From: [Leptolyngbya] sp. PCC 7376
Lineage (GTDB): Bacteria; Cyanobacteriota; Cyanobacteriia; Cyanobacteriales; MRBY01
NCBI RefSeq assembly: GCF_000316605.1
Contig: NC_019683.1
Location: 790,036 to 854,035 of the forward strand
Reading direction: 5' to 3'
DNA: 64,000 nt
The position numbers and the translations under genes are program-made. Numbering within the stretch: position 1 is the first letter of the stretch; each line of letters begins with the position of its first letter. A model generated the notes under the pieces. That model did not search any database and had not been told where the DNA came from. It saw nothing but the letters and a program-made list of their open reading frames with translations. This document shows, piece after piece, positions 1-64,000 of the stretch.

Positions 1-257
1 GGAATTTCCTTAACCGTTCTAACCAAGTCTTCGATCTGGCGATTTGTGACCTTGAGATGCCGGGCTACGATGGCTTTACGCTTTTACAAATGGTACGAGG
101 ACAACAGCAATGGAATGATTTGCCTTTCGTCATGCTCACCTCTCGTGACAATGATCTACACCGCCAAAAAGCGAAAAAACTCGGCGCTAATAATTATTTC
201 ACCAAGCCATTCCAACCGATCCAATTCCTTGAGGCAATCTCTGCCTACGTCAGCTAA
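1..257 (+). CDS. Response-regulator receiver domain, 3' end of a larger signalling protein (5' cut by window edge)
   Basis: The reading frame is already open at base 3 and ends at the TAA at 255-257. It encodes the second half of a CheY-like receiver: a DLEMPG segment whose aspartate (codon 48-50) is the expected phospho-acceptor, then a VMLTSR strand and the conserved lysine of TKPF (codon 204-206). The domain ends the protein. The LHRQKAKKLGANNYFTKPF style resembles receivers at the C-terminus of hybrid CheA-type kinases of cyanobacterial taxis/pili (Pix/Pil) systems. That parent is inference, since a stand-alone or other hybrid regulator cannot be excluded from this fragment. Confidence 0.8.
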   Translation, partial: NFLNRSNQVFDLAICDLEMPGYDGFTLLQMVRGQQQWNDLPFVMLTSRDNDLHRQKAKKLGANNYFTKPFQPIQFLEAISAYVS

Positions 258-297
258 CTCAATCGGAACGCAAAAGATACACGCGAAAAACCAAAAA

Positions 298-849
298 CTA
301 AACAGCGGAAATTTTGATTTTGGCGATCGCCTGTTCAACTTGTTGGCGGAGGGTGAGGTTACAAGGATCAGCGAGCATCGCCTTACGAAAATAGGTATGG
401 GCTTGGGATTGTTTGCCTTTACGGAGCAATAGCGATCCCCATGATAAATAAATGATGCCTTGCCATTGGCGCACTTCCACGTCATCGGGCAATCGTTGGG
501 CTAAACCTTCAGTTAAGGCGATCGCCCGGGCGAATTTCTCTTTACGCAAACAAGTCTGGAGTGATTGATAGGTTTGCCACTTCAGTCGATGTTCTAATGC
601 TGACAGTTCGTAGGGGGCACTCACCCGAAGCGGCTCCGCTTTCTCTTCATCAAATGCCGCACTCGGCAATGTCCGCATCAACTCTCGATACGCACGATTT
701 ATCTCAATAAATTTTTCTTGAGCCTGGCGATCGCCTGCATTCACATCCGGATGAAACCGTCGCGCCAAACGCCGATAAGACGACTTAATCGTTGCAAGTT
801 CAGCATCAACCCGTAACCCTAAAATTTCATAGCAATGGAGAAGATTCAT
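298..849 (-). CDS. J-domain (DnaJ-like) protein with C-terminal TPR-like region
   Basis: 183 residues. Residues 4-65 form a J domain: helix II is basic (YRRLARRF) and is followed by the HPD motif at residues 33-35, which stimulates Hsp70 ATPase. There is no Gly/Phe linker, zinc-finger or C-terminal substrate domain, so this is a type III (DnaJ-C) co-chaperone. Residues about 85-180 are helical with TPR-like spacing (ALTEGLAQRLPDD, then AHTYFRKAMLADP) and may bind clients. It converges on the receiver gene and is probably monocistronic. Cyanobacteria have several such J proteins; the specific client is unknown. Confidence 0.85.
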   Translation of the reverse strand: MNLLHCYEILGLRVDAELATIKSSYRRLARRFHPDVNAGDRQAQEKFIEINRAYRELMRTLPSAAFDEEKAEPLRVSAPYELSALEHRLKWQTYQSLQTCLRKEKFARAIALTEGLAQRLPDDVEVRQWQGIIYLSWGSLLLRKGKQSQAHTYFRKAMLADPCNLTLRQQVEQAIAKIKISAV

Positions 850-938
850 AAACTGTCGATAAGCGGCCTTGCCCTAAGAATACAGCAAAAAAAACGCTGC
901 CGCCCTAATCTCAAGGAGCAATCTATATCACATATTTT

Positions 939-1253
939 TTGTGCTCTAAATCACAAAAATATGATGATCTGCGTCGCGATCCCGACGACTTACAGACCTT
1001 AATATTAAGTTACGAATTAATATTGCAAGTGCTTATAATCGCCGAGATGGAATCTCCCCTTAAGCTTTTACCTGGATCAGTCGCAAGCATTTTAGCGGAA
1101 GTCGGTAGGTCAAAATGTCTCACGGAAGCGGATCGATATGGCCTAATGGCAGCAGTATTTGACGAAACACTTTCAGAAGACGAACGACGAGCAATTAATC
1201 GCATTCTCTACAGCGTAGTGCGTGGACGTATTCGGGTCGCTGAACCAGATTAA
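939..1253 (+). CDS. Small conserved hypothetical protein, paralogue of the 59-residue protein at 13.0 kb
   Basis: 104 residues reading from a TTG; no in-frame ATG precedes the conserved part. An AGGAG (914-918) lies rather far upstream, so the exact start is uncertain. The C-terminal 50 residues (LTEADRYGLMAAVF, then LSEDERRAINRILYSVVRGRI) share a spaced pattern, an ERRA core and RGxI end, with the small protein encoded at 13018-13197 on the other strand. The fold should be all-helical. No catalytic motif, signal peptide or membrane segment is visible. The function is unknown; a small regulatory or adaptor role is only a guess. Confidence 0.6.
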   Translation: MCSKSQKYDDLRRDPDDLQTLILSYELILQVLIIAEMESPLKLLPGSVASILAEVGRSKCLTEADRYGLMAAVFDETLSEDERRAINRILYSVVRGRIRVAEPD

Positions 1254-1399
1254 CTCATCGATTTTATGCACTCATTTAATGTCTATACACATCTATCGAC
1301 ATTAAATTAAGTCTTGGTCACACACAGATAGAAACCCTCTAAACAACTGAGCAAAAGCAGTTATATTCATTGCTGTAGATCATTGCTTCGATAAAACCA

Positions 1400-1648
1400 T
1401 TGATTAATATTTCGGTTAAGCTTTTCGCCATTTACCAAGAAACCTATCAGCAGGAACAGTTGACTTTGCAGCTCGACGATCAGGCAACGGTGGGGACTTT
1501 GGCAGATAAGATTTTTAATGCACACCCCGAATTAGAACAGTGGCGCAGTGTCACTCGGTATGGGGTCAATATGGAATTTGTTGATGAAAATACGACGCTT
1601 CAAGATGGCGATGAGGTGGTCTTGATTCCGCCTGTTAGTGGTGGTTAA
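1400..1648 (+). CDS. moaD: Molybdopterin synthase sulfur carrier subunit (MoaD/ThiS family)
   Basis: 82 residues with the ubiquitin-like beta-grasp pattern: an N-terminal strand ISVKLFAIYQE, a middle GVNMEFVDENTTLQDGDEVVLIPP segment, and the terminal Gly-Gly (VSGG) that is adenylated and thiocarboxylated. MoaD donates sulfur to convert precursor Z (cPMP) to molybdopterin together with MoaE. The IPPVSGG ending is typical of MoaD rather than ThiS. The only in-frame near-start codon is TTG at 1400 and no strong ribosome-binding site precedes it. No moaE or other cofactor gene lies in the window, so it is separated from its partners here. Confidence 0.85.
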   Translation: MINISVKLFAIYQETYQQEQLTLQLDDQATVGTLADKIFNAHPELEQWRSVTRYGVNMEFVDENTTLQDGDEVVLIPPVSGG

Positions 1649-1751
1649 TCAATATTCGGAATAACTATCCCGAAATTTTCAGATGCTCCTCAGCGAAATC
1701 CGGTGTATTTCTGCAAAGATGATCAGCAGTGGAGCGAGCAAAGGCTAGCAA

Positions 1752-3962
1752 ATGACGGATTTGGTTTTAGTTGGTGGTGGTCATAGTCATGCGATCGCCC
1801 TGCGGATGTGGGCAATGAATCCGTTGCCAGATGTGCACCTCACGCTGATTAGTAATGTCACCTACACGCCTTATTCGGGAATGCTACCTGGATATGTCGC
1901 GGGTTTTTACGATTACGAAGAAACCCATATCGATCTGCGTCGCCTCGCCTATTTTGCAAAGGCTGATTTTTTGCGAGATGAAGTTGTCGGACTAGATTTA
2001 GAGAAAAAACAGGTTATTTGTCGAGATAGACCACCAGTCAGATTTGACCATTTATCGTTGGATATTGGCAGTACGCCCAGCATGGGGAAGATCTCTGGTG
2101 CCAAAGAATATGCAATTCCAGCAAAACCGGTGCCAGAATTTCTGTCAGCTTGGCAAGTCATTCTCGATAACGCCTCCAAACATCCGACCCAAAAACAAGA
2201 AATCATCATTGTTGGTGGTGGTGCAGGTGGCACAGAGTTAGCATTCAATATTCACCATGCTTTAACCCAAAAGTTAGCATCGCCAGATTTACTATCTTTG
2301 CAGCTTGTCCATCGTGGCCCTGAATTGGTTAACGGCAATGGTAATCCTTGGGTCAGCCAACTCACTGAAAAGTTATTGCGAGAGCGCGGCGTCAATATTC
2401 ATCTCAATCAAAACGTTGCGCAGGTTTCAAAAAATGGGTTGCAATGCCAGTCTGGTTTAAAGCTGACAGGACAAGTCATTTGGGTCACTCAGGCTTCGGC
2501 TCCCGCATGGATTAAACAAAGTGGAATTCAAGCAGATACTCATGGTTTTGTGGTGATTGATGAAACCTTGCGATCGCCCTCCCATCCTTTTGTGTTTGCG
2601 ACGGGTGATATTGCCTCAATGCAGGATCATCCTCGACCAAAAGCAGGGGTGTTTGCGGTGCGGCAAGGAAAACCGCTTTTTCAGAATTGGCAACGTACTT
2701 TTACAGGCGATGACCTCATTCACTACAAACCCCAAAAACGTTATTTAGCGCTTATTGGCACTGGGGATAAACAGGCGATCGCCACACGCGGGAAATTGGG
2801 TTGGCGCGCAAAATGGTTATGGGATTGGAAGGACAAAATTGATCGGAAATTTATGGATCAGTTTACCGATTTGCCTGAAATGAAACCGATGATGACAATG
2901 GCTGAGCCCAAACCCAAAATGTATTGTGCAGGCTGTGGCGCGAAAGTCGGCAAAGATATTTTATCGGCAGCTTTGGCAGATCTCGAAATCTCTGAAACAG
3001 ATGGAGTGATTGTTGGACTCGATCAACCGGATGACGCGGCAGTGATTCAAGTGCCAAACGACAAACTTTTGGTGCAAACGGTCGATTATTTTCCGAGCTT
3101 AATTAATGACCCCTATCTCCTCGGTCAAATCGTGACGCAGCATTGCCTGAGTGATCTTTATACGATGGGTGCGATGCCCCATAGTGTGTTGGTTTTGGCG
3201 AGTATTCCCCACGGTAAGGCCAGAGTGCAACAAGGGCTTCTCTCACAAATGTTAGCTGGGGTAACAAAGGTTTTACGAGAGGAAAATATCGCGCTAATTG
3301 GTGGTCATACCAACGAATCAGACAAGTTAGGTTTGGGATTAACTTGCAACGGTTTTATTGAGCGCGATGATATTTGGCGCAAGGGTAAAGTCAAAGCTGG
3401 ACAAGCACTTATCCTGACAAAGCCACTGGGAACAGGCACTCTATTCGCTGCCGAAATGCAACAAGCTGCAAAAGGAAAATGGATCAATGGGGCGATCGCC
3501 TCAATGGTGCAATCAAATCGAAAGGCTGCTGAAATTCTACGCAACCATAGTGCAACAGCTTGCACAGATATCACAGGATTTGGGTTGGCGGGGCATCTCC
3601 TTGAAATGCTTCAAACATCGGGTCTTTCAGCAGAATTATATTTAGACCAATTACCGATTCTCGATGGGGCTTTAGAAAGTATTGCCCAAGATTTTACGAG
3701 CTCCCTCGCACCACAAAATCACACAGCAGAACAATTTATTCATAGCGAGATAAAATCACGGGCTAAGCCTAAATATGAACTCATATTTGACCCACAGACA
3801 TCGGGGGGATTACTAGCCAGTATCGATGAGGAACAAAGAGAAAACTGCATCAAAGCCCTCCGCCAAAATCATTATTTAGCCAGTGCTCAAATTGGAAAGA
3901 TTTTTACGGCAGAGTATCCATCAATTATTCGAATTTCAAATTTAGGAGAAATAAACTCATGA
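1752..3962 (+). CDS. selD: Fusion of NDH-2-like FAD/NAD(P) oxidoreductase and selenide, water dikinase (SelD)
   Basis: 736 residues in two modules. Residues 1-375 are a two-dinucleotide-binding flavoprotein: FAD motif GGGHSH near residue 9, NAD(P) motif GGGAGGTE near 154, and a closing ATGD FAD motif. Residues 388-736 are SelD, which makes selenophosphate from selenide and ATP. The motif CAGCGAK aligns its C395 with catalytic Cys17 and K398 with Lys20 of E. coli SelD, while the second cysteine (Cys19 in E. coli) is Ala397. The GLDQPDDAAVI metal-binding segment and a late DPQTSGGLL follow. The fused form is known in cyanobacteria and algae; what the flavoprotein half does (perhaps supplying or handling selenide) is inference. 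The stop overlaps the next start (ATGA). Confidence 0.9.
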   Translation: MTDLVLVGGGHSHAIALRMWAMNPLPDVHLTLISNVTYTPYSGMLPGYVAGFYDYEETHIDLRRLAYFAKADFLRDEVVGLDLEKKQVICRDRPPVRFDHLSLDIGSTPSMGKISGAKEYAIPAKPVPEFLSAWQVILDNASKHPTQKQEIIIVGGGAGGTELAFNIHHALTQKLASPDLLSLQLVHRGPELVNGNGNPWVSQLTEKLLRERGVNIHLNQNVAQVSKNGLQCQSGLKLTGQVIWVTQASAPAWIKQSGIQADTHGFVVIDETLRSPSHPFVFATGDIASMQDHPRPKAGVFAVRQGKPLFQNWQRTFTGDDLIHYKPQKRYLALIGTGDKQAIATRGKLGWRAKWLWDWKDKIDRKFMDQFTDLPEMKPMMTMAEPKPKMYCAGCGAKVGKDILSAALADLEISETDGVIVGLDQPDDAAVIQVPNDKLLVQTVDYFPSLINDPYLLGQIVTQHCLSDLYTMGAMPHSVLVLASIPHGKARVQQGLLSQMLAGVTKVLREENIALIGGHTNESDKLGLGLTCNGFIERDDIWRKGKVKAGQALILTKPLGTGTLFAAEMQQAAKGKWINGAIASMVQSNRKAAEILRNHSATACTDITGFGLAGHLLEMLQTSGLSAELYLDQLPILDGALESIAQDFTSSLAPQNHTAEQFIHSEIKSRAKPKYELIFDPQTSGGLLASIDEEQRENCIKALRQNHYLASAQIGKIFTAEYPSIIRISNLGEINS

Positions 3963-4426
3963 TTAGAGCCACAAAAGTAGGTGATGCGATCGCCATTACA
4001 GAGTTAGCGGCAGCAAACCATTTTGAACCTGACGAAATTGAATTAGTCCAAGGCACTTTAGAGAGTTATCTGAAGGGAGAAAGTGAGGAGCTATGGTTCT
4101 CGGCATTTAGCCCCAATGATGATTTAGTGGGAGTTCTCTATTGCACTCCCGAACCGATGACGCGAGGAACATGGAATATTTTGATGATTCTTGTTCACCC
4201 CGGGCAGCATCGACAGGGTTATGGCAAAGCATTGATGAGCCATGTTGAAACCACTTTATTAGAACGAAATACGCGTCTAATTATCGTTGAAACATCCAGT
4301 CTCGATGATTTTGCAAATGCCCGAGCCTTCTATCCCAAATGTGGCTACACAGAAACAGCAAGAATCCCGGATTTTTATGAAGCTGGCAGCGACAAAATTA
4401 TTTTCCGCAAAGATTTAGCAGCTTAA
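3959..4426 (+). CDS. GNAT-family N-acetyltransferase
   Basis: 155 residues. The acetyl-CoA-binding motif A is visible as ILVHPGQHRQGYGKALMSHVE (about residues 76-96, the Q/RxxGxG/A signature), followed by a strand RLIIVETSS and a motif B region FYPKCGYTETARIPDFYE typical of RimI-like enzymes. The ATG overlaps the selD stop in an ATGA, so the two genes are translationally coupled and probably functionally tied to the flavoprotein-SelD fusion. The acetyl acceptor cannot be inferred. No terminator is evident before the tRNA gene downstream. Confidence 0.85.
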   Translation: MIRATKVGDAIAITELAAANHFEPDEIELVQGTLESYLKGESEELWFSAFSPNDDLVGVLYCTPEPMTRGTWNILMILVHPGQHRQGYGKALMSHVETTLLERNTRLIIVETSSLDDFANARAFYPKCGYTETARIPDFYEAGSDKIIFRKDLAA

Positions 4427-4524
4427 AAGCACGACACTTTGCCACCTTAGATCAGTCACATTTCCCAAAAAATGGCAGAAATTGAAGGATTTGTCCCAAT
4501 CTACAAAAAATTCGGATTAAAGTC

Positions 4525-4553
4525 TTGACATTATATTTTTTATCGGTTAGATT
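4525..4553 (+). promoter_or_regulatory. Promoter of tRNA-Glu
   Basis: TTGACA (4525-4530), a 17-bp spacer, then TAGATT (4548-4553) is a near-consensus sigma-70 promoter 45 bp before the tRNA. The tRNA-Leu gene at 39.3 kb carries the same TAGATT -10 element. Confidence 0.75.
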
Positions 4554-4598
4554 GTTTAACTGTGAGTCGTAAGCGAAAAGCCTATGCTCAGTCCGCAA

Positions 4599-4671
4599 GC
4601 CCCCATCGTCTAGTGGCCTAGGACACCTCCCTTTCACGGAGGCGACAGGGATTCGAATTCCCTTGGGGGTA
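4599..4671 (+). tRNA. tRNA-Glu (anticodon TTC)
   Basis: 73 nt fold into a cloverleaf: acceptor GCCCCCA paired with TGGGGGT (G1-U72 wobble), anticodon stem CCTCC/GGAGG around loop CTTTCAC with anticodon TTC, and T-arm with TTCGAAT. CCA is not encoded. Charged tRNA-Glu also feeds tetrapyrrole synthesis through HemA, encoded at 61.7 kb. An intrinsic terminator follows within 6 bases. Confidence 0.97.
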
Positions 4672-4676
4672 CTTCT

Positions 4677-4710
4677 AAAAAGAGCTTCAGATTAGTCTGG
4701 AGCTCTTTTT
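4677..4710 (+). terminator. Intrinsic terminator after tRNA-Glu
   Basis: AAAAAGAGCTTCAGA and TCTGGAGCTCTTTTT form a 15-bp stem (one G-U) around a TTAG loop, ending in a T run. Being A/T symmetric it could act in both directions. It isolates the tRNA from mutY. Confidence 0.85.
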
Positions 4711-4730
4711 GTATTTTAAGGAAGATTACG

Positions 4731-5771
4731 ATGACCGCTGTGTTTACGGAAGCAACTAGACAGGCAATGCGGCGATCGCTCCTGAGCTGGTATGGGCAAG
4801 CAGGTCGGACATTACCTTGGCGCAATGAACCAAATATCTATCGGGTTTGGATTTCGGAGATTATGCTCCAGCAGACTCAGGTGAAAACCGTCATTTCTTA
4901 CTATGAGCGTTGGCTGAAAGCTTTTCCAACCGTGCAGAATTTAGCGCAAGCGGATCAACAAACAGTGCTCAAGCTTTGGGAAGGGTTGGGGTATTATGCG
5001 CGGGCCAGAAATTTACACTATGCAGCACAACAGGTCGTGACGGAATTTGGTGGTCAATTCCCGGAGGATTTGGAGGCAATTTTGCAGCTAAAGGGAGTTG
5101 GGCGCACAACGGCGGGAGGTATTCTCAGTTCTGCTCGAAATTTGCCGTTATCTATTCTCGATGGCAATGTGAAACGAGTGTTATCACGTTTAATGGCACT
5201 TGATCGACCACCCGCAAAAGCGTTAAAGGAACTTTGGCAACTCTCTGATCAGCTGCTCGACATCGAAAATCCGAGGGATTTCAATCAAGCTTTGATGGAT
5301 TTGGGGGCAACGCTCTGCAAACAAAAGAATCCGAGCTGTGATATTTGTCCATGGCAAAGTAACTGTCAAGCCTATCAACAGGGCACTCCAACAGATTTCC
5401 CACGTAAAGCGCCAAAGAAAAAAATCCCAACAAAAAAATTAGTCGCGGCGATCGCCTTCAATACACAAAACAAAGTATTTATTCAACAGCGTCCAGTAAC
5501 GGGATTACTCGGTGGCTTATGGGAATTTCCTAATATCGAAGGTGAACTCAAACCCTTGCTCGATGAGCTATTTCCGAATGCAGTTTATCAACAATCTTTA
5601 GAAACTGTTTTCCATGCCTATACCCACTTTAAGATTGAGCTAACACCAAAAATCCATACCGTAAAAAATTCAGAGGGCAATCATTGGGTAAAAATATCGG
5701 ACTTAGATCAATATCCTTTCTCAAAAGCACATCTCAAGATTATTGAACAATTACGCAAGATCAATGGGTAG
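4731..5771 (+). CDS. mutY: A/G-specific adenine DNA glycosylase
   Basis: 346 residues. It removes adenine mispaired with 8-oxoguanine. The HhH-GPD domain holds SEIMLQQTQV with the catalytic Glu (E43, equivalent to E. coli Glu37), the helix-hairpin-helix LKGVGRTTAGGI and the catalytic Asp in LSILDGNVKRV. The [4Fe-4S] loop is complete: C196-x6-C203-x2-C206-x5-C212. A lysine-rich linker leads to a C-terminal NUDIX-like domain (residues about 235-346, GLLGGLWEFPN) that recognises 8-oxoG. The ATG at 4731 directly precedes MTAVFTEATRQ. Length matches the family. Confidence 0.95.
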   Translation: MTAVFTEATRQAMRRSLLSWYGQAGRTLPWRNEPNIYRVWISEIMLQQTQVKTVISYYERWLKAFPTVQNLAQADQQTVLKLWEGLGYYARARNLHYAAQQVVTEFGGQFPEDLEAILQLKGVGRTTAGGILSSARNLPLSILDGNVKRVLSRLMALDRPPAKALKELWQLSDQLLDIENPRDFNQALMDLGATLCKQKNPSCDICPWQSNCQAYQQGTPTDFPRKAPKKKIPTKKLVAAIAFNTQNKVFIQQRPVTGLLGGLWEFPNIEGELKPLLDELFPNAVYQQSLETVFHAYTHFKIELTPKIHTVKNSEGNHWVKISDLDQYPFSKAHLKIIEQLRKING

Positions 5772-5869
5772 TCAAAAGCTATTTTCTTCTTGCAAATCAC
5801 TCTTCAGCTACAAAAGATTGAGTAATCTCTATCAATTTTTATTGCACTAACGGCTAACTCCCATCACTC

Positions 5870-6649
5870 ATGAATCCATCCATCACTATTCTTTTTTATC
5901 CAGAGATGCCGGAGCCAAGTTCTGTCGCCTATAAACTTTGCAGTCACCTTGGCTACCGTATTTCAAATAATCCGACTCAGCCTTTTGATGTGGCTTTTAA
6001 ATATTTTGATGCCACTTTTTTTAGTGCAGATTTGATGGAGATTCTCGATGATATCAAAACGGAAGTTATCAATATTAAAAGTCTGGATATTAGCAAACAA
6101 AAAATCAGTGAAGTGTTCGAGGCTGTCTTTGGCTACCCAATTCTCATCAATCCTCTTTCTGAGGCAGGATTAGCTTTCAAAAAATCTAATATTAATAGCT
6201 TGAGTGATGGTGAAGTTATTGAGTTGCCTATCACAGAAGAAAACTTTGATGAATATTCGATTTATCAGAAATTTATTGATACACAAACAGAGGGTCAATA
6301 TGTTGATATTCATATGCCAATCTATGATGGCTTAATGCCTTTGGCTATCATAGATTCTCGTCCTCAGAAACAACCTAGTCCAACGAATTATTCTTCAATC
6401 GAGATTCAAAATGTCTCATCTGTTTTTTCTGAGATAGAGGTCGAACAGTTAAAATTATTTGCTCAGAAATTAAGTTTAGATTATGGTGAATTCGACATTT
6501 TGCGAGATCGCCACGATGGAAAAATCTATGTCGTCGATGTGAATAATACGCCTTGCGAATTTCCTCAGGGATTAACGGCAGATCAACAAGAATTTCTTCT
6601 CGAAAAATTGAGTGATACTTTCGTGCCACTAATCGCCAAACGACTTTAA
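5870..6649 (+). CDS. ATP-grasp-like protein of unknown substrate
   Basis: 259 residues, soluble, with no signal peptide. The C-terminal third looks like the end of an ATP-grasp fold: a LSLDYGEFDILRDRHDGKIYVVDVNNTP stretch (residues about 200-227) matches the typical pattern where an acidic residue and an Asn of VNxxP chelate Mg-ATP. The N-terminal part (SSVAYKLCSHLGY, then FDVAFKYFDATFF) could be the preceding Rossmann-like lobe. ATP-grasp enzymes join a carboxylate to an amine or thiol, but no substrate can be proposed. It is flanked by mutY upstream and convergent radical SAM genes downstream. Confidence 0.6.
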   Translation: MNPSITILFYPEMPEPSSVAYKLCSHLGYRISNNPTQPFDVAFKYFDATFFSADLMEILDDIKTEVINIKSLDISKQKISEVFEAVFGYPILINPLSEAGLAFKKSNINSLSDGEVIELPITEENFDEYSIYQKFIDTQTEGQYVDIHMPIYDGLMPLAIIDSRPQKQPSPTNYSSIEIQNVSSVFSEIEVEQLKLFAQKLSLDYGEFDILRDRHDGKIYVVDVNNTPCEFPQGLTADQQEFLLEKLSDTFVPLIAKRL

Positions 6650-6723
6650 GGTGATCGCCCTTCAGACAAGAGACCCTCTTGAAATCAAGAGAGCCCCCTC
6701 AGAAAAAATATTATTTTCTCTCT

Positions 6724-8331
6724 CTAGCTGGCGATCGCCTTAGGCGTTTCCTGTTGCAATAGCTCACGGTTTTCCATTTGCTCTTGATAGTTAGCGAGCT
6801 GTTGTTCAATTTCTGCCTTTACGATTTCTCGATATTCAAGGAAATGCTCAATTTGGGCACAAACCGTGAGATAGCTAGGGATACCACGGCGGTTGTGGAT
6901 AAACATTTGCACGAGATAAGACCAGAAGCTATATCTTGTTTTTCTAACCACACCTTGTCGCCAACAAATAATCGCTAGGGCACGAAGCATGGCAAATTCA
7001 AAGGGCTTTTTCGCTTTTGTCTTACGCTTTTTGGGATACTTATGGCAAGGTGCTTCACCCAAAATCCGATAGTGCTGATAGGTACGATCCAAGTATTTTT
7101 GTGGATCATAGAGCGCATAGAATCCTCGGACAAATTCTTCCGCAATCTCCTCTACAGGACGAGTCGGAATAAAATTCATCAGTGTTGTTTGGTTAATATC
7201 GCCAGAGCCAGAATCTTCTAAAAGACGTTCTTCTTTTTTCAAGCGATGCCACAAACCAGTGTCGGGTAGCACCTGCAACATACTAAAAATGGCAGTTGGA
7301 ATAGTACTTTGCTGAACAAATTCCACTACGCGATCGCCCGCACCTTTCTTTTCCCCATCAAAACCAACAATAAAACCAGCCATTACCCGTAGGCCAGAGC
7401 TAATAATTTTGTTGACCGACTCACTCAATGGATCGCGAGTATTTTGGTACTTTTTAGTGACTTCGAGGCTGTCTTCATCTGGGGTTTCAATACCCAAAAA
7501 GACCGTACCAAAATTACAGGCCGTCATCATATCCATTAACTCTTGGTCATTGGCCAGGTCAACAGAGGCCTCTGTACCAAAGGAGAAAGGATAACCCTTC
7601 TCTTCGATCCATGGCTGAAGCTCTTTCAATAAAAGCTTCACGTTCCGCTTGTTGCCGATGAAATTATCATCCACCAAGAAAATAGTGCGTCGCCATCCGA
7701 GATCGTACAGGCATTCTAATTCGGCAATCAATTGCTGAGGAGTCTTTGTGCGTGGCTTGCGACCATAGAGAACAATAATGTCGCAGAACTCACATTGGTA
7801 AGGACAACCCCGCGAAAATTGCACTGACATCTCGGAGTATGCATCTAGCTCTAGAAGGTCATATCGAGGAATAGGTGTGGTTGAGACGTCCGGTTTTTCT
7901 GTGGCGCGATAGATGCCGGACTCTTCACCTTTCTCTATGGACTCAATGAACATAGGGATTGTAATTTCCCCTTCATCCAAGATGAGGTAATCAACTTCGC
8001 CTCTTAATTCCTTGGAAAAAGCAGTAGCGTAAGGCCCTCCAATTGCGACCTTCAAACCTCGTTTTCGTGCTTCTGCAATCTGATCTGCAATGTCATATTT
8101 TTGAACAATCATCCCCGACATAATAACAATGTCAGCCCATTCCCATTCGGCTTCTGTCACAGGTCGAATATTGCGATCTACCAGTTTAAATTCCCAATCT
8201 TGGGGCAAAATAGCCGCGACAGTAATCAGACCCAAAGGAGGAAGCAATGCCTTGCGTCCAATTAATTCGATCGCTTTTTCAAAAGACCAAAAGCTTTTTG
8301 GAAAAACGGGATAAATCAGTAAAGCGCGCAT
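6724..8331 (-). CDS. B12-binding-domain radical SAM protein (DUF4070 type), downstream copy
   Basis: 535 residues from the ATG at 8331, preceded on its strand by AAAGGGAG; an upstream in-frame start at 8364 would add 11 unlikely residues, and the paralogue starts at the same point. Residues 1-150 are a cobalamin-binding-like Rossmann domain (PPLGLITVAAILP, then VAIGGPYAT). The radical SAM core has C176-x3-C180-x2-C183 (RGCPYQCEFC) for the [4Fe-4S] cluster. The C-terminus is a helical DUF4070-type region. Hopanoid C2-methylase HpnP belongs to this wider family, but identity as HpnP is not shown here. It is a close paralogue of the gene at 8559-10163. Confidence 0.85.
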   Translation of the reverse strand: MRALLIYPVFPKSFWSFEKAIELIGRKALLPPLGLITVAAILPQDWEFKLVDRNIRPVTEAEWEWADIVIMSGMIVQKYDIADQIAEARKRGLKVAIGGPYATAFSKELRGEVDYLILDEGEITIPMFIESIEKGEESGIYRATEKPDVSTTPIPRYDLLELDAYSEMSVQFSRGCPYQCEFCDIIVLYGRKPRTKTPQQLIAELECLYDLGWRRTIFLVDDNFIGNKRNVKLLLKELQPWIEEKGYPFSFGTEASVDLANDQELMDMMTACNFGTVFLGIETPDEDSLEVTKKYQNTRDPLSESVNKIISSGLRVMAGFIVGFDGEKKGAGDRVVEFVQQSTIPTAIFSMLQVLPDTGLWHRLKKEERLLEDSGSGDINQTTLMNFIPTRPVEEIAEEFVRGFYALYDPQKYLDRTYQHYRILGEAPCHKYPKKRKTKAKKPFEFAMLRALAIICWRQGVVRKTRYSFWSYLVQMFIHNRRGIPSYLTVCAQIEHFLEYREIVKAEIEQQLANYQEQMENRELLQQETPKAIAS

Positions 8332-8558
8332 GTTATCTCCCTTTTGAGAACGGATCTTGTTCAAAAAAATTTTTATTTAATCAGTCTTAGCATAGTTCTT
8401 CTTCTCCAAGCTTGACATCGAAGGATGATTTATACGAGGCAGCGGGATGACGATTAAGGGGCGATCGCCTGCCATTGATTCAAGTTTTTTTGCATCTTAA
8501 TTCTTCCTGGAAGAACAGCTCATAAGACAACCTTTGCTATCGTCATAACGCGTTATAT

Positions 8559-10163
8559 TTAGCTGGCGATCGCCTTAATGTCTTCATTATTGGTTGAGAT
8601 CGTCGTTTCTAATTTATTTTGTAGTGTTTGATATTCTCGGAGTTGCTTTTCAATTTGCTCTCTCACCTCGGAACGGTAGTCAAGAAAATGTTCCATGTAT
8701 GCACAAACCGTAAGGTAGCTGATGACACCGCCGGGATTATGGCGAATCATACTGAATAAATAACCCCAGAATTTCACACGGGTTTTATAAACCAACCCCT
8801 GCTGAAACATGATGATGCACAACGCTTTCAACGCTCTCCAATCAAAAGGTTTCTTTACCTTAAATTCTTTTTTGGGATAGTTGGCCTCGCCGAGGATACG
8901 GTAGCAACGGTAAGTCCGATCTAAAAAAGCAATGGGGTCATACAAATCCCAAAACCCTTGAATGTATTCTTCGGCAATTTCTTCAACGGGACGGGTCGGG
9001 ACAAAATTCATTAGGGTCGTTTGATTAATGTCAGCGGATTGACCTAATAAACGTTCTTCTTTTTCTAAGCGATGCCACAAGGCTGTATCTGGCAAAGCTT
9101 GCAACATACTAAATAGAGCAAGGGGAATATTAGTTTTCTCTACAAATCGGACAATGCGATCGCCAGAGCCTTTTTTCTCACCATCAAAGCCGATAATAAA
9201 GCCCGCCATTACCCGAATCCCAGAGGCAATAATTCGATCTACTGAGTCGCTAAGAGTATCGCGCGTATTTTGGAACTTTTTAGTGACCTTGAGGCTCTCT
9301 TCGTCTGGCGTTTCAATGCCGAGGAAAACCGACCCAAAATTACAAGCGACCATCAAATCCATCAGCTCTTGATCCTGAGCCAAATCGACAGAGGCTTCGG
9401 TATTAAAGGAAAATGGATAACCTTTTTTCGCCATCCAAGGCTGTAATTCTTTTAATAAGAGTTTGACATTACGCTTATTGCCGATGAAATTATCATCCAC
9501 CATAAACACGGTTTCGCGCCAACCCAAGTCATAGAGATATTCCAGCTCGGCAATCAGTTGCTGCGGTGTTTTCGTTCGTGGCTTACGCCCATAAAGCACG
9601 ATAATGTCGCAAAACTCGCATTGGAATGGACAGCCCCGCGAAAACTGCACAGACATCATGGCATAGGCTTTGAGATCGAGCAGGTCATATCGCGGAATTG
9701 GCGTTGTTGTCACATCAGGTTTCACGCCACCGCTCCGAAAAACGCCGGATTCTTCTCCTTTGGCGATCGCCTCGACGAATAAAGGAATCGTAATTTCTCC
9801 TTCATCCAGCACCATATAATCAGCGCCCACTTCCTGGCATTCATGGGGCAAAGATGTCGCATAGGGGCCACCGACAGCAACTTTCTTGCCTCTCGACTTC
9901 GCTTCTTTAATCAGTCCCAACAAATTGGCGCGATGGACGATCATGCCTGAAAAGATCACGATCTCTGCCCAATCCCAATCTGCATCATTTACATCACGCA
10001 CATTGCAGTCAACCAGCCTTAATTCCCAATCCTGCGGCAAAATTGCAGCCACAGTAATCAACCCCAATGGTGGAATAAATGTTTTTCGTCCGATGAGGTG
10101 AATCGTTTTTTCAAAGGACCAAAAACTTTTATGGAACTCCGGATAAACCAATAATGCTTTCAT
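8559..10163 (-). CDS. B12-binding-domain radical SAM protein (DUF4070 type), upstream copy
   Basis: 534 residues; the ATG at 10163 follows AGAAGG at good spacing. Architecture is the same as its neighbour: B12-binding domain (residues 1-150), radical SAM core with C178-x3-C182-x2-C185 (RGCPFQCEFC), then a C-terminal helical region. The two proteins align almost without gaps from FHKSFWSFEK to the shared DIKAIAS/PKAIAS ending, so they arose by tandem duplication. The 227-bp spacer with its own HIP1 site and the separate ribosome-binding sites allow independent expression. Likely reactions are methylation or rearrangement of a lipid or pigment; this is inference. Confidence 0.85.
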   Translation of the reverse strand: MKALLVYPEFHKSFWSFEKTIHLIGRKTFIPPLGLITVAAILPQDWELRLVDCNVRDVNDADWDWAEIVIFSGMIVHRANLLGLIKEAKSRGKKVAVGGPYATSLPHECQEVGADYMVLDEGEITIPLFVEAIAKGEESGVFRSGGVKPDVTTTPIPRYDLLDLKAYAMMSVQFSRGCPFQCEFCDIIVLYGRKPRTKTPQQLIAELEYLYDLGWRETVFMVDDNFIGNKRNVKLLLKELQPWMAKKGYPFSFNTEASVDLAQDQELMDLMVACNFGSVFLGIETPDEESLKVTKKFQNTRDTLSDSVDRIIASGIRVMAGFIIGFDGEKKGSGDRIVRFVEKTNIPLALFSMLQALPDTALWHRLEKEERLLGQSADINQTTLMNFVPTRPVEEIAEEYIQGFWDLYDPIAFLDRTYRCYRILGEANYPKKEFKVKKPFDWRALKALCIIMFQQGLVYKTRVKFWGYLFSMIRHNPGGVISYLTVCAYMEHFLDYRSEVREQIEKQLREYQTLQNKLETTISTNNEDIKAIAS

Positions 10164-10473
10164 AACAGCCTTCTATGAAGGGACGTGATGACTTCTTGAT
10201 GGAAATTGTAGTAGCCACCATTTTATGACTCATGTATCAGACGTTAGAAATATATGATCACCGACTTCACCACCAACATGAATAAGGCATCCCCTAACCA
10301 AACAATAAATACAAGGCCATTTCCTCAGCCAAAGCCGCTCTCCATAAATGTTTCAGCGTTTTCGATATATTTACAGAATAGCTACTCAGAATGGGGATTA
10401 TGGCGATCACCCTATAGCCAAAGCCAATAGATCTTAAGCATTCCTTAACAACAACACACTGGACTCTCTCCTA
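10164..10473. other. Intergenic region between dprA and the radical SAM pair
   Basis: About 310 bases holding the promoter region of the radical SAM genes and the 3' flank of dprA. No RNA gene, convincing small ORF or intrinsic terminator was seen. Confidence 0.5.
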
Positions 10474-11646
10474 TTAGAGACGACGATAACGCATCCCTGG
10501 TAATTGACTAATCAGACCTTCCAGCTCCCATTCCAATAATGTGGCAGACACCCGATCAGCCTTCAATCCTGACTGCACCACAATCAGATCAAAAGGCGTT
10601 GCCTCAGGAGAAATCGCGTGCCAAAGCGGCAATAAATCTCGCGGAATTTGGGTGAAGTCTAGCTTTTGAGGAATAGGTTCCGGTTCTGGTTCTGAGACTG
10701 GTTCTGGAATCACATCTGTTGGCAGTAGAGATAATTGCGGGGACACTTCGTCTAAATGGGGCAGACTCCCTAAATCCTCTAATAAACGCTTTTCATTGAG
10801 GAGCATACTAGCCCCACGCCGAATCAAATCAAGACAGCCGCTTGCCTGTTGCTGCTCAGGGGAATTGGGCAGGGTATAAACATCACGATTAAACTCATTC
10901 GCATAACGAGCTGTAATCAACGAGCCTGATCGAGTTGGTGCTTCCATCACGAGAGTTGCACGAGATAGCCCAGCAATAATTCGATTACGAGCCGGAAAAT
11001 TACTCCGATCAGGTTTTGTCCCAGCCGGATATTCGCTCAAAATTAAACCTTTCGCATTAATCTCTTCATAGAGCTGACGATGATTAGCGGGATACACAAC
11101 GTCAACCCCTGTTCCCAGCACCGCAATAGTACGCCCAGGCACTTTCAGACAGGCGTTATGGGCAATCCCATCAATACCTTTTGCCATACCAGAAACGATG
11201 GTAAAACCAGCTTGCGACAAAGCTTTACTCATTCTGGCTGTCCAACGCTTGCCATGCTCTGTTGGGTGACGGGTACCGACAATGGCGATCGCCGGAATCT
11301 TTCCTTGGTTTTCTAACGCATTTACTTGGCCGCGATAGTACAAGACTGGTGGGGGACTCGGAATTTCCAACAAAAGCTTCGGATAGTCTGGATCTGATGG
11401 CGTCCAAAATTGTGGATTCTTAGCAAGATGCTGCTCATATACCTGCTGTGGATTGACGGGCGATCGCCCAGCGACCACTTTATCCACCAGCTTCCCACCA
11501 AGACCTTCCACTTCCCCTAAAGCTAATCGCGGTGATCTCCATGCTGCTTCTAGAGATCCAAAATGCTGCCAAACTCGCTTCAATAAAACCGGCCCAATCC
11601 CTTTAATCTGCGACCACGCCACCCAGTAATAACGCTCCATTACCAC
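10474..11646 (-). CDS. dprA: DNA-processing protein DprA
   Basis: 390 residues. DprA loads RecA onto incoming single-stranded DNA during natural transformation. An N-terminal helical domain with HhH-like GIGPVLLKRVWQHFG is followed by the Rossmann domain: VGTRHPTEHG, SGMAKGIDGIAH, then TIAVLGTGVDVVYP and FPARNRIIAGLS, all hallmark motifs. A proline/glutamate-rich linker (PVSEPEPEPIP) joins a C-terminal winged-helix domain (residues about 325-390). The start may be the second Met (MERYYWVAW, 11640). Its presence agrees with natural competence, common in unicellular cyanobacteria. Confidence 0.95.
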   Translation of the reverse strand: MVMERYYWVAWSQIKGIGPVLLKRVWQHFGSLEAAWRSPRLALGEVEGLGGKLVDKVVAGRSPVNPQQVYEQHLAKNPQFWTPSDPDYPKLLLEIPSPPPVLYYRGQVNALENQGKIPAIAIVGTRHPTEHGKRWTARMSKALSQAGFTIVSGMAKGIDGIAHNACLKVPGRTIAVLGTGVDVVYPANHRQLYEEINAKGLILSEYPAGTKPDRSNFPARNRIIAGLSRATLVMEAPTRSGSLITARYANEFNRDVYTLPNSPEQQQASGCLDLIRRGASMLLNEKRLLEDLGSLPHLDEVSPQLSLLPTDVIPEPVSEPEPEPIPQKLDFTQIPRDLLPLWHAISPEATPFDLIVVQSGLKADRVSATLLEWELEGLISQLPGMRYRRL

Positions 11647-11695
11647 CTATCAAAACCACAGCATCCATTTTACTGAAGACTGCCGCAAAGATTAT

Positions 11696-11726
11696 TTGAG
11701 AATTAATTTCATTTAGCTGCTACAAT
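11696..11726 (+). promoter_or_regulatory. Candidate promoter of the iron-binding lipoprotein gene
   Basis: TTGAGA (11696-11701) and TACAAT (11721-11726) are separated by 19 bp, slightly long, 50 bp before the ATG. The intervening AATTAATTTCATTT is AT-rich and could hold a Fur site, but no consensus Fur box can be claimed. Confidence 0.35.
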
Positions 11727-11775
11727 GACGCCTGTATTCAAAAAATATAACATCATTCATTTTTGACTGATTCAT

Positions 11776-12879
11776 ATGAAAATCCGTTTTGCCACCCTCT
11801 GTGGTGCAGCAATTAGTGCTGCTCTATTCACAGTAGGTTGTACTCCTGAAACCCCTACCCCTTCTGAAAGTGATACGACAACCACCTCAGAAACAGAAAG
11901 CACAGATACTGATGCTGATGCCGACGCAGGCGAACTAAATCTCTATTCCTCTCGTCACTACGACAGTGATGCGGAATTATATGACAACTTTTCGCAAGCA
12001 ACAGGTATTAAGATCAATTTAATCGAAGGTAAAGACGATGAATTGCTCGAACGTCTTAAAACTGAAGGAGAAAATAGTCCTGCTGATGTTTTAATCACCG
12101 TTGATATTGCGCGTCTGTGGCGAGCACAAAGTGAAGGCCTCCTACAAGAAACCGATTCTGAAGCTTTAATCAGTGCCATCCCAGAAAATCTGCGGAGCAC
12201 GGACAATACTTGGTTCGGTCTCACTAAGCGGGCACGCATCATTGTCTACAACACCGAAGCTGTTGATGAAGCAGACCTCACCACCTATGAAGATCTCGCT
12301 GATCCGAAATGGGCAGGACGCTTCTGTGTGCGCAGTTCTAGCAATACCTACAATCAATCCCTCGTTGCATCGAAGATTGTCGAGCTTGGTGAAGAAGCCA
12401 CTGAAGCTTGGGCAAAGGGTTTAGTTAGTAACTTTGCCCGTGAGCCCGAAGGTAATGACACGGCTCAAATTAAGGCGGTTGCAGCAGGTGAATGCGATCT
12501 TGCTTTGGTCAATAGCTACTATGTGGCACGCCTACGTAGCTCTGATGATCAAGAAAGCCAAGAAATTATTGCCAACATTGGCGCATTCTTCCCGAACCAA
12601 GAAGCTGGCGGTACTCACGTCAATATCAGTGGTGCTGGCATGATGGCCAATGCGCCTAACCCAGAGCAAGCTCAGGAATTCCTTGAGTTTATGGTGACCC
12701 CTGAAGCCCAAGAAATCTTTGCGAATAACAATAACGAATATCCGGTTATCGCTGAGATTGAGCCGAATGAAGTGGTAGCCCAGTTTGGTGATTGGCAGGC
12801 CTCTGACCTACCTCTCGAAAGCTTTGGTGAGAAAAATGCTGATGCCGTGAAGCTCATGGACCGAGCTGGCTGGAAGTAG
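11776..12879 (+). CDS. Fe(III) ABC transporter substrate-binding lipoprotein (FutA/IdiA family)
   Basis: 367 residues. The signal peptide ends in a lipobox with C22 (LFTVGC), followed by an acidic Thr/Ser/Asp spacer (residues 23-53) that tethers the domain to the membrane. The mature part begins LNLYSSRHYDSDAELYDNF, the characteristic start of periplasmic ferric-binding proteins, and continues with ADVLITVDIARLWRA and the tyrosine-bearing NSYYVARL that supplies iron ligands in the FutA family. No permease or ATPase gene is adjacent, so it is an orphan component as in Synechocystis. A strong terminator follows at 12927. Confidence 0.9.
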   Translation: MKIRFATLCGAAISAALFTVGCTPETPTPSESDTTTTSETESTDTDADADAGELNLYSSRHYDSDAELYDNFSQATGIKINLIEGKDDELLERLKTEGENSPADVLITVDIARLWRAQSEGLLQETDSEALISAIPENLRSTDNTWFGLTKRARIIVYNTEAVDEADLTTYEDLADPKWAGRFCVRSSSNTYNQSLVASKIVELGEEATEAWAKGLVSNFAREPEGNDTAQIKAVAAGECDLALVNSYYVARLRSSDDQESQEIIANIGAFFPNQEAGGTHVNISGAGMMANAPNPEQAQEFLEFMVTPEAQEIFANNNNEYPVIAEIEPNEVVAQFGDWQASDLPLESFGEKNADAVKLMDRAGWK

Positions 12880-12926
12880 GCGATCGCCCACCTTCTTGAT
12901 TACAAGTTTCCTCAAGTGTGTTTTTG

Positions 12927-12968
12927 GATATCTTCTAAGTAAACTTAGATTTAGAAGGTATCTTTTTT
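12927..12968 (+). terminator. Intrinsic terminator of the iron-binding lipoprotein gene
   Basis: GATATCTTCTAA (12927-12938) pairs with TTAGAAGGTATC (12951-12962) over 12 bp with one G-U, followed by six T. Confidence 0.85.
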
Positions 12969-13017
12969 CTTACTTATTTTCTGGCAGAGCTACATAGCTA
13001 TGAGGTCAGGCGATCGC

Positions 13018-13197
13018 CTATTGAGCAGAAAGTAAAATAATTTCGCCGCGTTCAATTCTCTGAACAAGTTCCCGTAATGCTCTTCTTTCAGCAACGGTTA
13101 ACGTGCGGGATTTCACCGTTTGAGTGAGAAAGGCTTCCATCTTGGGCGTAATAAGTTTTTCGGAGTAGATAGCGTCTAGAGCAGAGTTGATAGACAT
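13018..13197 (-). CDS. Small conserved hypothetical protein (59 residues)
   Basis: An ATG at 13197 opens 59 codons ending at TAG 13018-13020. The product starts MSINSALDAIYSEKLI and ends LVQRIERGEIILLSAQ. Its core (LTVAERRALRELVQRIERGEI) matches the C-terminus of the 104-residue protein at 939-1253 in spacing and in ERRA and RGxI, so the two form a small family in this genome. Alpha-helical, basic, no signal peptide. Found by reading the minus strand; it is easily missed because of its length. The function is unknown. Confidence 0.65.
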   Translation of the reverse strand: MSINSALDAIYSEKLITPKMEAFLTQTVKSRTLTVAERRALRELVQRIERGEIILLSAQ

Positions 13198-13791
13198 GAC
13201 AGATGTGTATTTAACCTCGCAATTCCTGATTTCTTTTAGTCTATAGACAGTATCGGCTGAAACCTACCGTCAAATCAGTGATATTGACGCGATTAGCTCT
13301 TGTACGTAGTCCTAAGCTATTTGTGTGACCAAGCCCTTAGGCAAATGCTTTCGATCAAGCGAAGATGTGATTTACGTCAGCGATCGCCTGAAATCCTCAC
13401 TAGAAGGAAGATATCATTACATGACCAATGCACCAATTTTCAAGCGTCAAAGCACTATATATTTTTTCAATAAATCCTAAACAGCTTTCTTAAAGTGTTG
13501 GTGAAGACTCATAAAATCGAACGATATAGATCGAATTCACTCCAATTACTGAGAGATAAGGTGTCAATTTTTGGCGATCGCCTACCCAGCAAAAACTGAC
13601 AGACATTAAGAAACCAAGTCTGTAAGAAACAATATTTTTCGTAATATTTCAACGTAAAAAAACTTAATGCCGTTCACAAAAGAAAACCGTTATTCTTTGA
13701 TTCTAGGCACTTTCGGGCCGTTAATCTTTTTTAACAATTTTTTACTGTTTTTCGTCCCATTATCTATTAAGCAAATAAGGTATTTATTTCT
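13198..13791. other. Long intergenic region upstream of heme oxygenase
   Basis: About 590 bases between divergent genes. It carries two HIP1 sites (13380s and 13570s) and long A/T tracts near 13630-13780, including TTAATCTTTTTTAACAATTTTTT just before ho1, but no ORF above 20 codons that looks real and no terminator. It probably holds the ho1 promoter with a long leader. Confidence 0.45.
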
Positions 13792-14508
13792 ATGGTCGCT
13801 AACCTAGCAACAATGTTAAGAGAGGGAACCAAGACTTCCCACACAATGGCCGAGAACGTTGGCTTCGTGAAGTGCTTTCTCAAAGGCGTGGTCGAGAAAA
13901 AGTCCTACCGCAAGCTCGTGACGGATCTTTATTTTGTTTACTCCGCGATGGAAGAAGAGATGGAGCGTCTCAAGGATCACCCCATCGTGTCTAAGATTTA
14001 TTTCTCCGAGCTCAACCGTAAAGAGAGTCTCGCGACAGATCTACAGTTTTACTACGGTGCAAACTGGGAATCTCAAATCAAAATCACCCCCTCTGGTCAG
14101 GCATACGTTGACCGTATCCACCAAGTTGCACAGGAAGCGCCTGAGCTACTCGTTAGCCATTCCTACACTCGTTACCTCGGCGATCTTTCTGGTGGTCAAA
14201 TCCTCAAGAAAATTGCTCAGAACGCAATGAACCTCGACGGCGACGGTACTGCTTTCTATGAGTTTGACGCTATCGATGATGAGAAAGCGTTTAAGGATAT
14301 GTATCGCGCAGCAATGAACGATCTTGATGTCTCTCAAGAGATGGCTGATCAGATTGTTGATGAAGCGAATGATGCTTTCGGTATGAACATGAAGATGTTC
14401 CAAGAGCTAGAAGGTAACCTCGTTAAGGCGATCGGCACCATGCTCTTTAACACTTTGACTCGCCGTCGTGCGAAAGGCAGCACTTCAATGTCCACTGCTA
14501 GCAACTAG
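13792..14508 (+). CDS. ho1: Heme oxygenase (biliverdin-producing)
   Basis: 238 residues, the usual size of cyanobacterial HO-1. It uses ferredoxin-derived electrons to open heme to biliverdin IXalpha, the precursor of phycocyanobilin and phytochrome chromophores. The proximal heme ligand is His17 in KTSHTMAENVGF; the distal helix carries the family motif YLGDLSGGQILKK. Residues 1-220 cover the catalytic domain, and the Ser/Thr-rich tail is unstructured. It starts at the ATG after AAGGTATTTATTTCT. Codon use is clean and C-rich at third positions, suggesting high expression. A terminator follows. Confidence 0.97.
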   Translation: MVANLATMLREGTKTSHTMAENVGFVKCFLKGVVEKKSYRKLVTDLYFVYSAMEEEMERLKDHPIVSKIYFSELNRKESLATDLQFYYGANWESQIKITPSGQAYVDRIHQVAQEAPELLVSHSYTRYLGDLSGGQILKKIAQNAMNLDGDGTAFYEFDAIDDEKAFKDMYRAAMNDLDVSQEMADQIVDEANDAFGMNMKMFQELEGNLVKAIGTMLFNTLTRRRAKGSTSMSTASN

Positions 14509-14568
14509 ATTTTTGAGCAGCACGATTCATTAATTTTAAGTTTCGTCTAAAACCTCAAATTACCGAAT

Positions 14569-14601
14569 TCCCTAATCTGAAAATAGATTGGGGATTTTTT
14601 T
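14569..14601 (+). terminator. Intrinsic terminator after heme oxygenase
   Basis: TCCCTAATCT (14569-14578) pairs with AGATTGGGGA (14585-14594) around a GAAAAT loop, followed by a run of seven T. It sits 60 bp after ho1 and before the convergent SLH gene. Confidence 0.85.
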
Positions 14602-14619
14602 GTTGGGAAGGAAGATCTT

Positions 14620-15801
14620 TTAGGGACGGACATCTGCGGCAGAAAGGCCATCACTCTGAAAGCCGAAATACCATAGGGCGATCGCCGCCTCCGTTTGGGT
14701 CACTGTTTTCTTGGGTTGAAAGAGAGTTGTATACCCAAATACTCGGCGGGTATTAGCTTGGTCACCATTCTGAAAATCGATATATAGAGCTTGGAGTGCA
14801 CGGGAGTCAATTTCAGTAGCATCCTGAAATCCCCATGTTTCAGCAATTTGCTCTAGGGTCGTTTCAGGCAAAGCTTTACGGCGATCGAGAGGGACTTTCC
14901 AGGAAATTAGAGTTTCGCGCGTTAATGGGGCATCAGGGCGAAAGGTGGTGGGGTTAGCGTCGCTGGTGAGAGTCGAGGGTAATAATCCAGCTTCGGCTAG
15001 TCCTTGGATCATGCCAAAATCTGGATCGCTACTCGGGAGGTCTTGAAATACGGCTTGGTTGGTATCCGTTGCGAGACGAATTTGTTGGTTGGGGCGATCG
15101 CCGTAGATAGCGTTATGGGCTTTAAATAACCACCGGGCAAACTGTCGACGGCTAATAGTTAGACTGCCTTGAAACTCTGAATCCTCGAAAACATCCAGCG
15201 CTATTAAGTCTTTAATTTGTTCTGGCGTTTTTTTTTCCGTCTCTGGTGTGGACGTGGGTTCAATTTCAGGTTCTACATTGTCTGGCTCAGCAATACTATC
15301 CAGAGGTTCCGCTGAATTCAGCTGGGGTTGCACATTGAGAATTTGGTAACTCAACACAAAAGTTGTGCCCACCACTGCCTGTTCAGAGTCCTCAGGTTCA
15401 GGAGCCGAATCGATCGGAATAGCAATGCTTAGCTCAATATTATTTTTGGTCGCCACCAGTTGCTGAAAATCATCCGTTGTAGGTGCCTTTGCGATAATAT
15501 TCCAGCTTTCTGCGGCTAAGGTTTCTCTATAAAAATCTTCGAGCTGGGTTACATTGTCGGCGATCGCCCAAACCGTAGAATTCGGTTGAGACTGAATGAG
15601 CGTCGCTTCAGGATAGAGGGGAATCTCTGGCGGAAAACCTTCTGGCAAATCAGTACGGGATGAGCCATTACCTAGTACTGTCGGTTGTTGCGACAAACTT
15701 GGGTCTGGGGCAAAACTATCTTCCAGTGAGCCACCTTGATTACAGCCCCACAGGGCGATCGCCACCAGAGACAAACCACAATTCCGCCAAAAATACAGCA
15801 A
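14620..15801 (-). CDS. Lipoprotein with S-layer-homology (SLH) region
   Basis: 393 residues. A signal peptide ends in lipobox C20 (ALWGC). Residues about 50-155 form a domain with LPEGFPPEIPLYPEATLI and a VTQLEDFYRETL helix, seen in cyanobacterial cell-envelope lipoproteins. A Pro/Glu/Ser-rich linker (155-200) leads to SLH-like repeats (FEDSEFQGSLTISRRQFARWLFKAHNAIY, then GLAEAGLLPSTL with TFRPDAPLTRETLISW, then a third partial repeat to the end) that should bind peptidoglycan-linked polymers. It is probably an envelope-tethering protein; exact role unknown. Confidence 0.8.
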   Translation of the reverse strand: MLYFWRNCGLSLVAIALWGCNQGGSLEDSFAPDPSLSQQPTVLGNGSSRTDLPEGFPPEIPLYPEATLIQSQPNSTVWAIADNVTQLEDFYRETLAAESWNIIAKAPTTDDFQQLVATKNNIELSIAIPIDSAPEPEDSEQAVVGTTFVLSYQILNVQPQLNSAEPLDSIAEPDNVEPEIEPTSTPETEKKTPEQIKDLIALDVFEDSEFQGSLTISRRQFARWLFKAHNAIYGDRPNQQIRLATDTNQAVFQDLPSSDPDFGMIQGLAEAGLLPSTLTSDANPTTFRPDAPLTRETLISWKVPLDRRKALPETTLEQIAETWGFQDATEIDSRALQALYIDFQNGDQANTRRVFGYTTLFQPKKTVTQTEAAIALWYFGFQSDGLSAADVRP

Positions 15802-15879
15802 ACTAAATCCCCCGACTCTAATCGTTTGCCATGGTAACGTATTGAGTTTTCCGTTTAGATTTAAGCTTCTTATCTAAAC

Positions 15880-17976
15880 TCAAGCCCCTGTACTCTCATC
15901 ACTGGGAGGTGGCGTAATAACACGACTGGGCTGGAAAGCCGTAGTCGAAGAACTAGATGTAGCACTCGACGTGGAAGATGATGTTTGCAAAGACTCAAGC
16001 AGAGATTCAATATTCTCTAAAATTTCCGAGGAGCCAGCATCCACAGAATTATCGTTCAGGAAAGTTTTCACTTGCCCCAAAAGCTCACCTAGTTTGCCCT
16101 CGTTTAAAAATGTATTTAAGAGAGAAATTCCACTGGTCGAAAGCAATAATTTATTAATGTCATCAATGCCACTACCTTCGCCATTTGCACCACCACCTGG
16201 CATCGCAAAAATCTTGGCATCACCCAAAACACCTGGTTGAGGAGCCAATGCACGCATAATTTCGGGTAACTGTTCTGAAATTGTTGGCATGAGTAATTTG
16301 ATTAATTCCGCCGTGCGATTCGCATTACTCAAGGCATTTTCCGCCTCGATAATGGCCTGTTTACCTTGGGCATCTGCAAGAGCTTTATAACGGTTTGCTT
16401 CAGCAAGAGTACGAATTGATTCTGCTTCTAACTCCGCTGCTTGGCGGGCAATTTCTGCTTGACGACGGCGACGAAATACATCAATTTCCACGACGTTTTG
16501 ATCGGCAATTCGCTTTTGATTTGCATCCTTCTCCGCATCAATAATCGCCAAACGTTGTTCTCTTTCAGCTTGTTCAACGGCTTGGGCAGTGGAAACCGCT
16601 TCTTCTGCCTGCGTTCGTTCTGCTTCTGCAGCGAAACGTTCTTTTTCTTTATTCGCAATGGCGATCGCTGCCTCTTCTTTAGCGATTTGTGATTCTTGTT
16701 GGGCTTCGGCAACGGCAACCTGTGCCTTAAGTTGAGATGCATTAATCGTTTTCTGGCGGTTAATCTCCGCAATTTCAGCCTGCTGTTGTTGTTGAGTGCG
16801 GGCAACTTTGAGCGCCTTATTTTGTTCCTCTAGCTCAATATCAGCAGCAATTTGATTTTGTTGAATTGAGAGTTTTTGTTGAATTTTTTCTTCTTCGACA
16901 GCCTTCTCTTGAAGAATTTTATTTCGTTCAATTTTGGCTAATTCTTGATCCTGCGCTGCTTGAATTTCTTGAGCTTGTTGCGCCTTTAGAAATTCAATGG
17001 CTTTCGCTTGATCGAGTTTTGCCTCTTCTTTGGATTTCGCGAGCTTTAATGATTTTTGTTCAGCAGCAAGCTCTTGTTCTTCAATCTCGACCTTCGTATT
17101 TAGCTGTAGTTCGCGCTTTTGCTTCTGGATACTGAGTTCAACTTCAAGTTTTTGCTTAATCGATTTTTGAATCGTTTCAGTCCGTAGCCTCACCCCTTGG
17201 GCATCAAAGAAATTATTTTCGTCATAGGTATCACTTTCTTCAATTTCGGAGATCGCAATGTTATTAAGCGTTAGACCGACTTTTTTCAGATCCTGTTGGA
17301 TCAAGTTCAGCACTTCGTCGGCAAAACCTAATTTATCGGAGTCAATCTCGGCAATGCTTTTGCGTTTTGCAGCTGCGCGGATAGCATCATCAGCACGTTT
17401 CTCTAGGGCATCTTTAATATCATCCTCAGAAATGCGGCCTTGTTTGGAGAGTCTAGCGGCCGAGACTAATACATCTTCTTCTTTGGCATTAATGCAGACA
17501 TAGAATGTGACGCGCATATTGGCCCGGAGATAGTCCTGAGTTCTGACAGCGAGATTTCCGGTGCGCTCGACATCGATGGAAATCTCTCGGAGAGGCACAC
17601 GGGTTAGTTCATGGAAACCGGGCAGAACAATACAACCACCGTTGAGAATGACAGTTTTCTTTTTCCGAATGACACCACCAGTGCGCACAAAGGCTTCGTT
17701 GTTTGGGGTGATGACATAGACGCGGGTATAAGCCCAGACACTCATCAGGAAGAGGACAATCAGAGTGACGATAATCCCCGGAAAAACGACCGCACCACCA
17801 AGGGGAATAAATGCAGGAGATGTAGGAGTTGTAGAATTCAAGCCCACTGTGGCGATCGCCGTTTCGCTGGTTTCTAGGCGCTGGGCAAAAAGGTCACTCT
17901 CGCGAATATCGTTTAATTCCGAATCGGTTAGCTCAGGCAGTGTCTGGAGAAACGTTAGCCAAAACTTCATGATCAA
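15880..17976 (-). CDS. Flotillin-like SPFH/Band 7 protein
   Basis: 698 residues. One membrane segment lies near residues 57-82 (GGAVVFPGIIVTLIVLFLMSVWAY), then the SPFH domain (YVITPNNEAFVRTGG to about residue 270). A very long Glu/Ala/Gln/Lys-rich coiled coil fills about 280-560, and the tail after AMPGGGANGEGSG is low-complexity Ser/Thr. This is the organisation of flotillin/reggie proteins that build oligomeric membrane scaffolds. The N-terminal 55 residues are longer than in typical bacterial FloT. No NfeD partner gene is adjacent. Confidence 0.9.
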   Translation of the reverse strand: MIMKFWLTFLQTLPELTDSELNDIRESDLFAQRLETSETAIATVGLNSTTPTSPAFIPLGGAVVFPGIIVTLIVLFLMSVWAYTRVYVITPNNEAFVRTGGVIRKKKTVILNGGCIVLPGFHELTRVPLREISIDVERTGNLAVRTQDYLRANMRVTFYVCINAKEEDVLVSAARLSKQGRISEDDIKDALEKRADDAIRAAAKRKSIAEIDSDKLGFADEVLNLIQQDLKKVGLTLNNIAISEIEESDTYDENNFFDAQGVRLRTETIQKSIKQKLEVELSIQKQKRELQLNTKVEIEEQELAAEQKSLKLAKSKEEAKLDQAKAIEFLKAQQAQEIQAAQDQELAKIERNKILQEKAVEEEKIQQKLSIQQNQIAADIELEEQNKALKVARTQQQQQAEIAEINRQKTINASQLKAQVAVAEAQQESQIAKEEAAIAIANKEKERFAAEAERTQAEEAVSTAQAVEQAEREQRLAIIDAEKDANQKRIADQNVVEIDVFRRRRQAEIARQAAELEAESIRTLAEANRYKALADAQGKQAIIEAENALSNANRTAELIKLLMPTISEQLPEIMRALAPQPGVLGDAKIFAMPGGGANGEGSGIDDINKLLLSTSGISLLNTFLNEGKLGELLGQVKTFLNDNSVDAGSSEILENIESLLESLQTSSSTSSATSSSSTTAFQPSRVITPPPSDESTGA

Positions 17977-18220
17977 TATCCTTGTATGCGGTCATATTTT
18001 CATTGTGCATTCATCGACCTCTGCCTTACGAAACCTCGCAATAATATTTACATCCTCCTCCATTAGAGATTTTTGAGCGATCGCCACTATTCCATAAACA
18101 TGACGGGAAATCGGGGAAAGCTACACGAGAGTCCCCCCTCCTATGTACAATGGTCAGGTTATTCGCTGGTTATCAAGCGTCTAAATTTTTTTGAGTTTCG
18201 AGAGAGGAAAAGTAAGTTTT

Positions 18221-18430
18221 ATGAACGTCGGCGATCGCATCCGTGTCACTACATCGGTAATTGTTTATAACCACCCCCAACACCGCAAAGAAGCGTTTGA
18301 TCTAAAAGGTCTCGAAGGCGATATCGAAGCGGTTATCGGTCGCCCTATCACTGCAACTTTACCCGTGAAAGTTAGATTCGAGAAAAAGTACGCAGCACAC
18401 CTAAGAGAAGACGAAATCGAAGTGATCTAA
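18221..18430 (+). CDS. ftrV: Ferredoxin-thioredoxin reductase, variable chain
   Basis: 69 residues. MNVGDRIRVTTSVIVYNHPQ begins the SH3-like beta-barrel of the FTR variable subunit, which supports the catalytic FeS subunit (FtrC) that reduces thioredoxin with photosynthetic ferredoxin. FDLKGLEGDIEAVIGR, TATLPVKVRFEKK and LREDEIEVI are diagnostic. The start at 18221 is set by homology and by AGAGAGGAAA upstream; a longer in-frame reading from 18191 would add ten non-family residues. ftrC is not in the window. The gene ends at a strong terminator. Confidence 0.93.
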   Translation: MNVGDRIRVTTSVIVYNHPQHRKEAFDLKGLEGDIEAVIGRPITATLPVKVRFEKKYAAHLREDEIEVI

Positions 18431-18460
18431 CGAAGCATCACCACTTCAATTTTGAATACA

Positions 18461-18490
18461 AAAAAAGCGAGAGTTAGCTCTCGCTTTTTT
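18461..18490. terminator. Bidirectional intrinsic terminator between ftrV and cruA
   Basis: AAAAAAGCGAGAG and CTCTCGCTTTTTT form a perfect 13-bp stem around TTAG, with A and T tracts on both sides, so it can end both ftrV (plus) and the convergent cruA (minus). Confidence 0.9.
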
Positions 18491-18523
18491 GAGTGTATAG
18501 AGGCTGCAAGTCAGCTATTTGAG

Positions 18524-20521
18524 CTATGTTCCAACGGTCAAGCGGTAACGCAAACTAAGTAGCGTTAACCAAAGACTAGGATATTTTTCCTCGAGCCACT
18601 CTTGGGAATTGTCGAGAAATTGAGGCAGCCAGCCCATAATAAAAAAGCTCAAAATTGCGTCGAAGGTAAACGCAAGATAAGCACCAACCCACCGAATAAA
18701 GTCTTTTGCGCCAGCCATCTCCCAAATCCAAACGATCAGCAAAGGGTTTTGTCGCGCCGCCATGATCGCTAATTTATTAAACATCAACCAACTGGTGCGG
18801 TCTTTAATAAAAGTATCTGCCACTTCTGGAGGGGAATCTGCCAATAACCCAAAGAAGGTATTGAGCATGGAATTAATGCGTTGGGGTGGCAAATTGCTAT
18901 GAGTCGGCACCATCATCCCTTTCGAGAATAGCCATGTCACCGCAATATTGCTCTGGTAGGCTCGGATTTTATTGAGATTTTGAGTATCGAGTAAGTCTTG
19001 TTTGAGAGCAATATCGAGTAGGTTCGTGAGACGATCGAGGTTGCGAACTAAGGAACCAAAACCAGTGAAAACGAGAGGAGATTGCAACGAGGCGGCATCA
19101 CCAATCGCCAATACTCTTTCAAAAGCCACTTGGCGATCGCCCGACCCGACATTAAAGTAACCGGGAATATACCCGAAGGTGGCCTTCTCGAAGCTGAGCT
19201 TGTCCATTTCGCAGCGACGATACTCCGGCAAAATCGTAAAGAAATCCTCGTACATCTCCAGCAACGAACCGGGATTATCGGGATGTACTTCGTGGTAATG
19301 GAAGAGATAAATTGTTAACTCATCGTCTTTACCAGGGAAAAGCTCCCAAATCAGTTGCCGTCCACGCGAAATATCGCCATGGGAATTCAACACATCACCA
19401 TAGTCAGCATCCCAAACTTCTTTATCAAAGCCTTTAATTACAGCACCTACTGTCGGACAAACGCTATCAAAAGGACGACCCTTATTTAGTTGAGCTGCAA
19501 TTGGTGAAGCGGTTCCCATTGCATCCATCACCAATCGTGATTGAGCAATCTTTTCTTCACCGGTCACAATATTTTTCGTAAAGACTTTCGCCTGCCTAGC
19601 GCCCACATCTGCCCGCAAAAAATCCGTTTCATCCCAAATTTCACCGCCTGCTGCCAATAACTTTTCACCACATTTTTTTAGAAGCAGCTCAGAGGCGATC
19701 GCCACATTGAGAACAGTAGGCGTGTAGAGAATATTTGCCTTGAGATTGGGCGGATTATTACCGTCAAAAAATTTGTTAAAGCCGTCCTTATATTCCCGCG
19801 CGATCAGCTCTTCGATTTCCGATTGATCAAATAAGTCCAAATTAATTAGGCTCTGCAATTCACTGCGAGAAATATTCCATTCCCGATTCATCCGGCCAAA
19901 CGGTAAGCGCTCAATCAAAAGAACTTTGTAGCCCAACCGTGCCATCACCGCCGCATGGATAACGCCCAACGCACCACCAACATAAACCAAATCGAAACTT
20001 GGCAAACTCGCATCCGGTTCACTCGCCTGCTCAAAAATCACTTGCTTCGGTTCTTTCGGATTTTTCACCGTTTCGCGCCAACGTTTTTCCCACCAATACG
20101 CTCGCTGTAAATCAAATTCTCCCTGAGGAAATTTTTGAAAATATTGAACCGTTTTTGGATAATCAGCTTTCAATGTTTCGAAAATCGATTGCCCTTCTTT
20201 TAATGCCGGTGGTGCTGGATAACAATTTGGGAAAACTTCGCGCAAATCCCACTCTAATTTCTGACAAAGAGCTTTTGTCCCAGAAGGACGGCGATCGCCC
20301 CAAGCAAAAACCTTCAAGTAAGTCGTCCGTTGCACAGACCAAGTAAAAACTGAGAGCTCAAGCCCATCGACATTAACCACAACACCATCAGGCGTCGCAG
20401 CAGTCTTACCTATCGTTGGCTGCCATGACTGCTGTAGCCAATCACAAACTTTGTCAATGTGAGGAGTAGGGACTTCAAGGTACAACAGTTCTTCCATGGA
20501 CATTACGGCAAAAAACTTCAA
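18524..20521 (-). CDS. cruA: CruA-type lycopene cyclase family FAD protein
   Basis: 665 residues. An N-terminal extension (about 1-170) precedes a Rossmann FAD-binding motif LVYVGGALGVIHAAVMARLGYKVLLIER (about 177-204), and the rest follows the FixC/lycopene-cyclase fold (RLVMDAMGTASP, VLAIGDAASLQSPLVFTGFGS). The long N-terminus and a divergent 2Fe-2S ferredoxin gene next door fit CruA (Synechocystis sll0147 beside slr0148) better than the paralogue CruP; the synteny is recalled, not searched. CruA converts lycopene to gamma-carotene in some phototrophs, but activity varies among cyanobacteria. Hydrophobic C-terminal helices suggest membrane association. Confidence 0.8.
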   Translation of the reverse strand: MKFFAVMSMEELLYLEVPTPHIDKVCDWLQQSWQPTIGKTAATPDGVVVNVDGLELSVFTWSVQRTTYLKVFAWGDRRPSGTKALCQKLEWDLREVFPNCYPAPPALKEGQSIFETLKADYPKTVQYFQKFPQGEFDLQRAYWWEKRWRETVKNPKEPKQVIFEQASEPDASLPSFDLVYVGGALGVIHAAVMARLGYKVLLIERLPFGRMNREWNISRSELQSLINLDLFDQSEIEELIAREYKDGFNKFFDGNNPPNLKANILYTPTVLNVAIASELLLKKCGEKLLAAGGEIWDETDFLRADVGARQAKVFTKNIVTGEEKIAQSRLVMDAMGTASPIAAQLNKGRPFDSVCPTVGAVIKGFDKEVWDADYGDVLNSHGDISRGRQLIWELFPGKDDELTIYLFHYHEVHPDNPGSLLEMYEDFFTILPEYRRCEMDKLSFEKATFGYIPGYFNVGSGDRQVAFERVLAIGDAASLQSPLVFTGFGSLVRNLDRLTNLLDIALKQDLLDTQNLNKIRAYQSNIAVTWLFSKGMMVPTHSNLPPQRINSMLNTFFGLLADSPPEVADTFIKDRTSWLMFNKLAIMAARQNPLLIVWIWEMAGAKDFIRWVGAYLAFTFDAILSFFIMGWLPQFLDNSQEWLEEKYPSLWLTLLSLRYRLTVGT

Positions 20522-20668
20522 TTATCGCTCTGAGGAATAATCATACCCGCTTTGTTTCAGCGAAAGATGGCTGGTCATCACGAGGAGAGCTGCCAAACCT
20601 GTAAAATTTCTTATAAAAACTTTACCTTGCTAAAATAAAATACGACTAGCGTTCGAATAGGAGAATTC

Positions 20669-20989
20669 ATGTCTGATATCACCTTTGTCCAAGAAAACGG
20701 TGACGATACAATCGTTATTGCATCCCTCGGTTCCAACCTCAGAGAGAAAGCACTCCAGAATGGCGTTGATATCTATACATTTGGTGCCAAGTTAATGAAC
20801 TGTGGTGGCGTTGGGCAATGTGCAACCTGCATGGTTGAAGTCGTCGAAGGTATGGAAAACCTTTCTCCTAGAACTGATTTTGAAGAGCGTCGCCTCAAAA
20901 AACGCCCTGATAATTATCGCCTTGCTTGCCAGAGCATCGTGAATGGTCGGGTCGTCGTCAAAACGAAGCCCAAACGCAAGAATAAGTAG
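20669..20989 (+). CDS. 2Fe-2S ferredoxin-like protein (slr0148 type)
   Basis: 106 residues. Cluster ligands C45-x5-C51-x2-C54-x32-C87 ([11 protein letters not shown] and YRLACQ) fit a [2Fe-2S] plant/adrenodoxin-like fold with nonstandard spacing from C45 to C51. The basic tail KTKPKRKNK is unusual. AGGAGAATTC precedes the ATG. It lies back to back with cruA and just ahead of psbM, an arrangement reminiscent of the Synechocystis slr0144-0152 photosystem II assembly region. It may carry electrons for assembly or pigment metabolism; this is inference. Confidence 0.85.
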
Positions 20990-21138
20990 TCTTAGGCTAT
21001 TTGAGCAGTTGAATCAATTCGGGATAAGTTTATCGGAAAAACTTTTGAGTGAGATGTGTTAAGACCCAAGAACTCAAATGAGCCATAGATGATATTCTTT
21101 ATGTAACTTGATTTAGCTCTGTGAGAGGCGATTTTTCA

Positions 21139-21240
21139 ATGCAAGTAAACGATCTTGGCTTTATTGCAACGATTCTATTTGTTCTTGTGCCAACAGTCTT
21201 CTTGTTGATTCTTTATATCCAGACCAATAAGACTGCCTAA
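21139..21240 (+). CDS. psbM: Photosystem II reaction centre protein M
   Basis: 33 codons: [20 protein letters not shown], then [13 protein letters not shown]. This is the canonical PsbM, a single transmembrane helix at the PSII dimer interface, with the conserved N-terminal MQVN and C-terminal QTNK. The spacing of about 150 bp from the ferredoxin gene leaves room for its own promoter. It is too short for ordinary gene-calling thresholds and was found by direct reading. A hairpin terminator follows at 21278. Confidence 0.97.
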
Positions 21241-21277
21241 AGCAATAATTTGTTTAAAATTCTTTTATATTTTCCGT

Positions 21278-21309
21278 AAAGGTGAGTACATTTCGTACCC
21301 ACCTTTTTT
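21278..21309 (+). terminator. Intrinsic terminator after psbM
   Basis: AAAGGTGAGTAC pairs with GTACCCACCTTT (one A-C mismatch) around ATTTC, followed by T residues. Confidence 0.75.
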
Positions 21310-21364
21310 GTTGGGGTTCACACAATGCGGCGATCGCCCCAAATTCCTAGACACAAAGGAATAG

Positions 21365-22219
21365 CTACTCAGGAGACTCAGTGCGAGCAAGAAGAACCGG
21401 GCAAGTGGCATTCACGCGCACATAATCCGAGAGGGAAGTACCAAGAAGACGGTCTAGATCGGGTAGATTTTTCGCGACAGAAGGCCGGCGATCAGGTGAA
21501 CCCAAAACCAATAAATCGGCTTTCTGCTCTTCGGCAACTGTACAGATGGTGGCACCAGGACGGCCACCAACAACGAGATTACGGTGCTTTACGCCCATTT
21601 GCTTGGCCCGTTTAATCGCACGGGCAAGGGTTGGGTTTGCATCCATATCAGCCTGAGACAACTGTAAATTGCTAGGCAAATCAGGGTTAACTCGGAGCAA
21701 AATAATTTCGCAACCTTTATAGTCCCGCATCATTTGGAGAGCAAGCTCTAAGCCATACATCGAAGCGTCGGACTTATCGATCGCCACCATCACTTTTTTG
21801 AGAGTGCGCACGAAGATATCGTCTTTTACGAGGAGCATCGGACGATTTGTGAGCTGAAAGACATACTGACTGACTGAGTTAGACAAAATCGACTGGAGAC
21901 GCTTCAGACCACGTGATCCCATCAAAATCAGGTCTGCATCAATTTCTTCCGCCACTGCCCGCACAATGTCTTTTGGCTCACCCTGTCGCAAAATAGTGTT
22001 GACGTTCCTTGGATCAAGCTTGAGATCTTGGAGTGCTTGGGCAAGGAGTTTTCCGCCTTCTTCATAGCCTTTTTGTGCAGCATCAGGGGTAACTTTGCTC
22101 TTAACGACGTGCAGAATATTGATGCTGGTATCGCGAAACGCTGGCAATCTGAGGAGGTTTTTGAGCATGTCTTGGACTTGCCCTGTGCCAGAGTCTGCGA
22201 AAAGAATTTTCTTAATCAT
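21365..22219 (-). CDS. Tandem universal stress protein (two UspA domains)
   Basis: 284 residues. Domain 1 covers about 1-140 (KILFADSGTGQ, and the ATP-binding signature LILMGSRGLKRLQSILSNSVS); domain 2 covers about 142-280 (KVMVAIDKSDASMYGLELAL, LLVLGSPDRRP with a shifted G-x9-G loop). ATP binding is likely for domain 1 and less certain for domain 2. USPs of this tandem form respond to stress or energy status in cyanobacteria. It is divergent from ecfT, with no obvious partner. Confidence 0.9.
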   Translation of the reverse strand: MIKKILFADSGTGQVQDMLKNLLRLPAFRDTSINILHVVKSKVTPDAAQKGYEEGGKLLAQALQDLKLDPRNVNTILRQGEPKDIVRAVAEEIDADLILMGSRGLKRLQSILSNSVSQYVFQLTNRPMLLVKDDIFVRTLKKVMVAIDKSDASMYGLELALQMMRDYKGCEIILLRVNPDLPSNLQLSQADMDANPTLARAIKRAKQMGVKHRNLVVGGRPGATICTVAEEQKADLLVLGSPDRRPSVAKNLPDLDRLLGTSLSDYVRVNATCPVLLARTESPE

Positions 22220-22346
22220 GGGACGCTATTTAATATTTCTTAAGGTCTTTTATATGCTTAGGATCCAGCATACTCCGTTCTGACGGTCGGAAATTTTAAA
22301 GGATATTACATAATGGAAACGGTCTTTTTAAGGGGTTTTATTTGCG

Positions 22347-23222
22347 ATGGATTTAATGCGATCGCTACCGATTGGGTTGTATTTGGAGCAGCCTCGCACT
22401 TGGCTTCATCGTCTCGATCCCCGCACCAAGTTGGTTTGGTTGATGACATTTTTGATCGCGCCCATCTTGGCGAATAATCCTTGGCGTATGGGATTAGTCG
22501 GTTTGTTGATCCTAATTACGTTGACAGCCCGGATCCCTTTGCGGGTCTGGAAGCAGCAAATGGGACTGCTCTTATTTTTCTGTGTGGTGCTTTTCATCAT
22601 GACGCTGATTGCACCGGATGGTCTTGTGCTCGATCATCAACCCCGCTTACCTGCCGAAGAGGTGGCGATCGCCCAACCGTATGAATATGTGATGTGGCAA
22701 TTCAAGTTTATTAAGGTTACCCGCCTCAAACTAGATTTAGGCATTCGACTCAGCAGCCAAATCTTTACGCTGCTCTACAGCACCAATTTATATTTGCTGA
22801 CCACAGCCTCAGAAGAAATTACAGCAGGTCTAGAATACGTCTTTGCGCCACTCAAAAAATTCAATTTGCCTATCACCGAAACGCTTTTAACGCTAACGCT
22901 CTCGCTACGATTTATTCCGTTGGTACTAGAGGAAATCCAAAATCTGATTCGCTCAGTCCGCACCCGCGCGATTAATTGGAAAAAACTGGGTTTAAAACAA
23001 GGTTTTCAGCTCTGGCTAATGGTCTCGGAAAAGCTCCTCGAAAACCTACTCATGCGCGCCGAACAAATATCAACCGCGATGGATATTCGTGGTTTTACGA
23101 GTCCTGGTCGCCACCAAGTGCAATGGCATCAACTGCGTTTCCGGCGATGGGACTGGCTACTATTGGCGAGCCTCATTCCTTTCTGGTATTGCCGGATTCT
23201 CTGGGGAATGCGCCTCCTCTAA
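22347..23222 (+). CDS. Energy-coupling factor transporter transmembrane protein (EcfT/CbiQ family)
   Basis: 291 residues. The start MDLMRSLPIGLYLEQPRTWLHRLDPRTKL is the family N-terminus (LDPRTKL motif). Five or so membrane helices follow (LMTFLIAPILA, LLFFCVVLFIMTLIAP, ETLLTLTLSLRFIPL, and C-terminal LLLASLIPFWYC). The cytoplasmic coupling helices carry RTRAINWK and RAEQISTAMDIRGF, the Ala-Arg-Gly-like motif that contacts the EcfA ATPases. The substrate is set by a separate S component not present here. A PLP-homeostasis or cell-division gene often follows in cyanobacteria; here the DUF559 element lies immediately downstream. Confidence 0.88.
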   Translation: MDLMRSLPIGLYLEQPRTWLHRLDPRTKLVWLMTFLIAPILANNPWRMGLVGLLILITLTARIPLRVWKQQMGLLLFFCVVLFIMTLIAPDGLVLDHQPRLPAEEVAIAQPYEYVMWQFKFIKVTRLKLDLGIRLSSQIFTLLYSTNLYLLTTASEEITAGLEYVFAPLKKFNLPITETLLTLTLSLRFIPLVLEEIQNLIRSVRTRAINWKKLGLKQGFQLWLMVSEKLLENLLMRAEQISTAMDIRGFTSPGRHQVQWHQLRFRRWDWLLLASLIPFWYCRILWGMRLL

Positions 23223-23330
23223 ATGAGTCTCAGAAAAAATTTTCAGCATTTATCCTACGACTCTAAATTCGCATTCAAAGCCAAAATGCTCCATCAAAAA
23301 ATGATAGTGATTGATGCGGAGTTTTGTTGA
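23223..23330 (+). CDS. Very short ORF abutting ecfT and the inverted-repeat element (possible remnant)
   Basis: An ATG one base after the ecfT stop opens 35 codons (MSLRKNFQHLSYDSKFAF, ending AEFC). It ends at 23330, one base before the left arm of the 41-bp inverted repeat at 23332. It could be the start of a gene truncated by insertion of the DUF559 element, or a chance ORF. No homology is recognised. Confidence 0.2.
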   Translation: MSLRKNFQHLSYDSKFAFKAKMLHQKMIVIDAEFC

Positions 23331-23331
23331 A

Positions 23332-23372
23332 AATCCCTCCGCCTTCGGCACCTCCCTTTGAAAGGGAGGCTA
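23332..23372 (+). repeat. Left arm of 41-bp inverted repeat
   Basis: Contains CCCTCCGCCTTCGGCAC followed by CCTCCCTTTGAAAGGGAGG, itself a perfect 9-bp palindrome around G. It matches the reverse complement of 23786-23826 except at two positions. Confidence 0.9.
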
Positions 23373-23398
23373 GGTGTGACAAGTATTTGGGAGTGGCT

Positions 23399-23770
23399 AT
23401 GAGTTTACGAGGAGATTCGCTGTATTTTCCGTATAATCCGGCATTAGTAGCGAGAGCGAAAATACTACGGAAAAATATGACCTCAACCGAAAGAAAATTA
23501 TGGTTTGAGTATTTGCGGCAGTTTCCGCTCAAGGTTTATCGGCAACGCCCTATCGATCATTACATTGTTGATTTTTTCTGTCCCAAACTAAAACTCGTAA
23601 TTGAAGTGGATGGCGAGACACATTTCATAGATGAAGCACAGGAATACGACAGAGTCAGAAGTGAGATATTGCAGGGTTATGGTTTGAAAATCCTGCGCTT
23701 CACCAACGATGAAGTACTACAAAATTTTTCAGCCGTTTGCACCAGCATCGAAGAAAATCTTCCCTTCTAA
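23399..23770 (+). CDS. DUF559 domain protein (Vsr/restriction-endonuclease-like fold)
   Basis: 123 residues from the ATG at 23399, preceded by GGGAG; a longer frame from 23324 runs through the repeat arm and is unlikely. Family landmarks: ARILRKNMTSTERKLWFEYLR at the start, then RQRPIDHYIVDFFCPKLKLVIEVDGETH with the Asp and Glu-x-Asp-Gly catalytic-type residues of the PD-(D/E)xK fold, then DRVRSEILQGYGLKILRFTNDEV. It is the only gene inside the inverted repeat. Biochemical role unknown; a nuclease acting on the element ends is inference. Confidence 0.9.
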   Translation: MSLRGDSLYFPYNPALVARAKILRKNMTSTERKLWFEYLRQFPLKVYRQRPIDHYIVDFFCPKLKLVIEVDGETHFIDEAQEYDRVRSEILQGYGLKILRFTNDEVLQNFSAVCTSIEENLPF

Positions 23771-23785
23771 AATCACCGCAACCCA

Positions 23786-23826
23786 TAGCCTCCCTTCCAA
23801 AGGGATGTGCCGAAGGCGGAGGGATT
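23786..23826 (-). repeat. Right arm of 41-bp inverted repeat
   Basis: Reverse complement reads AATCCCTCCGCCTTCGGCAC then ATCCCTTTGGAAGGGAGGCTA, differing from the left arm at two positions. These changes weaken the internal palindrome seen in the left arm. Confidence 0.9.
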
Positions 23827-23906
23827 CTCTACCATTTCATGAACCAAGGGAACTGCTCAGAATTTTAGTTAGAATGCCAGCAACGGATGAAAGTGTGTGG
23901 TGAACG

Positions 23907-26900
23907 ATGTCAGCGGCAGAAGCTCTAAAACTCATCGAACAGGCAGCAGCGGAAGAATGGACAGAGCTTGATTTGTCGGGGATGAACCTCGATGCATTGC
24001 CACCAGCAATCGGGAAACTCGCAAAACTCGAAACTTTAATTCTTGGGAAATGGAATGGAGAAGCTCAAGAAAATAATTTAAAGACATTACCGCCTGAAAC
24101 CACCCAACTTCAAAAGCTAAAAAGACTGGAATGGCCTTGCAATAACCTTGAAGCAATTCCCGTAATAATCACAAAGTTCCCGAAGCTCAAACAGCTTAAC
24201 CTCAGTTTTAATCAAATAAAAGAGATTCCCGAGTCCCTCTCCGCTTTAATCAATCTCCAACAACTCGACCTCAGCGCTAACCATCAAATAAAAGAGATTC
24301 CCGATTCCCTCTCCGCTTTAATCAATCTCCAACAACTCGACCTCAGCGCTAACCATCAAATAAAAGAGATTCCCGATTCCCTCGCCGCTTTAGTCAATCT
24401 CCAACAGCTTCAACTCGGTGGAAACCCTATAAAAGAGATTCCCTATGTCCTCACCACATTAGTCAGCCTCCAACAACTCCACCTCAACGACACCGGGATA
24501 AAAGAGATACCTGATTCCCTCGCTGCTTTAGTCAATCTCCAACAGCTCTATCTTTACAATAACCAAATAAAAGAGATTCCCGATTCCCTCGCTGCTTTAA
24601 GCAATCTCCAACGGCTTCAACTAAACTTCAACCGAATAAAAAAGATACCTGATTCCCTCGCCAAATTAGCCAGTCTCCAACAGCTTGATCTTAACATCAA
24701 TCAAATAAGCGAGATTCCCGATTCCTTCGCCACTTTAAAGAATCTGCAAAAGCTTGATCTCGGCTCTAACCAAATAAAAAAGATACCTGACTCCTTCGGC
24801 AAATTAGCCAGTCTCCAACAGCTTAATCTCGGCTCTAACCAAATAAAAAAGATACCTGACTCCTTCGGCAAATTAGCCAGTCTCCAACAGCTCAATCTTA
24901 GCCACAATAAAATAGAAGAGATTCCCGATTCCTTCGCCACTTTAGTTAATCTCCAACAACTCTATCTTTACAACAATCCAATCAAAGAAGTGCCTGACTC
25001 CCTCGCCACTTTAGTTAATCTCCAACAGCTTGGTTTCAGCTCTAATCAAATAAAAGAGATTCCCGATTCCCTCGCCACTTTAGTTAATCTCCAACAGCTC
25101 GACATCAGCTCTAATCAAATAAAAGAGATTCCCGATTCCCTTGCCGCTCTAACCCATCTGCAAAATCTTGGTCTCAGCTCTACTCAAATAACAGAGATCC
25201 CTGATTTTCTCTCCACTTTAGTTAATCTCCAACAGCTCAACCTCAGCTTTAATCAAATTAAAAAAATACCCGATTCCTTCGTCAAATTAGCCAGCCTCCA
25301 AGCACTTTACCTCTGCTCTAATCAAATCACAAAAATCCCTTCTTTTTTAGAGAATTTACCTGCTCTTCAAAAACTAGATTTACGGCTTAATCCTATACCT
25401 GTTTCTCCGGAGATTCTAGGGTCAGAAGAGCTATATGAAAATCCGGGTTCCGTCAAAGATATTTTCAACTATTTACATCAACTGAAAAGTGGAAAAGTTC
25501 GTCCCCTTAACGAGGCAAAACTTATCTTGGTAGGACAAGGTAGTGTTGGCAAAACGTCTTTAATTAATCGTTTACTCCGAGATGAATTTGATAAAGACGA
25601 ATCTCAAACTGATGGTCTCAATGTTCAAGATTGGGCAATTAACGTCAACAGCAAAGATATCCGCTTAAATGTTTGGGATTTTGGTGGTCAAGAAATTTAC
25701 CATGCCACCCACCAGTTTTTTCTGACCAAACGTAGCCTCTATCTCCTCGTGTGTAACTGCCGCACCAGCGAAGAAGAAAACCGCCTTGAATATTGGCTCA
25801 AACTCATTCAAACCTTTGGCGATGCTTCCCCAGTAATCATTGTCGGCAACAAAAAAGACGAACAGCCCCTCGACATTAACCGTAAAGCTCTACAAGAAAA
25901 ATACCCCAATATCCGCGCCATCCTCGAAACTTCCTGCCAAAGCGGCGACGGCATCAAAGAACTCAGCGAGGCAATCCATCAGGAAGTTGCCAAACTCAAG
26001 GAAGTCTATGACCTATTACCCCTGTCGTGGTTTGAAGTGAAAGAACAACTGGAAGCCATGACCGAGGATTTCATTTCCTATAACCGCTACATCGGCATTT
26101 GCCACGAAAATAAAATTCCCGAAGAACAAAACCAAGAACAACTCATTGACCTGCTCCATCGCCTTGGCTTAGTCCTTAATTTTCGCGAACATCCCCTACT
26201 CCAGCAAACCAATGTCCTCAAACCTGAATGGGCAACCGAAGGCATCTATGCATTGCTTAGCGACGATCACCTCAAAACCAAATCTAAAGGCATATTTTGT
26301 TGCGATGACCTAACCCGAATTCTCGATGCAGCCCGCTATCCCAAAGAACGCCATCAGTACCTTATCGAGCTGATGAAAGAATTTGAACTATCCTTTGCTC
26401 TCGACTGCAACCCGCCACGCTTTCTGATTCCGAGCATCCTCCCAAAAGATGAACCAGAGGCCACCGATTTAAGAGGCGAGACCCTCGAATTTCAATACCA
26501 TTATCGCGTCTTGCCAAATAGCATCATTTCCCGGTTCATCGTTAATACCCACGAGAAAATCCACAATGAAACCTATTGGCGTAGTGGAGTGATGCTGGCA
26601 TATAGCGAAGGCAACGAAACTTGCAATATTGCCAGAGTCAAAGCCGACCCTGAAGATAACAAAATCTTTATTGCGATTAGCGGCAAGCCCGAAACTCGCC
26701 GCACATTCTTAGGCTTAATCCGCGACGTATTCAAAAAACTCCACAAAAGCTTTGGCAACCTCGAAATCTCTGAATGGGTTCCAGTTCCCGGCCATCCAGA
26801 ACATGCCCCCCTCGATTACCAAGAACTTCTCGGCCTCGAAGCAATGGGCGAAACCGAGGTTACCATCGGCAAACTACGACTCAAACTCGAACTCCGCAAA

Positions 26901-27458
26901 CTGCTTGATGGCTACGAATCCATTCAGCAGCGACAACAAGCAAGAAACAAAACCGCTCGAATTGACAAACAATATAATTTTTATAGTGATGTCAACGCTG
27001 ATTTTTATGGAGGTAGCAAAATGACAGGTGATCAACCCAATATTTCTATCAATGCCGACAACATTGGTATCGCAAGCATGAGCGGCGGCACAATTGAGAG
27101 CGGAGCAATCGTAGCCGGACAATATAACGAAGCATCCAACGACCTCGAAGATTTGCTGAAGCTCATTGCCCTGATGAAAGAAGCCGTTCAGTTTTTCCCA
27201 GAAGCCAAACAAGAAGACATAACCATTGACCTCGACGATATGGAAACCGAAGTCAAAAAGCCCAAGGACAAACGCCGCATCGCAAAAATCAGAAAATGTC
27301 TAACAGCCCTCGCTACCGCAGGAACCGTGGCGATCGCCTCTCTCGGGACAGCAAATGAAGCAGTCGAAAACCTTAATAGCTTCGTTGATAATGCCAATAC
27401 CCTGGCTAATAAATTTCAAATCGAATTACCCATTGCTCCACCATCGCAACAACCTTAA
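23907..27458 (+). CDS. LRR-Roc-COR (Roco) GTPase with C-terminal extension
   Basis: 1183 residues. Residues about 20-102 hold diverged leucine-rich repeats, then 17 very regular 23-24-residue repeats (consensus IKEIPDSLAALVNLQQLxLxxNQ). The Roc GTPase starts near 535: P-loop GQGSVGKTS (543-551), switch DFGGQE, and NKKD base-recognition. The COR dimerisation domain follows (about 700-990, FEVKEQLEAM, LLHRLGLVLNF). After a basic region comes a beta-rich, Gly/Ser/Asn stretch (about 1020-1075, MSGGTIESGAIVAGQYNE) seen in other cyanobacterial STAND/Roco proteins, then a helical segment and a hydrophobic helix (ATAGTVAIASLG). The output of this tail is unknown. Confidence 0.92.
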   Translation: MSAAEALKLIEQAAAEEWTELDLSGMNLDALPPAIGKLAKLETLILGKWNGEAQENNLKTLPPETTQLQKLKRLEWPCNNLEAIPVIITKFPKLKQLNLSFNQIKEIPESLSALINLQQLDLSANHQIKEIPDSLSALINLQQLDLSANHQIKEIPDSLAALVNLQQLQLGGNPIKEIPYVLTTLVSLQQLHLNDTGIKEIPDSLAALVNLQQLYLYNNQIKEIPDSLAALSNLQRLQLNFNRIKKIPDSLAKLASLQQLDLNINQISEIPDSFATLKNLQKLDLGSNQIKKIPDSFGKLASLQQLNLGSNQIKKIPDSFGKLASLQQLNLSHNKIEEIPDSFATLVNLQQLYLYNNPIKEVPDSLATLVNLQQLGFSSNQIKEIPDSLATLVNLQQLDISSNQIKEIPDSLAALTHLQNLGLSSTQITEIPDFLSTLVNLQQLNLSFNQIKKIPDSFVKLASLQALYLCSNQITKIPSFLENLPALQKLDLRLNPIPVSPEILGSEELYENPGSVKDIFNYLHQLKSGKVRPLNEAKLILVGQGSVGKTSLINRLLRDEFDKDESQTDGLNVQDWAINVNSKDIRLNVWDFGGQEIYHATHQFFLTKRSLYLLVCNCRTSEEENRLEYWLKLIQTFGDASPVIIVGNKKDEQPLDINRKALQEKYPNIRAILETSCQSGDGIKELSEAIHQEVAKLKEVYDLLPLSWFEVKEQLEAMTEDFISYNRYIGICHENKIPEEQNQEQLIDLLHRLGLVLNFREHPLLQQTNVLKPEWATEGIYALLSDDHLKTKSKGIFCCDDLTRILDAARYPKERHQYLIELMKEFELSFALDCNPPRFLIPSILPKDEPEATDLRGETLEFQYHYRVLPNSIISRFIVNTHEKIHNETYWRSGVMLAYSEGNETCNIARVKADPEDNKIFIAISGKPETRRTFLGLIRDVFKKLHKSFGNLEISEWVPVPGHPEHAPLDYQELLGLEAMGETEVTIGKLRLKLELRKLLDGYESIQQRQQARNKTARIDKQYNFYSDVNADFYGGSKMTGDQPNISINADNIGIASMSGGTIESGAIVAGQYNEASNDLEDLLKLIALMKEAVQFFPEAKQEDITIDLDDMETEVKKPKDKRRIAKIRKCLTALATAGTVAIASLGTANEAVENLNSFVDNANTLANKFQIELPIAPPSQQP
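24216..25394 (+). repeat. Tandem array of 17 leucine-rich-repeat units (69-72 bp each)
   Basis: Units of 69 bp (two of 72 bp) starting ATAAAAGAGATTCCCGATTCC. Several neighbours are almost identical at DNA level, including the first two 72-bp units and the pair starting near 24774 and 24843, showing recent tandem duplication rather than only protein-level conservation. Confidence 0.9.
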
Positions 27459-27480
27459 AAAAGTGGGACGTGTCAGAGCT

Positions 27481-28224
27481 TTACTCATTACGCTTTGAAA
27501 TTGCGACAAGACCTCTGGTTTGATCCACAGAAGGATCTATCGTGTTAATTGCTGCCCACAAATCCTCTACCGTCACCCACACAGGCGGATACTTATAAGT
27601 TGCAACATCCAGAATGAGCAGGCGATCGCTCTCTTCGTTGTAGGCTGCAATCGGTGAAATATGGCCCCCAGATTCTTGATTAATCGCGCGACGTAGATAG
27701 TTCACCAAAATATAGTTATTCGGTTCTTGCAGATTTTGGCGGACGAGTTCACGGAATTCCGACAAAGACAAATCGCTGCCATGATGCACCTCCACATCTA
27801 CCGGATAAGTACTGAGTAGTTGGCCTAGTTGGCTGAGAGTCATCCCCTGCCAACGAATTTTGTCAGCAGGGTGAATGTTTTCCATTTCAGTATTAAAAAT
27901 ATTTGTCTGGGTAAAATATTTTTCCCCTAATTCCGGCGCAAACGGCGCTTCAATCCCAAGAGCATTCAGGGCGATCACCATACTTGCAATACCACAATAA
28001 GCACCATTTATTTGCGTGACAAACTGTTCACTAAGGGGCAGATAATCCTGTTGAGCAGCACTAGAAAACAATAATTCCCGGCCTTGTGTCGTATGAAAAT
28101 CAATGAGGCTTTCATCTATCGGCAATGTTTCCGCACTAAAATACGACCCCGCAAAAAAACTAATAGAGGCGATCGCCGGAAGAATCAGCCATTTTGTTGT
28201 TTTCGAGATTAAGTGTTTCATCAC
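27481..28224 (-). CDS. Phytochelatin-synthase-like cysteine peptidase, membrane-anchored or exported
   Basis: 247 residues. An N-terminal hydrophobic segment (LILPAIASISFFAGSYF) acts as signal or anchor. The catalytic triad of the phytochelatin synthase family is in place: C77 (GAYCGIASMVIALNALG), H188 (SGGHISPIAAY) and D206 (LLILDVATYKYPPVWV), with the 18-residue His-Asp spacing of known PCS enzymes. The plant C-terminal metal-sensing domain is absent, as in bacterial half-length forms, which mainly hydrolyse glutathione to gamma-Glu-Cys. It is the last gene of a tight minus-strand unit (7-bp gap). Confidence 0.9.
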   Translation of the reverse strand: MMKHLISKTTKWLILPAIASISFFAGSYFSAETLPIDESLIDFHTTQGRELLFSSAAQQDYLPLSEQFVTQINGAYCGIASMVIALNALGIEAPFAPELGEKYFTQTNIFNTEMENIHPADKIRWQGMTLSQLGQLLSTYPVDVEVHHGSDLSLSEFRELVRQNLQEPNNYILVNYLRRAINQESGGHISPIAAYNEESDRLLILDVATYKYPPVWVTVEDLWAAINTIDPSVDQTRGLVAISKRNE

Positions 28225-28231
28225 AAACCGA

Positions 28232-29806
28232 TCAAAATTCTAATAGCGAATATTGATTACGACCATTATTTTTGGATTGGTAGAGCGCCTCATCCGCCAA
28301 GCTCAACACCTGCTCCAAAGAACAAGCATCATTCGGGATGCCAGACACCACGCCTAAACTCAGCGTAATCAAATCTTGAACAGTAGACATCCGATGTTCC
28401 AACTTGAGCCTCGCCAGCTCATTCTGCAAATTTTCAACAATGATCATGGCCTCCGGCTTCGTCGTATTCGGAAATAGCAACACAAATTCTTCGCCGCCAT
28501 AACGTGCAGCCAGATCATGTTCACGCTGCGCTGCTGCACTAATCACCTGAGCCACTTGAAATAAACAAATATCTCCCTGCAAGTGACCATAATAATCATT
28601 ATATTTTTTGAAAAAGTCGATATCGATTAACGCCAAAGATAAAGGTATTTGATCCTGCACTGCACGCTTCCAAGTCTTGATCGCGTAAAGATTAAAATAT
28701 CGACGATTCGCGATTTGTGTCAGTTCATCAAAATTGGCCTGGTGCGTTAAACGTTCATTCGCCGCCTTAAGCTCTTCCTCTATGTGCTTACGCTCTGTGA
28801 TATCCGTTAGCAAACTCAAGACGTGGCGATCGCCCTTGCCATAGAAATCAACAAACGTATTATTCACATAGAACCATAACTCTTGACCCTCACAATCCTG
28901 GAGACCAATATCAAAACTCACAGATTTTTCATAATCAAGCTGCTCCAATTGCTCCTTCAAAACACCAGCGAACTCTTCAGAACTACATAGCTCTAAAGCA
29001 TTTTGGTTTAATAGAGCCTCATTCGACATTCGCAACTTACTAGACAACTTGGAATTAACAAAAATAATTTTATATTCCGCATCTAAAATCCAAATCCCTT
29101 CCTCAGCATTCTCAACAATCTTTTGATAGCGCTCTTCACTAAAATTCAATGCAGCCAAGGTTTTCTGGCGTTCTTTAATCGATTGGATAATGACTAAGCA
29201 AAAAATAACAACCAGAAGAAAAGAAAGAATATAGGCAAAAACCAAGACAATAACTAGTCGCTTTTTAAAAATAGCAGAAGCCTTTTGCTGCTGCTGCATA
29301 TACCTTTGATTCTTGAATAAGATAATATTAGCGATCTTCTCCATCTCACCAAGATCCTTAGTGATATTCACTAAATCTTGCCTTGCAATCGATTGCCTCA
29401 GAATTTCTGGTTTATACTGCTGAACCAGCATCCAGTCAGAGGTATAACGAGAGAGTTCTACCTCTGAATTTGGTGACAAAGGATAATAACGAACTTGATT
29501 TTGAACGACTCGAATACTACTTTCGAGGAGATCAAACTGTTTTTCAATTTCACCCAATTCGGATTTTTCAGGCAAAGAAGCTAACAGGACTTGTAGTTTT
29601 AATGTTTCTCGTCCTAATTGGTCGATGGCATGAATCGTCTCACCAGGCGCAAAATTATAAAACGGATTATCTTTATCTATCCTCCGCACAAATAAAATAA
29701 GAATAAAGACAGAAAAAGACGTAACTAATCCAAAACCGGCAATTAGTATCGTACTAATATTTTTAGTTTTAAAAATCCATGTTTTTTCTGAATTATAGAG
29801 AGCCAT
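28232..29806 (-). CDS. Membrane PAS-GGDEF diguanylate cyclase
   Basis: 524 residues. Two membrane helices (about 17-40 and 187-210) bracket a roughly 140-residue periplasmic sensor region rich in helices. A PAS domain follows (SEERYQKIVENAEEGIWILD to DITERKHIEEEL, about 225-345), then GGDEF (about 355-524) with active-site GGEEF in ARYGGEEF and an inhibitory I-site RxxD (REHD) five residues before it. It should make cyclic di-GMP and be product-inhibited. Downstream of the lipoprotein gene by 28 bp, upstream of the PCS-like gene by 7 bp: a three-gene unit. Confidence 0.95.
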   Translation of the reverse strand: MALYNSEKTWIFKTKNISTILIAGFGLVTSFSVFILILFVRRIDKDNPFYNFAPGETIHAIDQLGRETLKLQVLLASLPEKSELGEIEKQFDLLESSIRVVQNQVRYYPLSPNSEVELSRYTSDWMLVQQYKPEILRQSIARQDLVNITKDLGEMEKIANIILFKNQRYMQQQQKASAIFKKRLVIVLVFAYILSFLLVVIFCLVIIQSIKERQKTLAALNFSEERYQKIVENAEEGIWILDAEYKIIFVNSKLSSKLRMSNEALLNQNALELCSSEEFAGVLKEQLEQLDYEKSVSFDIGLQDCEGQELWFYVNNTFVDFYGKGDRHVLSLLTDITERKHIEEELKAANERLTHQANFDELTQIANRRYFNLYAIKTWKRAVQDQIPLSLALIDIDFFKKYNDYYGHLQGDICLFQVAQVISAAAQREHDLAARYGGEEFVLLFPNTTKPEAMIIVENLQNELARLKLEHRMSTVQDLITLSLGVVSGIPNDACSLEQVLSLADEALYQSKNNGRNQYSLLEF

Positions 29807-29834
29807 GGATCAAACAATGTGGTGGATGTCTTGC

Positions 29835-30407
29835 TCAGGAAACCGAGATTGATTCAATTTGCCTAATCCAAAAAGCCTGTCGTGTGATTTCTATCTCTGG
29901 TTTGTTCTCGAAAGGCGGAACAATGAGCATCGCAGGACCTCGATAATTTCTCTCCATATATCTCCCCTCTTGCTTTAATGCAAAAAGGATGGGAATTTCT
30001 CGGGTGGTTTGGATAGGTACGCTAATAGTGTAATCGTTCAGAGCTTTGATTTCTAACAAAGTTGCATCGGGTTGAATTTGCCAAAGATCCATCAGGTCAT
30101 TGAATAATACTCCTTCGAATGTCACTTGCTGATTTTCAAAAAGATCAAAGATTTTATATTCGACAATCTGGAGTTGCTCGATTGTCTGGCGATCCAGATA
30201 CAGTGCCTCGTCTTGGTTTGTCGCTTGAATTTTACCCGTAACCGTTAGTATAGGCTCTGTTTCTGGTAGTGGAATCGCTTCCTGTTTTACAAAATCTGCA
30301 GGTCGAATAATGGTGACCATTGGCTGTTGTTTTTGGGGTTCTGGAGTACAGCTTGTCAATAGAAAAAAGGCGATCGCCAAGGCTGCTATTTTACGGAGAA
30401 AGATCAT
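29835..30407 (-). CDS. Lipoprotein with molybdopterin-oxidoreductase-like fold
   Basis: About 190 residues from ATG 30407 (MIFLRKIAALAIAFFLLTSC, lipobox Cys); longer in-frame reads begin at ATG 30419 or TTG 30452. The mature part has the pattern of a periplasmic sulfite-oxidase-type domain without cofactor residues: ILTVTGKIQATN, then YLDRQTIEQLQIVEYKI, FEGVLFNDLMDLW, LEIKALNDYTISVPI, and a C-terminal ITRQAFWIRQIESI. Such lipoproteins sit next to diguanylate cyclase genes in many bacteria, and here it is 28 bp upstream of one. Whether it binds molybdopterin or acts as a redox or ligand sensor is unclear. Confidence 0.65.
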   Translation of the reverse strand: MIFLRKIAALAIAFFLLTSCTPEPQKQQPMVTIIRPADFVKQEAIPLPETEPILTVTGKIQATNQDEALYLDRQTIEQLQIVEYKIFDLFENQQVTFEGVLFNDLMDLWQIQPDATLLEIKALNDYTISVPIQTTREIPILFALKQEGRYMERNYRGPAMLIVPPFENKPEIEITRQAFWIRQIESISVS

Positions 30408-30452
30408 GGCAAAGAACATCGAATTCAGCTTGATAACAAAAGCTTTTATCAA

Positions 30453-30896
30453 CCCAAAATCGTTAAAATTTCAGTTTTTTGATAGTTTTTCATGGTTTTG
30501 TTATCACAACTACCTTCCCCAAATCTTATGACTTACAGGACAGTAATGTCGTAATTTATCTGTAAAGCAAAAGCACTATTTTTCACTTTAAATCTACGTT
30601 TTTATTCACATCAGTAAGTATGCCAAAGCGTTTATAAATAAAACATCTCGGAATTTATACGGTTATTTTATTGGTTATATTTTTGTATCAAATACGACCT
30701 AAATATAGTTCAACTCAGATTATCAAAGCAAATCCAACTTAAAGGGTTCAAGCTATCAACAACTTCCTCCGAATTATTCATAGATTATCGCCAATATTCA
30801 CAGCATCTTACTTCCCACTATGTATATGTTGTGGCTTTATGTTGTAGCTCTCAGAATTTATACGGTACGTTTTTAAGGTTTTAGTTTACAAAACCT
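30453..30896. other. AT-rich intergenic region upstream of pheA's 3' end
   Basis: About 440 bases with no ORF. It holds a 17-bp near-perfect direct repeat (30647-30663 and 30850-30866, core GAATTTATACGGT) and, at 30875-30897, an 8-bp stem AAGGTTTT/AAAACCTT overlapping the pheA stop. The rest is A/T-rich with no recognised RNA gene. Confidence 0.5.
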
Positions 30897-31748
30897 TTAT
30901 GCAGGAATGGCTTGGGGGATAGTGCGATAGTTACCAAAAATCTTCAGAATCTCTGTATGGGCTTGCAATTCCTGAAGGGCATCTTTCACCGTTTGATCGC
31001 TAAGGCAACCATCCAGATCAACAAAAAACAAGTATTCTCCTAGCGATTTCTTGGTGGGACGAGACTCAATTCGGCTGAGATTAATTTTTCGGCGAGCAAA
31101 AACTTCAAGGGCATCGACTAAAACACCGGGGATTTTGGCTGGCAGGGTAAAAGCTAAGGAAATTACTTCTCCCTCAGACTGGGACGTTTTGCCTAAGACC
31201 CAAAAGCGGGTGCAATTTTCTGGGGAATCATTAATCGTTTCCGCCAGCATCGGCAATTTGTAGAGTTGTGCTGCCCGGGGGGAGGCGATCGCCGCAATAT
31301 CTGGCTGCCCTTCGAGATGTTGCAAAATTTTCGTCGTCGAATTTTCTTCAATTAAAGGTGCATGGGGAATATGGGTCTCTAACCAACGTTGGCATTGCGC
31401 GAGCGCCTGTGGATGGGAATGCACCGTTTTAATGTGCTCAAAATCTGGCGCAAACGAAATTAGCGAATGATAAATTGGCAGAATAATTTGATGACAAATC
31501 GAGAGGGGATGCAGCTCCCACACGAGATCAAGAGAAATTGCCACCGACCCTTGAATCGAGTTTTCAATCGGGACAACCGCTAAATCAACATCGTCCTGCG
31601 CCAAGCTATACAAACTTTGGGCAATATTCTGACAGGGCGCCAGAATCACATCCTGCGGCTGTTCGCGCTGCAACCATTCCTGATACGTAAACGCTGCCGC
31701 TTCTGCGTTTGTCCCAGCTGGACCTAAATGGGCGATTTTGATGACCAT
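30897..31748 (-). CDS. pheA: Prephenate dehydratase
   Basis: 283 residues. It converts prephenate to phenylpyruvate in phenylalanine synthesis. The catalytic domain runs from IAHLGPAGTNAEAAA through VDLAVVPIENSIQGSVAISLDL to the NCTRFWVLG motif (TRF) near residue 188. The C-terminal ACT domain (about 200-283) bears GVLVDALEVFARRKINLSRIESRPTKKSLGEYLFFVDL, where ESRP is the phenylalanine-binding motif, so feedback inhibition by Phe is expected. It is a stand-alone enzyme without chorismate mutase. The start MVIKIAHLG at 31748 is the only plausible one. Confidence 0.95.
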   Translation of the reverse strand: MVIKIAHLGPAGTNAEAAAFTYQEWLQREQPQDVILAPCQNIAQSLYSLAQDDVDLAVVPIENSIQGSVAISLDLVWELHPLSICHQIILPIYHSLISFAPDFEHIKTVHSHPQALAQCQRWLETHIPHAPLIEENSTTKILQHLEGQPDIAAIASPRAAQLYKLPMLAETINDSPENCTRFWVLGKTSQSEGEVISLAFTLPAKIPGVLVDALEVFARRKINLSRIESRPTKKSLGEYLFFVDLDGCLSDQTVKDALQELQAHTEILKIFGNYRTIPQAIPA

Positions 31749-31788
31749 ACCCTACTATCAATCGCAAATGTCACAATCCTATCAAGTT

Positions 31789-32076
31789 TCATGTGCTCTG
31801 CCGTTTTTTCGGGCGCGTTGTCCACCACATCACTGCCCCACTCACAATCAATAGCAACAAGCCCAACCCATTTAGAAAGGGATAAATACGTTCCAAATTC
31901 ATAAAGCCTAAGTTCCCTTTATGGAGATTCAGTAGCCAAAGAAAATCAATCCCTCGACCCGATAATGCAGCAAGCTGAAATAGAGTGCCAGACAATACAG
32001 TAATCAATAACGGTGCCACCATAATCGGCACTAAACTGCGATGTAGTTTACGGAGAAACCTTTTATTCAAAGCCAT
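31789..32076 (-). CDS. Small PepSY-associated-type membrane protein
   Basis: 95 residues if it starts at ATG 32076 (MALNKRFLRKLHRSLVPIMV); an upstream start at 32109 adds 11 residues. Two membrane helices: IMVAPLLITVLSGTLFQLA and FLNGLGLLLLIVSGAVMWW. The pattern LRKLHRSL, then HKG, then SGAVMWWTTRPK resembles the small PepSY-TM-like proteins of cyanobacteria. The function is unknown. It lies 48 bp downstream of the M20 gene and may share its transcript. Confidence 0.65.
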   Translation of the reverse strand: MALNKRFLRKLHRSLVPIMVAPLLITVLSGTLFQLAALSGRGIDFLWLLNLHKGNLGFMNLERIYPFLNGLGLLLLIVSGAVMWWTTRPKKRQST

Positions 32077-32124
32077 AGTGGTGCGTTCTGCCTGACAGTC
32101 GACGGTCAATCTTTTCCCTATTCC

Positions 32125-33324
32125 CTATACTCCATCAGTATTTGCGACAGACTGTTGGAAATATTTATAAGCACTGTAAGCCAATGTAATTACCCCCGTC
32201 CGAATCGCACTTTCATCGATATCGAATAAAGGGTGATGAAGGGGATAGTTAATGCGATTTTGGTGACCGACTCCCAGACGAAACATTGCACCAGGTTTGT
32301 GTTCGAGATAAACTGCAAAGTCTTCTGCTCCCAGAGATGGTTCCGGCAAAATCTGAACATGGCGATCGCCCAACGCTTCACGGCTCGCCTGTTCCAAAAT
32401 TTGAGTTAAACGAAAATCATTTTGGACTGAGGGAATACCTCGCTGATAATTCACTTTGTATTTCGCACCGTAGGTTTGGCAGATACTGGCGACAATATTT
32501 TCGATCCAGCCGGGGAGATCAGTACGGGTCTCAGGATGGAGCGATCGCACAGTTCCAGTCATTTGCACTTGGTCGGCAATGATATTGGGCGCTCGACCTC
32601 CTTGGATTTTGCCAATAGTCAACACAATCGGCCGTAGGGGATTTTGGGTACGACTAATGGATTGTTGAAGTGCAGTAATCACTTGCGAGGCGATCCAAAT
32701 AGCATCTTTAGCTTGGTGAGGTCTAGCACCATGACCTGCTTCGCCATAAATAAAAATTTCGAGATCATCGGCAGCGGCAGTCAAGGCACCATACCGAATC
32801 CCCACAGACTGAGCCGGAATCGTCGGAAAGACATGCAAGCTCAAAATGTCATCAATATCTTCTAGAGCACCAGCCTCAACCATCCATCGTGCTCCCAGGG
32901 CAATTTCTTCGGCAGGCTGAAAAAGAAAGCGAATATTACTGGCGATCGCCTCCTGCAATTCCGACAACACCATTGCCGTCCCCAACCCCACCGTCGTATG
33001 CACATCATGGCCACAGGCATGCATCACCCCTGGTGTCCCTGACGCAAACTCCATCTCATTACATTCTTGAATTGGCAGTGCATCCATATCCACCCGAATG
33101 GCCAGTTTTTTTGAGGAGTCGGTTGCCGAAAATAGATTCCCAATTACCCCGGTTTTGCCTACAGATTCAGTCACATGGATGCCACTGGAGGAAAGCACCC
33201 CAGCAATATAAGCCGCCGTTTGATACTCTTCGCCACTGAGTTCTGGATGAGCATGTAAGTGGCGACGAATTTCAATTAAACGAGGTGAGAGCTTTTCAGC
33301 AAGGGCTTTGATTTCTGTGAGCAT
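32125..33324 (-). CDS. M20 family metal-dependent amidohydrolase (hippurate-hydrolase/IAA-amino acid hydrolase type)
   Basis: 399 residues from ATG 33324 (MLTEIKALAEKLSPRLIEIRRHLHAHPELSGEE); a frame from 33372 would add 16 residues. Metal-binding motifs are present: HACGHDVHTT with its catalytic and ligand residues, FQPAEEIALGARWM with the Glu base, LHVFPTIP, and PEPSLGAEDFAVYL near the end. The dimerisation lid occupies about 185-300. The enzyme cleaves N-acyl or N-carbamoyl amino acid amides; the exact substrate is not predictable. Soluble and cytoplasmic. Confidence 0.92.
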   Translation of the reverse strand: MLTEIKALAEKLSPRLIEIRRHLHAHPELSGEEYQTAAYIAGVLSSSGIHVTESVGKTGVIGNLFSATDSSKKLAIRVDMDALPIQECNEMEFASGTPGVMHACGHDVHTTVGLGTAMVLSELQEAIASNIRFLFQPAEEIALGARWMVEAGALEDIDDILSLHVFPTIPAQSVGIRYGALTAAADDLEIFIYGEAGHGARPHQAKDAIWIASQVITALQQSISRTQNPLRPIVLTIGKIQGGRAPNIIADQVQMTGTVRSLHPETRTDLPGWIENIVASICQTYGAKYKVNYQRGIPSVQNDFRLTQILEQASREALGDRHVQILPEPSLGAEDFAVYLEHKPGAMFRLGVGHQNRINYPLHHPLFDIDESAIRTGVITLAYSAYKYFQQSVANTDGV

Positions 33325-33582
33325 AGTCAATGAATACCGGGCAGTGGGGTTGATCCTCCATTGTAAATCCATTATTTTTCTGGCCGCTGTATCCGGATAA
33401 GCAAGCGATCGCCTTGAGTGAGGGAAAAATAGTCATAAGCATCCCTTGCCAAAATTAGCTCGACATTTACAATTCGCATTATTTCTATGCGTAAACGCAA
33501 TACCCCAATCAAAACAGTCGGCTAGCACACGGAAGGCGATCGCCACTTCGATAACACTGCTTATATTCCTAACGAAAGACTT

Positions 33583-33735
33583 ATGAAAACTCTCGCTTCC
33601 CTTACCCTACCTGCGTTTCTTGGACTAATGGCAGGCATTGGTCATGGCATTGTTTCTCACCAAGCAGACCTTCCTCTCTCCCTCGCCGAGCAAATGGCCG
33701 ATTCATTTCAAGTTAAGTCATCTTTCCAAGACTAA
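33583..33735 (+). CDS. Small putative exported peptide (50 residues)
   Basis: An ATG at 33583 encodes MKTLASLTLPAFLGLMAGIG, then HGIVSHQADLPLSLAEQM and a short polar tail ending SSFQD. The N-terminus is a hydrophobic helix and could be a signal or membrane anchor. No homology was recognised. There is no convincing ribosome-binding site, so this remains a candidate only. It lies 83 bp before another small membrane protein. Confidence 0.4.
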   Translation: MKTLASLTLPAFLGLMAGIGHGIVSHQADLPLSLAEQMADSFQVKSSFQD

Positions 33736-33818
33736 ACTTTTGCAAAGCGTAGCGATTGCTACTGAATAAGCTTGGGACAATACTTAAGTACGTTTCAATA
33801 TTACTGAGGTACTAAGTC

Positions 33819-34019
33819 TTGAACACCCAGCAACAAGTTAAAGATATTTCTACTGGCGATCGCGCTGTGATGGCTTGTATGGCAGCGTTAGTAATGTTTG
33901 TGGCAGGCTACACAGCGAGTCGAATGGTACTGACTCAAACCACCCCTTCGGATAATGCAGCAGCAGAAAATACAGTTGTGCCCCACCAAGGCGAATTATG
34001 GCGAGCTTTTGGTGAATAA
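33819..34019 (+). CDS. Small single-pass membrane protein
   Basis: 66 residues starting at TTG (33819), 13 bp after GAGG. MNTQQQVKDISTGDRAVMACMAALVMFVAGYTASRMVL shows one membrane helix (about 17-37) and a polar tail (PSDNAAAENTVVPHQGELWRAFGE). It has the look of a conserved cyanobacterial envelope micro-protein, but no function is known. A strong terminator follows at 34114. Confidence 0.5.
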   Translation: MNTQQQVKDISTGDRAVMACMAALVMFVAGYTASRMVLTQTTPSDNAAAENTVVPHQGELWRAFGE

Positions 34020-34395
34020 AGCTTTTTGGGCGATATCGTCACGACAATCGTCAAAGATAAATTTCGAAGTACAGTTTATTCATATTTAGTTTTTAGCTTT
34101 TAACATAGTGCCCATCCTTTGACCTCCATGGAGATCGAAGGATATTTTTTTGTGAAAATGGCCGGAATTACTGGAGAATAGGTTGCCAATAGCAACAATT
34201 CCCTTACGTGGGACTCGTACTTTGTGCGCGAGATCACTATCAGTAGGGCTTTGTGTCTGGCTCTTGCAGTGTTTTGGCCAATATCCAGCATTGATCAAAA
34301 GTACACAAAGACTCGGTTTAACTCACTGAGATATACAGGCGATCGCCAGATAATTAAATCAGTTCAGCAAAATTCTCGAATACAGGAAACCACTG
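34020..34395. other. Intergenic region with terminator
   Basis: No convincing ORF on either strand. It carries the terminator at 34114 and a HIP1 site near 34340. Minus-strand open frames here overlap the terminator stem and lack ribosome-binding sites. Confidence 0.5.
34114..34151 (+). terminator. Intrinsic terminator after the small membrane protein gene
   Basis: ATCCTTTGACCTCC pairs with GGAGATCGAAGGAT around an AT loop (one mismatch, one G-U), followed by ATTTTTTT. Confidence 0.85.
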
Positions 34396-34683
34396 ATGCC
34401 TAAGCAACTGCTCCGACTTTCACCGATTGCCTTAATGTCTATCGAAGCCCTCGAACCGGATTGTGATCTGAAGCTCAGTGATTCTGGCTCCGACGTCCAG
34501 CGCTTGCAAATCATTTTGAAAGAAATGGAATTATATAGTGGTGCCCTTGATGGCGAGTTCGATGTTGCGACAGAGCGGGCCTTATTACAGTTGCAACGAA
34601 CACTCAATGTGTCTGTAACAGGTCGCCTCGATGTTAGTACTTGGTATAGCTTGACTGAGTGTGCAGAAGAAATCGCTCAATAG
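34396..34683 (+). CDS. Peptidoglycan-binding domain protein (PG_binding_1 type)
   Basis: 95 residues. Residues about 28-85 form one three-helix peptidoglycan-binding module: LSDSGSDVQRLQIILKEMELYSGALDGEFDVATERALLQLQRTLNV then VTGRLDVSTWYSL. The DVQRLQ, GxxDGxF and TGxxD/STW motifs are canonical. No signal peptide is evident, so it is either anchored by another protein or acts inside the cell. Stand-alone copies are frequent in cyanobacteria; the role is unknown. Confidence 0.8.
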   Translation: MPKQLLRLSPIALMSIEALEPDCDLKLSDSGSDVQRLQIILKEMELYSGALDGEFDVATERALLQLQRTLNVSVTGRLDVSTWYSLTECAEEIAQ

Positions 34684-34817
34684 CGTTGTGCTCATTTGCT
34701 CTCCATAAAACTATCGGCAGGTTGGCTCTTTATCCCTATAGAGAATGTTGTGCTGCCATCGAGATTTTCAGAATCTTTTACAATAGTTGACGGCAATATC
34801 ACCGAACTGAGAAACAT

Positions 34818-36116
34818 ATGGTCGTCGAGCAAATTCTAGATCTCGCCAAGCAGAAAGGCATCGAAGCAGAAGTGTATTACCGCAGCAGTCGGGATACTCC
34901 CATTGATTTTGAGAATAACCGTTTAAAATCTCTCGAAACTAAAGCGACTCAGGGTGTTGCATTGCGGGTGGTAGTAGACGGCAAGCTTGGTTTTGCTAGC
35001 TCAACGGATTTAACGCGCCTCGAAGATGTCGTTGATGCGGCGATCGCCACAGCAGAGATTGGTGACCCGGTAGACTTTGAATTTGCCAAAGACTTCAAGG
35101 AAATCGTCCCAGAAAGCGATTACGAATTGCCCGAAACAGCCAAGCTCGTCAAAATTGGCGAAGACCTTATCGAAAAAGTAAGAGATTATAACGACGAAAT
35201 CTTAGTCAGTGCAGGCTTCCATATTCGCTCCGGTCAAACAAAACTTGCGACGACTAGCGGTGTTTACGGCGAACGTAACAGCAAAGTTGTCAGTGCTAGT
35301 CTCGGTGGAAATCTCGTCCAAGGCGAAGACTTTCTACAAGCTTATGGTTACGATGTCGCAAAAAATGCTGAACCCGATTACGACAAAATTTTAGCGACTC
35401 TGATCGAAAAATATACAAACGCAGAAAAAACGGCCAAGATCAGCAGCGGCAAATATCCCGTACTGTTTACGCCCCGCGCAGCACTCAGCACTATCGGCGG
35501 ACTGTTCGACACTATTTTGTCCGGCCAAGTCGTCGTCCAAAAAGCCTCTCCTCTCGCAGGCAAACTTGGCGAAAAACTCTTCGGCGATCGCCTCACTATT
35601 TACGAAGACCCAAGCATTGGTGTTGGTGCTCGTTCCTTTGACGATGAAGGCACACCCACCAGCAAAAAGACATTTATCAACAAAGGTATCGTTGAACAAT
35701 TTTATTGGGATCGACAATGGGCAGCTCGCGGCCATGCCGAAGCAAAAGGAAACGGCTTCCGTGGTGGTTTGTCTCGTCCCGGCCCTGACATGGTGAATTT
35801 CTGTATGGGTGCTGGCAATACGCCTCTGACTGAACTGATTAAGGGAATGAAAGAAGGTGTGATCGTGGATCAAGTTCTCGGTGCTGGACAGTCTAATCAA
35901 CTAGCTGGCGAATTTTCCGTTAACCTCGACCTCGGCTACAAAGTAGAGAATGGTGAGATTGTCGGTCGTCTCAAAAATACGATGGTGGCAGGCAGTATTT
36001 TTGAAGCGTTTGATCACTTAATCGATCTTAGTGATAGCTGCGAATGGGTTGGTGGCAGTGCCCTGATGCCGTCAATGTTATTTGGGAAGTTGGGGGTTGC
36101 GTCCCGCGAGGTTTAG
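34818..36116 (+). CDS. pmbA: TldE/PmbA-type peptidase subunit
   Basis: 432 residues. The protein follows the PmbA/TldE pattern: an N-terminal domain with VYYRSSRDTPIDFENNRLKSLE, a central region with VLFTPRAALSTIGGLFD, and a C-terminal GFRGGLSRPGPDMVNFCMGAG then VLGAGQSNQLAGEFSVNLDLGYKVENGEIV. The zinc HExxxH motif of TldD is absent, so it is the non-catalytic partner (TldE) of the TldD/TldE heterodimer that trims peptides and modified precursor peptides. tldD is not in this window. Overlapping frames here are shadows. Confidence 0.9.
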   Translation: MVVEQILDLAKQKGIEAEVYYRSSRDTPIDFENNRLKSLETKATQGVALRVVVDGKLGFASSTDLTRLEDVVDAAIATAEIGDPVDFEFAKDFKEIVPESDYELPETAKLVKIGEDLIEKVRDYNDEILVSAGFHIRSGQTKLATTSGVYGERNSKVVSASLGGNLVQGEDFLQAYGYDVAKNAEPDYDKILATLIEKYTNAEKTAKISSGKYPVLFTPRAALSTIGGLFDTILSGQVVVQKASPLAGKLGEKLFGDRLTIYEDPSIGVGARSFDDEGTPTSKKTFINKGIVEQFYWDRQWAARGHAEAKGNGFRGGLSRPGPDMVNFCMGAGNTPLTELIKGMKEGVIVDQVLGAGQSNQLAGEFSVNLDLGYKVENGEIVGRLKNTMVAGSIFEAFDHLIDLSDSCEWVGGSALMPSMLFGKLGVASREV

Positions 36117-36160
36117 AATTTTGAGGTCTAGACTGCTACTTTTTCTCTTCACTGCGAGCC

Positions 36161-36907
36161 ATGATTGCTTTTAAGCGTAAACCTGTCCTGCGATTTTTAC
36201 TCACTTGCCTAGTCTGTGTGTTTTTCCTCGGTGGCTGTGTTGACTATGATGTCGAAATTGCTTTTGATCATCAGCATCATGGTGAAATCCATCAACATTT
36301 ACGACTTGGTGATGATTTTACGAACTTTAATCAGCAGGAAGCACGGAAATGGCTCCGTAGTGTAGAGAAGCGTGCAAAAACGCTCCACGGATCAGTTAAA
36401 CGGATTTCGAAGCAGGAGCTCGATGTCAAAATTCCGTTTCATAATGGCGCTGACATGGTGGACAAGTTCAATCGCTTTTTTAATCCAGAAGGACAAAATA
36501 TCCAGTCTGATGAGTTGGATTTGGTACAGCTAAAATCTTCTCTAGCTTTAGCGCAGCGCAATTGGCTGTTGTTTGAATATAATCGTGCAACTCTCGATGT
36601 GGATTTGCGGGCTTTAGGTGTTTTGTCGCAGCAGGGTAGTTTGATTCTCAGTCCTGGTTCTCTGTTGGATCTCGATGTCAGTTTGAAAACACCGCTATGG
36701 TCAAATGTTGTCAGTTCGAATGATATGGATAAAGCGATTACTCGAAAAGAGGGCGATCGCCTGATCTGGACATTAGAGCCAGGACAGCTTAATCATCTCG
36801 AAATGGCCTTTCTTGTTCCTAGTTGGGTTGGCCTTGGTGCCGTGGCCATTGTGGCATTCCTATTTGGCGGATATTTCTTGAAATATAAGCGCTTGCCTGT
36901 GAGCTAA
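36161..36907 (+). CDS. DUF3153-type lipoprotein with C-terminal membrane helix
   Basis: 248 residues. Signal peptide with lipobox C26 (FFLGGC), then a cyanobacterial DUF3153-like domain opening VDYDVEIAFDHQHHGEIHQHLRLG. The C-terminus (VPSWVGLGAVAIVAFLFGGYFLKY) is a single membrane helix followed by positive charges, so the domain would be tethered at both ends. Gene starts 44 bp after pmbA and may be cotranscribed. The function is unknown. Confidence 0.75.
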   Translation: MIAFKRKPVLRFLLTCLVCVFFLGGCVDYDVEIAFDHQHHGEIHQHLRLGDDFTNFNQQEARKWLRSVEKRAKTLHGSVKRISKQELDVKIPFHNGADMVDKFNRFFNPEGQNIQSDELDLVQLKSSLALAQRNWLLFEYNRATLDVDLRALGVLSQQGSLILSPGSLLDLDVSLKTPLWSNVVSSNDMDKAITRKEGDRLIWTLEPGQLNHLEMAFLVPSWVGLGAVAIVAFLFGGYFLKYKRLPVS

Positions 36908-37047
36908 ATAAAACGCATCTGAGACCACTGGGGTATTATTCCATACCTTTTTCCTGAGAAATTGCTGTGCGATCGCCGCGCTGCCCCGTGATCCGCTATA
37001 TTCAAGCTAACGCCACGAGCAATACAAATTACAAATAGTTTTAAGTT

Positions 37048-37836
37048 ATGGCACAAGCAGAACCCCTGATCGAGCTACGGGGCATTTCTAAATCCTTTGG
37101 TTCTGCGGTCATTGTCGATAATATCGACCTCACAATCTATCGGGGAGAAGCCCTCGTTATCATTGGCCCCTCCGGTACTGGTAAATCCACAATCCTCCGC
37201 ATCATCGCTGGGCTATTAGAAGCAGATGAAGGGGAAGTTTACGTTAAGGGTCAAAAGCGCATTGGTCTCATCGAAGATGGCAACGACCCGATTGGGATCA
37301 GCATGGTCTTCCAACAGGCGGCATTGTTTGACTCCTTAACCGTCGCTGAAAATGTAGGCTTTTTACTTTATCAGCATTCCAAGCTCTCCCGTCGCCGTAT
37401 CCGCGGACTGGTAGAAGAAAGACTCGATATGGTCGGACTCTCTGGGGTTGGCGATCGCTATCCAGCTCAGCTCTCTGGTGGTATGCGGAAACGCGTCAGT
37501 TTTGCACGGGCGATTATGGCCAATCCTGATAATCCGAAAGATAATCCCGATGTCATTTTGTATGACGAGCCAACAGCAGGTCTTGATCCGATTGCTTCAA
37601 CCGTAATTGAGGATATGGTTCGCCATCTACAAGATATGCAAGGCGTTTGTGGTACTTATGTGATGGTCAGTCACCAGGACAGCACAATCCGTCGGACAGC
37701 TGATCGCGTCATCTTTCTCTATGGTGGCAAAATCCAATGGTCAGGTCCTGTTGATGAAATCGATAGTACCGATAACCCTCTAGTGCGGCAGTTTTTCAGT
37801 GCTGCGGTGGAAGGCCCGATTAAAGTCATCGGTTAA
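37048..37836 (+). CDS. Lipid-transport ABC ATPase (MlaF family)
   Basis: 262 residues, a complete nucleotide-binding domain: Walker A GPSGTGKST (about 42-50), Q-loop VFQQAAL, signature LSGGMRKRV, Walker B VILYDEPTAGLDP, and H-loop VSHQ. The GMRKR form of the signature is typical of MlaF/Mkl-type ATPases that drive phospholipid transport between the membranes. It is followed 57 bp later by the MCE-domain gene. The MlaE permease is absent here, a split arrangement known in cyanobacteria. Confidence 0.9.
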   Translation: MAQAEPLIELRGISKSFGSAVIVDNIDLTIYRGEALVIIGPSGTGKSTILRIIAGLLEADEGEVYVKGQKRIGLIEDGNDPIGISMVFQQAALFDSLTVAENVGFLLYQHSKLSRRRIRGLVEERLDMVGLSGVGDRYPAQLSGGMRKRVSFARAIMANPDNPKDNPDVILYDEPTAGLDPIASTVIEDMVRHLQDMQGVCGTYVMVSHQDSTIRRTADRVIFLYGGKIQWSGPVDEIDSTDNPLVRQFFSAAVEGPIKVIG

Positions 37837-37893
37837 ATCAGGAAGATCCCCAATACAATAGCTCTTAAGTTTACTTAACACTCTCAACTACCA

Positions 37894-39150
37894 ATGCGCT
37901 CTCGCACGATTAAAGAAGGTTCTCTCGGTCTATTTATTTTCGGTGGATTATCACTCCTCGGGGTGGTCTTAATCTGGCTGACTGGGGCAACCTTTAGTCG
38001 CAAGACCTACATCATTAATGTGACTTTTGCGGATGCGAATGGCCTTCGGGAAGGAGCCGTCACACGTTACCGAGGCCTTGAAATTGGTCGGGTCGTCAGT
38101 GTTAACCCCAACAGCAACGGTGTAAATGTGCAGATCGAAGTCAATTCAGCCGATCTCGTGATGCCGAAAAATTCGATTATCGAGACAAATCAAGCAGGTC
38201 TTGTGGGAGAGCCAGATATCGAAATTATCCCCAAAGCAGTGCTCAGTGAAGCGGCGATCGCCCAAAGTCCTTTAGCGAATGATTGTGGAGATTCAGGCGA
38301 CATCATTTGCCATGATGACCAACTCGAAGGGGTAATCGGCGTGAGCTTTGAGGAGACGCTCCGATTAACTCAGCAATTTAGCCGAGCCTATAGTGATGAA
38401 GAGTTTGTCGCTCTGATTTCAAAATTTGCAGAGAATTCGAGTAGTGCTGCGGAACAATTAGCAGCCCTCACAGCAGAATTAACTTTGCTCTCGAAAGATG
38501 TGCGGGGAGAAGTGGGGAATTTCTCTGAGAATGCCCAATCTATAACCGATGCAGCGATCAACAGTTCTGCCCAGCTGAGTCAAACAATGACGGGGATTAA
38601 TGAACTCACAACGAATCTAAATTCCCTGGTTGTTGAAAATCGTCAAACCCTCGTTAGTACCCTCAACAGCATTAGCGAGACAGGTGTCCAGATGCAACAG
38701 GCGATCGCCACCCTCGATACCACTCTCCAAACAGTCAATAATGGTTTAGCCGCCGCAGACACACGGCAGTTGGCAGAAAACCTTACGATCCTGACAGAAA
38801 ACGCGGCGATCGCCTCCGAAAACCTAAAAGATATTTCTGTGACCTTCAACGACCCAGAGAATATCACCATCTTGCAAAAGACTTTGGATGCTGCTCGTTC
38901 TACCTTTGAAAATACTCAAAAGATCACCTCAGATCTCGATGAACTTACAGGAGATCCCGAGTTCCGCAAAAACTTGATTGACCTCGTCAATGGCCTCAGT
39001 CAGCTTGTTTCCTCTACCGACCAACTCCAAGAACAAATTCAAATCGCAAATCGTCTCGAACCAGCACAAGCAGAATTAGAATTGTCAACACCGAATCTTT
39101 CTGCCCGCTCAGAGTCACCTGAAACGTCAGTAGAAGAGCAATATCAATAA
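37894..39150 (+). CDS. MCE/MlaD-domain lipid-transport substrate-binding protein
   Basis: 418 residues. The N-terminal helix (about 11-30, SLGLFIFGGLSLLGVVLIWLT) anchors it in the inner membrane. The MCE domain follows (about 35-125, YIINVTFADANGLREGAVTRYRGLEIGRVVSV and QAGLVGEPDIEI). The remaining 270 residues are a long alpha-helical, coiled-coil-like region with repeated LTENLT-type heptads and a Ser/Thr/Glu-rich tail, which could span the periplasm. It probably acts with MlaF upstream in outer-membrane lipid homeostasis. Confidence 0.9.
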   Translation: MRSRTIKEGSLGLFIFGGLSLLGVVLIWLTGATFSRKTYIINVTFADANGLREGAVTRYRGLEIGRVVSVNPNSNGVNVQIEVNSADLVMPKNSIIETNQAGLVGEPDIEIIPKAVLSEAAIAQSPLANDCGDSGDIICHDDQLEGVIGVSFEETLRLTQQFSRAYSDEEFVALISKFAENSSSAAEQLAALTAELTLLSKDVRGEVGNFSENAQSITDAAINSSAQLSQTMTGINELTTNLNSLVVENRQTLVSTLNSISETGVQMQQAIATLDTTLQTVNNGLAAADTRQLAENLTILTENAAIASENLKDISVTFNDPENITILQKTLDAARSTFENTQKITSDLDELTGDPEFRKNLIDLVNGLSQLVSSTDQLQEQIQIANRLEPAQAELELSTPNLSARSESPETSVEEQYQ

Positions 39151-39234
39151 ACTTTGGGAATCTTTTCAGTGTTAAAGTTGGGCGATCGCCTTAATCCCAG
39201 AACTAGTACTTTTGACTTTTTTTGCAAATAAACC

Positions 39235-39264
39235 TTGGCAAAGGCAATCGACCCATGCTAGATT
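39235..39264 (+). promoter_or_regulatory. Promoter of tRNA-Leu
   Basis: TTGGCA (39235-39240), 18-bp spacer, TAGATT (39259-39264), 18 bp before the tRNA 5' end. It has the same -10 hexamer as the tRNA-Glu promoter. Confidence 0.6.
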
Positions 39265-39282
39265 TGTTAAGGTCAAAAACAA

Positions 39283-39365
39283 GCGGATGTGGTGGAATTG
39301 GTAGACACGCACGCTTGAGGGGCGTGTGGCTCACGCTGTGCGAGTTCGAGTCTCGCCATCCGCAT
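39283..39365 (+). tRNA. tRNA-Leu (anticodon GAG)
   Basis: 83 nt with a long variable arm (TGGCTCACGCTGTG region), as expected for leucine. Acceptor GCGGATG pairs with CATCCGC; the anticodon stem CACGC/GCGTG encloses TTGAGGG with anticodon GAG. The T-arm has GTTCGAGTC. CCA is not encoded. A hairpin with a T run follows. Confidence 0.96.
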
Positions 39366-39384
39366 ACCACCAATAACCTCCAAG

Positions 39385-39415
39385 AAGTCTTCTCTAAGTT
39401 TAGAGAGGACTTTTT
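39385..39415 (+). terminator. Intrinsic terminator after tRNA-Leu
   Basis: AAGTCTTCTCTAA pairs with TTAGAGAGGACTT then TTTT. The descending arm is also a perfect 18-bp complement of 39429-39446, so an alternative downstream hairpin is possible. Confidence 0.75.
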
Positions 39416-39430
39416 GTTTTAGATAGATAC

Positions 39431-40001
39431 AAAAAGTCCTCTCTAACCCATTCAGACAAAGCGAGATATTGTAGTATCTCCATTAAAACAACACCAACAG
39501 CACAAAATTCCTCGACTCTAGTCAATGCTAAACATTAAAAAGAATTAATTGAGCCTTGATCTTCACATAATCTTTAAAAAGGAGTATTTCTGGCGATTTC
39601 TCAGCCATTTTACTGACCCACCATTTTTTCAAAAAGATTTTTATGAAGACGGCATTTCCTGGCTTTCTCTTGAGTATTAAAGGTTTGGGTAAATAACAAG
39701 ATTTTTCATGAAGAACTTCAGCTTAACTTCATGAAGATTCTGTGAAGACAAATTCCTCTCATGGTTAATACAGAAGGGTTTGCAGGTCTCTCCTCAATGT
39801 TGTACTTACGTAGACCAGAGTTATACTTCTAGTTGAGTGAGCAGAAGTTACAAGAGTAATCTTCTTAGTAATGAGTTACTAAAGATAAATTTTATTGACT
39901 AAGCAACAATTTTTTGTCTTCGACTATAAGTCCTTGGCTTTAACTCATGTCTAAAACTTCGCTGATACGCTCAAAACCCAATCGACTTAGTGAGGTCAAT
40001 C
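39431..40001. other. AT-rich intergenic region upstream of the first PTPA-signal protein
   Basis: About 570 bases with no ORF. It contains two copies of a palindromic TTCATGAA 23 bp apart (39704-39736) and, further down, AT-rich sequence likely to carry the promoter of the gene at 40002. No small RNA gene was recognised. Confidence 0.45.
39704..39736. promoter_or_regulatory. Paired TTCATGAA palindromes, candidate operator
   Basis: TTTCATGAAG and CTTCATGAAG centred 23 bp apart, about two helical turns, with further GAAG/CTTC half-sites between and after. About 270 bp before the secreted-protein gene. Regulator unknown. Confidence 0.3.
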
Positions 40002-40649
40002 ATGAAAAAACAATTACTTTTAGGAGCCACGGCTTTGTCTGTCGCCACGCTCGGAATAACAGCACAAGAAGCGAAGGCCTTTGATCTTACAGCTTGTCCT
40101 AGTCTTAGTCCGATCACCACAGCAACGGAATGTAGCTACATTACAAATCCATTGTCTGGCTCAATAAACGATAAAGCATTTGATTCAAGCACCTTATCCA
40201 ATTCCACTCCACCCGGACAGAAAGTTGTAAACGTCAATAATGTAAATGAAGTTGCTGGTCCTGCAACAGGATTCTTTGGCATCACAGATTGGACTGAAGC
40301 AGATAAGCTCGATTCTCCTGGTGAGGCTGGTGCCACTAGTTTGGCTGGTATCAACGGTACTTACGACACAGTGATGGCGGTGTTCAAGAGCGGTCAAAAT
40401 ACAACGCTAGTTGGCTATTTATTAGACGGTAGTGATGGCTTTGCTTGGACAAACCCGTGGGGTGCTCTTGGCATTACACAAGCACAGGGAATTTCTCACA
40501 TCACATTTTATGGCTCCAATCAAGGTGGTGGTGGTTGTACTGATCCAAATGGTTGTGACCCAATTCCTACACCTGCAGCGGTTCTTCCAGTATTAGGTGG
40601 TTTGTTTGGCGCAGCTTCTCGTCGTAAAAAAGAAGAAGAAAACGCTTAG
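40002..40649 (+). CDS. Secreted protein with PTPA-type C-terminal sorting signal, copy 1
   Basis: 215 residues from ATG 40002, eight bases after TGAGG. An N-terminal signal peptide (MKKQLLLGATALSVATLG, AKA-F site near residue 28) precedes a roughly 155-residue domain rich in Asn, Gly and Thr. The C-terminus carries PTPAAVLPVLGGLFGAASRRKK: PTPA motif, hydrophobic helix and basic cluster, the PTPA-CTERM anchor used with exosortase-like enzymes in cyanobacteria. It shares this tail with the gene 560 bp downstream. The function of the mature domain is unknown; likely envelope or extracellular. Confidence 0.85.
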   Translation: MKKQLLLGATALSVATLGITAQEAKAFDLTACPSLSPITTATECSYITNPLSGSINDKAFDSSTLSNSTPPGQKVVNVNNVNEVAGPATGFFGITDWTEADKLDSPGEAGATSLAGINGTYDTVMAVFKSGQNTTLVGYLLDGSDGFAWTNPWGALGITQAQGISHITFYGSNQGGGGCTDPNGCDPIPTPAAVLPVLGGLFGAASRRKKEEENA

Positions 40650-40710
40650 TCGTATTCAATCGATGTAGTTTTTGACTCTATCGAATAACCAATAACTAAA
40701 AATTCAGAGA

Positions 40711-40741
40711 AGGGGATAAGTGTTCAGCTTATCCCTTTTTT
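40711..40741 (+). terminator. Intrinsic terminator after the first PTPA-signal gene
   Basis: GGGATAAG pairs with CTTATCCC around TGTTCAG, followed by seven T. Confidence 0.8.
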
Positions 40742-41212
40742 TGATTTCAAATGGGTTATTCAGAGAAAAAACAAAACTGTTTTAAAAAGTTTTCTTTACA
40801 TAAGAAGATGATTTTTTGTATGTAAATATACGGATAACTAAGTAATTTCAAAACCTTATTTTCTCACGATTTCAGATCGACAAAAGCCTTGTATGGCAAG
40901 TAACAAAAGAAATATTCGGTTTTGGAAAATACATTCAACCAAAACGTCAAGTGTGAATTTCCCATGAAGAAAAATATCTCCAAAGTCTTTTTTTCGAGCC
41001 TTTTAAGATATTTAGGATCTTTATTCAAAAATAACCAATTGCTATTCTTTTTACATAGCCAATTAGCGGCCAATCTAATTCGTATATTTGAGTGCTAAAA
41101 GCAATAAGTCGGATTAATCAATAATTACTTTCTCTCTGTACTTTTTATTAGTTTCTACTTGCTTTTAATCTCTCTCTGCATCTTCAGTCCAATCAGATAA
41201 TCAAGGTTAAGA
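40742..41212. other. AT-rich intergenic region between the two PTPA-signal genes
   Basis: About 470 bases. A minus-strand frame at 40864-41073 lacks a ribosome-binding site and sits in A/T-rich sequence; judged spurious. It probably holds the promoter of the second copy. Confidence 0.45.
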
Positions 41213-41842
41213 ATGAACAAGAAATTACTTTTAGGGGCGATCGCCACCTCCGTCCTCTCTGCAACAGCTGTTATGGTTGCTCCCAGTGCCAACGCTATGG
41301 TGATGCAGCTCGGAACCTTCGACGGAAACGATACTGGCCGTCGTGGCACAGGAGTTGAAAATCTAAATAACCTAGTTTCTGATTACTCTTGGTCAGTTGC
41401 TGGCAAATCCGATGATGGCTTCGGTAGCTTCACTGCAGGTGCTCACGGTGCATTATCAGGAATTTGGGAAACTGGCTTAAATGGTTTCGGTGCCTTTTCT
41501 GTTAAAGCAAGCCCCGGGTATATGCTCTTCAAGACTGATGATATCTCTACGATTAATTGGTCAACTCTTGGACTGCTCAACGGTGGCGGCAACCAGCCTG
41601 GGCTCTCTCACCTAACCCTATATACAGGTGAATGTTTAATCAGTAATTGCGGGACTACTCCTCCGGTTGTACCTCCTGTACCTCCAGTTGAGCCTCCCGT
41701 GACTCCACCAGTTATTCCTCCGGTCACCCCTCCTACAACTCCTCCAGAAGCTGTCCCTACTCCTGCTGCTGTGCTTCCAATTCTCGGTGGTCTTTTCGGT
41801 GCAGCATCCCGTCGTAAGAGTGATGAGTCTGAAAACGCTTAA
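41213..41842 (+). CDS. Secreted protein with PTPA-type C-terminal sorting signal, copy 2
   Basis: 209 residues. Signal peptide MNKKLLLGAIATSVLSATAV ends near PSANA-M, then a 120-residue domain with an NWSTLGLLNGGGNQPGLSHLTLY segment that parallels NPWGALGITQAQGISHITFY of copy 1. A proline-rich linker (PPVVPPVPPVEPP onward, about residues 148-182) precedes the same tail PTPAAVLPILGGLFGAASRRK. The linker is absent in copy 1. The two are diverged tandem paralogues that share sorting signals and domain end, and are probably substrates of the same exosortase-type system, none of which is encoded in this window. Confidence 0.85.
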   Translation: MNKKLLLGAIATSVLSATAVMVAPSANAMVMQLGTFDGNDTGRRGTGVENLNNLVSDYSWSVAGKSDDGFGSFTAGAHGALSGIWETGLNGFGAFSVKASPGYMLFKTDDISTINWSTLGLLNGGGNQPGLSHLTLYTGECLISNCGTTPPVVPPVPPVEPPVTPPVIPPVTPPTTPPEAVPTPAAVLPILGGLFGAASRRKSDESENA

Positions 41843-41901
41843 TGATCCGGCTTAGGCAGCATCCTTAATGCATTAAACAGTTGTATTCTCCAATCTTAAG
41901 T

Positions 41902-41937
41902 AGGAGAGAGGCTTACAGGTCTTTCTCCTTTTTTTTG
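41902..41937 (+). terminator. Intrinsic terminator after the second PTPA-signal gene
   Basis: AGGAGAGAGGC pairs with GTCTTTCTCCT (imperfect), followed by eight T. It overlaps the 3' end of coaX on the other strand. Confidence 0.65.
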
Positions 41938-42638
41938 ACCCATTTTTGCGTAAGCCATAATTTCACCAATCCTTGCAAAACTAAATCAGCATCTATATGC
42001 ACCAGTTCTGGATGCGGAACAGATTGCTTGAGGAAGTTTCCATCTCCTCCTGTCACCAAAATTGAACTTGTGGGATATTTCGTTAACCAATTATCGATAA
42101 AGCTATTTAGACCAGCAGAAACGGTATGTAAAATCCCACTGGCGATCGCCTCTTTAGTTTCCTGTGCCCAGCGGGTCGGCAACTGTTCGGGCAATTCGAT
42201 AGAAGGTAATGCTGCAGTCCCTTGGGGAAGCATCTGGAATTGAAGCCGTAGACCCGGTAAAATTGCGCCCCCTACAAATCGGCGATCGCCATCCACTCCT
42301 GAAAAGGTTAGAGCCGTGCCGCCATCGATCACTAGACAAGGATAACCATAGATTTCACCTGCACCATACATTGCTAAAGCACGGTCAATGCCTAGAGTTG
42401 GGTACAAATTTCCGAGAGGAATATCGGCAAGGGTAATTTTGGTGGCTGTCGGATAGTGGCGTTTGAGGCGATCGCCCTGAGCTGGAACCACAGACGCAAA
42501 CACGAGCGGGGAGTCAAGATTTGGCAGCGTTTCATTGTGGGAGGTATGCCAAACCCGCTGGATTCTACCATCAAGAATCTCTGCCCAGTGATAGCGAGAA
42601 TTGCCAATCATCAGCGCCGTCAAATTTTCATTGGTCAT
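41913..42638 (-). CDS. coaX: Type III pantothenate kinase
   Basis: 241 residues. It phosphorylates pantothenate in the first step of CoA synthesis, independent of CoA feedback. ASKHA-fold motifs: LMIGNSRYHWA (phosphate-1, N-terminus), LVIDGGTALTFSGVDGDRRFVGGAILPGL with the catalytic Asp and Gly-rich loop, and SSILVTGGDG near the end. Length and motifs match CoaX; the phosphate-1 motif (GNSR rather than GNT) is slightly atypical. It has its own start at 42638 and ends inside the downstream terminator of the convergent gene. Confidence 0.93.
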   Translation of the reverse strand: MTNENLTALMIGNSRYHWAEILDGRIQRVWHTSHNETLPNLDSPLVFASVVPAQGDRLKRHYPTATKITLADIPLGNLYPTLGIDRALAMYGAGEIYGYPCLVIDGGTALTFSGVDGDRRFVGGAILPGLRLQFQMLPQGTAALPSIELPEQLPTRWAQETKEAIASGILHTVSAGLNSFIDNWLTKYPTSSILVTGGDGNFLKQSVPHPELVHIDADLVLQGLVKLWLTQKWVKKKEKDL

Positions 42639-42669
42639 GGATATCGTCGTAACGCAGCCTTAACCAAGA

Positions 42670-43851
42670 TTAGTAGTTCACCGGGAAATTAGTGGGACGA
42701 ACTTTTAAAACTTCGGTTTTGTCTTCCCGCTTTACTTCAACAAGGAGCACCTGACCAATCACGCTATTTTCAACAGCTTCTTGCACTTCAATCGCTGTAT
42801 GCACAACCCGATCACCCACTTTGCGGATAATATCCCCCTCTCGCAGATCGGCGATCGCCGCTGGAGAATCATCAACCACCCCAACCACAAGCACTCCATG
42901 CTCATTACCGACATCACCAATCGAATCCGAAAAATATTCTTTAGCTCGTTCCTTACCTTCGCCATCGAGAGTCAACATCCGAATCCCAAGATAGGGATGA
43001 TCCGCCTCGCCTTTCGCAAATAATTGCTCTGCAATGCGCTGGGCTGTCTCGATGGGGATCGCAAAACCTAGCCCCTGGGCATCCGTGCGAATCGCCGTAT
43101 TTAAACCAATCACTTCACCCCGCACATTCAACAAAGGGCCACCAGAATTACCGGGATTAATCGCCGCATCCGTCTGAATAAATCGCACCCGCTTATCCGG
43201 AATACCCACCTGCGCACTCGGTCGATCCAAAGCGCTAATAATGCCAATCGTCACCGTATTGTCGAAACCCAAGGGATTTCCGATGGCGATCGCCCATTCA
43301 CCAGGAATTAATGATTCGGCATTACCGAGCTTAGCCGTGGGAAGATCCGTCGCCTCAATTTTAATTACAGCGATATCCGTTAGCTCATCCACCCCGATCA
43401 CTTTGCCACTAAAAACCTGACCATCTTTGAGAGTGACTTTGACCGTCGAACTCCCTTCGACCACATGGGCATTAGTAATCAGTTGTCCATCACTACTGAG
43501 AATAAAACCCGAACCTGTCCCCTGCTCAATATCGGGTTCTAAACTCGGAATATCCTGATCAAAGAAACGTTTAAAAAGCGGCGACGACATATCCTGACTG
43601 TACAAATCCTTCGTCGCATCGATACGCACCACAGCCGATCCCACTTCCTGTACCGCCTGCGCAATGAAATTCACTGAGCCATCACGGGGATTATTCAGAA
43701 GGGCATCACTGCCATAAAATTCTTCATAGGATTTGAGCGTTGCGTTCAGCTGACCCTGCGTCCAATAGGCATGACTCGCCACACCCATTCCGCATCCAAT
43801 AACGATCAAGCCCGTATATAAGCCCCATTGACGGAAAGATTGACTAAGCAT
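42670..43851 (-). CDS. HtrA/DegP-family serine protease
   Basis: 393 residues. An N-terminal membrane/signal helix (about 11-27) precedes the trypsin-like domain with the triad H129 (ITNAHVV), D159 (DELTDIAVI) and S236 (NPGNSGGPLLN). One PDZ domain follows (about 285-385, GVLVVGVVDDSPAAIADLREGDII). This one-PDZ form is that of cyanobacterial HhoA/HhoB/HtrA; which paralogue it is cannot be settled. It degrades damaged envelope and perhaps thylakoid-lumen proteins. The start is at 43851. Confidence 0.95.
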   Translation of the reverse strand: MLSQSFRQWGLYTGLIVIGCGMGVASHAYWTQGQLNATLKSYEEFYGSDALLNNPRDGSVNFIAQAVQEVGSAVVRIDATKDLYSQDMSSPLFKRFFDQDIPSLEPDIEQGTGSGFILSSDGQLITNAHVVEGSSTVKVTLKDGQVFSGKVIGVDELTDIAVIKIEATDLPTAKLGNAESLIPGEWAIAIGNPLGFDNTVTIGIISALDRPSAQVGIPDKRVRFIQTDAAINPGNSGGPLLNVRGEVIGLNTAIRTDAQGLGFAIPIETAQRIAEQLFAKGEADHPYLGIRMLTLDGEGKERAKEYFSDSIGDVGNEHGVLVVGVVDDSPAAIADLREGDIIRKVGDRVVHTAIEVQEAVENSVIGQVLLVEVKREDKTEVLKVRPTNFPVNY

Positions 43852-44152
43852 AAATAGTGAGCGGCGAAGATGCAGGTGGTAGAAGTTGCAAAATATTGTT
43901 GCTCTAAATTAGGTCGAGAGCGAGTGTTTTTTATTATTCCTTGGGGGAGGTAATAAAGCCGGATGAGATTGCAATAAGTAATGCAACTCACGTCCTATTC
44001 CCTAAAAACACAGGTGTTTGAGCCGTATTCAAAACAATGACATTTGCAAAGATGACTCTAATTATGGCAAAGATTTTTGATTCTTTGAGAGCGTGATAAT
44101 AAAGCTGTATAAGGGTTCGGCAATATTTACAGGTTGGTATATGAATTTTGGT
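43852..44152. other. Intergenic region between HtrA and the HD phosphohydrolase
   Basis: About 300 bases with no ORF, RNA gene or terminator recognised. It holds the HtrA promoter and the 3' flank of the upstream gene. Confidence 0.45.
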
Positions 44153-44746
44153 TTAAGCACGTACGGATTGTAGGGCCCAGTTGCGGGTAATAATCACGCG
44201 AGGATGAATAGTTTTGTTCTGTTTAACGAGATATTTGAGGGTGTAATCGCAGACTTTCCAGACAGCTTTCCGAAGATTTTTCTTGCTGAGTTCCCGTAAT
44301 TTATTCAGTTTTTTATTGTCTCCACGACCGGGTTCTAGGGCATCGGCAATAAAAATAATGCAACTCAGATCACTCATCTCTGCACCGCCTAACGTATGCA
44401 GGGCGATCGCCTCAAGGATTTCTGGGTCAGTGATCCCAAATTCTTTTTTTGCTACCACAGCGCTGACATCAGCATGGAGGAGGTGGGGCACTTGCGCGCA
44501 AATATCATCAATGGCGATCGCCGCATCTGCTGCCAAATCTAATAGCTTTTGGGGTGGAAAAAATTTTGCCAAATCATGGAGCAAGCCTGCGATTTTTGCC
44601 TGTTGCTGTTTCACACCATGGATTTCAGCAAGTTCGCCTGCCATCGTTTCAACACCGAGAATATGCTGCACTCGATGCTCTGAGACATTTTTGTCTAGCC
44701 AGGCGATCGCCTGTTGTCGTTCAAAGTTTTTGATTAAATCTGCCAT
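44153..44746 (-). CDS. YqeK-like HD-domain phosphohydrolase (symmetrical Ap4A hydrolase type)
   Basis: 197 residues. HD-domain metal ligands are visible in HRVQHILGVETMAGELA (His), GLLHDLAKF (His-Asp), HLLHADVSAVVA (His) and the later ILEAIALHTLGG. This matches YqeK, which cleaves diadenosine tetraphosphate to ADP, thereby controlling stress alarmone levels. Start ATG 44746 fits family length. It is divergent from the transglutaminase-type gene with about 100 bp between. Confidence 0.88.
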   Translation of the reverse strand: MADLIKNFERQQAIAWLDKNVSEHRVQHILGVETMAGELAEIHGVKQQQAKIAGLLHDLAKFFPPQKLLDLAADAAIAIDDICAQVPHLLHADVSAVVAKKEFGITDPEILEAIALHTLGGAEMSDLSCIIFIADALEPGRGDNKKLNKLRELSKKNLRKAVWKVCDYTLKYLVKQNKTIHPRVIITRNWALQSVRA

Positions 44747-44845
44747 CGATTCCCCCTCAGATGTCGTTATGTTCAGACTGCAAATCTCATAAAATGCTCA
44801 CCGAAAAAAGTTCAAAAGAGGCAGTGCCGTAGGAGATAATCCTAA

Positions 44846-46534
44846 TTGGATCAAAACGTTACTCGACCGGAACCAGAGAGATTGAACACTGCAACCCCCA
44901 CTACTCACCGTACCATCCGTCCGATTGCCACCTATGCGCTCCACGGCATTGCGTTTCATGAGGGGTATTTCTGGGCGATTGAGACGATTAATGGCTACCT
45001 CATCCGAATTGATCCCAAAACTGACGCCACAGAAATTTTAAATACAGAAACATGGTCAGTTTTTATCGGAGCAACAGGGTTGGCGATCGCCGACGAAACC
45101 CTCTGGTTTACAAGTGGTGAAAACGTTTATAAATGCTCCATGACCGATGGGCAATGGAATCCAGAACTCTTTATTCGCCTACGAGATAACGCGAGCGGTG
45201 TCGCAGTATCTGGCAATAGCGTTTACGTGAGCTGCCAAAAACGGGGTGAAATTTCCGTTTATAACGCGGTCAATGGCAAAGAAATCACCCAACTTTATGC
45301 CCCTGGTATCGGCATCGAAAACTTATTTATCCACAACGAAGACCTCTGGGTTTCGGATAATCTCGAACAAACAGTTTATTGTCTCGACCGTGCCACTGGC
45401 GAAATCAAACTCAGTCTCCTTACCCCCTTTGCCTCTCCCACCGGCGTAACGCTCTACATCGACCCCGACACGAGCGAAGAAGTTTTATACGTTGCCTACG
45501 CTGACCAAGAACCCTACATCCGCGACAATCCGAATGCCGATCCAAACTACGAACTGCAATATCGCGAGGTCACCTTTCTACATCCGCTCCATTTCCGTTA
45601 TTACGAAGATGAAAAGTTTGCTCTGTCCAATGGCTTTTTAATTGAGATGAGCTACGTCGAGGAGTTATCGCCCCTTGATCCGTTTGAACTGAAGGATTTG
45701 GAATGGAAAATTGCTCTACCTGCAGAAACTCACCGCCAGCAAATTGTCGAAGTGGAACCCATTGGTATTCCCTTTACTGAAGAAATTGTCGATGGGCAAC
45801 GCATTGCTGTGTTTAAGTTCGATCACCTCACCAACACGCAACGTCATGTCTTTGGATGGCGCGCCAAACTTCAGGTGTGGGGTATTAAATATCAGCTCAA
45901 CCCCCTCGACTGTGAAGATATTCCCGAGTTAACACCAGAATTCGCAGCAAAATACCTCGTTGATAATGACAACCTCGCCATGGAAACAGACATTATCAAA
46001 CGAGCTGCCACCGAGGCGATCACCAACGAAGCCAACTTTTTACGGCAAATGTATTCGATCCGAAATTACGTTTATGACCATTTGTCTTATGGCATTAAAC
46101 CCCACATCGATACACCGGATATTGCCCTGCGACGTGGTGTTGGCTCCTGTGGTGAGTACTTGGGGGTGTTACTAGCTCTGTCCCGTTTAAATGGCATCGC
46201 GAGTCGTACTGTGGGTCGCTACAAATGTCCGATGGATGCCCACCAGCGAAATATTCCGCTCCAACCAGACTACAACCACGTTTGGATGGAATTTCACCTG
46301 CCCGGCTATGGTTGGTTACCGATGGAATCAAACCCTGACGATATTCAGGATGGTGGGCCCTATCCCTCGCGTTTCTTTATGGGATTAGCTTGGTATCACG
46401 CAGAAATGGCCAAGGGTGTGAAGTTTGAAAAGCTCTACCGCAATGGCGAAATGATCCAAAAAGAGGAAACATCAATTGGTGAATTAGCGTTAAATCATGT
46501 ACGCTTTACTATCCTTGATGAGCTAAAACCGTAA
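44846..46534 (+). CDS. Beta-propeller-like plus transglutaminase-like cysteine protease protein
   Basis: 562 residues from a TTG at 44846, ten bases after AGGAG. Residues about 25-245 form repeated blades (IAFHEGYFWAIETINGYLIRID, LAIADETLWFTSGENVY, VAVSGNSVYVSCQ, LFIHNEDLWVSDN). Residues about 245-370 are a linker domain, and the C-terminal transglutaminase-like core (about 375-540) carries a Cys (GVGSCGEYLGVLLA), a His (YNHVWMEFHLPGYGWL) and an acidic triad candidate in MESNPDD. No signal peptide. It may be a peptidase or cross-linker regulated by the propeller; substrate unknown. Confidence 0.8.
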   Translation: MDQNVTRPEPERLNTATPTTHRTIRPIATYALHGIAFHEGYFWAIETINGYLIRIDPKTDATEILNTETWSVFIGATGLAIADETLWFTSGENVYKCSMTDGQWNPELFIRLRDNASGVAVSGNSVYVSCQKRGEISVYNAVNGKEITQLYAPGIGIENLFIHNEDLWVSDNLEQTVYCLDRATGEIKLSLLTPFASPTGVTLYIDPDTSEEVLYVAYADQEPYIRDNPNADPNYELQYREVTFLHPLHFRYYEDEKFALSNGFLIEMSYVEELSPLDPFELKDLEWKIALPAETHRQQIVEVEPIGIPFTEEIVDGQRIAVFKFDHLTNTQRHVFGWRAKLQVWGIKYQLNPLDCEDIPELTPEFAAKYLVDNDNLAMETDIIKRAATEAITNEANFLRQMYSIRNYVYDHLSYGIKPHIDTPDIALRRGVGSCGEYLGVLLALSRLNGIASRTVGRYKCPMDAHQRNIPLQPDYNHVWMEFHLPGYGWLPMESNPDDIQDGGPYPSRFFMGLAWYHAEMAKGVKFEKLYRNGEMIQKEETSIGELALNHVRFTILDELKP

Positions 46535-46568
46535 ATATATAAGTTTATTTTTAGCTTACAAGTCAGCT

Positions 46569-47084
46569 ATGAAAGCCCAGAAGTTCTATGAATTAACAAG
46601 AGAGCAAATCAAACATGAAGATCAATTATTAAATAACAGAACAACATGGCTACTTGTCCTTCAAGGATTCCTATTTTCTGCATATAGCATATCAATCTCA
46701 GCAGAAGCAATCGCATTAAACCATAATAGTTTTCAAGAGCTTGAAGAACGTTTGAATTTAGTTAGAAAATGTATTGCAATCAGCGGAATCACATCATCTA
46801 TTGTTATAGCTATTGGTATTCTTGCTGCATCCCGATCAATATATGCTCTAGTAAAAAGTTGGGACAAAAATTTTGATCAACAACAAAAAAGTCAGTATCC
46901 ACAAATTATAGGTAAAGAGCTATTGGGAATTAGAGGAGGACTTATTCCTGTTCTAGTCTTACCAGTATTTGTATTCCCATTCACATGGGCCTTTCTATCA
47001 CCATTTTTATTGATCCGCATAATTACAGGAATTTCCATTATTATATTTTTTATTTTCTTAATTGCTCTCGATAAAAATTCCTAA
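46569..47084 (+). CDS. AT-rich orphan membrane protein
   Basis: 171 residues. The N-terminal 30 residues are hydrophilic (TREQIKHEDQLLNNRTTW), then helices at about 28-48 (LLVLQGFLFSAYSISIS), 72-96 (CIAISGITSSIVIAIGILAA), and two closing ones at 123-145 and 148-166. Third-codon positions are strongly A/T-rich compared with flanking genes, suggesting recent acquisition. No homology recognised; the pattern resembles uncharacterised small membrane proteins found in phage-defence or conflict loci, which is only a guess. It follows the transglutaminase-type gene by 34 bp and could be cotranscribed. Confidence 0.6.
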   Translation: MKAQKFYELTREQIKHEDQLLNNRTTWLLVLQGFLFSAYSISISAEAIALNHNSFQELEERLNLVRKCIAISGITSSIVIAIGILAASRSIYALVKSWDKNFDQQQKSQYPQIIGKELLGIRGGLIPVLVLPVFVFPFTWAFLSPFLLIRIITGISIIIFFIFLIALDKNS

Positions 47085-47118
47085 AGTTGATCAAACCAAA
47101 TAATTAGGTTTCTAAAGC

Positions 47119-47502
47119 CTAAAAAATAAAGTTTAAATGGGTGTAGCTAGATAAAACCCAAAACAAGAGAATAATCGTTGCCCAGAAACCAAGAAAAATA
47201 CTGATCCAAACAGTCACATAATTTTTCTGTTCGTGGTATTTCCAGAAAAGTAATTTTTTGACGGGTTTACCGCCTTGGAGATGTTGAGTGGCGATCGCCT
47301 TCACATTTCGTACTTGGACATTGTTGTACCAAGCTTTGTCGGGCATCACCTTCACCATGGGGCCACTGCCACATTCTCCGAGACAGCCACTACGGATCAC
47401 GGTAATCTGCCCATCTTCGTATTTCTGAAATTCCTGTAAAACCTCTAATGCCCCTTGTTTTGGGCAGGTTTGATGGCAGCAGACCAACACTGTTTTTGCC
47501 AT
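47119..47502 (-). CDS. Thioredoxin-like [2Fe-2S] ferredoxin with C-terminal membrane helix
   Basis: 127 residues. The N-terminal domain (1-85) fits the NuoE/thioredoxin-like ferredoxin fold: CCHQTCPKQGALEV supplies two ligands (C8/C9 and C13 region) and RSGCLGECGSGPMVKVMPDKAWY two more. The C-terminal part (YVTVWISIFLGFWATIILLFWVL) is a membrane helix, so the redox domain is held at a membrane, unlike ordinary soluble members. It is separated from ndhB by a terminator, though both lie on the minus strand. Possible partner of an electron-transfer complex; inference. Confidence 0.8.
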   Translation of the reverse strand: MAKTVLVCCHQTCPKQGALEVLQEFQKYEDGQITVIRSGCLGECGSGPMVKVMPDKAWYNNVQVRNVKAIATQHLQGGKPVKKLLFWKYHEQKNYVTVWISIFLGFWATIILLFWVLSSYTHLNFIF

Positions 47503-47531
47503 AGCATTACAACGCTTTTCGAATATTCAAT

Positions 47532-47570
47532 AAAAAACCCCCTTCTATTATGAAGAGGGAAATTTTTTAT
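47532..47570 (-). terminator. Intrinsic terminator after ndhB
   Basis: CCCTCTTC and GAAGGGGG (minus-strand view) form an 8-bp stem with one mismatch around ATAATA, with T runs on the minus strand; the A/T symmetry means it could act on either strand. Confidence 0.6.
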
Positions 47571-47593
47571 TGCGCTCAACTGAAACAAAATAT

Positions 47594-49174
47594 TTAGTTG
47601 TTGGCGATCGCCACCTTTTCGACGATATCAGCTTGCTGTTCAGCAACAGTTTCTTGGGAATGGATAATCGCCTGAATCATAGGCGTACTGGTTACAGAGC
47701 TATCAGCAATCACAAAGAGCGGGTTGGACAAAATACCGGCCAGAGATGTCACCACTAACGCGAACACTAAACCAACTTGTAGAGGTCTCATGCCCACTGC
47801 AGTCCAAGTGACAGCGGGATAGTTGCGAACAGAGTCCGACATTTCCTGAGGCTCTTTTACAACCATCATCTTGATGACACGAATGTAGTAGTAAATGGAA
47901 ACCACACTCGTGAGAAGACCGAGGAGTACAAGCCAATAGAGGCCTGCCTGCCAACCTGCCCAGAAGAGATAGATTTTACCGAAGAAGCCGGCCAATGGCG
48001 GAATACCACCAAGGGACAACAGACATACACTCAAGCCCAAAGTTAGCAAAGGATCTTTCTGATATAGACCGGCATATTCAGCGATTTGGTCGGTACCAGT
48101 GCGTAGGGAGAAGAGGATGACACAGGTGAACGCGCCGAGATTCATGAAGAGATAAATCAGCAAGTAGAAAATAACACTGGAGTAGCCTGCATCAGTGTTT
48201 GCCACTAGGCCAATCATCACAAAGCCAGCTTGCGCGATAGAAGAGTAGGCAAGCATCCGCTTCATGCTGGTTTGAGCGAGAGCCACGACGTTACCGAGCA
48301 CCATACTGAGGACGGCAAGGGCGGTGAAAATCAAATGCCATTCGTCGATAACGGAGCTAAAAACAGTAACAAGTAAACGAATTGCAAGGGCAAAACCAGC
48401 CGCTTTCGAACCAACGGAAAGGAAGGCCACAACAGGTGTGGGAGAGCCTTCGTAAACATCAGGTGTCCACTGGTGGAAAGGTACCGCGGAAATCTTAAAG
48501 GCAATACCTGCAATGGCAAAGACTAGGGCGATCGCCAACGCTAAGGATTGACCACCTTGGGCATCCGTAATATTCGCGGCGATGTCGCTGAGGATTGTTT
48601 CGCCACCAGACAAACCGTAAAGCAGAGAAACACCGTAAAGGAAAATTGCTGAACTTGCTGCACCAATGAGGAGATATTTGAGCGCAGCTTCGTTAGAGCG
48701 GGGGTCACGTTTCATGTAACCCGTCAGCAGGTAGGAAGAAATACTGAGCATTTCAAGGGAGACGAAAATCATCACCAGCTCATTTGCTCCCGAAAGGAAC
48801 ATCCCGCCGAGGGTTGCCGTAAGGAGAATACAAACAAATTCTGAAAGTGCCGTACCAGATCGTTCGACGTAACGCACCGACATCATCACAGTGAATGCCG
48901 TGGACAGAACGATAATACCCCTGAACAAAATACTCAGGTTATCGCTGTTAAACGCGCCGAGAAATGCCACCGGATTCGGATTATCCCAACCGAAATATAG
49001 GGCAACAGTCGAACTCAATAGTCCGGCGATCGCCACATAGGGGATCCAACCCGAACGGGAACGCCCCACAATCAAATCCCCGACAAGAACGACGACGAGG
49101 GTCAAAATTACGATGCTTTCCGGCAAAATTGCCCCAGTATACAACTGGCTCGCAACGGTACTTGAAAAATCCAT
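47594..49174 (-). CDS. ndhB: NAD(P)H-quinone oxidoreductase subunit 2 (NDH-1 subunit NdhB)
   Basis: 526 residues from ATG 49174 ([21 protein letters not shown]), the family N-terminus; a longer frame from 49216 adds 14 unrelated residues. About 14 membrane helices are visible. Antiporter-like core motifs include [32 protein letters not shown] and [23 protein letters not shown]. NdhB is a proton-pumping membrane subunit of the cyanobacterial NDH-1 complex that serves respiration, cyclic electron flow and CO2 uptake. Other ndh genes are not adjacent, except ndhH at 57.2 kb in a separate unit. Confidence 0.97.
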
Positions 49175-49636
49175 TTTTGCTCTTACAGGCTTAGTGAACC
49201 AATTAACATTTAACAATACCGCAAACTAACTTGGAAATGGCAAACACCGAATTTCAGACCCAGCTTTGCCACCAAACTCGTCAAAATCTCAATAAATTTC
49301 AGCAAAAAATCAGAAAGGACGAAATCTTTACGGATAATCCCTTCCTTTGGCTGCAAATATTGCCACTAATAATCACACAAAATCCCAACGATGATGACAA
49401 ACTAAACCTTTATGTAGCAAGGCTTCATCAGTCAAGCTCAGTTCTATCCTGACTTATCTCTGCTTCCTCACGACTTGAGAATCATGATCCCATCGAATAT
49501 TGACGACCCACCATCATCAAGTTCGGTTTTTACAAACTCTTAAGCCTTGACGGATAGCATATTCGTAAGACATTGATTAAATATATAAGGTATACATCGT
49601 CAAACCTTTCCCCCAATACTCTTAAATCGACAACCC
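49175..49636. other. Intergenic region between ndhB and topA
   Basis: About 460 bases forming the divergent promoter region of ndhB and topA. An ATG frame at 49231-49452 (73 codons) lacks a ribosome-binding site and recognisable homology; listed as a rejected candidate. Confidence 0.45.
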
Positions 49637-52327
49637 ATGTCCACCCTTGTCATCGTCGAATCACCGACCAAAGCCCGTACAATCCGGAATTACCTACCGC
49701 AGGAATATCATGTGACTGCCTCTATGGGGCATATCCGCGACCTTCCTTCTTCTGCCGACGAAGTCCCTAAAGATAAAAAAGGACAGCCTTGGTCACAGCT
49801 TGGGGTAAATGTGGACGAAAACTTCGCACCGCTCTACATCGTGCCGAAGAAAAAGAAAAAAGTTGTCACCGAACTCAAACAAGCCCTCAAGGAAGCAGAT
49901 GAACTGATTCTGGCAACGGATGAAGACCGCGAAGGTGAAAGTATTAGCTGGCATTTGCTCGAAGTCCTTAAACCGAAAGTACCCATCAAACGGATGGTGT
50001 TCCATGAGATCACCCAAGAAGCAATTCAAAAAGCGCTGACTAATTGCCGAGAAATTGATGTCAACCTCGTCCATGCTCAAGAAACACGTCGAATTCTAGA
50101 TAGATTAGTTGGCTACACGCTGTCGCCACTGCTCTGGCGCAAAATTGCAAAGGGCTTATCGGCAGGTCGAGTACAGTCAGTTTCTGTACGTCTCTTGGTA
50201 CAACGGGAACGGGAAAGACAGGCATTCCAGTCTGGTCAATATTGGGATCTGAAAGCGCAGCTCCAACAAAAGCGCTCCAAGTTTGATGCAAAGCTGGTTA
50301 CCCTCGACGGCAAAAAGATTGCGATTGGTAGCGACTTTGATCCAGACACAGGCAAGTTAAAGAAAGGAAAAAAAGTTGTTCTTCTGTCTCAAGAGGAGGC
50401 GATCGCCCTCAAAGAGCGCATTAAAGATCAAGAATGGGTTGTCAGCAAAACTGAAGAAAAACCCAGCACCCGCCGTCCTTCACCTCCTTTTACAACCTCG
50501 ACATTACAGCAGGAATCGAACCGTAAGCTGGGCATTTCAGCGCGGGATACGATGCGCACAGCCCAAAAGCTTTACGAAGAGGGCTATATCACCTACATGC
50601 GTACTGACTCGGTGCACCTGTCAGATCAAGCCGTGACTGCTGCCCGTAGCTGTGTCGAAGAAAAATATGGGAAGGATTACCTCAGCCCTCAAGTACGCCG
50701 TTACAAAACAAAGAGTAAAGGTGCTCAGGAAGCCCACGAAGCAATTCGTCCGGCAGGTAGCAGTTTCCGTACACCAAAGGAAACGGGCTTAAGCGGTCGT
50801 GAGTTCAAACTTTACGAATTGATTTGGAAACGTACTGTTGCCTGTCAGATGGCTGACGCAAAGTTGACTCAGCTCTCCCTCACTTTGAAAGTTGATGATG
50901 CCGAATTCCGGTCTTCAGGTAAGCGCATTGATTTCCCTGGTTTCTTCCGTGCATATGTAGAGGGTTCGGATGATCCCGATGCAGCGCTCGAAAATCAAGA
51001 GGTTGTACTGCCCGATCTAAAAGAAGGCGACAAGCCCACCTGCAAACAGCTCGATGAAATTGAGCACAATACAAAACCTCCTGCTCGCTATACCGAAGCA
51101 AGTCTTGTTAAAGGCCTTGAAGGTAAAGGTATCGGTCGTCCTAGTACCTATGCAACAATTATCGGCACCATTGTTGACCGTGGCTATGTACAAATCCGAG
51201 ATAAAGCCCTCACACCAACCTTTACAGCCTTCGCCGTAACGGCATTATTGGAAGAGCATTTCCCCAATTTGGTGGACACTGATTTCACTTCCCACATGGA
51301 GCATACTCTTGATGAGATTGCGACAGGGAAAGCGCAATGGCTCCCCTATCTGAAAAATTTCTACCTTGGTGATGAAGGTCTCGGCACTCAGGTTAAAGTT
51401 CAAGAAGAGAATATTGATCCGTCTGTCGCTAAGGCGATCGCCATCGAAAATTTACCGGTCAAGGTAAAAATTGGACGATTTGGCCCTTACATCGAGTCAG
51501 AGCAAGGCGAAGAGAAAATTACGGCTTCATTGCCTGCCGATCTCACTCCATCGGATCTTGATCCTGCTCAAGTGGAGACCATCCTCAAGCAAAAAACTGA
51601 AGGGCCAGAGCAATTGGGTGAACATCCCGAAACGGGAGATCCAATTTATCTACTTGTCGGCAGTTATGGGCCTTATGTGCAACTTGGTCAGGTAACTGAG
51701 GAAAAGAAAAAACCCAAACGAGCTTCCCTTCCCAAAAACGTCAAGCCAGAGGATCTCACCTTTGAGATGGCAATTCAGCTTTTGTCACTACCGCGCTTAT
51801 TGGGAGAACATCCTGAGTCGAGCAAGCCAGTTAAAGTTGGCTTAGGTCGGTTTGGCCCCTATGTGGTTCATGATCAAGGGAAAGAAGGCAAGGATTATCG
51901 TTCCCTGAAAAAGGAAGATGATCTGTTTACCATTAGCTTCGAGCGCGCAATGGAACTATTGGCGCAACCGAAACGGAGTCGTGGTCGCGGCAAAACAAAA
52001 ACACCTCTCAAGGAGCTTGGTAAGCACCCAGCAGATAATGAGCCTGTCAATGTTTACGAAGGCCCCTATGGCATTTATGTGAATCACCTGAAAACCAATG
52101 CTGGTTTGCCAGAAGGCGAAACGGTGGAAACAATAACTCTCGCCAAGGCACTCGAACTCATCGACGAAAAGGCTGCATCTAAGGGCAAGAAGAAAACCAC
52201 AAAGAAAAAGACCACCACTAAAAAGAAAACAACGGCAAAGAAAAAGACCACTACAGCTAAAAAGAAAACCACCACAGCGAAGAAAAAAACAACTACCAAG
52301 AAAAAAGCTGCTGCTAGCGACGAATAA
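49637..52327 (+). CDS. topA: DNA topoisomerase I with lysine-rich tail
   Basis: 896 residues. Type IA enzyme relaxing negative supercoils. The TOPRIM domain opens [19 protein letters not shown] and contains the acidic DEDREGE cluster. The catalytic Tyr320 sits in [14 protein letters not shown], matching Tyr319 of E. coli. Instead of zinc fingers the C-terminus has three repeated modules (each with LGEHPE..PVxVGxGRFGPYV or GPYGIYV), then a 45-residue tail of [11 protein letters not shown] repeats that should bind DNA nonspecifically. Start ATG 49637 fits the family. It runs straight into the next gene (5 bp from stop to start). Confidence 0.96.
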
Positions 52328-52332
52328 TCTTG

Positions 52333-53895
52333 ATGCCTACATTCAAAGGCTGGGGTGATCGCCAAATTATTTTGGGGTTGACGGTCGTGGCTCTCTGTCT
52401 GTTTTGTTTCAATCTCGGCAATGTGCCACTCAGGGATTGGGATGAAGGGACGAGAGCTTTAGTCGCGCGGGAAATTTTTCGGACAGGTAATTGGCTCCAT
52501 CCGACTCAATTTGGAGAGCCATATCTAAATAAGCCACCGCTCATGGATTGGTTAGTGACTTTGAGTTACCGCCTCGGTGGGGTGAATGAATGGACAAGTC
52601 GTTTACCGGGGGCGATCGCCAGTGCTCTGGGCGTACCTCTGCTGTATTGCTTGGGTAAAGAGCTGTTTGCTGAAAAACAACAATCAATTCGGGCGGCCCT
52701 ACTGAGTGCCTCGGTTTATTTGACGCTTTTGCCTGTGGTGCGCCATGGACGCCTTCTTATGTTGGATGGCTTAGTGCTGACTGCCATGATCTTGAGCTTT
52801 TGGTGTTTTCTCAAGGCGGAAAAACAAAAAGTTTTTGGCTTAGGGATTGGGGTTGGTTTCGGGATCATCACCTTCACGAAAGGACTATTAGTGCTTCCCA
52901 TTGTGGCGATCGCCTTGTTATTTAGCTTGCGCGATAAGCGTTGGCAGATCATCAAAAACTTTTACCTTTGGTTGGGATGTCTAATTGGCTTCCTACCAGT
53001 AATTTGGTGGTACTGGTCTCAAATTAATCACTACGGCCAAATATTTATCGATGTGCATTTTCTATCACAGGGCATTGATCGCGTCTCTGACACTGTAGAA
53101 AATCATCAACATCCACCATGGTTTTATATTCTCGAAATCGCTAAATATACTGCGCCTTGGCTATTTTTTTTGCCCCAGAGCTATCGCTTAATTTGGCAAG
53201 AACAATATGAAAAGCATGGCCAATTAATCCTCGGTGGATCCATGTTTTATGGGTTTCTCATCTCCACGATGGGGACAAAATTACCATGGTATATTATGCC
53301 GATTTATCCTTTTATGGCTTTAGCTGTGGGCTATTATCTCTCAGGATTTGACGAACTAAGATCCACAAAATACTATCGTTTCCCATTTCAGTATTGCTTT
53401 TATTTCCTCTCAATTCTCACTGCCCTTAGTGCCATCTATTTTGTCTTCACCGATCCTCAGACAAGCTTGATTCTCATGTCTTTGGCGATCGCTGCGATGT
53501 TTGGTATTGCGGGTTGGTATTGGCAGCGCAAAAGCCAGAATTTTATAACCACTTTTATTGTGGGAATGTATGCAACTCTTGGGCTTTTATTTTGCTCAAC
53601 GTCGTGGCTTTGGGAAGTCAATGAGGCATTTCCCGTAAAACAAACTGGCGAAATTATTCGGACTCAAACACCTGAAACCACTAAACTTTTTACCACCTTT
53701 GGCTATAGTCGCCCGAGTTTAGATTTTTATGGAGATCGCCAAATTCTCCCAGCAAACCTAGATGACATTCAAACAGAACAATATTGGTTAGTAGATCATG
53801 GCGCATTCGAAGCAAACCAACAGCATTTCCCTGAGTTTGAAATTTTGGGTCAATCCGAAACCTTTAAGCTCATTCACACAAAAAAAGAGACTTGA
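52333..53895 (+). CDS. GT39/ArnT-like membrane glycosyltransferase
   Basis: 520 residues from ATG 52333 (TTG 52330 is also possible). The N-terminus holds NVPLRDWDEGTRALVAREIF with the Asp-Glu motif of PMT/ArnT enzymes and HPTQFGEPYLNKPPLMDWL. About 11 membrane helices follow. The last 120 residues are soluble (ETTKLFTTFGYSRPSLDFYG) and probably periplasmic. Such enzymes transfer sugars from polyprenyl phosphate to lipid A or proteins. It starts 5 bp after topA, so it is cotranscribed with or read through from it; no functional link is evident. Confidence 0.85.
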   Translation: MPTFKGWGDRQIILGLTVVALCLFCFNLGNVPLRDWDEGTRALVAREIFRTGNWLHPTQFGEPYLNKPPLMDWLVTLSYRLGGVNEWTSRLPGAIASALGVPLLYCLGKELFAEKQQSIRAALLSASVYLTLLPVVRHGRLLMLDGLVLTAMILSFWCFLKAEKQKVFGLGIGVGFGIITFTKGLLVLPIVAIALLFSLRDKRWQIIKNFYLWLGCLIGFLPVIWWYWSQINHYGQIFIDVHFLSQGIDRVSDTVENHQHPPWFYILEIAKYTAPWLFFLPQSYRLIWQEQYEKHGQLILGGSMFYGFLISTMGTKLPWYIMPIYPFMALAVGYYLSGFDELRSTKYYRFPFQYCFYFLSILTALSAIYFVFTDPQTSLILMSLAIAAMFGIAGWYWQRKSQNFITTFIVGMYATLGLLFCSTSWLWEVNEAFPVKQTGEIIRTQTPETTKLFTTFGYSRPSLDFYGDRQILPANLDDIQTEQYWLVDHGAFEANQQHFPEFEILGQSETFKLIHTKKET

Positions 53896-53944
53896 ATAAA
53901 ATCAAGCCCGCTTTAAAAATTTGGTTGTGTGAAAAACTACCTGC

Positions 53945-54337
53945 TTACAAAATACTGAAAGAATCCTCTTCAAGAGCAGCAGAACCACCTTCACGCAAAA
54001 TCTGAATCACACGGCCTAACTGCTTCCATAGCAAACCGACGGTTGCGAGGGTTAAAGGTAAAGACAAAGAATAAGCGAACCATGCAGGAATAAAAAAGAT
54101 TTGCAAGCCGCTCGCCAGGAAAATACTCATGCCTGTGCCGATACCAAACAGAGGCAGTTGCAAGCCAATCACAGACAGCTGCTCACGAATACTATTTTCA
54201 TTAGCGACGATTTCACGAGCTTTGAGCTTGAGCGTGCCCTGAAAAGCTGCACCACTTGTCACAGCAATAAAGAAACCGAGTGCAACCATCACCAAAGGTG
54301 GCTGCGTCATATAGAAATAATAATAATCTTCCATCAT
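53945..54337 (-). CDS. Small conserved membrane protein of unknown function
   Basis: 130 residues. Three to four hydrophobic segments: PPLVMVALGFFIAVTSGAAFQG, GLQLPLFGIGTGMSIFLASGLQIFFIPAW and LSLPLTLATVGLLW. The N-terminus is tyrosine-rich (EDYYYFYM) and the C-terminus polar and acidic (REGGSAALEEDSFSIL). No catalytic motif. The gene is 36 bp downstream of the ABC1 kinase gene on the same strand, so a shared transcript is likely. It looks like a conserved cyanobacterial protein but the function is unknown. Confidence 0.6.
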   Translation of the reverse strand: MMEDYYYFYMTQPPLVMVALGFFIAVTSGAAFQGTLKLKAREIVANENSIREQLSVIGLQLPLFGIGTGMSIFLASGLQIFFIPAWFAYSLSLPLTLATVGLLWKQLGRVIQILREGGSAALEEDSFSIL

Positions 54338-54372
54338 CTGTATTTACAAATCTTAAATTTTATTGATTTCAA

Positions 54373-56100
54373 TTATGACCGAGTTTGGGCGAAACTTGGC
54401 AAGACGGCAGCAATTCTATTGGTAGAGAGAGTCCGCAGACCTGACCATGCAATGCCTAAAAGTTTTTGAGGCTGGAATTCATCCTTCAATAAATCCCACA
54501 AACGCTGTACTTCTGCAGTATGTAAACGATCATCTTCGATCAAGGCAAGAATTAACATCCGGCGGATTTCTCCCCCTTCCTCAGACATTAAATATTGAAA
54601 GCCCATTTGCGCGGTTGGCAAAATATCAAAGCTTCTATCCGCACTGGCGATCGCCAACATATTTTCAAGACGTTGCCACTGAAATTTCCCATCTTTGAAG
54701 AGTATTTCAAGAAGCTTACGGCGTAGCTCAGGCGTTTCAGCAGTGAGCAGACGGCGCGAAACGTAAGGGTAGGAAATCTCAACAATTTTGAAATCCGGAT
54801 TCAGACTTAATGCCAAACCTTCTTGGGTAACCAGAGAACGAATAATCAACGCAAACTTAGCAGGCACCCGGAACGGATACTCATACATCAGCTCTGAAAA
54901 GTCATCGGTGATTGTCTTAAAGTTAAAGTCCCCAACGCTCTCACCAACGGCATTCCCCAAGACTTTCTCCAGAGCAGGGATAATCGGGCGGATATCCGTG
55001 TGAGGCGCTAAGAAACCGAGTTCAACAAAATCTCTCGCAAGGGCTTCATAGTCTTGATTAATGAGCTGAACGACAGAGCTGGCAATGGTTTCTTTTGTCT
55101 TGTTATCGAGCTGATCCATCATGCCAAAATCGATATAAGCCATCTTCCCGTCAAACGTCGCAAACAGATTGCCGGGGTGGGGATCAGCATGAAAAAATCC
55201 ATGTTCTAGTAGCTGTCGAAGTCCAGTTGTAACACCAATTTCAATAATTTCATCGGGGTTTAAACCAGCAGCGCGCATTCGATCTAACTCACTGAGTTTG
55301 TAACCATTAATCCATTCAAGGGTCAGCAAGCGAGAGCTGGTGTAATCCCAATAAATAGAGGGAACTTTAACGCGTGGATCATCAGCAAAGTTAGTGGCAA
55401 ACTTTTCAGCGTTACGACCTTCATTGATGTAGTCGATTTCCTCAAAAAGCTTAAGGCCAAATTCATCCACAATCAGCGTCAGATCATGACCAAGATTGAG
55501 AGGTAGATAAGGCGCAAGAAAAGTCGCACCAATCCGCATCAGATATAAATCGAGGGTCAAAATCGGTAGAAGTTTGGGACGCTGTACTTTAACGGCAACC
55601 TCTTCACCGCTATAAAGACGGGCACGATAAACCTGAGCTAGACTTGCGGCAGCGACAGGTTCTGGAGAAATTTCGCTGTAGACATCGCTAATGCTACAGC
55701 CTAAATCTTTTTCGATAATGGCAAAGGCGATCGCATTACTAAAAGAAGGAAGTTGGTCTTGGAGTTTGATCAACTCTTCAAGGAAATCTACTTTAATCAA
55801 ATCAGGGCGTGTAGAGAGTGCCTGTCCGACTTTAATGAATGTAGGGCCTAAGCGAGTCAGAATTTCTCGTAATTCGTTCGCACGGCGGTTGCGACTTTGT
55901 TCTGTTTCTCCGTTTCGTTTATCTAGCCATAGTCTCAGGGCAAATCCACCGAAAAGCCAAACTATAATGAAGGTTCGCCATAATGCTTTCCAAGGTCGCC
56001 AAAAATAGTAGTGGGCGATCGCCTGATGGTCATATCGCTTGAGGGTTGTAGATCCGAGTCGATAGTCGGGAGAAACAGAGGAATACTGGGTCACAGGCAT
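54373..56100 (-). CDS. ABC1/AarF (UbiB-type) atypical kinase
   Basis: 575 residues. The KxGQ motif signature of ABC1 kinases is FIKVGQALSTRPDL (about 89-102). An Ala-rich loop (PVAAASLAQVYRARL) replaces the P-loop, followed by VAVKVQRP with the Lys, HGFFHADPHPGNLF with the catalytic loop, and YIDFGMMDQL as the DFG motif. A membrane-associated helix lies near residues 36-56. In cyanobacteria and plastids ABC1K proteins regulate prenylquinone metabolism. The substrate is unknown. It has its own start at 56100. Confidence 0.93.
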   Translation of the reverse strand: MPVTQYSSVSPDYRLGSTTLKRYDHQAIAHYYFWRPWKALWRTFIIVWLFGGFALRLWLDKRNGETEQSRNRRANELREILTRLGPTFIKVGQALSTRPDLIKVDFLEELIKLQDQLPSFSNAIAFAIIEKDLGCSISDVYSEISPEPVAAASLAQVYRARLYSGEEVAVKVQRPKLLPILTLDLYLMRIGATFLAPYLPLNLGHDLTLIVDEFGLKLFEEIDYINEGRNAEKFATNFADDPRVKVPSIYWDYTSSRLLTLEWINGYKLSELDRMRAAGLNPDEIIEIGVTTGLRQLLEHGFFHADPHPGNLFATFDGKMAYIDFGMMDQLDNKTKETIASSVVQLINQDYEALARDFVELGFLAPHTDIRPIIPALEKVLGNAVGESVGDFNFKTITDDFSELMYEYPFRVPAKFALIIRSLVTQEGLALSLNPDFKIVEISYPYVSRRLLTAETPELRRKLLEILFKDGKFQWQRLENMLAIASADRSFDILPTAQMGFQYLMSEEGGEIRRMLILALIEDDRLHTAEVQRLWDLLKDEFQPQKLLGIAWSGLRTLSTNRIAAVLPSFAQTRS

Positions 56101-56226
56101 CTCACCGTAAACAAATATTGGCTTTTGTAAACTAAAGTCAAGCTATATTGTATCGGACTTTTCAGAATCACTAAGTTTCCCCACCGAAGTTTAAGATTCT
56201 CTGCTGATTTTGGATTTATCTCGATA

Positions 56227-57003
56227 TCAGCTCTGTAGGCTATTTTGCTGGGCTAACTGTTGTAGAAGGGTTAGGCGATCGCCTTCTGGTGAGCCAGCAG
56301 TAATGTTAGGAGACTTTGATTTATCGTTGTCTTGATTAATTGCCTTGAGAGCAGCTTGAGCAGCTTTTTTTTGAGCCAATTTTTTCGATTTTGCGGTGCC
56401 TCTGCCATATTCATGGTCTTTGACATAGACAGCCACAGTAAAAGTCTTCACATGATCAGCACCCGATTCCGCAAGAGTTTTATATTGTGGGAGCGCCCCA
56501 ATTTCTGCCAAAGCCCATTCCTGTAAAGCGCCTTTGACATTCTGAGCAGTGACTAATTCCGGCTGGGCAGCCAGCTTCACTGCAATAGGTAAAACCAATT
56601 CCTCAACAAAGGCGATCGCCAAATCGATACCTGCATCTAGGAAATAAGCTCCGACAATTGCCTCAAAAGCATCACTAAGAATTTCTGGATTTTGCCTGGC
56701 CCCAATATTTTCTGTCCCTTTACCTAGTCGCAATAGACTATCCAAACCCAGATCCATCGCAAAGGTCGCTAACTGATGACGATTATTTTCTAAACCTGCC
56801 CGCAGACGGCTCAGTTCCCCTTCCTGAAGTTCCGGAAACTGCTCATACAAAAGCTTTCCCATCACAAACTTTAGAACAGCATCCCCAAGAAATTCCAGCC
56901 GTTCATTGTCTTGTTTCACCTCAGGATGTTCGTTGCAATAAGAGCTATGGGTCAGGGCTTGGGTCAGCAGACCTTCATCCCGGAACCGCGGCAAGCTTGT
57001 CAT
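56227..57003 (-). CDS. rnc: Ribonuclease III
   Basis: 258 residues. Catalytic signature NERLEFLGDAV at residues 33-43, followed by LSRLRAGLENNRHQLA and the second acidic pair in ILSDAFEAIVGAYFLDAG. A dsRNA-binding domain spans about 175-225 (ALQEWALAEIGALPQYK, YGRGTAKSKKLAQKKAAQAAL). It cleaves double-stranded RNA in rRNA maturation and antisense decay. The C-terminal extension is Ser/Asn-rich. Divergent from ndhH; the region between has a HIP1 site. Confidence 0.95.
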   Translation of the reverse strand: MTSLPRFRDEGLLTQALTHSSYCNEHPEVKQDNERLEFLGDAVLKFVMGKLLYEQFPELQEGELSRLRAGLENNRHQLATFAMDLGLDSLLRLGKGTENIGARQNPEILSDAFEAIVGAYFLDAGIDLAIAFVEELVLPIAVKLAAQPELVTAQNVKGALQEWALAEIGALPQYKTLAESGADHVKTFTVAVYVKDHEYGRGTAKSKKLAQKKAAQAALKAINQDNDKSKSPNITAGSPEGDRLTLLQQLAQQNSLQS

Positions 57004-57185
57004 GGTTAACCTAAACTTTATAATGTTCAGAAGGAAATAAACCTAGCGTATCAGTTTCCCCATAGCAACCACTCTGACAACTTTTACCGTCAAGTCGCGT
57101 TACGGGGGCGATCGCCAAAAGATAGGGTTCTAAATCCATCACATCGCCAGAATATATAAAAGCCTAAGGGAAACACTGCGGATCA

Positions 57186-58370
57186 ATGTCAAAAATTGAA
57201 ACTAGAACCGAACCCATGGTGCTCAACATGGGGCCTCACCACCCCTCCATGCACGGCGTCTTACGCCTGATTGTCACCCTAGATGGAGAAGACGTGGTTG
57301 ATTGTGAACCCGTCATCGGTTATCTGCACCGGGGCATGGAAAAGATCGCCGAAAACCGTACAAACATCATGTATGTTCCCTACGTCAGTCGTTGGGATTA
57401 TGCAGCAGGAATGTTTAACGAAGCGATCACCGTTAATGCACCGGAAAAACTTGCTGACATCACCGTTCCCAAACGTGCTCAGTATATTCGTGTGGTGATG
57501 CTCGAACTGAACCGTATTGCAAACCATTTACTATGGCTTGGCCCGTTCCTCGCAGACGTTGGTGCCCAAACTCCATTTTTCTACATCTTCCGTGAGCGGG
57601 AGATGATTTATGACTTATGGGAAGCCGCTTCCGGCATGCGTTTGATCAATAACAACTATTTTCGTATTGGTGGTGTTGCAGTTGATCTTCCCTACGGTTG
57701 GAATGATAAATGTCTAGATTTCTGTGATTATTTTGATCCGAAAATCGATGAGTACGAAAAACTCATCACCAACAACCCTATTTTCCGCCGCCGCGTAGAA
57801 GGCGTGGGCACTGTTACCCGTGATGAAGCGATCAATTGGGGTTTATCAGGCCCGATGCTCCGAGGTTCCGGTGTGAAGTGGGATCTCCGCAAAGTCGATC
57901 ACTACGAATGTTATGACGACTTTGATTGGGATGTTCAGTGGGAAACAGCAGGTGACTGTTTTGCCCGTTACCTCGTCCGTATTCGTGAGATGCGCGAATC
58001 TGTCAAAATTATTCGCCAAGCTCTCAAGGGAATGCCTGGTGGAGCTTACGAAAACCTTGAAGCCAAGCGGATGCTCGAAGGCAAAAAATCTGAGTGGAAT
58101 GGCTTTGATTATCAGTACATCGCTAAGAAAGTGGCACCAACTTTCAAAATTCCTGAAGGCGAACATTACGTTCGGATGGAGAGCGGCAAAGGCGAAATCG
58201 GCATCTTCATTCAAGGAACAAATGATGTATTCCCTTGGCGCTGGAAGATTCGTTCTGCCGATTTTAACAACCTCCAAATCTTGCCTCACATCTTGAAGGG
58301 CGTGAAGGTTGCGGACATTATGGCGATTCTGGGTAGTATCGACGTGATTATGGGTTCTGTAGACCGATAA
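57186..58370 (+). CDS. ndhH: NAD(P)H-quinone oxidoreductase subunit H (NDH-1)
   Basis: 394 residues, the full 49-kDa subunit homologue of the Q-module. [40 protein letters not shown] is the diagnostic N-terminus, followed by [35 protein letters not shown] and the C-terminal [11 protein letters not shown]. It forms the quinone-binding chamber of NDH-1 with NdhK. ATG at 57186. Monocistronic with a terminator downstream. Confidence 0.97.
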
Positions 58371-58470
58371 TTTCAGCTTGTTTCTAGTTTCTCTTCTTTT
58401 GCTTTCTATAGAGCGAAGGGAGTGAGGCGATCACCAACAATCTAAATTCAACTAAAAAATCCAACAGGGT

Positions 58471-58504
58471 GGGAGAGTTCAATTGTTTAGCTCTCCTTTT
58501 TTGT
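58471..58504 (+). terminator. Intrinsic terminator after ndhH
   Basis: GGGAGAG pairs with CTCTCC(T) around TTCAATTGTTTAG, followed by TTTTTT. The wider region 58371-58706 has no ORF; it also contains TACGTACGTA, a palindrome at 58578, of unknown use. Confidence 0.75.
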
Positions 58505-58706
58505 TGAAATACCATCCCATTGCTACATCGCAATCACTGAGCTATTTAGGGGGATGAAGTTACGACAAGTCTTTCTATACGTACGTACACATTTGTGCAT
58601 TTGTGTTATTTGCGATACTAATGCGTAACAAGATTCCCTATAGTAGTGGTAGTGCGTCTATGAATCGGGAATATTAATGATTAGGGTTCCACCTATTTTT
58701 TGAGCT

Positions 58707-59465
58707 ATGAGTAATTCGCAAATCAGCTCGGTTCGGCGGCAGCGCGAGAAAAAAAAGCGCCAGCTTCAGCAACGCCAAACTCAGTTGAAGCATCATTGGG
58801 CACTACACCAAGCAAAGCAACAAGCGACTCAGATGGGTCTCAAAGGTGCGCAACAGCGCCTGAGTAAATCCAAAAAACTGAGTGAGCTGGATGCGAGTAT
58901 TCTCGATGTGATGCTGGAGATTTGGTCACGCCGTGGCACATTTGCACCAGCGAATTTAGCGAATATTTTTTTACAGCAAACCGAGACTGTCACATACGCT
59001 GACTACAAAAAAGCTCTCATGCGCTATCTGTGGACGGCGATCGCCGAGGAGCCAGGCTTAGACTCCCTCAAGCAGCGAATGGAAGAAACCCTCAATCAAC
59101 TATGGGTTGAACAAGATAAAAAGAAAGTTGATCTCCGTCTCAAACTGAGAACTTGTAATCGTTTGATTAGCCTGCTGACAACCCAAGGCTATCCCTATCC
59201 TTCTCCAATGTTTACGATGCTGGCGGTACAGGAACAATACGACGTTTTTGGTCTAATGCTTTTGCGGTTAATGCTACTGAGTCGCCCAAGCTATCAATGT
59301 TTTGCCGATGCGATCGCCGCGTTGAAAAACTATTACGCCAAACTCAAAAACCCAAAATCCCAGTGGATTGTGCATTTCCTTGATGCTTTCCAGCTCAACA
59401 TCAGTGAATATTTAGACCGTAGCTTTGACCAGAAAAATAAATTCAAACCCCAAAATCTTGAATAA
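58707..59465 (+). CDS. Unknown basic protein with N-terminal coiled coil
   Basis: 252 residues, not recognised. Residues 1-55 are extremely rich in Arg/Lys/Gln (RRQREKKKRQLQQRQTQLK), predicted as a charged helix. The rest is alpha-helical with several hydrophobic clusters (ILDVMLEIWSRRGTFAPANLANIFL, FGLMLLRLMLLSRPSYQCFADAIAALKNYY) but no clear membrane helix or catalytic motif. It follows ndhH by 336 bp and precedes the esterase gene by about 60 bp. Composition matches neighbours, so there is no sign of recent transfer. Confidence 0.55.
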   Translation: MSNSQISSVRRQREKKKRQLQQRQTQLKHHWALHQAKQQATQMGLKGAQQRLSKSKKLSELDASILDVMLEIWSRRGTFAPANLANIFLQQTETVTYADYKKALMRYLWTAIAEEPGLDSLKQRMEETLNQLWVEQDKKKVDLRLKLRTCNRLISLLTTQGYPYPSPMFTMLAVQEQYDVFGLMLLRLMLLSRPSYQCFADAIAALKNYYAKLKNPKSQWIVHFLDAFQLNISEYLDRSFDQKNKFKPQNLE

Positions 59466-59524
59466 ACCTTTGGCAAAACCGCTACGCTAAACAGCAAGCA
59501 TTTTTGTCAATTGGGGGTTCTGAG

Positions 59525-60151
59525 ATGAAAAGCACCTATCTCGATTCTTTGTCCTATCAGGCGGTTAAAACCTCATCAGTAGAATATCTGGTGTTAATGT
59601 TGCACGGCTGGGGCGCAAACTATAACGATTTACAGCCTTTAGCGGAAGTTTTAGATCTACCGAATTGCCGTTTTCTCTTTCCCAATGCCCCCTTTGAACA
59701 TTTTCAAATGCCAACAGGGCGAGCATGGTATGCCTTAGAGCGACAGGATTTTCAGGGTATTGAAGAAAGTCGTGATCGCCTTAGCAAATGGCTAGACTCC
59801 CTCCCAGCTCTCACCGGTATTCCGCCAGAACGCACCGCAATGGTGGGATTTTCCCAAGGTGGGGCCATGACCTTAGATGTCGGTTTAATGTTCAATTTCG
59901 CTGCCGTTTGTAGTTGCAGTGGTTATTTGCATTACAACCCCTTAGAACGTAGCGGTAATTTTCCGCCAACTCTTCTCATTCACGGTACCCAAGATACAGT
60001 TGTGCCCTTGACCGCCGCGAAAAAAGCAAAAAAAGAACTCACTCAGATCGGTGTAGAAACTGAGTACTTTGAATTTATGGGTGGTCACGAAATTCCCACA
60101 GCTGCAATGGTTTCAATGCGCAACTTCTTACAACACACGCTCATGATCTAG
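59525..60151 (+). CDS. Alpha/beta-hydrolase (phospholipase/carboxylesterase family)
   Basis: 208 residues from ATG 59525 (a frame from 59504 adds seven residues). LMLHGWGANYNDLQPLAEVL is the oxyanion strand, GFSQGGAMTLDVGLM the nucleophile elbow (Ser), HGTQDTVVPLTAAKKAKKEL brings the Asp, and GGHEIP the His. This is the standard arrangement of the family that includes acyl-protein thioesterases. Substrate unknown; soluble, cytoplasmic. Neighbour relationship with the upstream unknown gene is unclear. Confidence 0.9.
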   Translation: MKSTYLDSLSYQAVKTSSVEYLVLMLHGWGANYNDLQPLAEVLDLPNCRFLFPNAPFEHFQMPTGRAWYALERQDFQGIEESRDRLSKWLDSLPALTGIPPERTAMVGFSQGGAMTLDVGLMFNFAAVCSCSGYLHYNPLERSGNFPPTLLIHGTQDTVVPLTAAKKAKKELTQIGVETEYFEFMGGHEIPTAAMVSMRNFLQHTLMI

Positions 60152-60371
60152 TGGCAAGCAGGCTAGCGTTTGATACCGCTTATTTCTCTAACTTTCAGAA
60201 TAGAAATATATGCCTATGGCAATAGATGACCATCTGCCCAATGAGTAAACCTGATGTTTTTCGAAGAGATCCTCTAAGGCGATCGCCCTTGTCTGATAGA
60301 CTTTGGGAGATTACAACAAAACTTAACACCTGATATAAATCAGAACGTTAGCAATCTGGAGGATTTAACGC

Positions 60372-61412
60372 GTGGATAGCACCCTCGGTTTAGAAATCAT
60401 TGAAGTCGTTGAACAGGCGGCGATCGCATCATCCAAGTGGATGGGTTTAGGCGAAAAGGATACTGCGGATGAAGTAGCAGTAGAAGCAATGCGTGAGCGC
60501 ATGAACAAAATCCACATGCGTGGTCGCATCGTAATTGGTGAAGGTGAGCGTGACGAAGCGCCTATGCTTTACATCGGTGAAGAAGTTGGTATTTGTACTC
60601 AAGAGAATGCATCTGAAGTTTGCACCCTCGAAGAACTCATCGAAATCGACATCGCTGTTGACCCTTGCGAAGGTACTAACCTCGTTGCAAACGGTCAACC
60701 CGGTTCCATGGCTGTTCTCGCTATTTCCGAGAAAGGTGGACTTTTCCACGCGCCTGACTTCTACATGCAGAAGCTTGCAGCTCCCCCAGCGGCAAAGGGC
60801 AAAGTAGATATCCGTAAATCTGCGACCGAAAACATCAAAATTCTTTGTGAGTGCCTCAACCGTACTCCTCAAGAACTCGTTATCGTTGTGATGGATCGTC
60901 CTCGCCACGCTGACTTGATCAAAGAAATTCGTGCAACTGGCGCACGCGTTCGTCTCATCAGCGATGGTGACGTTTCTGCGGCTATCTGTTGTGCATTTGA
61001 AGGAACTAACATCCACGCTCTTATGGGTGTTGGTGCAGCTCCTGAAGGTGTTATCTCCGCAGCGGCAATGCGTTGTCTCGGTGGTCACTTCCAAGGTCGC
61101 CTCATCTACGATCCTGCTGAAGTTAACACTCCCGAAAGTGAGAAATGGACTAAAGAAGGTAACGCTGCTCGTCTTAAGGAAATGGGCGTTGCAGATCCTG
61201 ACAAGGTCTACGAAGCTGATGAGCTTGCTTCTGGTGAGGAAGTTCTCTTCGCTGGTTGTGGTATCACTCCCGGTACTTTGATGAACGGTGTACGTTTGTT
61301 CCATGGTGGTGCACGTACCCAATCCCTCATTATCTCCAGCCAATCCATGACTGCTCGCTTTGTCGACACAGTTCACATGTGGGAAGAGCCTCAGAAAATC
61401 GAACTTCACTAA
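60372..61412 (+). CDS. glpX: Class II fructose-1,6-/sedoheptulose-1,7-bisphosphatase
   Basis: 346 residues from a GTG at 60372 preceded by GGAGGA (8 bp). The GlpX family pattern is complete: [66 protein letters not shown] (metal-binding Asp-Pro-x-Glu-Gly-Thr), [23 protein letters not shown], and a C-terminal [18 protein letters not shown]. It is the Calvin-cycle FBPase/SBPase of cyanobacteria, AMP- and redox-regulated. Its own unit, ending at a HIP1-built terminator. Confidence 0.96.
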
Positions 61413-61475
61413 ATCATCGTGAGTTAGAAAATAAGCTAGCGGAATTATTTTAAAGTCAATTTCACTAGATATCAG

Positions 61476-61505
61476 AAAGGCGATCGCCAATGGCGATCGC
61501 CTTTT
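61476..61505 (+). terminator. Intrinsic terminator after FBPase built from two HIP1 octamers
   Basis: AAAGGCGATCGCCA (61476-61489) and TGGCGATCGCCTTT (61491-61504) form a perfect 14-bp stem with a one-base loop as written, realistically a shorter stem with a small loop, followed by T residues. Both arms contain the HIP1 octamer GCGATCGC. Confidence 0.8.
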
Positions 61506-61671
61506 TCTATTGTCATAAAGTTAAATAAATTTTCTTTACAAAACCTTTTGTTGCGAATTGTCCGAGCACTACATTGCATAGGAACATAAAAAACTTTTTT
61601 AATAAAACTCTCTTGGCTTCCCACAGCAGTTGAAGCACCACAGAGACTCAACTTTTTTTAGAGAACTCCCC

Positions 61672-62949
61672 ATGAATATTGTTGTTGTTGGTCTAAGTCA
61701 CAAGACAGCCCCCGTTGAAATCAGAGAAAAGCTCAGTATTCAAGAAGCCAAAATAGACGAGGCGATCGCCCATCTGAAGTCCTATCCCCACGTCGAAGAA
61801 ATCTCAGTTATTAGCACCTGTAACCGTCTAGAGATTTACGCGGTTGTACAGGAAACTGAGCAGGGCATCCGGGAAGTGTGCCAATTTTTAGCCGAGCAAG
61901 GGCAACTTCGTCTCAATCACCTCCGTCCCTATCTATTCACCCTCTTACACCAAGACGCGATTCGTCACTTGATGCGTGTGGCTGCGGGTCTAGAAAGTCT
62001 TGTACTTGGCGAAGGTCAAATTTTGGCGCAGGTCAAAAAAGCCCATAAACTTGGCCAAAAGCACAAAGGTCTAGGGCGGCTCCTCGACAAGATGTTTAAA
62101 CAGTCCATCACTGCTGGAAAGCGAGTACGCAGCGAAACCAATATCGGTACAGGTGCCGTTTCAATCAGTTCTGCAGCAGTTGAGTTGGCGCAAATGAAAG
62201 TGCCAGATCTATCCACTCAAAAGATTGCCATTGTTGGTGCAGGTAAAATGTCTCGTCTTTTGGTACAGCACCTCCTGTCTAAAGGTGCTGAGGATATCAC
62301 CATCGTGAACCGTTCCGAGCGCGGCGCGAAAGAATTAGCGAAGAAATTCCCCAACGCGAGTCTTCAGTTAGAGCTACTCCCCGAAATGCTCAATATCACT
62401 GAAAAATCTGACATTGTCTTTACTAGTACAGGTGCAACTCAGCCCATTATCGATAAAGCAAAGCTGGAAACTCTTGACCTCGAAAAATTAATGCTCATCG
62501 ATATTTCTGTACCGCTTAATGTGGCAGCAGACGTTGAAGAGTTAGAAACAGTACAACTCTTTAATGTAGATGCGCTCAAAGAAGTAGTTGCGCAAAACCA
62601 AGCCTCCCGCCGCAAAATGGCAGAAGAAGCAGAAACTCTCCTTGAAGAAGAAGTCTCGAAATACATGAGCTGGTGGCAATCTCTCGAAACAGTACCAACC
62701 ATTAGTTCTTTGCGCAGTAAGGTTGAGAGCATTCGAGAGCAGGAACTCGAAAAAGCATTGTCTCGCTTAGGGTCTGAGTTTGAAGAGAAGCACCAAGAAG
62801 TTATTGAAACTTTGACTCGCGGTATCGTCAACAAAATTCTCCACGAGCCGATGGTTCAACTCCGTGCCCAGAAGGATATTGAGGCGCGTCGGGTTTGTAT
62901 GAATTCGCTCCAAATGCTCTTTAATCTCGAAACAGAAGAGGCTGTTTAG
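61672..62949 (+). CDS. hemA: Glutamyl-tRNA reductase
   Basis: 425 residues from ATG 61672 ([21 protein letters not shown]); a frame from 61630 adds 14 non-family residues. It makes glutamate-1-semialdehyde, the first committed precursor of heme and chlorophyll. Catalytic Cys50 lies in [11 protein letters not shown]; the NADPH-binding motif is [14 protein letters not shown]. The C-terminal dimerisation helices follow ([20 protein letters not shown]). Its tRNA-Glu substrate is encoded at 4.6 kb. A classical heme-feedback degron could not be seen. Confidence 0.97.
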
Positions 62950-63070
62950 ACCCATTTAAGGGCACAGTCACGCCGAATTTTCAGGATTGAAAGGTTTATT
63001 AGGCTAGGGGTTTTCGGTAGCATATTCTACGGAAGCTCCAGCTTTTTTATTGTGAATCGGAGAGTGGTTA

Positions 63071-63643
63071 ATGTTAGTAGCTCGTTTGAGACAAATCGGA
63101 AAACAGGCGATCGCCGCAGTATTAGTGCTGTGTTGTAGCTTAGGCCTAATCGCTTGTGGTGATGGCATAGGGAGTTTACAGAGCTATAGCAGTGAAACCT
63201 ATGGCTATGAGTTTTTGTATCCCAATGGTTGGATTCCAGTCAATGTCGAAAATGCAAAGACGGGCGTTGACGTTGTATTTCGAGATTTAATCGAATATTC
63301 CGAAAATCTCAGCGTCATTATTAGTGATGTACCTGTCGAAAAAAATCTCACAGATCTGGGCAGTCCTACCGATGTTGGTTATCGCTTTATGCAAGAAGCG
63401 AGTCAGAATAGCGATCGCCAACCTGAACTTATCCGTGCGGAAGAACGTTCCGATGATGCGGGACAAACCTATTACATCCTCGAATATCAAGTTGCCCTAC
63501 CCAATGGTCAAATCCGCCATGACCTTGCCACCGTTGCCGTAAAATTTGGCAAACTCTATAGCTTTAATCTTTCGACCTTACAAGAACGTTGGGATGACGT
63601 AGATGGGCTGTTTAATACAATCATCAAATCCTTCAAACTCTAA
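63071..63643 (+). CDS. PsbP-family (CyanoP-like) photosystem II lipoprotein
   Basis: 190 residues. Signal peptide with lipobox C29 (LGLIAC), then the PsbP fold: SYSSETYGYEFLYPNGWIPVNVENAKTGVDVVFRDLIEYSENLSVIISD and a final ERWDDVDGLFNTIIKSFKL. CyanoP is a thylakoid lumenal PSII assembly factor anchored by a lipid. The start MLVARLRQIGK at 63071 gives a normal signal peptide. Overlapping frames are shadows. It is separated by 120 bp from hemA and precedes maf. Confidence 0.9.
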   Translation: MLVARLRQIGKQAIAAVLVLCCSLGLIACGDGIGSLQSYSSETYGYEFLYPNGWIPVNVENAKTGVDVVFRDLIEYSENLSVIISDVPVEKNLTDLGSPTDVGYRFMQEASQNSDRQPELIRAEERSDDAGQTYYILEYQVALPNGQIRHDLATVAVKFGKLYSFNLSTLQERWDDVDGLFNTIIKSFKL

Positions 63644-63772
63644 TATCCATTGAATCTGACATTATCTATAACCAACAGCGACAAACCATTAGGTAAACAG
63701 CTTTCGCAAACTACTCCCACTTTTTCTTTCTCAACCTCTCCCTCTGCTAACGAAAACATTTAGAAAAGAGCA

Positions 63773-64000
63773 ATGGAATTAGTCCTCGCCTCAGCCTCTC
63801 CGGCCCGCCGTCGCCTATTGCAGGGAATCGGTATTAATCCAATTGTGCATGTCAGTAACTTCGATGAAGACCAAATTAAAGAGTCTGACCCCGCCCGACT
63901 TGTAGAAGCCTTAGCCCTAGCAAAAGCGGAAACCGTGGCCAAACAACGGCAAAATGCCCTGATTTTGGGCTGTGACTCTGTATTACTGGTGCAAGGCGAG
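63773..64000 (+). CDS. maf: Maf-family nucleotide pyrophosphatase (3' cut by window edge)
   Basis: 76 codons remain, from ATG 63773: [21 protein letters not shown] is the diagnostic Maf N-terminus (SASPxRR), and [14 protein letters not shown] carries the conserved GCDSV/LG Asp. Maf proteins hydrolyse noncanonical or canonical nucleoside triphosphates and are linked to septum control. The remainder runs off the window; position of the stop is unknown. Confidence 0.9.

Follow-up and report, generated by a model that had tools for sequence, protein, structure and literature searches.

A cyanobacterial PruR-type lipoprotein–diguanylate cyclase pair with a lineage-specific phytochelatin-synthase-like neighbour

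In the cyanobacterium [Leptolyngbya] sp. PCC 7376, adjoining genes for a PruR-type lipoprotein and a membrane sensor diguanylate cyclase (DGC) appear to form a variant of the known pterin–c-di-GMP module, with a phytochelatin-synthase (PCS)-like gene as a lineage-specific neighbour. In Agrobacterium tumefaciens, PruR binds pterins in the periplasm and partners DcpA, a regulator of c-di-GMP (PMC13259868). A preliminary description of the locus had suggested that all three genes belong to a circuit through which the thiol or metal status of the envelope acts on c-di-GMP. This three-gene circuit does not stand; the best explanation, and in our judgement a likely one, is a PruR–DcpA-type module with the PCS gene downstream, outside the signal path. 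From the proposed circuit, a route from an envelope signal to c-di-GMP probably survives, whereas PCS membership and the thiol or metal signal are not supported, the signal by homology being presumably a pterin.

The ORF positions confirm the trio as described, three minus-strand genes with gaps of 28 bp (29807–29834) and 7 bp (28225–28231). Within the window, that is, the whole 64,000-nt stretch of DNA analysed, the features are as follows.

27481–28224, minus strand: PCS-like gene, 247 aa from GTG or 246 aa from the ATG at 28221
28232–29806, minus strand: membrane sensor DGC, 524 aa
29835–30407, minus strand: PruR-type lipoprotein gene (pruR), 190 aa from the ATG at 30407
30408–30896, minus strand: intergenic stretch of 489 bp and low GC that separates pheA from pruR, from ORF positions and GC profile

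The open lipoprotein frame extends over 29835–30452 (205 aa from TTG), with ATGs at 30419 and 30407. Judging from ORF positions and the GC profile, the promoter of the pruR–DGC pair probably lies in the intergenic stretch. A scan of 27300–31000 for terminators and promoters, compared with shuffled sequences, gave one terminator-like site against a mean of 3.2 in the shuffles, located within the cyclase gene at 28342–28325, some 100 bp ahead of where PCS starts, and none between the cyclase and PCS; promoter-like sites were at chance level (11 against 9.2). Co-transcription of the trio is plausible.

The best phmmer matches of the lipoprotein in the PDB are 7RKB (8.1e-18) and 7KOS (2.7e-17), both entitled ‘Pterin Binding Protein’, and the top 7 matches of its structural model are all PruR entries, with TM scores by target of 0.77–0.88. 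Its one cysteine, Cys20, lies in a lipobox-like LTSC, which, judged by eye, suggests lipid anchoring. The equivalents of the pterin-site residues Tyr104 and Asn102 are kept, as Y126 and N124, and the equivalent of Trp160 is Arg182. As Trp160 is described as ‘mostly conserved’ rather than strictly so (PMC13259868), we call the protein ‘PruR-type’ despite Arg182, with pterin as its putative ligand by homology.

The second gene was correctly described as an I-site diguanylate cyclase: the protein matches GGDEF (4.7e-47) and PAS in Pfam, and a motif scan gave the active-site motif GGEEF and the RxxD I-site as REHD. The order is transmembrane segment, putative periplasmic helical domain (about 40–185), transmembrane segment, PAS (225–335) and GGDEF (357–518). 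No EAL domain was found with Pfam, so the output would be c-di-GMP synthesis only. The model of the periplasmic domain is all-helical (pLDDT 82.3); Foldseek returned weak generic helical matches, NarQ among them, with E never below 0.001, and comparison with proteobacterial PruR-linked sensors gave a moderate profile match over 79 columns (probability 66.9, E 5.2e-5). The WX7E motif is absent from the window sensor, which has HX7E instead (H59...E67, with QLGRE), the Glu being kept. The sensor has the placement of a DcpA-type protein, a membrane protein with a c-di-GMP domain directly downstream of pruR; by its sequence, it would act like a DcpA partner, yet it is no DcpA, having no EAL.

Pairing of a lipoprotein with GGDEF had been said to be known elsewhere, and PruR–sensor pairs bear this out. 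A review describes such pairs in Proteobacteria (PMC13259868), and we found them in 11 cyanobacterial genomes; the output is GGDEF in 7 and a histidine kinase in 4. The order pruR then sensor was seen in all 5 proteobacterial loci examined and is likewise given in the review (PMC13259868 section 8). All 11 cyanobacterial sensors share Q[LV]xRE, whose Glu aligns with that of the proteobacterial WX7E in the moderate profile match. At the Trp place of that motif, the 7 GGDEF sensors all have His and the 4 kinase sensors all have Arg; exact WX7E is also absent from 2 of the 5 proteobacterial sensors (L078 and L079). Each of the 11 paired PruR copies has Cys at the lipobox place, the version in L082, TTRC, not being canonical. 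The kinase-type pairs, in which PruR precedes a sensor with histidine-kinase motifs, come from Cyanothece SIO2G6, MO_188.B28, PCC 7375 and Adonisia, and the PCC 7375 sensor has the Pfam architecture PAS-HisKA-HATPase-REC. Among genus-mates, G005 has the pair in the same position next to pheA, with 70% identity for PruR and 60% for the DGC; 4 of 5 genus-mates have no PruR–sensor pair. Differences from G005 fall mostly at third codon positions, both in pruR (0.274/0.100/0.553 by codon position; dS not computable) and in the DGC gene (0.326/0.174/0.531; dS 2.35, near saturation), and both are therefore real genes under constraint.

Two other readings of the lipoprotein have to be weighed against this one. 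Its Pfam match to Oxidored_molyb (3.9e-6; 27 bits, cut-off 24) would suit a true molybdenum-cofactor, sulfite-oxidase-like enzyme whose pairing with GGDEF is incidental. We give this almost no credence and rejected it: the lipobox Cys is the only Cys, so no Mo-ligand Cys is present; PruR structures rank above all SUOX structures in the fold search; and the pairing is seen in 11 genomes. Of the ‘molybdopterin-fold’ label in the preliminary description, the fold stands and the implied function misleads, as the lipobox Cys is the sole one in the mature protein. The other reading starts from Arg182, where all 10 other paired cyanobacterial copies, including that of the genus-mate, have Trp. The pterin response of the window PruR may therefore be altered or lost, and the protein may bind pterin poorly or bind another ligand. 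The copy would then be decaying or re-tuned, the Trp-to-Arg change having cost PruR its pterin site, with the cyclase held constitutively in one state or another ligand sensed. Arg also stands at this place in L138, a PruR-like orphan that lacks a sensor. However, the pterin-site Tyr and Asn are kept, the differences from G005 concentrate at third codon positions, and Arg182 may stem from a single-base sequencing error; we regard such a copy as unlikely.

The part of PCS has to be judged from its own protein and from its neighbours across genomes. As claimed, the protein is a PCS-like cysteine peptidase or transpeptidase with an intact triad (C77/H188/D206 counted from GTG, C76/H187/D205 from ATG); it matches Phytochelatin (PF05023) at 5.8e-67 and PDB 2BTW over its full length at 1.1e-69. 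By eye, its hydrophobic N-terminus is a signal for export or a membrane anchor, and the enzyme may therefore occupy the periplasm together with the sensor domain. The likely cleavage site, YFSA-ETL, has Phe at -3, whereas 9 of 10 PCS relatives (L021–L030) read small-x-Ala before QT; judged by eye, the protein may therefore stay membrane-anchored. The triad and the hydrophobic N-terminus, together with the position 7 bp downstream on the same strand and the absence of a terminator found between the genes, favour an enzyme working with the lipoprotein and cyclase to report envelope thiol or metal status. Conservation across genomes argues otherwise. Of the 11 genomes, 1, the window's own, has PCS adjoining the pair. 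The same-locus pair in G005 lacks it and shows no remnant (best E 2.3). Of the other 10 pair-bearing genomes, 3 (G062, G147 and G125) carry PCS on contigs other than that of the pair, and in 7 it was not found (G005, G268, G281, G213, G287, G288 and G289; G281 is 82% complete, and G287–G289 come with no completeness figure). The pair locus L085 stops at a contig end, and PCS is absent anywhere in that genome as searched. Conversely, at 21 PCS loci elsewhere no match to the window PruR or DGC lies nearby. The scanned neighbours there are unrelated genes (20 proteins at 10 loci, Pfam, 3 of the 20 without a match), the outcome that the preliminary description had named as weakening the link; the sole neighbour seen to recur is a GAD-domain class II tRNA synthetase, at 2 loci, though another recurrent family may lie among the 3 unmatched proteins. 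A pattern search with PCS alone returned no related locus, which is a limit of pattern search, since sequence search gave many relatives. A conserved trio is thus rejected, and the thiol or metal circuit appears very improbable. PCS is probably an incidental, lineage-specific neighbour, independent of the pair. A further idea would have PCS recruited in this lineage, the periplasmic enzyme controlling glutathione/gamma-glutamylcysteine and metal levels near the sensor and thereby the pterin redox state, or replacing pterin as the signal of the Arg-bearing PruR, so that c-di-GMP reports envelope thiol or metal status; we see only a slim chance of this.

Some observations stand beside these comparisons. 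At 3 annotated plasmid PCS loci, no GGDEF or PruR neighbour was found; one lies amid oxidoreductase genes (multicopper oxidase, c-type cytochrome and GMC oxidoreductase), and one is flanked on both sides by cation-ATPase genes. A check for rearrangement gave, for the CoxB-like protein that G005 encodes in the third ORF beyond the pair, only a 35–39% match elsewhere in the window's genome.

With homology, fold, gene order and motif conservation as observed, and PCS absent beside the other pairs, the PruR–DcpA-type module would work as follows. Lipid-anchored periplasmic PruR would bind a reduced pterin and dock on the adjoining membrane sensor at its helical periplasmic domain; docking would change the c-di-GMP output of the PAS–GGDEF part, and the I-site predicts product inhibition of the cyclase. 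The PCS-like gene product would be an exported Alr0975-type enzyme converting glutathione to gamma-glutamylcysteine and perhaps making some phytochelatin; its gene, which in this lineage follows the pair and is probably on the same transcript, would have no part in the signal path. Arg182, the His at the WX7E Trp, the moderate profile match and generic Foldseek matches of the periplasmic domain, and the lack of the pair in 4 of 5 genus-mates speak against the module.

According to PMC3546692, Synechocystis 6803 produces tetrahydro-form cyanopterin on a scale comparable with that of chlorophyll a, and cyanobacterial phototaxis is tied to pterins and, separately, to c-di-GMP. In the literature searched, we found no protein linking pterins to c-di-GMP in cyanobacteria; the PruR–cyclase pair would supply one and opens the question to direct test. 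The lipoprotein form, the output-linked His/Arg split at the WX7E Trp and the Trp-to-Arg copy are natural variants for mapping how PruR and sensor communicate. PTPS is present in the window's genome, which is uninformative because 9 of 14 control genomes also have it. Pseudomonas, too, has a gene called pruR (PMC9219673).

Among known systems, the pair resembles PruR–DcpA in having pruR immediately before the gene for a membrane GGDEF sensor, a PruR/SUOX-type fold without a Mo-ligand Cys, the pterin-site Tyr and Asn, an N-terminal export signal, and a helical periplasmic sensor domain with an X7E segment. It differs in being cyanobacterial, in the Cys at the lipobox place of the 11 paired copies, where proteobacterial PruR has plain signal peptides, in the His for the WX7E Trp, in the Arg for Trp160 in this strain and in the PCS gene downstream; moreover, unlike Agrobacterium DcpA, which has dual GGDEF and EAL domains, the window sensor has no EAL and is not dual-function. 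PruR–DTB systems, in which PruR accompanies a TorS/BaeS-like histidine kinase (PMC13259868 section 8), are resembled not by the window pair itself but by its relatives, the 4 kinase-type cyanobacterial pairs, which differ from them in having RX7E for WX7E and Cys at the lipobox place. Finally, the PCS-like protein shares with Nostoc Alr0975/NsPCS (PDB 2BTW, 2BU3, 6THO, 6TH5 and 6TJL) full-length homology, the triad and an N-terminal hydrophobic region; it differs from most of its relatives in the Phe at -3, and from Alr0975/NsPCS in that its gene sits behind a PruR–DGC pair.

Open reading frames in the window bear out the arrangement given in the preliminary description, three minus-strand genes separated by 7 bp (phytochelatin synthase (PCS)-like gene to cyclase) and 28 bp (cyclase to lipoprotein), in a genome of 5,125,950 bp on a single contig:

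27481-28224, minus strand: PCS-like gene (Pfam Phytochelatin, 5.8e-67)
28232-29806, minus strand: GGDEF protein, the cyclase (Pfam PAS + GGDEF, 4.7e-47)
29835-30407, minus strand: lipoprotein gene, from its ATG (Pfam Oxidored_molyb, 3.9e-6)

The I-site of the cyclase and the intact triad of the PCS-like enzyme were likewise confirmed: REHD precedes GGEEF in the former, and Cys, His and Asp are all present in the latter. Relative to the genus-mate G005, differences fall mostly at third codon positions. Convergent with the PCS gene, the plus strand encodes a large LRR-Roc-COR (Roco) protein of 1183 aa (23907-27458), with a DUF559 endonuclease-like gene ahead of it (23324-23770).

The lipoprotein is a homologue of the pterin-binding protein PruR. 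Its first four phmmer matches among PDB sequences, 7RKB (8.1e-18), 7KOS (2.7e-17), 7KOM (2e-5) and 7KP2 (0.0015), are all named putative pterin-binding protein PruR, and the fifth (0.72) is unrelated. When its predicted structure (pLDDT 76.8, pTM 0.72) was searched against the PDB, seven PruR chains ranked first (E 1.4e-10 to 6.3e-6; TM by target 0.77-0.88), above sulfite dehydrogenases and related molybdoenzymes. The lipobox Cys is the only one in the mature protein, which rules out Mo ligation of the sulfite-oxidase kind. According to a review, the PruR of Agrobacterium is periplasmic and binds pterin, and its gene lies directly upstream of that for DcpA, a dual diguanylate cyclase/phosphodiesterase under PruR control (PMC13259868).

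Across 242 genomes of the class, PruR matches occurred in 23, 7 of them close (own genome included; E 2.3e-33 or better); at E 1e-10, a profile search covering the order (388 genomes) picked up 46 genomes, among which only the window's genome, G005 and G396 stood out (E 2.6e-38 or better). A contig scan gave 8 loci, 5 of them on contigs judged by length to be ones already found, and four of the five genus-mates had no PruR match. In 11 genomes a close PruR homologue is followed by a membrane sensor:

window
L098: genus-mate G005
L062, L083: two Acaryochloris-type genomes (so called for L062 as G268 and G281 have one genus number)
L082
L088, L089: two Pseudanabaenaceae MAGs
L084: Cyanothece SIO2G6
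L085: MO_188.B28
L086: Leptolyngbya PCC 7375
L087: Adonisia turfae

At L062, a transposase-like ORF (5156-6475, read by eye) splits pruR from its cyclase. A twelfth PruR-like protein (L138, 4527-5132, in G396) is an orphan lacking the ALND motif, with no sensor or PCS match in its 13-kb stretch; like the window protein, it has Arg at the place of Trp160. Weaker matches, whose lengths are mostly about 340-390 aa or, in some cases, about 206 aa, were excluded from the PruR count; the four scanned contain Oxidored_molyb, and the six loci L068-L073 gave no sensor or PCS match. Three of these (L071:6420-7457, L072:6291-7307, L073:6413-7573) represent a family that recurs in cyanobacteria; its proteins, about 340-390 aa long, carry a PruR-like Oxidored_molyb domain in their N-terminal half, and their C-terminal half matched nothing in Pfam.

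The expectation that all three genes are kept together across genomes did not hold. PCS is present in 17 of 60 relatives (own genome included) and in none of the five genus-mates; three of the ten other pair-bearing genomes have it (G062, G147, G125), on contigs other than the pair's. None of 21 PCS loci elsewhere (18 plus 3 more, including the fragments L033 and L035 and L036, which has stops) had a match to the window's cyclase or PruR nearby (tblastn, E 1e-4). In G005 the pair adjoins pheA, as in the window, and no PCS remnant was seen at the locus. A cytochrome-oxidase-type cluster (sequences read by eye) follows there, its first ORF about 425 bp past the pair. The L085 pair stops at a contig end, and PCS was not found anywhere in that genome. 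The PCS gene is probably a co-transcribed passenger. Its product is homologous to Nostoc Alr0975 (1.1e-69), which we take to be the cyanobacterial PCS-like protein whose conversion of glutathione to gamma-glutamylcysteine is named in a paper's title. That title is a reference in PMC7411734, whose abstract also has a cyanobacterial PCS making phytochelatin under cadmium. By eye, small-x-Ala before QT ends the N-terminal hydrophobic stretch at nine of the ten loci L021-L030; the corresponding site in the window is YFSA-ETL.

Pterin-site residues were mapped on the Phyllobacterium orthologue L081 (ALND-Tyr 104, WQ-Trp 160). The review gives Agrobacterium PruR the same numbers, Tyr 104 and Trp 160 (PMC13259868), and the mapping onto that protein is based on this spacing and a gap-free alignment of L081 to 7KOS. 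The window protein keeps Tyr126 and Asn124 and has Arg182 in place of Trp160; Trp is present there in each of the ten remaining sensor-paired cyanobacterial copies, two of which (L086, L087) have Phe for Tyr. Arg182 thus speaks against a normal pterin site in the window strain; the Trp-to-Arg difference (codon 29862-29864) could stem from a sequencing error or from the change of one base.

In all 11 sensors the initial part of the periplasmic domain contains Q[LV]xRE, whose Glu aligns with that of WX7E, the published motif of proteobacterial PruR-linked sensors, in a profile comparison with five of these (E 5.2e-5, probability 66.9); WX7E itself occurs in three of the five (L077, L080, L081) and is absent from L078 and L079. 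A motif scan found GGEEF in seven sensors and a histidine-kinase motif in four (Pfam covered the window, L098, L083 and L086). The place of the WX7E Trp holds His in 7/7 GGDEF sensors and Arg in 4/4 kinase sensors, a split that may mirror two lineages rather than function, since the sensors share descent.

Homology and gene order were both observed. In the mechanism we consider most likely, reduced pterin would bind lipid-anchored PruR, which would dock on the helical periplasmic domain of the sensor, and the signal would cross the membrane and pass through PAS to GGDEF, altering c-di-GMP synthesis in one direction or the other. On two alphaproteobacterial plasmids, an annotated 6-carboxytetrahydropterin synthase gene lies divergently beside the pruR-EAL pair (L077:3308-3679, L079:3306-3662), a hint at a pterin source.

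In titles and abstract openings from a largely open-access literature, we saw no account of a PruR pair in cyanobacteria or of a system joining PCS to c-di-GMP; the network in Figure 4 of the review takes in bacterial and archaeal homologues, and PruR proteins of cyanobacteria may already be among them (PMC13259868). Section 8 of that review reports PruR-linked GGDEF and histidine-kinase outputs for Proteobacteria (PMC13259868). Although an EAL domain was not found in the GGDEF sensors scanned, the cyanobacterial sensors show both outputs of the proteobacterial systems.
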